This document shows, in pieces, positions 1-30,999 of a DNA stretch of 30,999 bases (position 1 is its first letter; each line of letters begins with the position of its first letter). Origin of the DNA: a virus. The translations under genes and the position numbers were made by a program. The stretch lies in the IMG/VR virus record IMGVR_UViG_3300017989_000311, positions 1 to 30,999 of that record; one strand, given 5' to 3'. Below the pieces are notes generated by a model. It saw only the letters and a program-made list of their open reading frames with translations, searched no databases and was not told the DNA's origin.

Positions 1-1011
1 ATCGGTGGTCGAGAGATAAGAGGACGTATCTTCTGTGATAAACAAGCCCTTCGACGTTCCGGGTGAGGCAAACATGGTATCGAAATTGGCTTTATCGGCA
101 GACTCCATGATAAACGAGTAGTTTTTCGTCCAGTAATGCCCGAGTTGGATGGATGATATTTGTCCGTCCTCAGACTGGTTCACGATGCTGGGATCGGCAG
201 GGTCATAGCGCATCTCTTCAAGAAACGTCCGCGTAGGCTCAAACCGCGGCCCGAGAAATATGCGCCCCATCTCGACATAGCCGTCGCTGTTGTCTACGTC
301 CTGGATAGTTATGCGCCAGTAGCGGTAGGTAACGCCCGCCGTTGATTGATAGGCGAGAATATCGTCCTGAATCGTAAAAGTCCACGACCCCGCCACGGTA
401 GTGAAATCATCGTCTGAGTACTGGAACTTCACCGTTGCCGTACTCTGAAAATTATGTCCCCGCACCATAGCGGCATGCACTGTTTGAGCGGAGCCGAGAT
501 CTATGTTTATAGCCTCTGTGTGGTGTATCCTGATCTCGTCTGCCGTGTAGGTCGATGCCCCGGAGTCGTCTGCCGCGGTGGCAAAGCCTATAGTGTCGGC
601 TACACTATCAGAAGCATTCGTCCCCGTGCTCCACTTCAGCGTAAAGTTGGCACCCGCTGAAATAGTGAATTTATTCGTACTGTCGGAATATGAGACGGTA
701 TAGGTAAGCCCACCCGCCGCGTCCATCTGGGTCTTGATCTCAGTCGCTAAGGTGTCAGCATCGTATGTACTAGCCGTCAGGGTCGCCGTAAGTTCGGCCC
801 CGCCTTCGTCGAAGTCGATTTTGTTGTTCTGTGTCCCACCCCCGGCATAAATGATAAAATACCCCCAGCCGGAGCCTGCACCGTGATTGCTGTGCCATGC
901 TTTATTGAAATCCCGGTGCTGGGTGTTTTCGGCGGTGAAGTTTGAGTGTTCTGTCGATTCGGTTAGGGTATAATTATCCCATAGATTGTTATAGTAAAAA
1001 CGGCATGTCAT
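1..1011 (-). CDS. Tail protein with discoidin-like domain, 3' end cut by window edge
   Basis: The frame is open from an ATG at 1011 to the window edge (337 codons seen, no stop). The ATG shares its A with the tape-measure stop (TAATG), so the two are probably translationally coupled. Residues 1-45 and about 158-255 together look like one F5/8 type C (discoidin) carbohydrate-binding fold, with IDLGSAQTV at 170-178 and YRYWRITIQD at 229-238. Between the halves, about residues 60-158, lies a stretch resembling the flagellin hook 'IN' motif: TYDADTLATEI, then YTVSYSDSTNKFTISAG, then IGFATAADDSG. From 258 the sequence changes character (FEPTRTFLEEM). A gene directly after the tape measure is usually a distal tail or baseplate component, and the discoidin-like part suggests glycan contact. 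The domain assignment is by motif reading and the exact tail role is inferred. Confidence 0.8.
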   Translation of the reverse strand, partial: MTCRFYYNNLWDNYTLTESTEHSNFTAENTQHRDFNKAWHSNHGAGSGWGYFIIYAGGGTQNNKIDFDEGGAELTATLTASTYDADTLATEIKTQMDAAGGLTYTVSYSDSTNKFTISAGANFTLKWSTGTNASDSVADTIGFATAADDSGASTYTADEIRIHHTEAINIDLGSAQTVHAAMVRGHNFQSTATVKFQYSDDDFTTVAGSWTFTIQDDILAYQSTAGVTYRYWRITIQDVDNSDGYVEMGRIFLGPRFEPTRTFLEEMRYDPADPSIVNQSEDGQISSIQLGHYWTKNYSFIMESADKANFDTMFASPGTSKGLFITEDTSSYLSTTD

Positions 1012-3572
1012 TATCTTTTATCCGTCAGGCTTCGCTCGTGGATGCGCCATACCTGTTTCCGTGTAAGCTCGGGTACGTACTTTGCCATGGCCATTGCCGC
1101 CTCTTTGCCGTCAATATAAATATGAACAGGTGCAGGATTCATCTTCACTTCAATCTTTTCGCTGTGGCCCGCCGGTGAAGATTGGCTTAAAGGCGCCACA
1201 TTCACAGCTTCTGCTCCGTTTTCACCCGCCATAAAAAGCGTAGGGCTTGTCACCACGCCGGAGAAGCCGTGCTGGGCGAACGTTACATCACCCAGGGCAT
1301 TCGCCATGCGGCCCGTATCGCCCTTTATCCTATCAAGTATGCTGCGGATACGCCGGAGTGCTGTGTTGCTATCATCTATTTTCGCGTTCCGGTCACCGGA
1401 GAATCGCTCAAGATTGTCCAAGCGCTGCTGGGCGTTTATAAAGGCCCAATCCCGAAGCTCTTTTACATTTTTCCAGATATGCTCGAAATGCCAAGAGTCG
1501 GTTGTAGACGGGCCGCCCGGACCCTGAAGAGCTGAAGCAACACTGGCAATGGCTGTGACTGCACCCGAAATCATATTTATCGGATTTGCAAGGCTGGCGA
1601 CTCCTGATGTTACCGCAGAAATGCCATCCGCAATGCTTGAAGTCCCCCCGCCTCCTAATGCTCCGCCTATCTCTTTTGCTATAGACGATGCCGCGCTGGA
1701 TATGCCGTCAAGAATGCCGCCAATAAAGTCGGTCACCCACTTTGCTATCATCTGACCTATCATATCGAAAAACTGCTCTTTTATAGCATCCCATATGCCC
1801 TTAAGACCTTCTTTCAATGACTTCGCACCAGATAACACATCGCTTATAGTCGTGGCCCACTTCGTTTTAAGACCGTCAGCCATTTGATTCCATAAAGTAG
1901 TCAGTCTTGATACTCGCTCTCCAACATTTTCGGTGGTGTTTTCCGTAGACTTAAGGATTTTGAGCATATTATCCGCCCAATAATCCCCCATGCTACCAGT
2001 AGACTCAACAGCGCTGTTTATCTCGCCAGTCAGGTAATTAATAGCCCCCGATGTTTTAGGAATGGTATCCGATAAAGTATTCTTAATATGAGTGTTGAGG
2101 TTTTTTATTGCCGTATCCCATGCCTCAATTTCCTTTTTGTTTTCTCTGGCTGCCTCTCCGGCATCTTGAAAACCACCGACAAGCCCTTGAAGACCGTTAT
2201 TTAGCTTGCTACCTATAGTTTCCGCTAAATTTCCCGCTTCTTCTTCTAGATCCTCGAGTGTTTTTTCCTGGCCCGATGCCTCTTTTGCGGCGTCAAGATG
2301 CTTTCCACCTAATTCATCCAAAAATTTCTTTAAATCCTTACCGTGTTTACCACTGGCTATAGCCTTTAAAGTTTTCTCTGTGTTTTGCCCATACTTATTC
2401 CAAATATTATTGATCTCTGCCAGTTTTTTGCGATATGCCTCTGCTCCAGCCTTAAGTGGCACGAATTTCTTGGCTGCCTCTTCTGCAAATTTTGACCATC
2501 CTCCAATCTGCTCAGTGAGTTTCGCCCAGCGCTTTGTCTCTTCTGAGGTATATTTTCCGGTAGCTTTCTCCCATTTCTCTCTTGCGGCTATTAGAAGTTT
2601 GTATGCACCATAGGCAACCAGGGCAGCAGCCCCCAATTTGCCAAGTACAGGGACGATGCCCAGGCCACCTGCACGTAGTGCCACAAAGGCACTGATCAAT
2701 TTACCGGATACTAAAAGCAATGGGCCAATAGCGGCGGTTAATGTGGCAATTTTAATAACAAGGCTTTTATTTGCCTCTGATAAATTAGAAAACCATTTAA
2801 CTACTTTTTCTACCTGTCTAAGTATTTCCACAAACGCCGGAAGCAGCTTCATTCCAATTTCTGCGGATAGTTCGGTTATTCTTGACCTCAAGGCCCGCAT
2901 TTTATTTGCCGGAGAGTCGAGTGTTCTGGCGAGATCCCCCTGAGCGTCAGAGGTCTGCTCCATAATAACGCCGTAGCGAGCCAAGACCTTTTGCTGTTCG
3001 CTTAGCGTTTCCCCCTGCTTGATTATTCCCTGAGTAAGGGCGTAATGTTTTATAGTGTTTTCGTTTACGAGTATTCCAAGGCGTTTCAGAGGTTCAATTT
3101 CGCCCGAAATACCTGATTGCAACTTTAAAAAGGCCTCTTCCGGCTTCAAGTTATAAAATGAGGCCATATCATAGGCCAGTTGAGAAAGCCCCTTCGCCAT
3201 ATCGAATGCGGCTTTCTCGCTAAGACCCATAGATTTAAGCATAACGTTGAAGGTTCCAACTGTTTTGCGGATTTCAAACCTATTGAGTCCCAGCGAACTC
3301 GAAAGTTCATCGCTCCATTTTCTAGCCGCGTCAGCCATCCCCTTCATGGATACTTCAAAAAGGTTTTCGCTTTCTATAGCGTCCATTCCTGTTTTTATCG
3401 CAGCCGCACCAACAGCCGCCAGTGGAGCGGTTACGGCAAGCGACAACCGCCTTCCGGCGACTTGCATTTTGCGTCCGAGCCTATCTAGAGAAGATGATGC
3501 GTTATCGAGACCCTTTTTAAGTCCACTAATATTAGCCCCGATTTCTACATACAAATCCGCAATCTTACGCAT
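1011..3572 (-). CDS. Tail tape-measure protein
   Basis: This protein of about 853 residues sets tail length and is threaded through the tail tube. It shows the TP901-type tape-measure pattern: an N-terminal segment (IADLYVEIGANISGLKKGL), amphipathic helices, and hydrophobic stretches near residues 45-60, 270-325 and 650-690. The first half keeps the motif region around LSQLAYDMASFYNLKPEEA and GETLSEQQKVLARYG that is common in this family. I place the start at ATG 3572 because an AGGAG lies six bases upstream; a TTG codon at 3575 is the only competitor. It follows the frameshifted chaperone genes, as in lambda-like and TP901-like tails. No peptidase or lysozyme domain is evident. If the usual 1.5 angstrom per residue holds, the tail would be about 130 nm long, which is an inference only. 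Confidence 0.95.
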   Translation of the reverse strand: MRKIADLYVEIGANISGLKKGLDNASSSLDRLGRKMQVAGRRLSLAVTAPLAAVGAAAIKTGMDAIESENLFEVSMKGMADAARKWSDELSSSLGLNRFEIRKTVGTFNVMLKSMGLSEKAAFDMAKGLSQLAYDMASFYNLKPEEAFLKLQSGISGEIEPLKRLGILVNENTIKHYALTQGIIKQGETLSEQQKVLARYGVIMEQTSDAQGDLARTLDSPANKMRALRSRITELSAEIGMKLLPAFVEILRQVEKVVKWFSNLSEANKSLVIKIATLTAAIGPLLLVSGKLISAFVALRAGGLGIVPVLGKLGAAALVAYGAYKLLIAAREKWEKATGKYTSEETKRWAKLTEQIGGWSKFAEEAAKKFVPLKAGAEAYRKKLAEINNIWNKYGQNTEKTLKAIASGKHGKDLKKFLDELGGKHLDAAKEASGQEKTLEDLEEEAGNLAETIGSKLNNGLQGLVGGFQDAGEAARENKKEIEAWDTAIKNLNTHIKNTLSDTIPKTSGAINYLTGEINSAVESTGSMGDYWADNMLKILKSTENTTENVGERVSRLTTLWNQMADGLKTKWATTISDVLSGAKSLKEGLKGIWDAIKEQFFDMIGQMIAKWVTDFIGGILDGISSAASSIAKEIGGALGGGGTSSIADGISAVTSGVASLANPINMISGAVTAIASVASALQGPGGPSTTDSWHFEHIWKNVKELRDWAFINAQQRLDNLERFSGDRNAKIDDSNTALRRIRSILDRIKGDTGRMANALGDVTFAQHGFSGVVTSPTLFMAGENGAEAVNVAPLSQSSPAGHSEKIEVKMNPAPVHIYIDGKEAAMAMAKYVPELTRKQVWRIHERSLTDKR

Positions 3573-3575
3573 CAA

Positions 3576-3968
3576 TTACTCCTGTTTTTTAGCATACTGG
3601 TCCTTAAGTTTCGTCCAGAATTTTTTCTTATGAAACGCCGCCAGTTCTTCAATGTCCTTTCTCGTCATGCTGTCCTTCGCCTTCGCCTCATCTGTGAATC
3701 GGACGAGGTCTGTTACCCGGAGCGGCTTTGTGCGCCAGCCTGCGTTATTGGCTATCCAGCAGGCGAGTTGCGCCGATTCGGTAAGCCGCCGCTTTGTCTG
3801 AGACTCATACGCATTGAGCAACGCAAAGAGTTCTGCGGGTGTTGTCCGCCAGAACTCAAAGGGATGGAATTCAAGGCGGTCTAAGGCGGTGGTGTAGGAC
3901 TCATCGAGATATTCATGCCAGCTTAAAGCTTTTGTGTCAGCATCCTCTATGTCTTCTAGTTTTTTTTT
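3576..3968 (-). CDS. Tail assembly chaperone, -1 frameshift extension (gpT-like)
   Basis: This frame has no good start of its own in the right place, yet it is open from the A9 run at 3960-3968 to a stop at 3576. A -1 slip at the run joins the upstream chaperone (residues through DDVKK) to K-LEDIEDADTKALSWHEY and onward, giving a fusion of about 231 residues. The downstream part contains FHPFEFWRTTPAELFALL, the kind of segment seen in the T half of lambda gpG-GT type chaperones. A TTG at 3821 could be called as a start but has no ribosome site and would discard this conserved part. Its position immediately before the tape measure is the classic place for the long frameshifted form, which recruits tail tube subunits to the tape measure. 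The frameshift is inferred from sequence and family precedent. Confidence 0.8.
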   Translation of the reverse strand, partial: KKKLEDIEDADTKALSWHEYLDESYTTALDRLEFHPFEFWRTTPAELFALLNAYESQTKRRLTESAQLACWIANNAGWRTKPLRVTDLVRFTDEAKAKDSMTRKDIEELAAFHKKKFWTKLKDQYAKKQE

Positions 3969-4270
3969 ACATCATCTGTCGGCGGAAAAGCCGCTTCAAG
4001 CGCACGTCCTACCTTTTCGGATATCTTCTCGATATTTTGAAAATCAATCCAAGCACCAACATCTTTAGGCGTAATTCCGTCGTCCTCATGCACGAGTCCG
4101 GCCCAGATCAGCGTGCGGAGATCCCGCAGCTTGACTGAGCCGGACACGAATGATTCAATTTTATCGACGGTTACGCCCAACTCGTCCTCAAGTGCTACGA
4201 GAGAGTTGAAATCATAGCGGAGATGCCGCTGTTTTCCACCTAACTCGATAGCAATAGACTTCGCAGGCAT
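3956..4270 (-). CDS. Tail assembly chaperone, short form (gpG-like)
   Basis: This 104-residue protein, MPAKSIAIELGGKQRHLRYD onward, has the compact helical make-up of siphophage tail assembly chaperones, with the recognisable YDFNSLVALEDELG and LRDLRTLIWAGL segments. It lies between the tail tube gene and the tape measure, where these chaperones sit. The start ATG at 4270 follows an AAGGGGG ribosome site. The gene ends in a run of nine A residues followed at once by TAG, so ribosomes can terminate (short form) or slip -1 into the downstream frame (long form). It should act in the cytoplasm by holding the tape measure before tube polymerisation; it is not expected in the finished particle. Confidence 0.85.
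   Translation of the reverse strand: MPAKSIAIELGGKQRHLRYDFNSLVALEDELGVTVDKIESFVSGSVKLRDLRTLIWAGLVHEDDGITPKDVGAWIDFQNIEKISEKVGRALEAAFPPTDDVKKN
3960..3968 (-). promoter_or_regulatory. Programmed -1 frameshift slippery site (A9)
   Basis: The minus strand reads GTA AAA AAA AAC TAG in the zero frame. The A AAA AAA core fits the XXXYYYZ rule for -1 slippage, and the zero-frame stop lies only one codon later. The -1 frame is then open for 127 codons and encodes the expected second chaperone domain. Poly-A slippery sites are common in phage tail chaperone genes. Confidence 0.8.
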
Positions 4271-4291
4271 ATAACCCCCTTGTCAGGCTGA

Positions 4292-4693
4292 TTAACTGGT
4301 AGAGCAGGTCAGCCCGTCAGTGATTGTGATGGATGCCGTGGCGGTAAGCGAGTCCTCGTAAGGCCCGGTATAGACCAGAGAGGTAACGATTCCTTCGCCC
4401 GTATAGGTGGCCCCGTCCGGCATTGTCACAATGCACGTTACCTGTGCCGGGGAAGCATTACATATGTGGTTTTGCAGCACTTTTTTCGCCACGTCGTTGT
4501 AGATATACAAAGCATCCACATCTATCGTATAATCCCGTCTTCCGACGAGATATTCGCCTGCCCGGCTGGAATCTGCGGAGGTGGCATCGATTGTCGCCTG
4601 AGAAAAAGACAGGGTGATAGTCCGAGCACCGGCAAGCACATCACCTTCTGCGGTAAGAGTCATATTGGCACCGGATACAGCATCTGTAGTCAT
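4292..4693 (-). CDS. Major tail (tube) protein
   Basis: This 133-residue protein begins MTTDAVSGANMTLTAEGDVL and has the all-beta pattern of TP901-type major tail proteins. Features include ARTITLSFSQATIDATSADS near residues 23-42, a GEYLVGRRDYTIDVDALY segment, and a C-terminal strand pair ending in TATASITITDGLT. It would polymerise into the tail tube around the tape measure. A strong GGAGG lies five bases upstream of the ATG at 4693. Placement between the tail completion gene and the chaperones is the standard order. An 83-base spacer upstream holds a perfect hairpin, which may matter for the high expression such a protein needs. Confidence 0.85.
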   Translation of the reverse strand: MTTDAVSGANMTLTAEGDVLAGARTITLSFSQATIDATSADSSRAGEYLVGRRDYTIDVDALYIYNDVAKKVLQNHICNASPAQVTCIVTMPDGATYTGEGIVTSLVYTGPYEDSLTATASITITDGLTCSTS

Positions 4694-4728
4694 AGTTCCT
4701 CCAAAAAAGTTAAAAATTTATAGAGATA

Positions 4729-4758
4729 GGGGGTTGCGGAAAATTGAGTGCAACCCCC
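4729..4758. other. Perfect 9-bp inverted repeat in the spacer before the tail tube gene
   Basis: GGGGGTTGC (4729-4737) and GCAACCCCC (4750-4758) are perfectly complementary around a 12-base loop. Read on the plus strand the stem is followed by C TTTTA, which is mildly terminator-like; read on the minus strand it is followed by TATCTCTATAAATTTTT, with T's only further down. It may be a partial terminator, an mRNA processing or stabilising stem for the tail tube message, or a bidirectional element. Confidence 0.5.
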
Positions 4759-4776
4759 CTTTTACTTGCTTAAGTA

Positions 4777-5193
4777 TTAAGCCATGTGAACACGGAACCT
4801 CAGCACGCCATGCCTTATGGGGCGGGCGGGCTCAGTCCCGTCAATTATAATATCGGTATAATCGAGATGGGCTATTACAGGAGTATAACCCGTTATGGAA
4901 AGAGCCGTGCCGTCAAGAGCCTGGGCGATATCGTCCAGCATATCGGCACACTCTTTTGTGCCCTTGTAGTCGCTCCATACGTGAATCATCACGATATTGT
5001 CTTGTGCCGGTGTATCCTGGGCGCTGAATGACGCAGAGCGCGTTCCTATGGGAGAGCTTATCGAGATGTAGGGTAGCGTGGCATTGTTCGGCACATAGTC
5101 GTAGGTGTCGTAATCGCTTGTAAGGTCGTCTGTGGTGAGGCGCGTATAAATTGCCGTTACAAGCTCTGTAAATCCTATCTTTCTTAGTGCCAT
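4777..5193 (-). CDS. Tail completion / tail-to-head joining protein (DUF3168-like)
   Basis: This 138-residue protein has the DUF3168 (SPP1 gp17 / lambda gpU-like) pattern. It has an N-terminal helix (FTELVTAIYTRLTTD), then YVPNNATLPYISISSP, a central strand IVMIHVWSDYKGTKE followed by the helix ADMLDDIAQALDG, and the terminal strand HGVLRFRVHM. The VxVWS(D)YKG(T)xE segment is typical. It is expected to cap the head-proximal end of the tail tube. The ATG at 5193 overlaps the stop of the large glycan enzyme by ten bases, so expression is probably coupled to that unrelated gene. In most phages this gene directly follows the gp10-like gene; here five glycan genes separate the two. Confidence 0.8.
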   Translation of the reverse strand: MALRKIGFTELVTAIYTRLTTDDLTSDYDTYDYVPNNATLPYISISSPIGTRSASFSAQDTPAQDNIVMIHVWSDYKGTKECADMLDDIAQALDGTALSITGYTPVIAHLDYTDIIIDGTEPARPIRHGVLRFRVHMA

Positions 5194-7784
5194 CTATTTA
5201 TAATCCTTGTTATATTGTGCTTTCTCCCGAAATAGTCGAATGGAGCCTTTCTGCGGTAGCGGTCATATTCCAAATCACGCAGGTCTGGCTTTAGATGCGT
5301 GCCGCAAGCGTCAAAACACACGGCGGCCTTCCATTCCGTCTCCTTCAGCCGGAGAAAGAAGTCCATGTGCTCGAATTCTATCTTGATATTGGCGTCCCAT
5401 CTCACATCGCGAAATACTTCGCGTTTAGCAAGAAAGAAATTCACCACCTGGTCGGCAATGCGAAACTTCACGCCGGATACGTCCTGCACGAGCGAGATGG
5501 CGGCATCGCGGTAAAGCACGCCGCCCTCAATATTAAGCATGAGACCCCGGCTATAGCGGTCGTTTCCAAACCGGGCGCCACTCTGCTCGTGTTTTATAAT
5601 TCCCGATACAATACCGATATCGTCGCGGCTGTCGAGCACCAGCTTCATGTTGCGCACCGTTTCAGAGTCATCAAGCCGGATATCGTCGTCGAGGATTAAT
5701 ATGTAGTCTTCTTTCACGTCCTTTACGATGGCGTTCCTCCCTGCGGACAGCCCGGAGTTGAAAGGCATGTACAAGACATGGTGACCGTCACGTTTCAGCT
5801 GGTCATATACCAGCCGCTTTTTATCAGATATACGGCTGTCATCTGCGATATAAAGTGTATAGGCATATGGAAACTTTGTTTCTATAGCATCGAGGGTGCG
5901 GAAAAAATTAGCCTCCCTCATAAAGGTTTTAATACCGACTGCAATAGTATCTTTCCGCTTCCGCCTTCTGCCTTTTTCGTCCTTAACAAATATCCCGCTT
6001 TGGCTTACTTGCCGCACATCTTTTGCTTCAATTATCTTGCCGCCGAATACGTCAAGGTATCCCAATGTCTCGTCGTCATCCTTCCGCTCAAGCGTGATAT
6101 AATAATCGGGGATTTTACCTGTTTTTTGGAAATAGACTGCGGCCTGGGGTGCATCGAGTTTTACCGCCTTGTCTGCCACGCCGAGCGCACTGAGAATCCG
6201 CATGCGGTCGGCATACGGCGGACCTATGGGAAGGTTGGCCTTCTCTATCGCTTTGTCGGAGTATATGCCTATCTTGTAGTCCGTCCCCAGGTTTTTCACC
6301 CCCTCTATCATGTCAATATGCCGGGGGGTTATAACACCCCAGGTATCGGCCGTGAAGGCAAATTTGTCCTTCTTAAAGAAACCGTGGTCTATCGCCCGGT
6401 TGTCCTTCCAGTATTGCCATATCCGGTTTGGCTTCTGCCAATCAGGGCCGTATTGAGCCTCGAGATATCGCTCCGGCGGGTTCGGCACATATGCTTCCAT
6501 TCTGCGGAATGTGATGTGCCTGAGGTTTTGAAACAGGTAGGCCGGTACTATCCGGGCCACGCACTCCATATGCTCTTTCCACCGCCCGAACCTGTCGGGT
6601 CCAAATGCCCCCCACCAGTAGTAATTGCCCTGCTCTCCAAAAAAGAATAAATCAATCTTGATGCCGTATTTGATGAAGCTAAGCTCTATTTTATGTCCGT
6701 TATATGTCCACTTTTTATAAAGCAAGAATCCGGCTTGTTTAAAATCAGAGAGAAATACATTCCAGAGTTTCAGCTGGCCCGGCGCAATGCCGATGTCTAT
6801 GTCCGGGTCATGTCCGATATAGCTGCCGTCACGGATCGCGCCGAGGCAGGTGCCACTCATCAGCCACCATCTTGCCTTATGCTTATTGAGGATGGAGATA
6901 GCGGCGGCCAAGTGCCTATCAAACATAGCGGTATTGGTTTTTCTGTCATCTTTCCCGGTGTAAATTATGGGGTTATATGTGTTGTAATCGCTGTAGCTGT
7001 ATTTCAATCCCCATTTTTTACCGAAAAGGTCGAATCCCACTTTGCGGGAACGATAACGCGTGTATTCCTTTGACGGATCTTCATGCTTATGCCATATCCA
7101 CACAGACGGTGTATATGCTATTTTCCATGCTTTTCGCCGCCTTGCAGGACGGTTTTTTACGAGCTTATATTTCACTGAGATGAAAAAATCACTGTGTTCA
7201 AGCGCGGTTTTAAACTGCGGATCCCACCGGATAGGCTCTTTGCAAACAGCGATTCCTCCACGCCAGAGGTCGAGGCGCATCATGAAAACGTTGAGCACCA
7301 GATCGCAGAGAAAATATTTGACTTTTCCGGCCTTCTGCCACCTCGGGTTTATTATCTTGTCCGTAAATTTGATGTTATCTTCAATGCGGTGGCGTCCTTC
7401 ATAGTGCATCTCAGAGCCGTCAGCGTTTTTAAGCATTCCTCCCACAATTCCAATGCTTTTGTCCTTCTGGAGTACGGCGTGCCAGTTTTCAAGCTTCGTT
7501 CCCTCATCGAACACACAGTCGTCCTCAACTATTACGATATAGTCATACTTTTTCGGAATACGCTCCAGGGCGGCATTACGCGTCCCTCCAACACCGAGGT
7601 CGAAGGGAAGCTCGAGGTATTTACACTCGTGCTGTCTGCAAAACTCCCGTTTCTCGTCTGTGTGATAGCCGTTATCGCCTATATATACCGGGATTCTAGG
7701 GTAGTATTTGCGTATGCTTTTGATGCACCGATAAAGGCATTCATCTCTCAAAAAAGTTGTAACAAGTACGGCAACGTCCTTCAT
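5184..7784 (-). CDS. Four-domain glycan enzyme: GT2 / LicD-like / cytidylyltransferase-like / GT2
   Basis: This 866-residue protein starts at ATG 7784 after GGGAGG. Residues 1-265 are a GT-A glycosyltransferase: VAVLVTTFLRDECL, acidic VEDDC at 86-90, and EHSDFF at 196-201. Residues about 275-465 resemble LicD/fukutin nucleotidyltransferase-fold phosphotransferases, with GTCLGAIRDGSYIGHDPDID at 311-330 supplying metal-binding acids and a second KIDLFFF. Residues about 475-600 resemble CTP-using cytidylyltransferases (TagD/CCT fold): TADTWGVITPRHIDMI, then KIGIYSD, PYADRMRILSAL and a terminal VSQSGIF like the ISTT motif; the usual HxGH reads TPRH, so the first His is replaced. Residues 612-866 are a second GT-A domain with ILDDD at 697-701 and EHMDFF at 805-810, related to the first. 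Known LicD enzymes move phospho-alcohols from CDP-alcohols to glycans, so the middle domains could make and use one donor. Substrates are unknown. Confidence 0.85.
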   Translation of the reverse strand: MKDVAVLVTTFLRDECLYRCIKSIRKYYPRIPVYIGDNGYHTDEKREFCRQHECKYLELPFDLGVGGTRNAALERIPKKYDYIVIVEDDCVFDEGTKLENWHAVLQKDKSIGIVGGMLKNADGSEMHYEGRHRIEDNIKFTDKIINPRWQKAGKVKYFLCDLVLNVFMMRLDLWRGGIAVCKEPIRWDPQFKTALEHSDFFISVKYKLVKNRPARRRKAWKIAYTPSVWIWHKHEDPSKEYTRYRSRKVGFDLFGKKWGLKYSYSDYNTYNPIIYTGKDDRKTNTAMFDRHLAAAISILNKHKARWWLMSGTCLGAIRDGSYIGHDPDIDIGIAPGQLKLWNVFLSDFKQAGFLLYKKWTYNGHKIELSFIKYGIKIDLFFFGEQGNYYWWGAFGPDRFGRWKEHMECVARIVPAYLFQNLRHITFRRMEAYVPNPPERYLEAQYGPDWQKPNRIWQYWKDNRAIDHGFFKKDKFAFTADTWGVITPRHIDMIEGVKNLGTDYKIGIYSDKAIEKANLPIGPPYADRMRILSALGVADKAVKLDAPQAAVYFQKTGKIPDYYITLERKDDDETLGYLDVFGGKIIEAKDVRQVSQSGIFVKDEKGRRRKRKDTIAVGIKTFMREANFFRTLDAIETKFPYAYTLYIADDSRISDKKRLVYDQLKRDGHHVLYMPFNSGLSAGRNAIVKDVKEDYILILDDDIRLDDSETVRNMKLVLDSRDDIGIVSGIIKHEQSGARFGNDRYSRGLMLNIEGGVLYRDAAISLVQDVSGVKFRIADQVVNFFLAKREVFRDVRWDANIKIEFEHMDFFLRLKETEWKAAVCFDACGTHLKPDLRDLEYDRYRRKAPFDYFGRKHNITRIINRWH

Positions 7785-7793
7785 TCTTCCTCC

Positions 7794-8519
7794 CTAACGC
7801 TCTTTTGCATCCCATGTCCAGAGCCATGTACCCGGTTTCCCCCAATTCCGTTGTATCCGGCGCACCATCCCCTCAAGCGGCCTCAACGCAAGCGCCACAA
7901 CAGCATTGGTATCCACCTCGGGCAATTCGCCGAACGGACTGTAATCTACTCCGAGAGTGCGGAACATCCGCTTAATTTCATCGGGATTGCTGAGGTTTTT
8001 AAAATCAAGCTCGTATGTTTTTCGAAAATACGGTTTCCAGCGATAATAGCGCGCCCTCACTTCATACCACTGCCAGAGAACCATTTCGTAGAACGACAGG
8101 CCGGGTTGGCAACGGAGAATATTGTGCCGCCATTCTGGCTTTAGAAACCAATCGCTCTCAAAATGCCTGCATTTCTCGGCATAAGAGATGAGACTGTCAA
8201 GCGGGTTACGGTAAAGATAGATACAGGAGACATCATTAAATCTCCCGAGTACGTGCCGGACATAAGCTTTTATGAACTGCTGGTTCGACTCAAAGTAATT
8301 TCCAGATTTTGAGTGAAGTTCTATCAAATCCAGTTTTTCTTTTATAACGGACGCCTCGTGAGGCTGGAGGTTGTCATTATTATTCAGTGCCTCGAGTACA
8401 TCATTGATAATATAAGGTTGCGGCTCGTGGAAAGATGGGATGTCCGTTAGCGCATCGAATATTCCCGCCAAATATTTCGTCCCACAGCGCCCGGCAGAAG
8501 CAACGAATATTTTCACCAT
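7794..8519 (-). CDS. Sulfotransferase
   Basis: This 241-residue protein has both PAPS-binding hallmarks of sulfotransferases. The 5'-phosphosulfate loop lies near the N-terminus (ASAGRCGTKYLAGIF, residues 7-21) and the 3'-phosphate segment is YLYRNPLDSLISYAEK (101-116). A C-terminal WxW-rich tail follows (GTWLWTWDAKER). It should move a sulfuryl group from PAPS to a hydroxyl or amine, most likely on a sugar given its neighbours, in the cytoplasm. It overlaps the upstream glycosyltransferase by seven bases (ATGGTGA) and is followed nine bases later by the four-domain enzyme, so all are probably one transcript. It is clearly different in sequence from the sulfotransferase at 17852-18616. The acceptor is unknown. 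Confidence 0.85.
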   Translation of the reverse strand: MVKIFVASAGRCGTKYLAGIFDALTDIPSFHEPQPYIINDVLEALNNNDNLQPHEASVIKEKLDLIELHSKSGNYFESNQQFIKAYVRHVLGRFNDVSCIYLYRNPLDSLISYAEKCRHFESDWFLKPEWRHNILRCQPGLSFYEMVLWQWYEVRARYYRWKPYFRKTYELDFKNLSNPDEIKRMFRTLGVDYSPFGELPEVDTNAVVALALRPLEGMVRRIQRNWGKPGTWLWTWDAKER

Positions 8520-9109
8520 ATCCGCTCAAAATCCCGGCCCCAGAGCAGGCCGAGGTGACGGCGTCTGTGATAGGTGGCCTCGTCTTTTTCCCATGAACTA
8601 CGCATGATTTCCCTTGTCCTGTCTTTAGACATATGATGTTTTGCTATTGCCGCTCTCGACGAATAAAAACGGTCCACGCTCTTGGCGTACTCCCAAAGCT
8701 CCTGATCACCGAAATAGTTCGTATAGTCAGGGCATTCGGCGGCTTTCTGCGGAAACCGCTCGAGAAACTTTCGTCCCAAGAGCCTGATGCCATAGACGGT
8801 CGAACCGTGCTCCTGATTCAATCCAATCATTCCATCGGTATCAGGGAAATGCTCAGCCAGACTTGCAAGAGCCATCTCTATGCAGTCGGGGTAAAACTCC
8901 TGATCATCGCCTGCATACAGCACGGCATCGGCATCTATTTGAGCGGTAATGCGGTTTATTTTCTCTACAAATCCGCTCCCCTCATCGCCGTCATAGTAGA
9001 GGGATACATGCTCATGCGTGCTATTGGCGACAGAGAGCGCGAGGCGTGAGGCCGACTCTGTCCGCAGCCATAGCGTAGGGCAGGCTACAAGTACGTGCAT
9101 TATCCGCAT
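8513..9109 (-). CDS. Glycosyltransferase-like protein (GT-A fold)
   Basis: The product is 198 residues. It has the layout of a short GT2-like glycosyltransferase: an early strand (MHVLVACPTLWLR), a loop with NSTHEHVSLYYDGDEG, and DADAVLYAGDDQEFYPDC near residues 59-76, where the GDD fits the nucleotide-sugar/metal site. Later acids (DYTNYFGDQELWEY) could be the catalytic region. The C-terminus is basic (RRRHLGLLWGR). The ATG at 9109 overlaps the upstream gene by ten bases; an ATG at 9100 in a TAATG overlap is an equally good start by local habit. It sits in a run of glycan genes. Family membership is less certain than for the neighbours because the protein is short. Confidence 0.65.
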   Translation of the reverse strand: MRIMHVLVACPTLWLRTESASRLALSVANSTHEHVSLYYDGDEGSGFVEKINRITAQIDADAVLYAGDDQEFYPDCIEMALASLAEHFPDTDGMIGLNQEHGSTVYGIRLLGRKFLERFPQKAAECPDYTNYFGDQELWEYAKSVDRFYSSRAAIAKHHMSKDRTREIMRSSWEKDEATYHRRRHLGLLWGRDFERIW

Positions 9110-9810
9110 ATAATCTCTTTCACGAGCGGTTGCCCGAATAAAACATCTTTCCGCCTCTCGAATTCCTCTCTGGTCAGGCTGTCAACTTTATCTCTTTTCC
9201 ACATCCGCGAGGAATACCAGTTGTGATAAAACGTAGGCTGTCGGTTGATATAATAAATATCACCGTAAACGCCCTCATAAAACTTGACGCCCGGCTTTTC
9301 GTATCCGACGTTGAGGCCGAATACTTCATATCCCTTGTCGGTAATGTCATAATACAGCTTGCGGCCTACGTCATGCTCCCGCGTCGCTGAAAATTTTAAA
9401 CCTTCTTTTCTGAAATAATTGCACCTGAAAAACATGACACAGGGATGAATTGGCTTGAGGTCTCCGCCCTTTGCGGCAATCAATCGGCGCGTTGGCTTGC
9501 TGTGGTAGAGGTCAAGAATGTCATAATCCCAATTCCGGCGCATGATGTGAGCATCGCTGTCAAGGACAAGGCAAAAAGCATGGGTAGCTTCTTTGAGCAG
9601 TCGATCAAGCCCATGGCCATGCCCATAATTCATCGGAGAGACAATCGTTTTGATATCTGTTTGTGCTTTGAGCCAGTCTACGGAACCGTCAACGCTGGCA
9701 TTGTCAAAAACTATTATCTCATAAGGAACAGTTGTAAATTTACGGACAGATTTTACAAGAAGCCTCATCCATTCAAGGCTGTTGTAGTTAACGGCAAGTA
9801 TGGATATCAT
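9100..9810 (-). CDS. GT2-family glycosyltransferase
   Basis: This 236-residue protein opens with MISILAVNYNSLEWMRLLVK, the standard GT2 N-terminus. It continues with YEIIVFDNASVDGSVDWL (30-47) and places the metal-binding DxD as LVLDSDAHI near residues 81-89. Gly-rich NYGHGHGLD is the usual donor-site segment. It probably adds one sugar from a nucleotide-sugar donor in the cytoplasm; there are no membrane segments. The start overlaps the upstream methyltransferase stop (ATGA), indicating coupled translation. The C-terminal region is rich in aromatic residues and may bind the acceptor. Donor and acceptor cannot be deduced. Confidence 0.85.
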   Translation of the reverse strand: MISILAVNYNSLEWMRLLVKSVRKFTTVPYEIIVFDNASVDGSVDWLKAQTDIKTIVSPMNYGHGHGLDRLLKEATHAFCLVLDSDAHIMRRNWDYDILDLYHSKPTRRLIAAKGGDLKPIHPCVMFFRCNYFRKEGLKFSATREHDVGRKLYYDITDKGYEVFGLNVGYEKPGVKFYEGVYGDIYYINRQPTFYHNWYSSRMWKRDKVDSLTREEFERRKDVLFGQPLVKEIICG

Positions 9811-10253
9811 TTAACGGCCTTCAATTTAAGCTTAAGAAGCCAGTCGTCTTGACTCTCTTCAGTGACGGCGAATTGAGGCACAGGCTCTGTCGAGCGGGAG
9901 GCAAAGGCATCTCTAAACCTGTTTCCGGCCTCGTAATACCAGAAACTATAACGGTGCCACAAACTGAGGTGTGTCGGGTCCATAACGGCCTGCGGATGCG
10001 GATAACACGGCAGTTCAATGTCGGCTATTCCGCCCGGCTTCAACACCCGCCATATCTCATGCATCACAAGGGTTTTCTTCTCGGTGTGTACATGCTCAAG
10101 AATGTGGTGTGCCCTTACCTCATCGAAATGGTTATCAGGAAAAGGCAGTGGTGTCTCTATATCGTGGGTAATATGGGCGTTTGTTTTCGGGTCTTTATCA
10201 AGGGTCGTGTATCCGTGAAGCCGCCTCCCGCCAGAACCTAGATCGAGTTTCAT
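9807..10253 (-). CDS. SAM-dependent methyltransferase (COG4627-like)
   Basis: This 148-residue class I methyltransferase begins MKLDLGSGGRRLHGYTTLDK: motif I DLGSG at residues 4-8 and the acidic end of strand 2 at D19. HFDEVRAHHILEHV and VLKPGG follow in the expected order. It is shorter than many relatives. It shares the pattern LxLGSG, LEH and a later DPTH with the products of 18779-19297 and 26044-26607, so the three look like paralogues. Such short enzymes often accompany glycosyltransferase clusters and are predicted to methylate sugars, although that is an inference. The ATG overlaps the gp10-like stop (ATGA), tying this enzyme to a structural gene. Confidence 0.8.
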   Translation of the reverse strand: MKLDLGSGGRRLHGYTTLDKDPKTNAHITHDIETPLPFPDNHFDEVRAHHILEHVHTEKKTLVMHEIWRVLKPGGIADIELPCYPHPQAVMDPTHLSLWHRYSFWYYEAGNRFRDAFASRSTEPVPQFAVTEESQDDWLLKLKLKAVK

Positions 10254-10729
10254 CGCCTTTTAAATACCAGGCGCACCTTCCGCTCGGCCTCGTTTTTATG
10301 CTTCTCGTATGCTTTGGTGAGATAAAGGAAGCCTTCTTTCGGTCGCTCGGCAGGCTCATGTCCGCGTCTGGGCGGATACTCGCCGGGCCCGGGATAGGGG
10401 GCATCGCCCCAATAGCCGAATTCCTGCATGTGGGCATATTTGACATTCGTGCCGACTACCACTACAAACTCGTCCCGTCTCGCCGACGGCCTGTCTACAC
10501 CCTCATTTATGCGGGAGTAGTTCGGGCCTGTTTTCGACCAGGATGTAGTTATGGAATTCCGCAGGCGCCCCGTCCAGATAGGCGTGCCCTTTTTAGCATC
10601 GCCCTCGATATCATAGCCTACAATCAGCAGGGCTTTTTCCACATCGGGTTTTTTTCGCTCGTAATAACGCTTGAAGTTATCCTTCGCCTCTTTTATGCCC
10701 TTGAGGTCGATAGTGATGCGGTCAGCCAT
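10250..10729 (-). CDS. HK97 gp10-like tail-component / neck protein
   Basis: This 159-residue protein matches the HK97 gp10 family. It has an N-terminal strand and helix (ITIDLKGIKEAKDNFKRYY), then the family core KKGTPIWTGRLRNSI at about residues 66-80, then VVVVGTNVKYAHMQEFGYW and a Pro-rich PPRRGHEPAERP near the C-terminal helix. In phages of this kind it acts at the head-tail interface or in tail completion. It starts in a TAATG overlap with the head-tail joining protein (10729) and ends overlapping a methyltransferase. The usual next gene, the DUF3168-like protein, is found only 5 kb further on at 5193. Confidence 0.88.
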   Translation of the reverse strand: MADRITIDLKGIKEAKDNFKRYYERKKPDVEKALLIVGYDIEGDAKKGTPIWTGRLRNSITTSWSKTGPNYSRINEGVDRPSARRDEFVVVVGTNVKYAHMQEFGYWGDAPYPGPGEYPPRRGHEPAERPKEGFLYLTKAYEKHKNEAERKVRLVFKRR

Positions 10730-11076
10730 TATCCCGTCATCCTCTCAAGCTCAACGAGAGACAGCCGCATATATTTACCCCGCTCGCTCCAGTCCTCAAC
10801 CAGCTTCACCTCAAATACGCGGCTGTCAAGAAACACGTGGTCGCTCTCTTTGATGCCCGAGCGGTACTCAAGATAGAGCAGATAGTCGGGATAGATGTCG
10901 GATTTGCCGCCGTAGGCCAGTATCTCCAGCTTCCGGCTTGTCGTCTCGAATCGACACGGCACGTTGAGGTACAGCACATCATAGGACGTATCAGAATACC
11001 CGCCGAGCGGATCAGTTGTCTCTACGACAGGACGTTTTACGTCGCACTTATTATCGAGAAGTGATTGAAAACTCAT
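10729..11076 (-). CDS. Head-tail joining (head closure) protein, SPP1 gp16-like
   Basis: This 115-residue protein follows the Phage_H_T_join pattern: an N-terminal segment (MSFQSLLDNKCDVKRP), a beta-rich core with VPCRFETTSRKLEI, and the late DSRVFEVKLVEDWSERGKY strand-turn-strand before RLSLVELER. It closes the connector after DNA packaging and offers the surface the tail docks to. Its place between the connector gene and the gp10-like gene is the canonical order. The ATG at 11076 lies six bases after the stop of a 53-residue gene. Assignment rests on motif layout plus gene order. Confidence 0.82.
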   Translation of the reverse strand: MSFQSLLDNKCDVKRPVVETTDPLGGYSDTSYDVLYLNVPCRFETTSRKLEILAYGGKSDIYPDYLLYLEYRSGIKESDHVFLDSRVFEVKLVEDWSERGKYMRLSLVELERMTG

Positions 11077-11082
11077 GGTTTT

Positions 11083-11244
11083 TTATTTTCCCTGATCAGT
11101 AACGTCTAAAATAGTTACCTGCATGCAATCCCGCTGCTCCAGTTTTTTGTACTCTTTTACCAGAAACGAAAGCGCATCAAGCACCTCGAAGCGGTTATCG
11201 GTCGAGAGGTACACCATGCCGTCTTTAATCTCAAGCTGCAGCAT
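11083..11244 (-). CDS. Small hypothetical protein (53 aa)
   Basis: An ATG at 11244, in a TAATG overlap with the connector stop, opens a 53-codon frame ending at 11083. The product starts MLQLEIKDGMVYLSTDNRFE and has a strand-turn-helix make-up with FLVKEYKKLEQRD. It fills the 167-base interval between connector and head-tail joining genes almost exactly, has coupled initiation, and uses codons like its neighbours, so it is probably real. I do not recognise the family. Confidence 0.7.
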   Translation of the reverse strand: MLQLEIKDGMVYLSTDNRFEVLDALSFLVKEYKKLEQRDCMQVTILDVTDQGK

Positions 11245-12395
11245 TAAAACTCCCTTCGGCGAAAATAATCGAGCGCCGCCTGAATGTCGGATGAAATACC
11301 GTATTTAAGATCGGCAGGCCCGAAATTCTCATAAGCATAGACATTCCCTATCTTCTCTGACTTCTTGCCGCTGTCCTGCTTGCCTTTGCCGTATTTGAGC
11401 TTTACAAGCTCGATGCATGCCTGCTCCAGCGCATAGGGGATGGTAGTGTATCCCGCCGTATAGCTTACATGGTATTCGGTGTTCGACAGCCACGTCCCCG
11501 GACGACGTATTAGGCCGTAATTTCTGCTCTCAGAAGGCATTACCACCTGATAGTCTGTGAGCGACTCGTCCCCGGTCTCGATGTATGCCTGCTTTGTACT
11601 GGTTACGGCAAGCGCCGGGTGCTGCAATATCTCGTCCGCATCCCGCGAGTCCGTATCCGTGGCAAGCGTGGTGCATGACCATCCCTTGCCAAGCGCATGT
11701 ATAGCAGCTATAAGCAGGTCGATAGTGGCATAGTCTGCAAGAGTCAGGCTTGTATCGTCCGCATTCGTCCCGCCATCAACGATCAAGCGCATGGCGCTCG
11801 ATGTTACCTCGACGGTGCAGAAATTAGCATCGGTAGAGGTGTTTTTTATACTGAATGAGTTCGCCCGCCCGGTCTGAACCCGGTTCACCCGCGTCACTGG
11901 ATACTGGTCGAGGAAAAGGTCGCCGCAGTTTGTGCCGTAATACTGCTCATTTGTATATGAGCGGGTCTTGAGTTTACGGCTACAGTAGCGCTCTATGAAA
12001 TCAGTGGCTCGGTCAATAAGGCGCTCGATGAGGTAGTTGTCAACTATTTTAAGCGTCTGTTTCTTGCTTTCGCCGAGGGCGTCAATCTCGCCCGTCTCTA
12101 AGAGGTCCGCCGATTCTGCCGATGAGTGGCAGATTTGTCCGGCCTCCCAGTCGGCGACAGAGGCGTTGATATATGCCACAAGCTCGCCTATGGTGTCGTA
12201 GGCGGCTGCTGTGAGGTCGAGCGCGGCATCGGCGGCATCGTTATGTTTGAGGCGCAGAGTGTCATCGTCCACATGGACGACGGCACTGGATGCGGCACCG
12301 GAGTAGTAGACCCAAAAGGCATCCTTCTCTATATCATCTCCAATATAAGCCTTTACCGCTTCGACGGTGGTAAGTGCGTAGGTGTCTAATGCCAT
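11244..12395 (-). CDS. Head-tail connector (gp6-like) with two inserted modules
   Basis: The frame of this 383-residue protein is a gp6-like connector: ALTTVEAVKAYIG at the start, the helix IERLIDRATDFIERYCSRKL (123-142), then LFLDQYPVTRVNRV (160-173), NTEYHVSYTAGYTTIPYALE and a final helix with VKLKYGKGK. Normal members are roughly 100-200 residues. The extra length comes from two insertions, about residues 24-110 and 185-265. Each has a strand with a bound-like Asp cluster, an L(D/T)L(A/T) turn and an IGELVAYINA- or IDLLIAAIHA-type helix, so they may be copies of one module. It should form a ring below the portal. The start follows AAGGGGG. The function of the inserts is unknown. Confidence 0.8.
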   Translation of the reverse strand: MALDTYALTTVEAVKAYIGDDIEKDAFWVYYSGAASSAVVHVDDDTLRLKHNDAADAALDLTAAAYDTIGELVAYINASVADWEAGQICHSSAESADLLETGEIDALGESKKQTLKIVDNYLIERLIDRATDFIERYCSRKLKTRSYTNEQYYGTNCGDLFLDQYPVTRVNRVQTGRANSFSIKNTSTDANFCTVEVTSSAMRLIVDGGTNADDTSLTLADYATIDLLIAAIHALGKGWSCTTLATDTDSRDADEILQHPALAVTSTKQAYIETGDESLTDYQVVMPSESRNYGLIRRPGTWLSNTEYHVSYTAGYTTIPYALEQACIELVKLKYGKGKQDSGKKSEKIGNVYAYENFGPADLKYGISSDIQAALDYFRRREF

Positions 12396-12404
12396 TATGC
12401 CCCC

Positions 12405-12686
12405 TTATGCTATAGCCTGGTTCACTGTGAGTGATGCCTCGGAGCCGTAGAGTTTCCACGCCCCTTTCTCTACATACGCCTGGAGCGTCCACGTGCCCGC
12501 CGAATCAAGGTTGCCTGCGGCCGTGGTATAGGATATAGAGGTGCTCGACTCTTGTGCCGCCGCCCAATTTCCGGTCGTACCATTCGGTTTTTTATAGTAG
12601 ATTTTCCGCACCGCCGCACCGGAGATATCGGCTGTGGTATTGAGTATTATTTTTACGCCTATATCGCCTACGTAAACGGTCGCCAT
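12405..12686 (-). CDS. Small Ig-like virion protein
   Basis: This 93-residue all-beta protein begins MATVYVGDIGVKIILNTTAD. Near the end it has SAGTWTLQAYVEKGAWKLYG, the strand pattern of Ig-like or BppU-N-terminal-like phage proteins that sit near tail fibre and baseplate genes. KIYYKKPNGTTGNW lies in the middle. No catalytic residues are seen. The ATG follows AAAGGAG and comes 13 bases after the repeat protein, ahead of the connector. It is probably a virion accessory or fibre-associated domain; that role is inferred from fold and position. Confidence 0.65.
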   Translation of the reverse strand: MATVYVGDIGVKIILNTTADISGAAVRKIYYKKPNGTTGNWAAAQESSTSISYTTAAGNLDSAGTWTLQAYVEKGAWKLYGSEASLTVNQAIA

Positions 12687-12699
12687 TTATCGTGCTCCT

Positions 12700-13683
12700 T
12701 TACGCCTCTATCGTGCCCCCGAGGCAGATGGTAGAGGTTAGTGTTATGGTGAGATTTACGGTTGAAGCGAGAGTCACCGAGGTCTCAATGGTACTGTCAA
12801 GCGTATGGGTCAGGCTGATGGTCGAGTTCGCCTCGCCCTCTAAAACAATCGTACTGCTGAGGCTATGCTCCAGCGTGATAGTTGATGTAAGCTCATGCTC
12901 GCAGGATGTTTGTATGTAAACATTAGCGTTGACTGTCTCGCCCACGCTCGTAGAGTCGGAGGCAGATGAGCTAGAATCAAGAGCCTCAAGAATACCGGCA
13001 TCTTCTACCCGGATGATAACCGACTCATCTGCTTTCGCAGAATCGTTAACGCCAGCTGCGTGCTTAAAACATATGCCCCTGGCCTCTCCGGCAGAGACTG
13101 AATCAGCCAGACTTAACTCAAGGCCCAGCGCCTCAATGCTGGTATTTGTACCGATTGAGATTCCGTCAGAGATGCTGACTATCATTGCGGAAGCCGCCCC
13201 AATATCGATACCGCAGCTTTCACCCAGAGAGATACCATCGGCCTGAGATGCCGGACAGAGCGGTATTACCGATCCGGTATTTTCATTGGACGATATGCTG
13301 TCGGAGGCCAGCGCCGAGAGCATCAGGTTACTGACTCCTGGTACGTCACCCGTAGAGATGCCGTCCTGAAGGCTGATATCTAGGCCGGAAATACTTGTGC
13401 CCAATGCCTCGCCGAGTGACACAGCATCGCTTGTGCTCGCGTCAATATCAGGGGCAGAGCCTATATCGGCACCGACCGATTCGCCTAATGAGGCGGAATC
13501 TAAACAGGAGACCGCAAGATTGGACAGACCGGCCCCTGCCGACTCACCCACAGAGGCGCCGGAAAAGACGGACAGGACGCACACCAGGATGGCAACGATA
13601 ACATTCCGCCCTATGGAGATAGAATCAGAGACAGACGCCTCCTCATTTATCGAAAGGTCTATGTCTTCTGAGATAGTCGGCAT
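12700..13683 (-). CDS. Two-class tandem-repeat protein, probable fibre or adhesin
   Basis: This 327-residue protein is built almost wholly of repeats. Residues about 20-250 hold eleven degenerate units with the core D-S/G-x-S-x-G-E-x-x-G, spaced mostly 21 or 24 residues apart (D20, D62, D86, D107, D128, D149, D173, D194). Residues 264-323 hold six copies of an S-T-I/V unit at an exact ten-residue period (267, 277, 287, 297, 307, 317). The hydrophobic run VIVAILVCVLSVF at 28-40 lies within repeat one. Strong Ser/Asp/Gly bias and alternating small residues suggest an elongated beta solenoid or triple-beta fibre. It lies among spike-like genes. No Shine-Dalgarno is visible before ATG 13683. The function is inferred. 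Confidence 0.7.
   Translation of the reverse strand: MPTISEDIDLSINEEASVSDSISIGRNVIVAILVCVLSVFSGASVGESAGAGLSNLAVSCLDSASLGESVGADIGSAPDIDASTSDAVSLGEALGTSISGLDISLQDGISTGDVPGVSNLMLSALASDSISSNENTGSVIPLCPASQADGISLGESCGIDIGAASAMIVSISDGISIGTNTSIEALGLELSLADSVSAGEARGICFKHAAGVNDSAKADESVIIRVEDAGILEALDSSSSASDSTSVGETVNANVYIQTSCEHELTSTITLEHSLSSTIVLEGEANSTISLTHTLDSTIETSVTLASTVNLTITLTSTICLGGTIEA
12715..12894 (-). repeat. Six 30-base coding repeats (ten-residue STI unit)
   Basis: The triplet S-T-I or S-T-V recurs at residues 267, 277, 287, 297, 307 and 317 of the repeat protein. The spacing is exactly ten residues, with hydrophobic and polar positions alternating in between. Confidence 0.75.
12928..13626 (-). 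repeat. Degenerate 63/72-base coding repeats (about 11 units)
   Basis: The encoded units share D-x-x-S-x-G-E and recur mainly every 21 or 24 residues. The DNA copies are diverged, so this is an old protein-level repeat rather than a recent DNA duplication. Confidence 0.7.
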
Positions 13684-13691
13684 TTTAATTC

Positions 13692-14510
13692 TTATAATTC
13701 ATATGTGTTTATCGGTAAATCCCCACCTTGCGAATCAATATCGAATGTGAGGGAAATACTGTCAGCGAGGTCAATATCGCAGTCGGCTACCGAGGTAACA
13801 TAATGCTCATCATAATAATCCGTATAAAAATCATCCCCGCAACCAGCCGGTGCAGTATTGTCATTATTCGGATTATCCGCAACGAAATTGACAATAATCA
13901 AACCACTGCTATCTATGGTTGAACCGGAACCCCATCCAGGGATGTCATCTCCATTTTCTCTGCCGACGTATGGATTACCCGAACCATATAACAGCGCATA
14001 ATCATGGGCAACTTCAGTTACGTTTGAACCATTAACCCAGATACCCATGTTGCCTGAGTTGTCTTCAAACTGAAACCCAACACAAACCCAACCTCTTTCA
14101 GTAATTGTTACGGTATCATAATCTTGATTTGTTCCACTGGCATTATGAGAAATCCCCAACTCAACAGTAGTGCCATTTGATTGTGACCGTATCCATCCAA
14201 TCTGAGCATTTCTTCCACCGCCATTATGAAAAAGCCCATATGTTCCCGTTGCTAAGTCAGTTGGGATATAAAGCAAAAAAGCAACATCTGTAGTTGTGTA
14301 AATATCATAGTCACAGCCATTGCTGGGTGCGCAATAAGCACTCAATCCATAATTCGGATAGTTCTCCGTATCAGCCTGTGCATACGATGATGAGTTGGCA
14401 TCGTGAGCCGAATCTGTACCTGTATTGGCGCCTGTTTGATTAAATGAATAAGCAGTATGCACCCCTGACCAAGTAGTCAAGAAACTGCTTAAACCGTCTT
14501 GAAATGCCAT
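13692..14510 (-). CDS. LamG / concanavalin-like domain protein, probable spike or fibre
   Basis: I take the start at ATG 14510, which forms a TAATG overlap with the preceding gene; a further 23 in-frame codons upstream lie inside that gene and look non-coding. The 272-residue product begins MAFQDGLSSFLTTW. Its core reads like a LamG jelly roll: DVAFLLYIPTDLATGTYGLF, GTTVELGISHNASG, ERGWVCVGFQFEDNSGNMGI, WVNGSNVTE, then YVGRENGDD. These segments match the strand order of concanavalin-like lectin folds. The C-terminus (DLADSISLTFDIDSQ) resembles the repeat units of the next gene. Probable role: glycan binding at the virion surface, inferred from fold and from lying between the beta-helix and repeat proteins. 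Confidence 0.7.
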   Translation of the reverse strand: MAFQDGLSSFLTTWSGVHTAYSFNQTGANTGTDSAHDANSSSYAQADTENYPNYGLSAYCAPSNGCDYDIYTTTDVAFLLYIPTDLATGTYGLFHNGGGRNAQIGWIRSQSNGTTVELGISHNASGTNQDYDTVTITERGWVCVGFQFEDNSGNMGIWVNGSNVTEVAHDYALLYGSGNPYVGRENGDDIPGWGSGSTIDSSGLIIVNFVADNPNNDNTAPAGCGDDFYTDYYDEHYVTSVADCDIDLADSISLTFDIDSQGGDLPINTYEL

Positions 14511-16747
14511 TATAACGTCTTCACATTTACCCTGATGTTTATGGGCTGATATTCGCATGCCCCGATATCGACACCCCATCCCCGCGGAACAGGATTGCCG
14601 TTATAATCCTGCGTCAGGCCTAAAGGACGCCCCGCATCGATACAGGGAGAGGTCGGCTTGAGGTTAAAATCGGCTCCGGCGGCATCGACTACCAGTGGGT
14701 CTGAGTTTATGCCCCGCAAATCCCATCCGGCAGCCTGCCAGCCTGCCCAATCTGTAGCCGATACGGGCCGCATGAAATTACCGCCCGCCGAATGGTAGAC
14801 GCAGTTATAATCACTTATCAGCCCGGTCGTGCAGCCCGTGCCGTAACGGATTTCATATGTGTCATTTTCAAAAAAGATGTTATTTACGATCTCAACCGAT
14901 ACCTGATCGCCATTGTAGAAGCCCACACCGCAAGGATAATTATCATAAAAGACGTTATTGTAAATTTTCAGGCCGTTGGCGTCGTTAAAAAGCATCCCGC
15001 CGTTAAAGGACGTAGAGCCTGTCCCCGTGCCGTTTCCGTAGGACACATTGTAATACCACCGATCACCGGAAAGGCCGTTATCGGTCAGGCCGGAGCCTTC
15101 ATTGTCGTAACACAGGCAATAACGGCAGATGCTGTCCTTCGTATAGTTATCAAAACGGCAGCCTTTGCCCTCAATGTCGCCCGTTGTGACATAATTATCA
15201 TGAGATGTGAGGAACTCAAATATGTTGTCACGCGGATTATTTGTCGCATCCGGCCCCCAGGATGAGAACCCGTCACCGCCCGTCGCCGCCGACACGCCGC
15301 CCCATCCACAGTGATGAGCCTCGCTGTTTGACGCCGTAGAACTTGATGTCCCGTAACCAAACATGAGACCATGCCGTCGGGCATAACTTATGGTCAGGCC
15401 GTCAGCCAGACAATCAATCAGGTCGTCATATCCGCCTGCTCCCTGTCCGCCAAAATCAAGGGCCGTATCGCCCGCCCCTGTCAGCGTCATGTTTTGAATA
15501 TTTATGGTCCGCTCCGTGCCTGTGTTGACAAGCACCTTAATATTGCTGTCTGTCGTATAGCGGACCTCTATGCCGTCTATCGTGACATAAGAGCAGTTGA
15601 GGATATAAATTCCGTACTGGTCGTTTCCCGTCTTGTTGCCTACCTCCATCGTGTGTGTATCCGGGTCTGCATCATCCGTACACCAGACGTAAGCGGTCGT
15701 GCCACTATTCGACCAGCATCCTGCTGATTTCCCGCTGAATGTGGTTGAGATATCAGTATCCCATTGATACCATCTGAGGAAGGTGTCATCCTCAAATATG
15801 ACCATCGGCGTGTTCGTGCAATCTTTCTCGTAGATATGCGCACCGTTGCCGGAATAGGACGTTCCGACACTGAGGTCGTCCTCGTAGAAAACCATATCAA
15901 CCTCAGAGTGGCAGTAGTTATTGCCTAGCTTTACCGCCGCCACATCCATCGTGTCGGTATCGAGGTTGGATACGTCATGCACCAGTTCGCCGTCAATCCA
16001 GACCTTGGCTATGCCGTCATCGTTTCCCGCTCCGGTCGAGGCTTTCCAGTAGATACATATCTCATACCACTGGCCCGTTGAGATGGTGGCCGAGGTCGTG
16101 GTGTTGGTCGCCGAGGCCGAGTCGTCGTATGTCGTTACCTTGTGCTTATAGGTACCGCCATCGTTATAAAGGCCGACATGAAGCACACCTGAGAATCCGC
16201 CACCCTGCATCTGGTGGCCGGAATTAATAGTGGTTATGGCGTTATAGTACCGCTTCCATGACATATAATATTCGGTACGGTCGGTTATATCGCCGCCCTC
16301 AACTATATAGTCCTGTGAACCACCGGAGCCGTCTACCGTGACCTCAAGCCGCCCGTTCTGGTTTGCGACGCCGCCCGTTGTAGAGTCCCATCCTGTGAGA
16401 TCGTTATCGTTGAAATTATCCGTAAACTCGGAGCCGTCGGCATACCAGCCCTCGATATCGCTTTCCGCCCACGTGGTCAGCGCATTGGAGCCGTTTATAA
16501 TCGGGTCTGCACCTGTACCGTAGGCCTGAAATGTTATGGGGTTCCCGGCATTGCCGCTGTCTGTAATCTCTAGGGCGTCAGACCATTCATCGCCGCGGTT
16601 TAGACTTACATCATCTGCGGCGGCAAAGCTCCCCATATAGGAGTTAACATCTGATATTTCATTCCAGGCGCAATTAGCCCCGGTTAGAGCCTGTGTGGTG
16701 CCATCCCCACCATCATCAGCGGAGGCGTTGACATAGTAGGACGCCAT
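14510..16747 (-). CDS. Parallel beta-helix tailspike-like protein with LamG-like insert
   Basis: The product is 745 residues. MASYYVNASADDGGDGT followed by NSYMGSFAAADDVSLNRGD and NAGNPITFQAYGTGADPII is the usual opening of right-handed parallel beta-helix proteins (pectate-lyase-like). From about residue 107 to 297 this is interrupted by a LamG-like sandwich (FNDNDLTGWDS, GQWYEICIYWKAS, KVWIDGELVHDV, VFYEDDLSVG). The helix then resumes with coils such as CSYVTIDGIEVRYTTDSNI and LKIYNNVFYDNYPCGVGFY, ending in VDIGACEYQP. Such proteins serve as tailspikes that bind or cleave host polysaccharide. I cannot identify catalytic residues, so depolymerase activity is only possible. Start and end are both in TAATG overlaps with neighbours. 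Confidence 0.75.
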   Translation of the reverse strand: MASYYVNASADDGGDGTTQALTGANCAWNEISDVNSYMGSFAAADDVSLNRGDEWSDALEITDSGNAGNPITFQAYGTGADPIINGSNALTTWAESDIEGWYADGSEFTDNFNDNDLTGWDSTTGGVANQNGRLEVTVDGSGGSQDYIVEGGDITDRTEYYMSWKRYYNAITTINSGHQMQGGGFSGVLHVGLYNDGGTYKHKVTTYDDSASATNTTTSATISTGQWYEICIYWKASTGAGNDDGIAKVWIDGELVHDVSNLDTDTMDVAAVKLGNNYCHSEVDMVFYEDDLSVGTSYSGNGAHIYEKDCTNTPMVIFEDDTFLRWYQWDTDISTTFSGKSAGCWSNSGTTAYVWCTDDADPDTHTMEVGNKTGNDQYGIYILNCSYVTIDGIEVRYTTDSNIKVLVNTGTERTINIQNMTLTGAGDTALDFGGQGAGGYDDLIDCLADGLTISYARRHGLMFGYGTSSSTASNSEAHHCGWGGVSAATGGDGFSSWGPDATNNPRDNIFEFLTSHDNYVTTGDIEGKGCRFDNYTKDSICRYCLCYDNEGSGLTDNGLSGDRWYYNVSYGNGTGTGSTSFNGGMLFNDANGLKIYNNVFYDNYPCGVGFYNGDQVSVEIVNNIFFENDTYEIRYGTGCTTGLISDYNCVYHSAGGNFMRPVSATDWAGWQAAGWDLRGINSDPLVVDAAGADFNLKPTSPCIDAGRPLGLTQDYNGNPVPRGWGVDIGACEYQPINIRVNVKTL

Positions 16748-17037
16748 TATTTTTTAGATTTCACCTCGTTCGCCTCCCTGACCTTAGTGTTTATATTGCC
16801 CTGTGTTATGCCGTATATCTCGGCAAGCAAAAGCTTTATCGCCCTATGTTCGGCAAGCATTGCGTCGAAAGTGTCGGTGTGTGTTTTTAATTTCTCAGAG
16901 ATGGCCTTTTCCGCCATCGTATAGAGTTCTTCCCGCACTTCCTGCATGGTCTGCCTCGTCTTGCTGAGGTTTTCGGCGATCTTTTTTATACCCCGGAGCG
17001 GTGCCGGTTTGTATTTTTTGTAAGTCCCTTTTCTCAT
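16747..17037 (-). CDS. Small helical hypothetical protein
   Basis: This 96-residue, Lys/Glu-rich and probably coiled-coil protein contains LSKTRQTMQEVREELYTMAE and a later helix around AMLAEHRAIKLLLAEIYG. It is coupled at both ends: ATGA with the glycosyltransferase upstream and TAATG with the beta-helix spike downstream. I do not recognise the family. The position suggests a fibre-associated or assembly role, without direct evidence. Confidence 0.65.
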   Translation of the reverse strand: MRKGTYKKYKPAPLRGIKKIAENLSKTRQTMQEVREELYTMAEKAISEKLKTHTDTFDAMLAEHRAIKLLLAEIYGITQGNINTKVREANEVKSKK

Positions 17038-17861
17038 TGTTTTATGAATCGCGACTGCTCTCCCCGTGCCGGGTACTTCTGGCCCGCCTCATCGATGTGA
17101 TAGCAAAAAAGGCTGGTATCACAGAGATAGGGATAGCGCTTTTTGGTGAATCCAGGCCAGCCTGCTTTCTCGAATATCCCCTCCCGCATGATGCGGCTGT
17201 AAAATTCCAGGTCTTCTGTGCCCGTCTGCGTGTTGAAAGTCTGCGTCTCGGGATCGTAGAATATCCGCGTTGGCGTCTCAAACACCTTGCGCACCGCCTC
17301 TCCTGCTACCGTATATTCCTCACTGTTGTCGTATAGTGCCTTGAGTATCGAACTATGGATGACGTGACAGCCAAGGCCCATGCCGTCTACCCACACCTTG
17401 TCACCCATTTTCCATTTAGCGAAATAGCCGTTTCCCCGCCCACGATAGATAAGCGGCTCGGACGGCACGCTCTTTGTGAAATACAGCCCCCCGAAAACAG
17501 GCGTCTTCCCCTCTATCATGTAGTCGTTTATGGTCACGAGAAAAAGATGCGGCAGGATAACGTCATGGTCTATAAAGACCATCCATTCAAAACCCTCCTC
17601 TACGGCATGCTTGGCGATGATATTACGGGCATCCGCCACCATAAACCGCAGGGGCGAGTACTGGTCTACCCATTGCACGAAATCGTTCTGTGACCAGTTG
17701 CAGGGGATGACCTGTCCATAGCGCGCCATCACCCATTCCGAGCGCAGCGTCCCCGTCATGGGGATGCCGACGATAACCCGCTTCTGCGGTCGGCTGTTTT
17801 TCGCTATTAGGACGTTTGAGTATCCCTTAACTCTTTCAGACTTATCTTTACTTATTGCCAT
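17034..17861 (-). CDS. GT2-like glycosyltransferase
   Basis: The product is 275 residues. After a basic N-terminal extension, RVIVGIPMTGTLRSEWV marks the first strand of a GT-A fold. DARNIIAKHAVEEGFEWMVF and the adjacent DHDVILP (residues about 98-104) give the donor- and metal-binding acidic motif, and FGGLYFTKSVP and GMGLGCHVI follow as in this family. DLEFYSRIMREG near the C-terminus matches the usual catalytic (E/D)D-F region. It should be cytoplasmic. GGGAGG precedes ATG 17861, and the start overlaps the sulfotransferase stop by ten bases, so the two are likely co-translated. The donor sugar is unknown. Confidence 0.8.
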   Translation of the reverse strand: MAISKDKSERVKGYSNVLIAKNSRPQKRVIVGIPMTGTLRSEWVMARYGQVIPCNWSQNDFVQWVDQYSPLRFMVADARNIIAKHAVEEGFEWMVFIDHDVILPHLFLVTINDYMIEGKTPVFGGLYFTKSVPSEPLIYRGRGNGYFAKWKMGDKVWVDGMGLGCHVIHSSILKALYDNSEEYTVAGEAVRKVFETPTRIFYDPETQTFNTQTGTEDLEFYSRIMREGIFEKAGWPGFTKKRYPYLCDTSLFCYHIDEAGQKYPARGEQSRFIKQ

Positions 17862-18616
17862 CCAAAATTCCTCCCTAAAAATGCGTATAGCGCCTCGTTG
17901 TGAGGCTTGTAATATTCGGCGTAAGCGGCCCTCAGCTTCGGTGGCATATCTGGATAAGGCCGTCTCGGGTCACGCAGGATATCGTACTTACCGACAGTCG
18001 GCGTGCCGGGAGCGAATGATATGCTCAAAAAATCCGAGATATCGTCCAGAACCCCCATGCAGTCGGTGAAAAATCTTTCAGCCTTTATAATCAGGAATTG
18101 TTTCCTATTTGGAAACAGTTCGAACCATCTCTTCAGCGACTTGACGTATATCCCTTTCTGTACTATGCGGTACTTCGACTCCGCCGTGTACGGGCTGAGC
18201 GGCTTCTCCGGTGTATCGTATGTCACATCGCTCAGGAGCCGCTTAAATTCGCTGATCCCCACCTTGAAATGCTGAATCCAGTAGTTATAGTACTCACTCC
18301 ATGCCCGCTCGACGGGATTTCGGAGCATCACGATAAATTTGCAATCCGGCATCCAGAAGTGGACACGTGCGGGCACGACTGGGTCAAAAAGATAGTCGGT
18401 TGAGGACTCGTACCGCAGCATCCCCGGCGTATCGCAGACGGGCCAGCACTTGACATACCAGTCGATAGGGCAGTCATCGTATTGCAGGTCGAAAAAATTA
18501 AGCTCTTTCCCCACTGCCGGCGGTATCGTTACCGGATGCTCACCAAGCATCATATGGAGCGAAGTCGTACCGCACCGGGAAGCCCCGATTATCATAAAAT
18601 CGGGAAGGGCGCTCAC
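17852..18616 (-). CDS. Sulfotransferase (NDST-like)
   Basis: This 254-residue protein has the full pattern of PAPS-dependent carbohydrate sulfotransferases. The 5'-phosphosulfate loop GASRCGTTSL is at 11-20, the segment VGKELNFFD at 35-43 matches the KExxFF motif of the heparan-sulfate N-sulfotransferase group, and the 3'-phosphate site is MLRNPVERAWSEYY (97-110). YVKSLKRWFELFP and IIKAERFFTD are also family features. It should sulfate a glycan in the cytoplasm, provided the host makes PAPS. It starts with GTG at 18616, overlapping the preceding small gene (GTGA), and overlaps the glycosyltransferase downstream. Such enzymes are uncommon in phage genomes in my knowledge. Confidence 0.9.
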   Translation of the reverse strand: MSALPDFMIIGASRCGTTSLHMMLGEHPVTIPPAVGKELNFFDLQYDDCPIDWYVKCWPVCDTPGMLRYESSTDYLFDPVVPARVHFWMPDCKFIVMLRNPVERAWSEYYNYWIQHFKVGISEFKRLLSDVTYDTPEKPLSPYTAESKYRIVQKGIYVKSLKRWFELFPNRKQFLIIKAERFFTDCMGVLDDISDFLSISFAPGTPTVGKYDILRDPRRPYPDMPPKLRAAYAEYYKPHNEALYAFLGRNFGWQ

Positions 18617-18792
18617 CCTTTAACCCTCACATCCACATTCGCAATCTCTGTCAGCCTCACGGGCGTTTTAAGCCGTATCACAGACACCGCCTTTCCATTG
18701 CTTACAAGGGCCACGGAATCGACTATCGGTACATCCCCGAGGTCTTCTTTCGTCTCCACTTTATCGCGGATGTCTATATCAAGATTGCCCAT
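18613..18792 (-). CDS. Small hypothetical protein (59 aa)
   Basis: ATG 18792 opens a 59-codon frame that overlaps the methyltransferase end by 14 bases and the sulfotransferase start by four (GTGA). The product begins MGNLDIDIRDKVETKEDLGD and then appears to be beta strands (VDSVALVSNGKAVSVIRLK). It closes the interval between the two genes exactly, which supports it. I do not recognise the family, and the ribosome site is weak. Confidence 0.65.
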   Translation of the reverse strand: MGNLDIDIRDKVETKEDLGDVPIVDSVALVSNGKAVSVIRLKTPVRLTEIANVDVRVKG

Positions 18793-19297
18793 AGTACTTC
18801 TCGACTTTTGCCGCCTCTGCCTCTGTCACCTTGCGAAACGCCACTTCCATGTTTCCCGTCCTCTGCCACTGCGGAAATCCTTTCTTGATAAGCCACGGCC
18901 TAGGCTTGTAAATCAAGTAGAGCGGATAGCGCGGGTCGTAGTATTGCCACGTTGCCTCTGAGCACGGATTACAGTGAGTGGGGTCTTGCACAAACAGCGG
19001 ATTCACGCCGTAGGGATGGGCCAGTGCCAGTTGTCCTCCCGGCTTGCACAGGCGCCATAACTCATTCATGAAATCAATCATAAGCCACGGCTTTATGTGC
19101 TCCACAATATGTGAGCCGATGATGGTGTGGCAACAGTCATCCGGGAGCGGATACGGAAATACTTCAAGATCATGCACTATATCCACCCCCGGCAGCTTTC
19201 GCTTATCAAGTCCGACGAAATGCTTTTGTTTGTTTTCGCCACAACCGATATCAAGATTGATACCGGATTGTGCCTTTAAAAGCTCTATAGTATCCAT
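18779..19297 (-). CDS. SAM-dependent methyltransferase (COG4627-like)
   Basis: This 172-residue class I methyltransferase has motif I as LDIGCGENKQKHFVGLDK (15-32), the acidic strand end at D31, DCCHTIIGSHIVEHIKPW in the middle, and LCKPGGQLALAHPY before a later VQDPTHC. GGGAGG sits just upstream of ATG 19297. It shares the LEH/VEH and DPTH landmarks with the other two short methyltransferases. It lies directly upstream of the sulfotransferase/glycosyltransferase pair, so a glycan substrate is likely but unproven. Confidence 0.8.
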   Translation of the reverse strand: MDTIELLKAQSGINLDIGCGENKQKHFVGLDKRKLPGVDIVHDLEVFPYPLPDDCCHTIIGSHIVEHIKPWLMIDFMNELWRLCKPGGQLALAHPYGVNPLFVQDPTHCNPCSEATWQYYDPRYPLYLIYKPRPWLIKKGFPQWQRTGNMEVAFRKVTEAEAAKVEKYYGQS

Positions 19298-19326
19298 AGA
19301 CCTCCCCTCTTAATTCTTGGTATACC

Positions 19327-19446
19327 TCAAAAAAGAATTGCCATTTTTTTCGGCAATAATTCGTTTGGGAATGTTGCTTTTTCGTCATTTATATAAGCAT
19401 CCAGGATTTCCTGTTTGCTGATTATTTCTGCCCTTCTGATTTTCAC
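19327..19446 (-). CDS. Possible 39-aa protein in an AT-rich spacer
   Basis: The 220-base interval 19298-19517 between the fibre-like gene and the methyltransferase holds one plausible frame. It starts at GTG 19446 and encodes MKIRRAEIISKQEILDAYIN and a further 19 residues. Charged, helix-like composition favours coding, but there is no visible ribosome site and the start is GTG. The remainder of the interval shows only a short CGGC-GAAA-GCCG stem near 19497-19508 and no clear promoter. Confidence 0.3.
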   Translation of the reverse strand: MKIRRAEIISKQEILDAYINDEKATFPNELLPKKMAILF

Positions 19447-19517
19447 TCGACTACAAATTACGAGAACTGTATATCATACGTTACATTCCGTACCCTCTAC
19501 GGCTTTCGCCGCCGCTA

Positions 19518-20189
19518 TCAGTTAATAGCGTTTGTGGTCTGGACTGTCCCTTCATCCACGAGGGATGCCTGCCATCCAGTCTCTACACCTTCCTCGGAAT
19601 TGAGGCTTGGCTCGGGATTACCATTTTTTACAACAAAGTAAAAAGAAGGCTTCCCCGACTTTGACAGGTTTCCGGGTATGAGTTGCCCCATACCTGCGCC
19701 AATTTCGACGTTCTGATTAGTATTACATGAACTCGATGCATAGGTACTTCCGGCGAACAGAATATCGTCTGTAGCGTTCGACTCGAAAAGGCCGATATTC
19801 CGCAGGTTCGACGCCCCGGTCAAAAAGTTGTCGGAACTATAGAACGTAGCCGTAAAGCGTACTGTCTTCGATCCACTGACGGATACGGTCACCGTCTTGC
19901 GTTGAGTGGATGCCATAATTTCGCCGTCAAGTGTTGAATGGGTCACATTAGGCGCTGTCCCCGTTCCGATTGCTATATAGTTTACCTGCTTGGAGCTTGC
20001 CTGCGCAGCAAGAAGCCGACACAAGAAGTCGTCAAACCCTTCGTTCGTGATGGTATTCTGGCACCATCCGCTATCGCCGACAATTTTATCAGGAACATCG
20101 CCGTCACCTTCTGTGAGCCGCAATCTGTAGAATCCGTGTATCTTGATACCGTCACCCGCAGGCTCCGGCTTCTTGTCAAGATGTTTCAT
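19518..20189 (-). CDS. Putative tail fibre / virion surface protein
   Basis: This 223-residue beta-rich protein has YIAIGTGTAPNVTHSTLDGE, a pattern often seen in phage structural proteins at the start of a repeated beta domain, then RKTVTVSVSGSKTVRFTATF, NLRNIGLFESNATDDILFAG and the C-terminal FYFVVKNG. Conserved NIGLFE and hydrophobic alternation suggest an adhesin-like or fibre-connecting domain. The ATG at 20189 follows TAGGAGG. That site abuts a small perfect hairpin (20202-20217). It overlaps the preceding small gene by 14 bases. I cannot assign a defined family; surface or fibre location is inferred. Confidence 0.6.
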   Translation of the reverse strand: MKHLDKKPEPAGDGIKIHGFYRLRLTEGDGDVPDKIVGDSGWCQNTITNEGFDDFLCRLLAAQASSKQVNYIAIGTGTAPNVTHSTLDGEIMASTQRKTVTVSVSGSKTVRFTATFYSSDNFLTGASNLRNIGLFESNATDDILFAGSTYASSSCNTNQNVEIGAGMGQLIPGNLSKSGKPSFYFVVKNGNPEPSLNSEEGVETGWQASLVDEGTVQTTNAIN

Positions 20190-20358
20190 GTGATTTTCCT
20201 CCTAGATCGCAATCTAGTTGTGTATCAAAAAATTTTTTGATTGCTTCAAACGCCTCGTCCAATGACGAAACGGTAATCGTGTCACGGGGCAGATGGTCTG
20301 TCCCCGTCAAAATTAAGTATGTATCCATGAATGGTTGTATTTTTGCCCAGGGTGTCAT
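20176..20358 (-). CDS. Small hypothetical protein (60 aa)
   Basis: The frame runs from ATG 20358 (overlapping the preceding stop as ATGA) to 20176, where it overlaps the fibre-like gene by 14 bases. The sequence has YLILTGTDHLPRDTITVSSL and an amphipathic helix DEAFEAIKKFFDT. Couplings at both ends make it credible. I do not recognise the family. Confidence 0.6.
   Translation of the reverse strand: MTPWAKIQPFMDTYLILTGTDHLPRDTITVSSLDEAFEAIKKFFDTQLDCDLGGKSHETS
20202..20217 (-). promoter_or_regulatory. Small hairpin touching the ribosome site of the fibre-like gene
   Basis: CTAGAT and ATCTAG pair perfectly around a four-base loop, and the right arm runs straight into GGAGG on the minus strand. 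Folding could partly limit ribosome access to the ATG at 20189. It lies within the coding end of the upstream 60-aa gene. Confidence 0.35.
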
Positions 20359-20492
20359 GATTTTTTAAAGGAAGGGCAGTTGAGAATGACAACCTTACTG
20401 GATTGCTTGCAAGTCTTCGCACAACGCTTGCAGAGATTGTTAATCGAATGCCACCACCAACGCTCCCATTGTTTAGGATTGCGTTTTCGCAT
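20355..20492 (-). CDS. Small Cys/Trp-rich protein (45 aa)
   Basis: ATG 20492 follows GGGAGG with a five-base spacer and opens a 45-codon frame that ends in an ATGA overlap with the next gene. The product starts MRKRNPKQWERWWWHS and carries CKRCAKTC plus one more Cys (residues 21, 24, 28 and 39), so metal binding or a disulfide cluster is possible. The very basic, Trp-rich start could bind nucleic acid. The strong ribosome site argues for a real gene; the family is unknown. Confidence 0.6.
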   Translation of the reverse strand: MRKRNPKQWERWWWHSINNLCKRCAKTCKQSSKVVILNCPSFKKS

Positions 20493-20559
20493 TGCGGCCT
20501 CCCATTATCTCGAATTTTTTATAGTTATTTTTTTTGTGAGACGCCGAATTTGCCACGAT

Positions 20560-20736
20560 TCAGCCCGCCCCCTTGTTCCGCATAGGGTCTTGCACCATTT
20601 TGTTCTTAGTGGGCGCATCTACTCTCTTTGCCACTCCCGCTTCGATGAGCACATCGCCGAAGTAGTCTGTCACCTCTCTCGTGTCCCCCGCCTTCCAGCA
20701 GCATTTATAATCCCTGAGAAATTCGACCGTGATCAT
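20560..20736 (-). CDS. Small phage protein (58 aa)
   Basis: ATG 20736 (overlapping the upstream stop as ATGA, with GGGAG upstream) opens a 58-codon frame. MITVEFLRDYKCCWKAGDTR and the following VTDYFGDVLIEAGVAKRV resemble a common class of tiny phage head-region proteins with a strand, a G-D turn and a 'Li.aGvA' helix. No activity is known for that class. It lies in a run of small genes after the second capsid gene. Confidence 0.7.
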   Translation of the reverse strand: MITVEFLRDYKCCWKAGDTREVTDYFGDVLIEAGVAKRVDAPTKNKMVQDPMRNKGAG

Positions 20737-21062
20737 GTCTTCTCCCTGTCAAGGTATATGACGGCAAAATAGACCTCGCTGTGATTGGCCAACATCTCCC
20801 GCTCAATGAACCGGAGATGAAATTTACCGTATTCGCGCCTGATATGGGCGATAAACTCGCCGTCACTGTAGTAATGGGGCTTGAACTCTATGCGAATCGG
20901 TGGATTGGCGTACGGCAGTGTCTGGCGCCTCTCCCATTCCCTCCATTGCGGAAACATGGGGCTTTTATGCGACGTGTCGATATGAGCACACCGGGTCAGC
21001 AGCCCCCAGAGCGTTAAAAGCAGTAGCAGTATCAATAAATACGCTAAATTTCGTTTACTCAT
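20733..21062 (-). CDS. Membrane-anchored small protein
   Basis: From ATG 21062 the product is 109 residues: MSKRN, then a long hydrophobic helix (LAYLLILLLLLTLWGLL), then TRCAH and a soluble domain containing YYSDGEFIAHIRREYGKFHL. The basic N-terminus plus one helix suggests an N-in membrane anchor. LTRC resembles but does not fit a lipobox because Arg precedes Cys. There is no ribosome site near this ATG; an in-frame GTG at 21110 sits after a G-rich stretch and would add 16 residues. A lysis-type or membrane role is possible, but nothing beyond the anchor supports it. Confidence 0.55.
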   Translation of the reverse strand: MSKRNLAYLLILLLLLTLWGLLTRCAHIDTSHKSPMFPQWREWERRQTLPYANPPIRIEFKPHYYSDGEFIAHIRREYGKFHLRFIEREMLANHSEVYFAVIYLDREKT

Positions 21063-21132
21063 GGTATAATGGCAGAAAATCAGCAAGGGAGCAGGGCTAG
21101 GGAGGATCACCCCACCCCCCGCTGACGTTAAA

Positions 21133-22182
21133 TTAGCTTGTCGTTGCTTCAAGCGCCACAAACGGGCTTACCGTCTGTGCCCCCCTGTATGGGGTGATAG
21201 GCGCACTGAGGAGAGGCTGTCCGTCAATACGGAGTACTATGCGCCAGAATGTCTCATCGGTCAGAAATCCATAGTCATTCGAATCCTTGACATGGCGCGA
21301 GCCTTTGATTTCGATAGAGCGGTCACCTATTAGGTAATGGCCCGCCCCGAAATCGGCAAGAATGATGTCGCCCTTGGAACCGAAGGCCGGGCATTTTTCT
21401 GTGACCTCGAACGGGAAGCCCGCAAGCTTCCGCTCATTAATATTTATGGCGTAGAGATAGTCGGTCGCCCCCATCTCAAGATCGAGGATGGAATCTAATG
21501 CGTCCTGGTTTATAAGCCAGACCGCCCGCTTCCACGAGTCAGGAAGAAGGCGTCGTACCATATTACCTATGTCTTCCCACTGTATAGAGCTTGCCGTATT
21601 GCGGTAAGGCGATATCAGCATGCCCGAATTGATAATACCCAAAGGCTGGCCAGCACCCGTGCCGTTAATGAAGTAGTCATCCTCGACAAACCGCACCGCC
21701 TGCCCGAACGCCTGCGTCATGAAAGAGCCGAATTTGCCGTAATCGTCCTCAAGCTCATTCGAGGCGAACATGCCGCCTACGAGTTTATGCGCCGTCAGTT
21801 CAAGCTGCGCGAGCGCAGGCTTACTGATATAGGATGCGGATGATTTATCAGTGCCCTCAGACACCCATTTGAATGTAATGCCGCCGAATATGCCGGAACT
21901 CCTGTCACTGTCTTTGAGTACCCGCACCTTGAGGGAGTCGGAACTCATGGGCAGCACCGTCGCCCTGGGACGCACCAAGGCATCCTTTAACGCCGCATTG
22001 AATATATCATCGGCATATTTCTCTGGCACGAGAAAGCCGCCCTGGGAGTCTTCTCCGATTTCCATGTGCCCCGCAGTTTTCATGAGGCGGCTATCGGGGA
22101 GTCCTTCTCCGTCACAGGCTTTTCTCACTTTCACCAGAAATTCACCGAACGAATTGAATCCATTCGTTTTATCTTTAATCAC
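21133..22182 (-). CDS. Second HK97-fold major capsid-like protein (no scaffold domain)
   Basis: This 349-residue protein is a clear paralogue of the 428-residue capsid protein. It shares TAGHMEIGEDSQGGFLVPE, ALVRPRATVLPMSSDSLKV, the GTGAGQPLGI loop and the C-terminal FVALEATTS. Before the shared start of the fold it has only about 34 residues (SFGEFLVKVR matches the N-arm), so the coiled-coil scaffold domain of the other copy is missing. It starts at GTG 22182, overlapping the GT4 gene by four bases. Key loops look intact, so it does not appear to be a pseudogene. Possible roles are a minor or pentamer-forming capsid subunit, or a second shell component. Only its membership of the family is certain. 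Confidence 0.9.
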   Translation of the reverse strand: MIKDKTNGFNSFGEFLVKVRKACDGEGLPDSRLMKTAGHMEIGEDSQGGFLVPEKYADDIFNAALKDALVRPRATVLPMSSDSLKVRVLKDSDRSSGIFGGITFKWVSEGTDKSSASYISKPALAQLELTAHKLVGGMFASNELEDDYGKFGSFMTQAFGQAVRFVEDDYFINGTGAGQPLGIINSGMLISPYRNTASSIQWEDIGNMVRRLLPDSWKRAVWLINQDALDSILDLEMGATDYLYAININERKLAGFPFEVTEKCPAFGSKGDIILADFGAGHYLIGDRSIEIKGSRHVKDSNDYGFLTDETFWRIVLRIDGQPLLSAPITPYRGAQTVSPFVALEATTS

Positions 22183-23369
22183 TTGTTTTTCCCCTTGTTT
22201 TGTTCAAGCGTCTTCAGTATCGGTTGCCAGTGCTTCGGCCATACCTTATTCCAGTCATACTGAAGCGCTGCTTTTCGCACGTCATGTTTCAGGCTTGTAT
22301 AATCGCCGAACTTCCAGAAGTTGTATGCCGCCTCAAGCTGTTTCAGGATTTGGCTCGCATTAGGTTCGTAGCGCCACGTATTGGTCGGCATCCAGGAGCC
22401 GTTGGTCAACCAGTCTATGTCGATGAGCCACGTCACAACGCCGGCCTTATGGAACTCCGGTCCTGTCGTGGTGGCGGTGGTCGCAACGGGGATGCCGCAC
22501 GAGGCGGCCTCGACAATGGGAAGCCCGAAACCTTCGCCCTTGGTAGGAAGGCAGAAGACGTCGAAAGTGTTATATAGTTTAGATAATTGCTCTTGGCCTA
22601 TCGTCCCCTGGTCTATCGCCTCCTGGGGGCCGAAAAGCACGTAATTATATAATTCGAGATTATTCAGCACCACGGTATAGTTGAGCGTGTTTTCCCTCGC
22701 TCCCTCAGCGTGCGTATGCAGGTACAGCCTAACGTCCGAGTGCCGCTTGGTGAGTTCTTTGAACGCCACCATAAGGTCGATGAAGCCCTTGCGGTCGTCC
22801 TTGTAGTTAAGGCCTACAGAGCCGACCACAAAAACATCATCGGGCCATTTGAAATTTTTCCGGTACGTCGCCCTGGCTTCCTTATCAGGCTTGAAAATAT
22901 CCGTCCGTACGCCCACAGGAGCATAGAGCGGGTCAAGCCCGATGGATTGAAGCTCGCGGGAGCCGTGTTTTGACATGGCAATAACTATGCCCGGCCCCTT
23001 ATTTTCGGGCATCTGCGAGTCCATGCCGAGAAGCACGTCGCTATAGCGCTTCGCTATCCACTCGGTATCAATGGGACAGTACGCAATCCATTTATCATGG
23101 GGATAATGGCGCTTCTCTGACATGAGCCAGATATCCCACATGCTTATGATGTAATCGTAGCCGTCCCGCTTTATGATGTTTCCGATATAGCGGGAGTTTA
23201 TGCCCTCAAACACCTCTATGCCTTCCCACTCGACGCGGCCCCAGAAAGCATGTTTCGTAGGGATTGCCACCTTATGGCCCTCTGCTGTAAGCCGCCTTAC
23301 GATCTCACGGCTTATAGTGCCGTAGCCGGAATTACCGAAGGGCACAGAGCTATTCCAGAGAATTTTCAT
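22179..23369 (-). CDS. GT4-family glycosyltransferase
   Basis: I place the start at ATG 23369, which follows GGGGAGG by eight bases; 12 further codons upstream have no such site. The product (396 residues) is GT-B: an N-terminal Rossmann half opening MKILWNSSVPFGNSGYGTIS, then FVVGSVGLNYKDDRKGF, and the retaining-GT4 signature GEGFGLPIVEAASCGIPVAT with the E-x7-E spacing. No membrane segment is present, so it probably acts in the cytoplasm from a nucleotide-sugar donor. It lies between two capsid paralogues and overlaps the second, an unusual setting that hints at modification of the head or coupling to late expression. The substrate is unknown. Confidence 0.9.
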   Translation of the reverse strand: MKILWNSSVPFGNSGYGTISREIVRRLTAEGHKVAIPTKHAFWGRVEWEGIEVFEGINSRYIGNIIKRDGYDYIISMWDIWLMSEKRHYPHDKWIAYCPIDTEWIAKRYSDVLLGMDSQMPENKGPGIVIAMSKHGSRELQSIGLDPLYAPVGVRTDIFKPDKEARATYRKNFKWPDDVFVVGSVGLNYKDDRKGFIDLMVAFKELTKRHSDVRLYLHTHAEGARENTLNYTVVLNNLELYNYVLFGPQEAIDQGTIGQEQLSKLYNTFDVFCLPTKGEGFGLPIVEAASCGIPVATTATTTGPEFHKAGVVTWLIDIDWLTNGSWMPTNTWRYEPNASQILKQLEAAYNFWKFGDYTSLKHDVRKAALQYDWNKVWPKHWQPILKTLEQNKGKNK

Positions 23370-23456
23370 AGATACATCCTCCCCATAAGAAAGGGCGGGG
23401 GCCACTTCGCAAAAACAAGGTGGCCCCGCCCCGTGGTTTCAGTTTACGCCACCGGA

Positions 23457-23897
23457 TTAGGCAGGCAGCGTGGCCTGTTTATACCTGGCACGCCCTTCAA
23501 GAAGGCATACGCTGGCAATTTCGCTCCCATCGGCATCACCCGTGGTGAGTCGCGCTCCCACGTACTGATACCCGGAAGCAACAGTCAGATCCTCCCCCCT
23601 CACTTGAGAGATGAGAAGGTCTTTGGTTGCCTGCGCGGCAGAAGTGTAGGTATCGCTTGCGCCCGAGATGGTCTGCGCCCCTCCGCCCGTAGAGTCCGTA
23701 GCCTCATACATCTGAAGGGTTACCACCTGTCCCGAGACAACATTTGACACCTCGCCAATGCCTACGACCAGGTCATAGTTGGCCATATTCGCATAGGTCG
23801 GCGTAGCGATATAATCGCTACCCTCCGCCCCAAGCTCAGAACTCATGTCGCCCGCAATCGTCCGGTAGTGCTGTGTGAATTTATGTACGTTACTCAT
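23457..23897 (-). CDS. Putative capsid accessory (decoration-like) protein
   Basis: This 146-residue, Ala/Thr/Gly-rich protein starts MSNVHKFTQHYRTIAGDMSS. It has a central VVGIGEVSNVVSGQVVTLQM, then AAQATKDLLISQVRGEDL and a conserved-looking C-terminus around GRARYKQATLPA. The composition and the place 15 bases after the capsid gene suit a head decoration or accessory protein, often encoded exactly here. GAGGAG lies upstream of ATG 23897. I cannot tie it to a named decoration family, so the role rests on position. Confidence 0.6.
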   Translation of the reverse strand: MSNVHKFTQHYRTIAGDMSSELGAEGSDYIATPTYANMANYDLVVGIGEVSNVVSGQVVTLQMYEATDSTGGGAQTISGASDTYTSAAQATKDLLISQVRGEDLTVASGYQYVGARLTTGDADGSEIASVCLLEGRARYKQATLPA

Positions 23898-23912
23898 GTT
23901 GTATCTCCTCTA

Positions 23913-25199
23913 TTAGCTCGTAGTTGCGGCCAACTGCACGAACGGTGACTGTGTAGTCCCGCCGCGTCTTACTGTCAGAGCACTCTGCGGCCAGCACTGT
24001 CCGGCTACCCGAAGAACGAATCGCCAGCAGGTCTCATCCGTGGTGAAGGCCACGTGCTTGGACATATCAATGGTGATAGGCTGGCGGTCTCCGATAAGGT
24101 AGTACCGGAAATCGTAGTAGCCAATATCGCCCTGTGTGCCCAGAGCCTGCATCTTCTCTGAGATAAGAACCGGGCGTCCGAAAATCCGCCATACCAGGCC
24201 GTCCTGTACCCTGTCTATCCACACGAGCCTTTTACCGGAGGCGTCGGCGGCGTTTCCGCTGCCAAGCTCGATAAGCTCGGGGATGATGGTAGGATTAACA
24301 ACCCAGTAGGCAGAGCCGTGAGACGAGGGAAGCATACGCATATACATCTCAGCCAAATCCTCGATCAGAACCCTGTTGACCGTGTTGCGGTAGTTATTGA
24401 TAGTACAACCGCAGTTCTGAATCCCCAGGGGCTGACCGGCTCCGGTCCCCACTAGAAAAGCATCGTCCTCGAAATACCCCCAGGCCGCCCCGAACATCTT
24501 CTTTATAAGCGATGCAAGAGCGATCATGCTGTCGTCAAGAAGCTCATCAGAAGCATAGGTAATGCCCGCAAGCTTATGGGGGGTCAATTCCATCTGCCCA
24601 AAAGTAGGCTTTGTAGCCGACTTAGAGGCAGCCTCAGCCGTCCACGTCGCCGACACCCCGCCGAATACCGTGGAGGCATGGGAGGTATCGTCAACGTACG
24701 GTATTTTCACCGAATCTGAGGTCATGGGGATGATAGTAGAACGAGGCCTGACGACTGCATTTTCAAGGGCAATCTGTTTCAAATCGCTACGGTATACTTC
24801 AGGTACAAGAAATCCGCCCTGGCTGTCCTCGCCAATCTCCATGTGTCCGGCAGTCTTCGACTCAACTTCAGGTTCAGGTATGTTTTTCTGCACACCGTGC
24901 TTGTCAATATATGTCAACCTCGGATCAACCTGCCGCCTCGTGCGTGCAATGTAAACGGATTTTAGGAACTCGGCGCCTGAGTCGAACTCGGCAGCCTTTT
25001 TCTCCGCTTCTTTCATCTCGGGAGAAGGGGTGGGCATAGCCTCTTTAGCTTTATCAACAGCCTCGTTAAGGTGCTCTTTCAGTTCGTCTTTTACGTACTC
25101 GGATACCTGCTCTTTGAGGATCTGCGCAACTGTTTCTTTTGCCTCTTCGCCAATTTTCTCCTTGACCAGATTCGTAAATTCGTTGTCTGTTACTTTCAT
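23913..25199 (-). CDS. HK97-type major capsid protein with N-terminal scaffold domain
   Basis: This 428-residue protein has an HK97-type capsid fold. Residues 1-70 are a charged coiled-coil delta domain (LKEQVSEYVKDELKEHLNEA), followed by an N-arm (EFLKSVYIARTRRQ) and, from about 115, the shell domain: TAGHMEIGEDSQGGFLVPE, RPRSTIIPMTSDSVKIP, GTGAGQPLGIQNCG, and the end FVQLAATTS. The protease at 26628-28112 probably removes the delta domain; the cleavage site cannot be fixed by eye but should lie between about 75 and 115. It assembles the icosahedral head. The ATG at 25199 has no good ribosome site nearby (AGGTG is about 16 bases away), which is odd for the most abundant protein, and a 240-base hairpin-rich leader precedes it. 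Confidence 0.93.
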   Translation of the reverse strand: MKVTDNEFTNLVKEKIGEEAKETVAQILKEQVSEYVKDELKEHLNEAVDKAKEAMPTPSPEMKEAEKKAAEFDSGAEFLKSVYIARTRRQVDPRLTYIDKHGVQKNIPEPEVESKTAGHMEIGEDSQGGFLVPEVYRSDLKQIALENAVVRPRSTIIPMTSDSVKIPYVDDTSHASTVFGGVSATWTAEAASKSATKPTFGQMELTPHKLAGITYASDELLDDSMIALASLIKKMFGAAWGYFEDDAFLVGTGAGQPLGIQNCGCTINNYRNTVNRVLIEDLAEMYMRMLPSSHGSAYWVVNPTIIPELIELGSGNAADASGKRLVWIDRVQDGLVWRIFGRPVLISEKMQALGTQGDIGYYDFRYYLIGDRQPITIDMSKHVAFTTDETCWRFVLRVAGQCWPQSALTVRRGGTTQSPFVQLAATTS

Positions 25200-25439
25200 T
25201 AAAAAATATATAGTTTCACCTGTGTGTAGATTCCGACACTAAGGGGAGTTTTCTGCTTTACCCGGATTCGGGCAGGTTTATATCTCCAACTGCCTTCTGA
25301 GATCGGCTGATTGATCTACCGCAATCTCCACCGCTCAGGGCGGCAGCCTAATATTCTCCGTTACAGAGAGCGCACCTGTCTGTCGTTCACAGGCGTGATT
25401 GTCTTCGCCCTGCTGCGAGAGCAGAGCAGAGAGAATCAT
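25200..25439. other. Hairpin-rich leader ahead of the major capsid gene
   Basis: There is no convincing gene in these 240 bases. Inverted repeats are CCTGT/ACAGG (25375-25393), CCGC/GCGG (25331-25343), AGATC/GATCT (25300-25317), and a nested set GGAG / CTGC / CCG with CGG / GCAG / CTCC at 25245-25287. The base next to the capsid ATG is an A/T run. The density of stems suggests a structured 5' untranslated leader or a promoter-proximal regulatory RNA. No clear -35/-10 pair can be defended. Confidence 0.5.
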
Positions 25440-25853
25440 TCAGCGGTTCTGACGCCGCCATTCGTTGTTTAAAAGCTGAATTTTTTTGTTCCACGCCAGA
25501 ATAAAGTCGGCATATTTGATGTTGAATTTATCCGCTATCTCTTTAATACTTAACCCGTCATCAAGGTATTTCACGGCTTTTTTGATATCGAATTCGACCT
25601 CACGCTTCGCCTCGTCTTTTGTGACATATTTCTGCCGTAAGGATTCTTTTAGCTTCTCCACCTTCTTTATCTGCGATTTAGCGACCTTCTGCATCGCCGC
25701 CTTGCGGTGATCGACCCATTCGAGCAGCCGTCGCTCATTCACGTCCATCTCATAGGCGGTCTCTTGTGAGGACCACTTTAGCTCGCCTCTGAAAAACTGC
25801 CATTTTACCCAATTGTCAAGGGATTCTATGGATGAAAAATCTTTTTTAGTCAT
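25440..25853 (-). CDS. HTH-like DNA-binding protein, role unknown
   Basis: The product is 137 residues: N-terminal helices (LDNWVKWQFFRGELKWSS) with a QETAYEMDVNERRLLEWV helix-turn-helix, a basic coiled-coil linker (KVAKSQIKKVEKLKESLR), and a C-terminal DDGLSIKEIADKFNIKYADF that reads as a second helix-turn-helix. Two HTH units joined by a coil could bind two DNA half-sites; small terminase subunits and phage regulators both have such elements. GGGAGG precedes ATG 25853. Its place between protease and capsid gene is not where a small terminase usually lies, so I leave the function open. It could act on the leader just downstream. Confidence 0.65.
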   Translation of the reverse strand: MTKKDFSSIESLDNWVKWQFFRGELKWSSQETAYEMDVNERRLLEWVDHRKAAMQKVAKSQIKKVEKLKESLRQKYVTKDEAKREVEFDIKKAVKYLDDGLSIKEIADKFNIKYADFILAWNKKIQLLNNEWRRQNR

Positions 25854-25864
25854 TCGCTACCTCC

Positions 25865-26056
25865 CTAAATCAATAATTCCTGGTCATCGGTATCCTTCGC
25901 TAATTCATACGCCCGCCTCGCCCCGTCAACTCCGTTATCGAATGTGATGCTAAACCAGGTGTGGCAAAAGGGGCATTCGAACCGGATACTCGCTTCAGCA
26001 GGCCTGTCTTTGAGACGCGCCGCCTTGCCACAGGCGGGACAGGTTATGTCAGACAT
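25865..26056 (-). CDS. Small zinc-ribbon protein (63 aa)
   Basis: The product MSDITCPACGKAARLKDRP onward has CPAC at 6-9 and CPFC at 28-31, a two-CxxC zinc ribbon of the kind found in small Com-like or regulatory phage proteins. The C-terminus is acidic and helical. ATG 26056 lies inside the end of the methyltransferase gene (overlap of 13 bases). RNA or DNA binding, or a role in regulating a neighbouring gene, is possible but not shown. Confidence 0.7.
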   Translation of the reverse strand: MSDITCPACGKAARLKDRPAEASIRFECPFCHTWFSITFDNGVDGARRAYELAKDTDDQELLI

Positions 26057-26607
26057 GGTTTTACCACTTTTAAAATGATTTCTGTTTCCTTGATAACATT
26101 GTTATATCGCTTTACCGCCTCATTAAGCTCGTCAGTGCTTATCTTGCCCGCCTCAAATTGCTCCCGCCACGGTGAATCCAACGCCTGACGCGTCCTAACG
26201 ATCTCGAAGTCCACATCAAGGTACAGGGCAAGCGGGCTATTAGCGGCATGCTCCTCGTCAAACAACCGGCACAGCCGTTTTGAGAAAAGCCATAAGCTGT
26301 TAGGCGTTATAGCCCGCACGTGAGTCGGATCATCGATGAAATCATCATGCCGGGGATGCGGCACATATATCTCAACCTTGGCATCCGGCCAGCATACGCG
26401 GTATATCTCCTGCCATATCCGCAGGTAAACGCCTGCGGACTCGCCGAGATGCTCAAGGACATGGCTTAAGCGGACCTCGCCGATGCTATTATCATTCCAT
26501 GGCCAGGGGAAGGTCTCGAGGTCATGGAGCACGTCAGGCGTGCCGTATTTATCGACATTGACATAGCCCTGTTTAGGATTTTGACCGCTGCCAAGATTGA
26601 GTTTCAT
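26044..26607 (-). CDS. SAM-dependent methyltransferase (COG4627-like)
   Basis: This 187-residue class I methyltransferase opens MKLNLGSGQNPKQGYVNVDK: motif I LGSG at 5-8, the acidic strand end at D19. NSIGEVRLSHVLEHLGES then marks the middle of the fold and VEIYVPHPRHDDFIDDPTH gives the family's DPTH segment. It is the largest of three related short methyltransferases in the window. GGGGGAGG is just upstream of ATG 26607. It sits directly behind the prohead protease rather than next to a glycosyltransferase, so its target could be a protein or a glycan; sugar methylation is the default guess. Confidence 0.8.
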   Translation of the reverse strand: MKLNLGSGQNPKQGYVNVDKYGTPDVLHDLETFPWPWNDNSIGEVRLSHVLEHLGESAGVYLRIWQEIYRVCWPDAKVEIYVPHPRHDDFIDDPTHVRAITPNSLWLFSKRLCRLFDEEHAANSPLALYLDVDFEIVRTRQALDSPWREQFEAGKISTDELNEAVKRYNNVIKETEIILKVVKPCLT

Positions 26608-26627
26608 ATCCTCCCCCTGGGCATCTT

Positions 26628-28112
26628 TTATTCCACTATTCCCAGAAGCTTTTTGCGCTCCACGTCAATGGTTTTGCGTATGGTTTTACGGAGGCTCTCA
26701 CCGGAGAGAGCTTCCTTTATTATTTCATCGATTACGGCGTGCATATCAGACGGAGTCTCTATCTCAATCTCTGTGCCGCTCGGTTCAACGTCAATGTCAA
26801 TATGTTTCTCATCGTCCTGCTGTGACGGCTCTGTGGCATGGTATAGCTCCTCGAGGCGTGATTTAAGGTCTGTCAGCGCGTCTATCGTTTCCTTCACAAG
26901 CGTGCGATTTTTGGATGACAGGACGCGGCCTTCTTTGAGGTCTGCAATCTCTTCGCGAATTTCCTTTACCAGGGATTTGAATTCCTCGTGGTCTGCATGG
27001 CTGTCAATCTTCAGATCCTCATCTATCACCTCATCAGTCAGATCGCCAATGAGCTTCATTTCTTCTGGTATAACATCCTTATGCTCGTCTACCCATGTCC
27101 TTGCCTCTTCCATCGTCCATTTATCTTTGTCAAACAGGTAGGTGATTATCTTCTTGCAGTCTACGCAATATAATCCTTTGATCCCCTCTTTGGCCGCCAC
27201 CGTCATGGTGCGAATCTTATGCTTTTCATGCCCCTCAGAGACAGGGATGCGGTGATAATCGTCTGTCGTCTCAGGCTTATGGACGATCTCAATCTCATCG
27301 TCCGTCCCGGCCTTCTCTACCTCAATATCAATATTGCGTCCCGGTCCCGGACGCTCCGCGCGTCTCATCTCACCGCCGCACTCGGGACATTTCACATCCT
27401 TGCAGTGCTCGTCGAAGGTGGCCTTGTGCCCGCATTCGATGCATTCGCACTCATATGTCTCGGCTTTATCCGTCTCAATCTCGAAATCCTTTTGCAACTG
27501 CTTCGACGTGAGCAGCCCTTTTTCATACATCAGCGTGAGACTCTCGCGGTTGCTGGGGATAGGAACGGCGCTGTATTCGAGCAGTTCCCATTCCTTATAC
27601 GTCCGCCTCGGGCTTCCTTTCTGCCCGTTACCGTCCTCCCAATCGAGCGGGATGAATCCGACTGACCAGCCCTTTAAAACCGGGCCTTTACCTGCAATAT
27701 CCTCTGTAAAAAGGCGGTAGACATCGTCGGCGAATTGAGTATCGCGAAATGCGGTCTTCGCTATGAGACCCTTGCCGTCTTTATCGGGCTTAATCCACAG
27801 GTTCTGCCCGACAACATTCTGAGGATCGCCGTATGAGTGGCCCCAGAACACAGGGCCGCCACTGGCATCATAATGATCTTTGCGCAAACCGTCGGGAAGC
27901 AGGACTTCCTGGTCCCGGTCAACGGTATTCGTGCTGATATAAGAGACGACAGTGCGTTTCTCTTTATCGGATTTATCGGTCTTATCAGAGGCGTAAAACT
28001 TCCTGACAAACTCGATATCTTCTTTTTTGCGGTGTAGCTTTTGAGCGAGTGACCTCGCAAGACTCAAATCTATGTCAACAAGCTTATATCGCTCTGTTGT
28101 AAATTGTTTCAT
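26628..28112 (-). CDS. Prohead protease with zinc-ribbon and scaffold-like C-terminus
   Basis: This 494-residue protein has an HK97 gp4-type serine protease in residues 55-195: VVSYISTNTVDRDQEVLLPD, catalytic His92 in VFWGHSYGDP, Ser150 in GWSVGF, and LLEYSAVPIPSN at 177-188. The following 300 residues are unusual. C224-x2-C227 and C242-x2-C245 form a zinc ribbon (CECIECG ... CPECGG); YCVDCKK (315-321) leads into YLFDKDKWTMEEARTWVDEH, a motif seen in phage head proteins; and 355-494 is acidic and coiled-coil-like, as in scaffolds. It should cut the capsid delta domain during head maturation. The C-terminus may serve as scaffold or protease anchor. AGGAG precedes ATG 28112. Confidence 0.9.
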   Translation of the reverse strand: MKQFTTERYKLVDIDLSLARSLAQKLHRKKEDIEFVRKFYASDKTDKSDKEKRTVVSYISTNTVDRDQEVLLPDGLRKDHYDASGGPVFWGHSYGDPQNVVGQNLWIKPDKDGKGLIAKTAFRDTQFADDVYRLFTEDIAGKGPVLKGWSVGFIPLDWEDGNGQKGSPRRTYKEWELLEYSAVPIPSNRESLTLMYEKGLLTSKQLQKDFEIETDKAETYECECIECGHKATFDEHCKDVKCPECGGEMRRAERPGPGRNIDIEVEKAGTDDEIEIVHKPETTDDYHRIPVSEGHEKHKIRTMTVAAKEGIKGLYCVDCKKIITYLFDKDKWTMEEARTWVDEHKDVIPEEMKLIGDLTDEVIDEDLKIDSHADHEEFKSLVKEIREEIADLKEGRVLSSKNRTLVKETIDALTDLKSRLEELYHATEPSQQDDEKHIDIDVEPSGTEIEIETPSDMHAVIDEIIKEALSGESLRKTIRKTIDVERKKLLGIVE

Positions 28113-28166
28113 TAAATTCTCCTGTGCACAGGGAGTGGATTAAAATTAGTGCGAATAACAAATCGA

Positions 28167-28232
28167 GGGGCGATGGTGTTCGGCATGCTACCCGGGTCGC
28201 TCACTGTGCGGCCCGGCGAGCACCATTGCCCC
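28167..28232 (+). other. Long hairpin, pairing best when read on the plus strand
   Basis: GGGGCGATGGTGTTCG (28167-28182) pairs without a mismatch with CGAGCACCATTGCCCC (28217-28232). Inside, CCGGGTCGC (28192-28200) pairs with GCGGCCCGG (28208-28216) around a TCACTGT loop. Nine bases bulge on the left side. On the plus strand all 25 pairs form, three as G-U; on the minus strand those three become A-C mismatches. This mildly favours a plus-strand transcript, opposite to every gene here. There is no T-run for a simple terminator. Role unknown. Confidence 0.5.
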
Positions 28233-28300
28233 CTTCTTCATTAAAACCCCTGGAGTCGTCCAAATGGGTTAGTAGCCAACTTGCCGAATTGAAACCCCAG

Positions 28301-28374
28301 CAGAACCGACGGGACTTGCACCCGCTTTCTCCGCCGTGACAGGACGGCGTCTCGACTGCTTCGACCTCGGCTCT
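28301..28374 (-). tRNA. tRNA-Asp-like gene (anticodon GTC), atypical
   Basis: On the minus strand the 74 bases fold as a cloverleaf: a 7-bp acceptor (AGAGCCG with CGGTTCT, discriminator G), a short D stem (GTC with GAC), a 5-bp anticodon stem (CCGTC/GGCGG) with loop CTGTCAC, a 5-base variable loop and a 5-bp T stem (GCGGG/CCCGT). The anticodon loop is identical to that of ordinary tRNA-Asp. Departures are A instead of T at position 8, no GG in the D loop, TGCAAGT instead of TTCRANY in the T loop, and no encoded CCA. It lies 13 bases beyond the Mu gpF-like gene. It could be a divergent phage tRNA or a tRNA mimic. Confidence 0.55.
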
Positions 28375-28387
28375 GATGGAATATCAT

Positions 28388-29281
28388 TCACTTCGTAAGC
28401 GGCAATAGCGAACAGCGGCAGAACGGATGTAAGGGCGGCCCCTTTACGCTCTCATAGTTCAATTTCATCGTCCTTTTCTTGCCATCGACAGTTGCCGTGT
28501 GTGTATCGCCCTTTTCGAAAAATGTTTTCTCAAGCGTAATAATCTTGCCGTCAAGCGGCTTGCAGAACGGGCATGCATCAGGATTCGCATACCATCGCTT
28601 CTTTTTTACAACCCCCGACTGCCGCCACGCCTCAAGGTTCGCCCTTGTACTCGCCCTGTTCGCTTCGGTCCTTGCCACCATCTCAGCCCGGTACTTTGAC
28701 CAGTCATCGAATTGTCCCCGTAAATCTTTTATGATCTCGGGAATAGTCTTGCCTTCCTCCATCGCATCGCCTATCACCCGTTTCAGCTTGTCAATGCTGT
28801 CAGCCTCGATCTTCTCAGCAAATTGGAACGCATATCCATCCACCCATTGCCGCACCTCGGGGATTGTTACATCGAAAGCTATGGCAAGCTCCATCTCGTC
28901 CAAAGCCTCCTGTCCCAGTTCAGAGATGATGGCGATAAGCAGGGCTTTCATTTCCTCGGCAAGCTTTTTCTCCTGCTCCTTTTTCGGAGGCAGGACGTTA
29001 TCAATGGCGTCTTTCTGCATATGCGCCTTTTTAAGCTTTCTAAGGTTGGCGATTATGATTCTCTCCTGCCGCATCCAATGCCGCCGCACCATATCGGCGA
29101 ATTTTACCTCATGCGTTTCAAGCTTCTTGTAGTAGGCGGCAAAATACTTCTCCCGCTTCACTTCCTCACCCTCAAGCTCATCCAACACGGCCGCACTAAT
29201 TTCAGACGCCAGCCCTCTGATGCACTGATCAGAGAGATAGTCTTTGGCAATCTGCTCGGCGAGCTTATCAGAATCAATCAC
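28388..29281 (-). CDS. Mu gpF / SPP1 gp7-like minor head protein
   Basis: The product is 297 residues. The N-terminal half is helical and charged (the first gene-7-like part). The C-terminal Mu F-type domain has ARTEANRASTRANLEAWRQS near residues 205-224, WYANPDACPFCKPLDGKI at 230-247, and the terminal PLHPFCRCSLLPL at 284-296; the Cys/His set (C237, C240, H286, C289, C291) is typical of the metal-binding centre in this family. It is a minor head protein acting early in head assembly or DNA ejection, encoded next to the portal as here. It begins with GTG at 29281, overlapping the preceding small gene by eight bases. Confidence 0.88.
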   Translation of the reverse strand: MIDSDKLAEQIAKDYLSDQCIRGLASEISAAVLDELEGEEVKREKYFAAYYKKLETHEVKFADMVRRHWMRQERIIIANLRKLKKAHMQKDAIDNVLPPKKEQEKKLAEEMKALLIAIISELGQEALDEMELAIAFDVTIPEVRQWVDGYAFQFAEKIEADSIDKLKRVIGDAMEEGKTIPEIIKDLRGQFDDWSKYRAEMVARTEANRASTRANLEAWRQSGVVKKKRWYANPDACPFCKPLDGKIITLEKTFFEKGDTHTATVDGKKRTMKLNYESVKGPPLHPFCRCSLLPLTK

Positions 29282-29468
29282 TTTTCACCCTCTCCACGCT
29301 GATGACGCCATTATCCCGCTTAACTATTACGAACGGCTTATTGAGGCGCATCTCCCAGCCCAGCTTCCTGAAAAAGTCATGATCATAGCGGATGCCCTCT
29401 ATCTCAATTACGCCCTCATTCGGGAAGTCCTGATAGTGAAGCGGTTCGCCATGAAACTTTATCGGCAT
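29274..29468 (-). CDS. Small hypothetical protein (64 aa)
   Basis: MPIKFHGEPLHYQDFPNEGV begins a 64-residue protein with mixed strands and one helix (YDHDFFRKLGWEMRL) and a C-terminal VIVKRDNGVISVERV. The start is in a TAATG overlap with the zinc-ribbon gene and the end overlaps the gpF-like start by eight bases. Both couplings support expression. I do not recognise the family. Confidence 0.7.
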   Translation of the reverse strand: MPIKFHGEPLHYQDFPNEGVIEIEGIRYDHDFFRKLGWEMRLNKPFVIVKRDNGVISVERVKSD

Positions 29469-29611
29469 TATCTGTGTATCCTCACCTCAACCATGAGTAA
29501 GCCTCTCGGGACGATACGTCCGCAGTTAGGGCATAAGACCTTCTCGCCCAGCGGATGAAATATGCCGTATATGCCTTTTATGGGATAGCAATGCTTGCAA
29601 TAGGTCTTCAT
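29468..29611 (-). CDS. Tiny zinc-ribbon protein (47 aa)
   Basis: ATG 29611, four bases after the portal stop, opens a 47-codon frame ending in a TAATG overlap with the next gene. The product contains CKHC (5-8) and CPNC (27-30) separated by 18 residues, the spacing of a zinc ribbon, in the setting MKTYCKHCYPIKG and VLCPNCGRIVPRG. Paired CxxC motifs in a gene this small make chance unlikely. Function unknown; comparable tiny ribbons are frequent next to phage head genes. Confidence 0.72.
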   Translation of the reverse strand: MKTYCKHCYPIKGIYGIFHPLGEKVLCPNCGRIVPRGLLMVEVRIHR

Positions 29612-29615
29612 GGGA

Positions 29616-30999
29616 TTACGATGAGTGCGCATCTAGAAGGTCTCTCAGCTTATCTTTCGCCCTCAAGGCCATGCGCTCGGCCTCTTCATCCTCATCCTCG
29701 TCCTCATTCCCCCCGCCACCTCCGGGTGCGAATGACGGCGGCTCCTGCTTCTCAGCCTCATCAATCGGGATGAGACGGTTATCGACAAGAAGCTCATCGG
29801 CATTTCCGCCCCTCGGATCCTCGCCTATCTGCGCTCTCGCCTCGTCACGGGTGATGATACCGATAGAGACATGCTTGCTCCGCTCCTCGAGTAATAGCTC
29901 CCGGTTTTCCGGTACCGGGTCGTCAAAAACGCAGAAAAGCATGTTCTCCTCATTCCCATACATAGGGAGGAGCCTCTCATTTATCTTCTGCTCTATCCGG
30001 CGGCACCGCGGAAGGATGCCGTATTTAGCATGGATGATTTCAGCATTCTCAGAGTTTGCCCTGTTGCTGTTAGGATTGAATAAAGCATGAGGTACGTCCA
30101 GCCCGGCGCATATCTCCTCCCTGTTGAGCTTTCGCCCCTCGATATAGCTCAATTCCTCGGGCGTCATAGAGTCGCGGGTAAATTTCATGCCGCGAGGGAG
30201 GGCGAGTGTCTTGCCCGCCTTCTGGGATCCCTTGAACTTTTGCTTAAACGTCTCTTCCATGCGCCGCCTGCTCGCCTGGTCTATCGGCTCTGTCGTCTCC
30301 AGCATACCGCCGGGCCTCGCCCTGTTTTCGAAGAGTGCCTCCTCAAAAGCATTCATCTGACTCTGAATATAGACCGCATCACTGGTGCCCTGAACGCAGG
30401 AAAATCCGGCAAAAATATTATGAGGACTAGGGTCTGCAATCATCAACACCTCATCCTCTTTTAGCACAATCTCCGTATTGCCCTGCTTATAGAGATACCC
30501 CGCAATAGCCTTATCCAGGCTCTTGCCGTATATGGGATTCACAAATTGAGACGGCATTACGAATATCTGGCGGGGGCGTCCTTCATCGTCCCTTATCAGA
30601 TACCAGTACGACTCGCCCGTCAAATCACCGAACATGCTCGTCATGTATTTGAGATCGCGGCTGTTGTGGTAGCGGTTGACATTCGTCATGAGGTCGAGAA
30701 AGGCATGCTCTGTCACTTCATCCACCTCATCAGCCTTTGAGAGAAATCGGTCAAGGGCCGCATTGGAGGAAAGCCACTTGTAGCGTCTTCGGCTTATGGC
30801 CCGTGTCGTTACGGTTTCGAACGCCTTTCCGCGCTTCTGTTTCGCCACATAAAGCCTCAGCGGGACAGAGGCCACACCATTCGCATTCAATTTGACGCAG
30901 GCATAAACCCAGCCCAGATAATTGGCGATATACTCCTGTTTTGTCCGCGGTTTATGGCCTTTACCAAGAGCCTCGCCCCATGTCGTTGAGTGTACCCAT
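29616..30999 (-). CDS. Portal protein, 5' end cut by window edge
   Basis: The frame is open from the window edge (first full codon at 30998) to TAA at 29616, giving 460 residues. LGWVYACVKLNANGVASVPL near the start is the usual beginning of HK97-type portals. Further marks are DLMTNVNRYHNSRDLKYM, GESYWYLIRDDEGRPRQIFV, YKQGNTEIVLKEDEVLMI and KLNREEICAGLDVPHALF, followed by GILPRCRRIEQKINERLLP. The C-terminus is acidic and Gly-rich (GGGGNEDEDEDEEA). It forms the twelve-subunit ring through which DNA enters and leaves the head, and docks the terminase. The terminase gene should lie just beyond the window edge. A TTG at 30890 is not the start, as coding sequence continues upstream of it. Confidence 0.93.
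   Translation of the reverse strand, partial: WVHSTTWGEALGKGHKPRTKQEYIANYLGWVYACVKLNANGVASVPLRLYVAKQKRGKAFETVTTRAISRRRYKWLSSNAALDRFLSKADEVDEVTEHAFLDLMTNVNRYHNSRDLKYMTSMFGDLTGESYWYLIRDDEGRPRQIFVMPSQFVNPIYGKSLDKAIAGYLYKQGNTEIVLKEDEVLMIADPSPHNIFAGFSCVQGTSDAVYIQSQMNAFEEALFENRARPGGMLETTEPIDQASRRRMEETFKQKFKGSQKAGKTLALPRGMKFTRDSMTPEELSYIEGRKLNREEICAGLDVPHALFNPNSNRANSENAEIIHAKYGILPRCRRIEQKINERLLPMYGNEENMLFCVFDDPVPENRELLLEERSKHVSIGIITRDEARAQIGEDPRGGNADELLVDNRLIPIDEAEKQEPPSFAPGGGGGNEDEDEDEEAERMALRAKDKLRDLLDAHSS

Follow-up and report, generated by a model that had tools for sequence, protein, structure and literature searches.

A recurrent phage gene joins two glycosyltransferase domains to a LicD-type domain and a cytidylyltransferase-like domain

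The DNA analyzed here (the window) is a virus record of 30,999 bases. It contains an open reading frame (ORF) with an ATG start and 866 codons for amino acids, in which two glycosyltransferase (GT) domains flank a LicD-type phosphotransferase domain and a degenerate cytidylyltransferase (CyTase)-like domain (Table 1). This four-domain arrangement is real and conserved. Over the first 14,190 nt, a second contig is 99.99% identical to the window, so the fusion frame is not a local assembly error, and the order GT-LicD-CyTase-GT recurs in dozens of IMG/VR contigs, far beyond what chance would produce. With moderate confidence, we explain the protein as a soluble multidomain glycan-assembly enzyme of the phage that probably decorates the virion.

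Domain structure of the fusion protein

Searches of the window protein against Pfam returned Glycos_transf_2 (2.3e-24), matching two stretches, and LicD (1.7e-11), both above the curated cut-offs. The motifs EHSDFF, EHMDFF, GHDPDID, ADRMRILSAL, and KIGIYSD are all present in the ORF. A first-pass annotation, made from the sequence, had described a single protein, encoded within a virion gene cluster, in which two GT domains flank LicD and CTP-transferase-like domains, and had proposed structure prediction as a check; the Pfam and HMM matches agree with this description, and the AlphaFold model likewise has four folded domains (mean pLDDT, 88.2; pTM, 0.44). A second model reached a pTM of 0.56, and the interdomain arrangement is uncertain in both, so that in the window model the single domains, though not their relative placement, can be taken as reliable.

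The two GT domains are related to each other, as the same annotation had held: an HMM of either one matches the other, and BLASTP of the window protein against itself gave no second alignment. In the PDB, phmmer links the N-terminal domain to B4GALNT1 (5.4e-12), and VIA-align superposes it on 9h6k (B4GALNT1) with a Z score of 26.2 and an rmsd of 2.2 over 235 residues. HMM and structure matches of the C-terminal domain are to B4GALNT1, chondroitin synthase, GalNAc-Ts, and related GT-A enzymes. The GT-A fold, DxD motif, and Pfam scores above cut-off place these domains among GT2-like GT-A enzymes of the B4GALNT1 type, and their motifs are conserved among relatives.

Evidence for the predicted LicD/fukutin-like middle domain comes from the proposed profile search and beyond. 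The window protein scores 45.1 bits against Pfam LicD (PF04991; cut-off, 22.6), which assigns it to the LicD/FKTN/FKRP family on score. FKRP is found by sequence profile (4.3e-11), by Foldseek (E value of 7e-16, among the best Foldseek matches), and also by phmmer of the window protein against the PDB. Residues D326, D328, D330, and D378 are invariant in 31 homologues and align with those of FKRP, giving the catalytic DxDxD motif and the later Asp. GT matches filled the lists from full-length fold searches; the LicD and CyTase folds were assigned from Foldseek matches and sequence profiles.

Table 1. Fusion gene, its domains, and neighboring genes in the window
Feature	Position	Strand	Evidence
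Four-domain GT-LicD-(degenerate CyTase)-GT protein	5184..7784	-	Pfam, HMMs, AlphaFold model
N-terminal GT-A domain, aa 1-276, B4GALNT1-like, EDD and EHSDFF	6957..7784	-	Pfam GT2, phmmer, structure alignment
LicD/FKRP-type phosphotransferase domain, aa 278-466, D326-x-D328-x-D330 and D378	6387..6953	-	Pfam LicD, FKRP profile, Foldseek
Degenerate cytidylyltransferase-like domain, aa 467-610, HxGH changed to TPRH, HGDDW and ISTT gone	5955..6386	-	Comparison with relatives
C-terminal GT-A domain, aa 612-865, DDD and EHMDFF	5190..5951	-	HMM and structure matches
Tail terminator gene	4777..5193	-	Pfam Tail_completion_gp17 6.3e-12, phrog_176; overlaps fusion gene by 10 nt
Sulfotransferase-like gene	7794..8519	-	PF00685 1.7e-4, just below cut-off; similar gene near same spot in L084
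Possible glycosyltransferase-like gene	8513..9109	-	PF00535 E 0.026 only, weak
GT2 glycosyltransferase	9100..9810	-	PF00535 1.7e-13
SAM-dependent methyltransferase	9807..10253	-	PF08241 6.5e-10
Neck1/HK97-gp10-like gene, upstream cassette border	10250..10729	-	PF04883 2e-9, phrog_5 3.3e-20

Intact and degenerate cytidylyltransferase domains

PF01467 did not match the window protein even at an E value of ≤1, and the CTP-transferase identity of its third domain follows from alignment with relatives such as L003, which belongs to the HxGH CyTase-like family with a PF01467 match of 4e-17 (63.1 bits; cut-off, 21). The intact motifs HxGH, HGDDW, and [IV]S[ST][ST] occur in 35 contigs, which are distinct although several are near-identical. 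The 15 intact sequences compared share 28 invariant CyTase positions, of which 9 remain in the window protein, 10 each in L006 and L097, and 11 in L098. In the window protein, which falls outside the HxGH class, the ISTT-type motif reads VSQS, and HGDDW and YK are altered along with HxGH. L006, L097, and L098 have likewise lost the site, though other residues replace it there, while L099 lacks HGDDW, retains HVGH, and keeps 25 of the 28 positions. Judged by these motifs, the window CyTase is a remnant with a destroyed active site, and only the donor-making part of the protein has decayed; the LicD and GT catalytic motifs persist.

Within the degenerate clade, CyTase identity is 30 to 36% versus 52 to 63% for the other domains, a gap not seen in the intact pair L009/L015, where the CyTase keeps pace with the rest of the protein. 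The degenerate domains of L006 and L097, the sole informative pair given that dS is saturated in most, have a dN/dS of 0.14, indicative of purifying selection and of a domain that is still constrained rather than junk. It may retain a binding or structural role. The first-pass proposal that the window protein both makes and uses a CDP-alcohol is therefore not upheld for this copy, which has lost most of the invariant positions. The idea fares better for the family, since the CTP site survives in the 35 contigs, and relatives with an intact CyTase probably both make and use the donor.

Distribution, history, and gene neighborhood

We scanned IMG/VR with the window protein and with growing alignments and ran four domain HMMs on all six-frame ORFs of the loci. 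The first large scan used CyTase motifs and favors intact copies; those started from alignments of the N-terminal and C-terminal GT domains are free of this bias and added further degenerate and domain-less forms. Degenerate CyTase domains occur in the window (and its near-identical copy), L006, L097, and L098. Six contigs encode GT-LicD-GT proteins without a CyTase (L072, L073, L075, L076, L081, and L225), 14 encode GT-GT proteins without LicD and CyTase, and two have a split form with a GT-GT protein and a separate LicD gene (L083 and L084); owing to the scan bias, these proportions are not natural frequencies. Contig ends truncate some members, leaving just part of their N-terminal GT or LicD domain visible.

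In a tree built without the CyTase columns, the window protein, L098, L006, and L097 form one clade (100/99). To explain where the CyTase is absent, the tree requires another two changes, the first in L072/L073/L075/L076 and the second in L081, which lies beside the intact L099 (both on long branches). If the intact state is ancestral, loss or erosion of the donor-making part would thus have happened three times or more. GT-GT proteins form one clade (100/99) in a tree of the two GT domains, which, depending on its root, fits either gain or loss of LicD. Contigs L206 to L223 carry a sister form of the gene, with two GT domains only, at the same spot beside the tail terminator. The cassette of L072, whose fusion protein lacks a CyTase, includes genes for a radical SAM protein (4238-5257) and for LicD on its own (5945-6421).

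The window protein gave no tblastn match among 50,697 INPHARED phage records. L003 does match other phages there, with all best matches listed covering just its C-terminal GT part. Among the best 80 cellular CyTase loci, no ORF combines LicD and CyTase; the matches are CyTase or CyTase-PEP mutase proteins, with LicD in separate genes. A cellular origin of the whole fusion was provisionally set aside, there being no cellular LicD-CyTase ORF among those best 80 loci listed. In the literature searched, we found no description of a phage enzyme with the GT-LicD-CyTase-GT layout, in line with the first-pass annotation, which had known of none.

Several viral contigs encode related enzymes in other settings. 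CyTase-PEP mutase fusions, which are phosphonate biosynthesis genes, occur in L043, L053, and similar viral contigs, some longer than 100 kb, and LicD-like genes lie near such fusions in L056, L066, L067, and L069. L041 (2691-4247) has a stand-alone CyTase that groups with the phage domains, located between a methyltransferase gene and a gene of unknown function; LicD was not detected there.

Between neighboring genes of the window, from neck1 through the tail terminator, there is either an overlap or a gap of at most 9 nt, and this close packing suggests joint late expression. Wherever the contig reaches, the next structural gene 3' of the fusion gene is homologous to the tail terminator and as a rule lies no more than 41 nt away; the exceptions are L012 and L013 (267 nt) and L003 (881 nt), in which opposite-strand ORFs intervene. 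The cassettes of other phages add a DegT aminotransferase, GNAT, radical SAM, methyltransferases, GTs, and a sulfotransferase. Hydropathy analysis found no membrane-like segments in the enzymes of the window cassette.

Elsewhere in the window, two separate major capsid protein homologues are encoded on the minus strand (21133-22182 and 23913-25199), the first of them adjoined by a GT4-like (glycosyl transferases group 1) gene (22179-23405). Identity to the closest major capsid proteins on deposit does not exceed 38%. A 745-residue protein (14510-16747, minus strand) has 3-keto-disaccharide hydrolase-like and beta-helix matches and no PHROG match. Rfam detects a tRNA (28301-28374, minus strand) that ARAGORN does not, as well as a group I intron (19527-19716, minus strand; 51.7 bits versus a gathering score of 50) inside an ORF of unknown function (19518-20189, phrog_5417); this intron match may be spurious or may mark a gene that is interrupted by an intron.

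Proposed function and comparison with known systems

According to our preferred explanation, the two GT-A domains would add sugars, and the LicD domain, as its fold and retained catalytic acids suggest, would move a phospho-alcohol or phosphonyl group from a CDP or CMP donor to the growing glycan. In most relatives the fused CyTase, with its intact active site, would make this donor in place from CTP, whereas the window phage and its clade, which have a CyTase remnant, would obtain the CDP or CMP donor from the host or from another enzyme. The virion is the most probable destination of this glycan, because the gene always lies beside the tail terminator and because the gene and its window neighbors are free of membrane-like segments, as would best suit an acceptor in solution, for instance a virion protein. 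Virion glycosylation by phage enzymes has been reported for mycobacteriophages (PMC11256854, citing Freeman 2023).

The cargo depends on the kind of CyTase involved. The first-pass label of TagD/CCT-like holds for the CTP-transferase-like fold, given the relatives' PF01467 match and the alignment, but not for TagD or CCT proper: intact copies score 55 to 67 bits against TagD (TIGR01518; equivalog cut-off, 165.4) and 72 to 93 bits against the HldE C-terminal domain (TIGR02199; cut-off, 181.5), and the scores and the tree rule out TagD, CCT, and HldE identity. The best solved relatives of the intact CyTase profile are the Fom1 CyTase domain (1.2e-30) and then ethanolamine-phosphate cytidylyltransferase, and the L007 intact CyTase model superposes on Fom1 (5x3d) with a TM score of 0.86 on the target, an rmsd of 1.9, and 36% identity. 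In the CyTase tree, the phage domains and the stand-alone L041 and L042 proteins form a clade (96/87) that adjoins, and lies outside, the PEP mutase-linked clade including Fom1 (100/100), with a joining branch of 90/82. The phage CyTase domains are thus a clade of their own, closest among the proteins sampled to phosphonate-activating cytidylyltransferases such as Fom1. A search of 22 contigs found no PEP mutase; on this count and by their place outside its clade, the relatives do not belong to the PEP mutase-linked Fom1 type. Given the Fom1-type kinship without PEP mutase, the cargo can be a phospho-alcohol or a phosphonate, with a CDP-alcohol or a CMP-phosphonate, respectively, as the possible donor.

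Transfer of a phosphonate such as aminoethyl- or hydroxyethylphosphonate from CMP-phosphonate, rather than of a phospho-alcohol, is compatible with our best explanation and is a possibility we take seriously while thinking it the less likely cargo. Fom1, the best match, is a CTP:hydroxyethylphosphonate enzyme, and the phage clade is sister to the PEP mutase-linked CyTases. The best cellular relatives are largely of about 440 residues, the size of CyTase-PEP mutase fusions, of which one bacterial and two viral examples were confirmed. Such fusions have been described in phosphonate clusters, where LicD-like transferases can also occur (PMC6697681). However, the sister relation lacks strong support, the HGDDW scan patterns bias toward such relatives, and a phosphonate would need to be supplied by the host; phosphonate self-sufficiency was rejected, given the absence of PEP mutase from the 22 contigs.

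The enzyme might instead modify a host surface glycan (O-antigen, capsule, or teichoic acid), blocking superinfection or changing a receptor, which we consider rather unlikely. LicD enzymes normally tailor cell-surface polymers, which soluble GTs and LicD enzymes also build, and a phage licD gene found with ispD has been interpreted in this way (PMC8008677). A LicD gene lies within about 6 kb in 24 of the 80 best cellular CyTase loci. The fixed position beside the tail terminator gene argues against a host target, as does the absence of membrane segments from the enzymes of the window cassette, in contrast to known Gtr conversion systems, which include membrane proteins.

An HldE-like role, in which the CyTase-like domain would supply a fused GT with an ADP- or CDP-sugar by activating a sugar phosphate and LicD would be unconnected, is improbable. 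TIGR02199 is the top NCBIfam model by score, and PHROG 7878 gives an HldE-like match, but HldE forms a separate clade, the best PDB profile matches are CTP enzymes, and in the GT fusion family the CyTase is seen only with LicD, which also occurs without it. Least credible of all is that the window protein still makes its own donor, since a retained fold (pLDDT mostly 75 to 90 over the domain), purifying selection in one degenerate pair, and the T that phosphopantetheine adenylyltransferase has for the first H of HxGH stand against four changed motifs, 9 of 28 invariant positions kept, and a site also lost, through other replacements, in L006, L097, and L098.

Together, these observations suggest that phages assemble sugar decorations of an unusual, phosphate-bearing kind, the probable site being their own virions. 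More tentatively, and with some doubt, we propose a tailed-phage family with a self-contained phosphoglycan (or phosphonoglycan) synthase that makes a CTP-activated donor, transfers it, and extends the glycan, is dedicated to virion decoration, and has repeatedly lost or eroded its donor module as phages rely on outside supply. If so, virions would be modified in a way that, within the limits of our search, has no earlier description. The single domains are known, but neither a phage gene that unites them nor a conserved phage locus beside tail genes for making phosphate-bearing glycans turned up in the literature searched. The GT-GT, GT-LicD-GT, GT-LicD-dead CyTase-GT, and GT-LicD-CyTase-GT states would serve as natural controls for the coupling of donor synthesis to transfer and for its replacement. 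A product located on virions would bear on phage surface charge and on changes in adsorption or recognition.

Several known systems share parts of this design. In Flandersviridae, a phage LicD gene likewise adjoins a cytidylyltransferase family gene, but these are separate genes in the replication module, IspD is not of the HxGH family, and fused GTs are not reported (PMC8008677). Mycobacteriophage Che8 also has phage GTs, and its glycans are covalent on virion proteins, whereas for the fusion described here such glycans are a prediction; that account mentions no LicD or cytidylyltransferase domain (PMC11256854). Fom1 and the PEP mutase-fused CyTases share PYTxGISST-type and HGDDW motifs with the intact phage domain and provide its closest solved structure; their partner is PEP mutase, in place of LicD and GTs in the phages, and the window copy is degenerate. 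FKRP, of the LicD family (PF04991), is the best solved relative by sequence and shares the DxDxD motif and later Asp. It is a separate eukaryotic enzyme that uses CDP-ribitol made by another protein, whereas the phage LicD domain sits between two GTs and, in relatives, beside a donor-making domain of another fold. B4GALNT1 and chondroitin synthase have GT-A domains akin to those of the phage by profile and fold, and chondroitin synthase likewise unites two of them; what sets the phage fusion protein apart from both is its LicD and CyTase insert.
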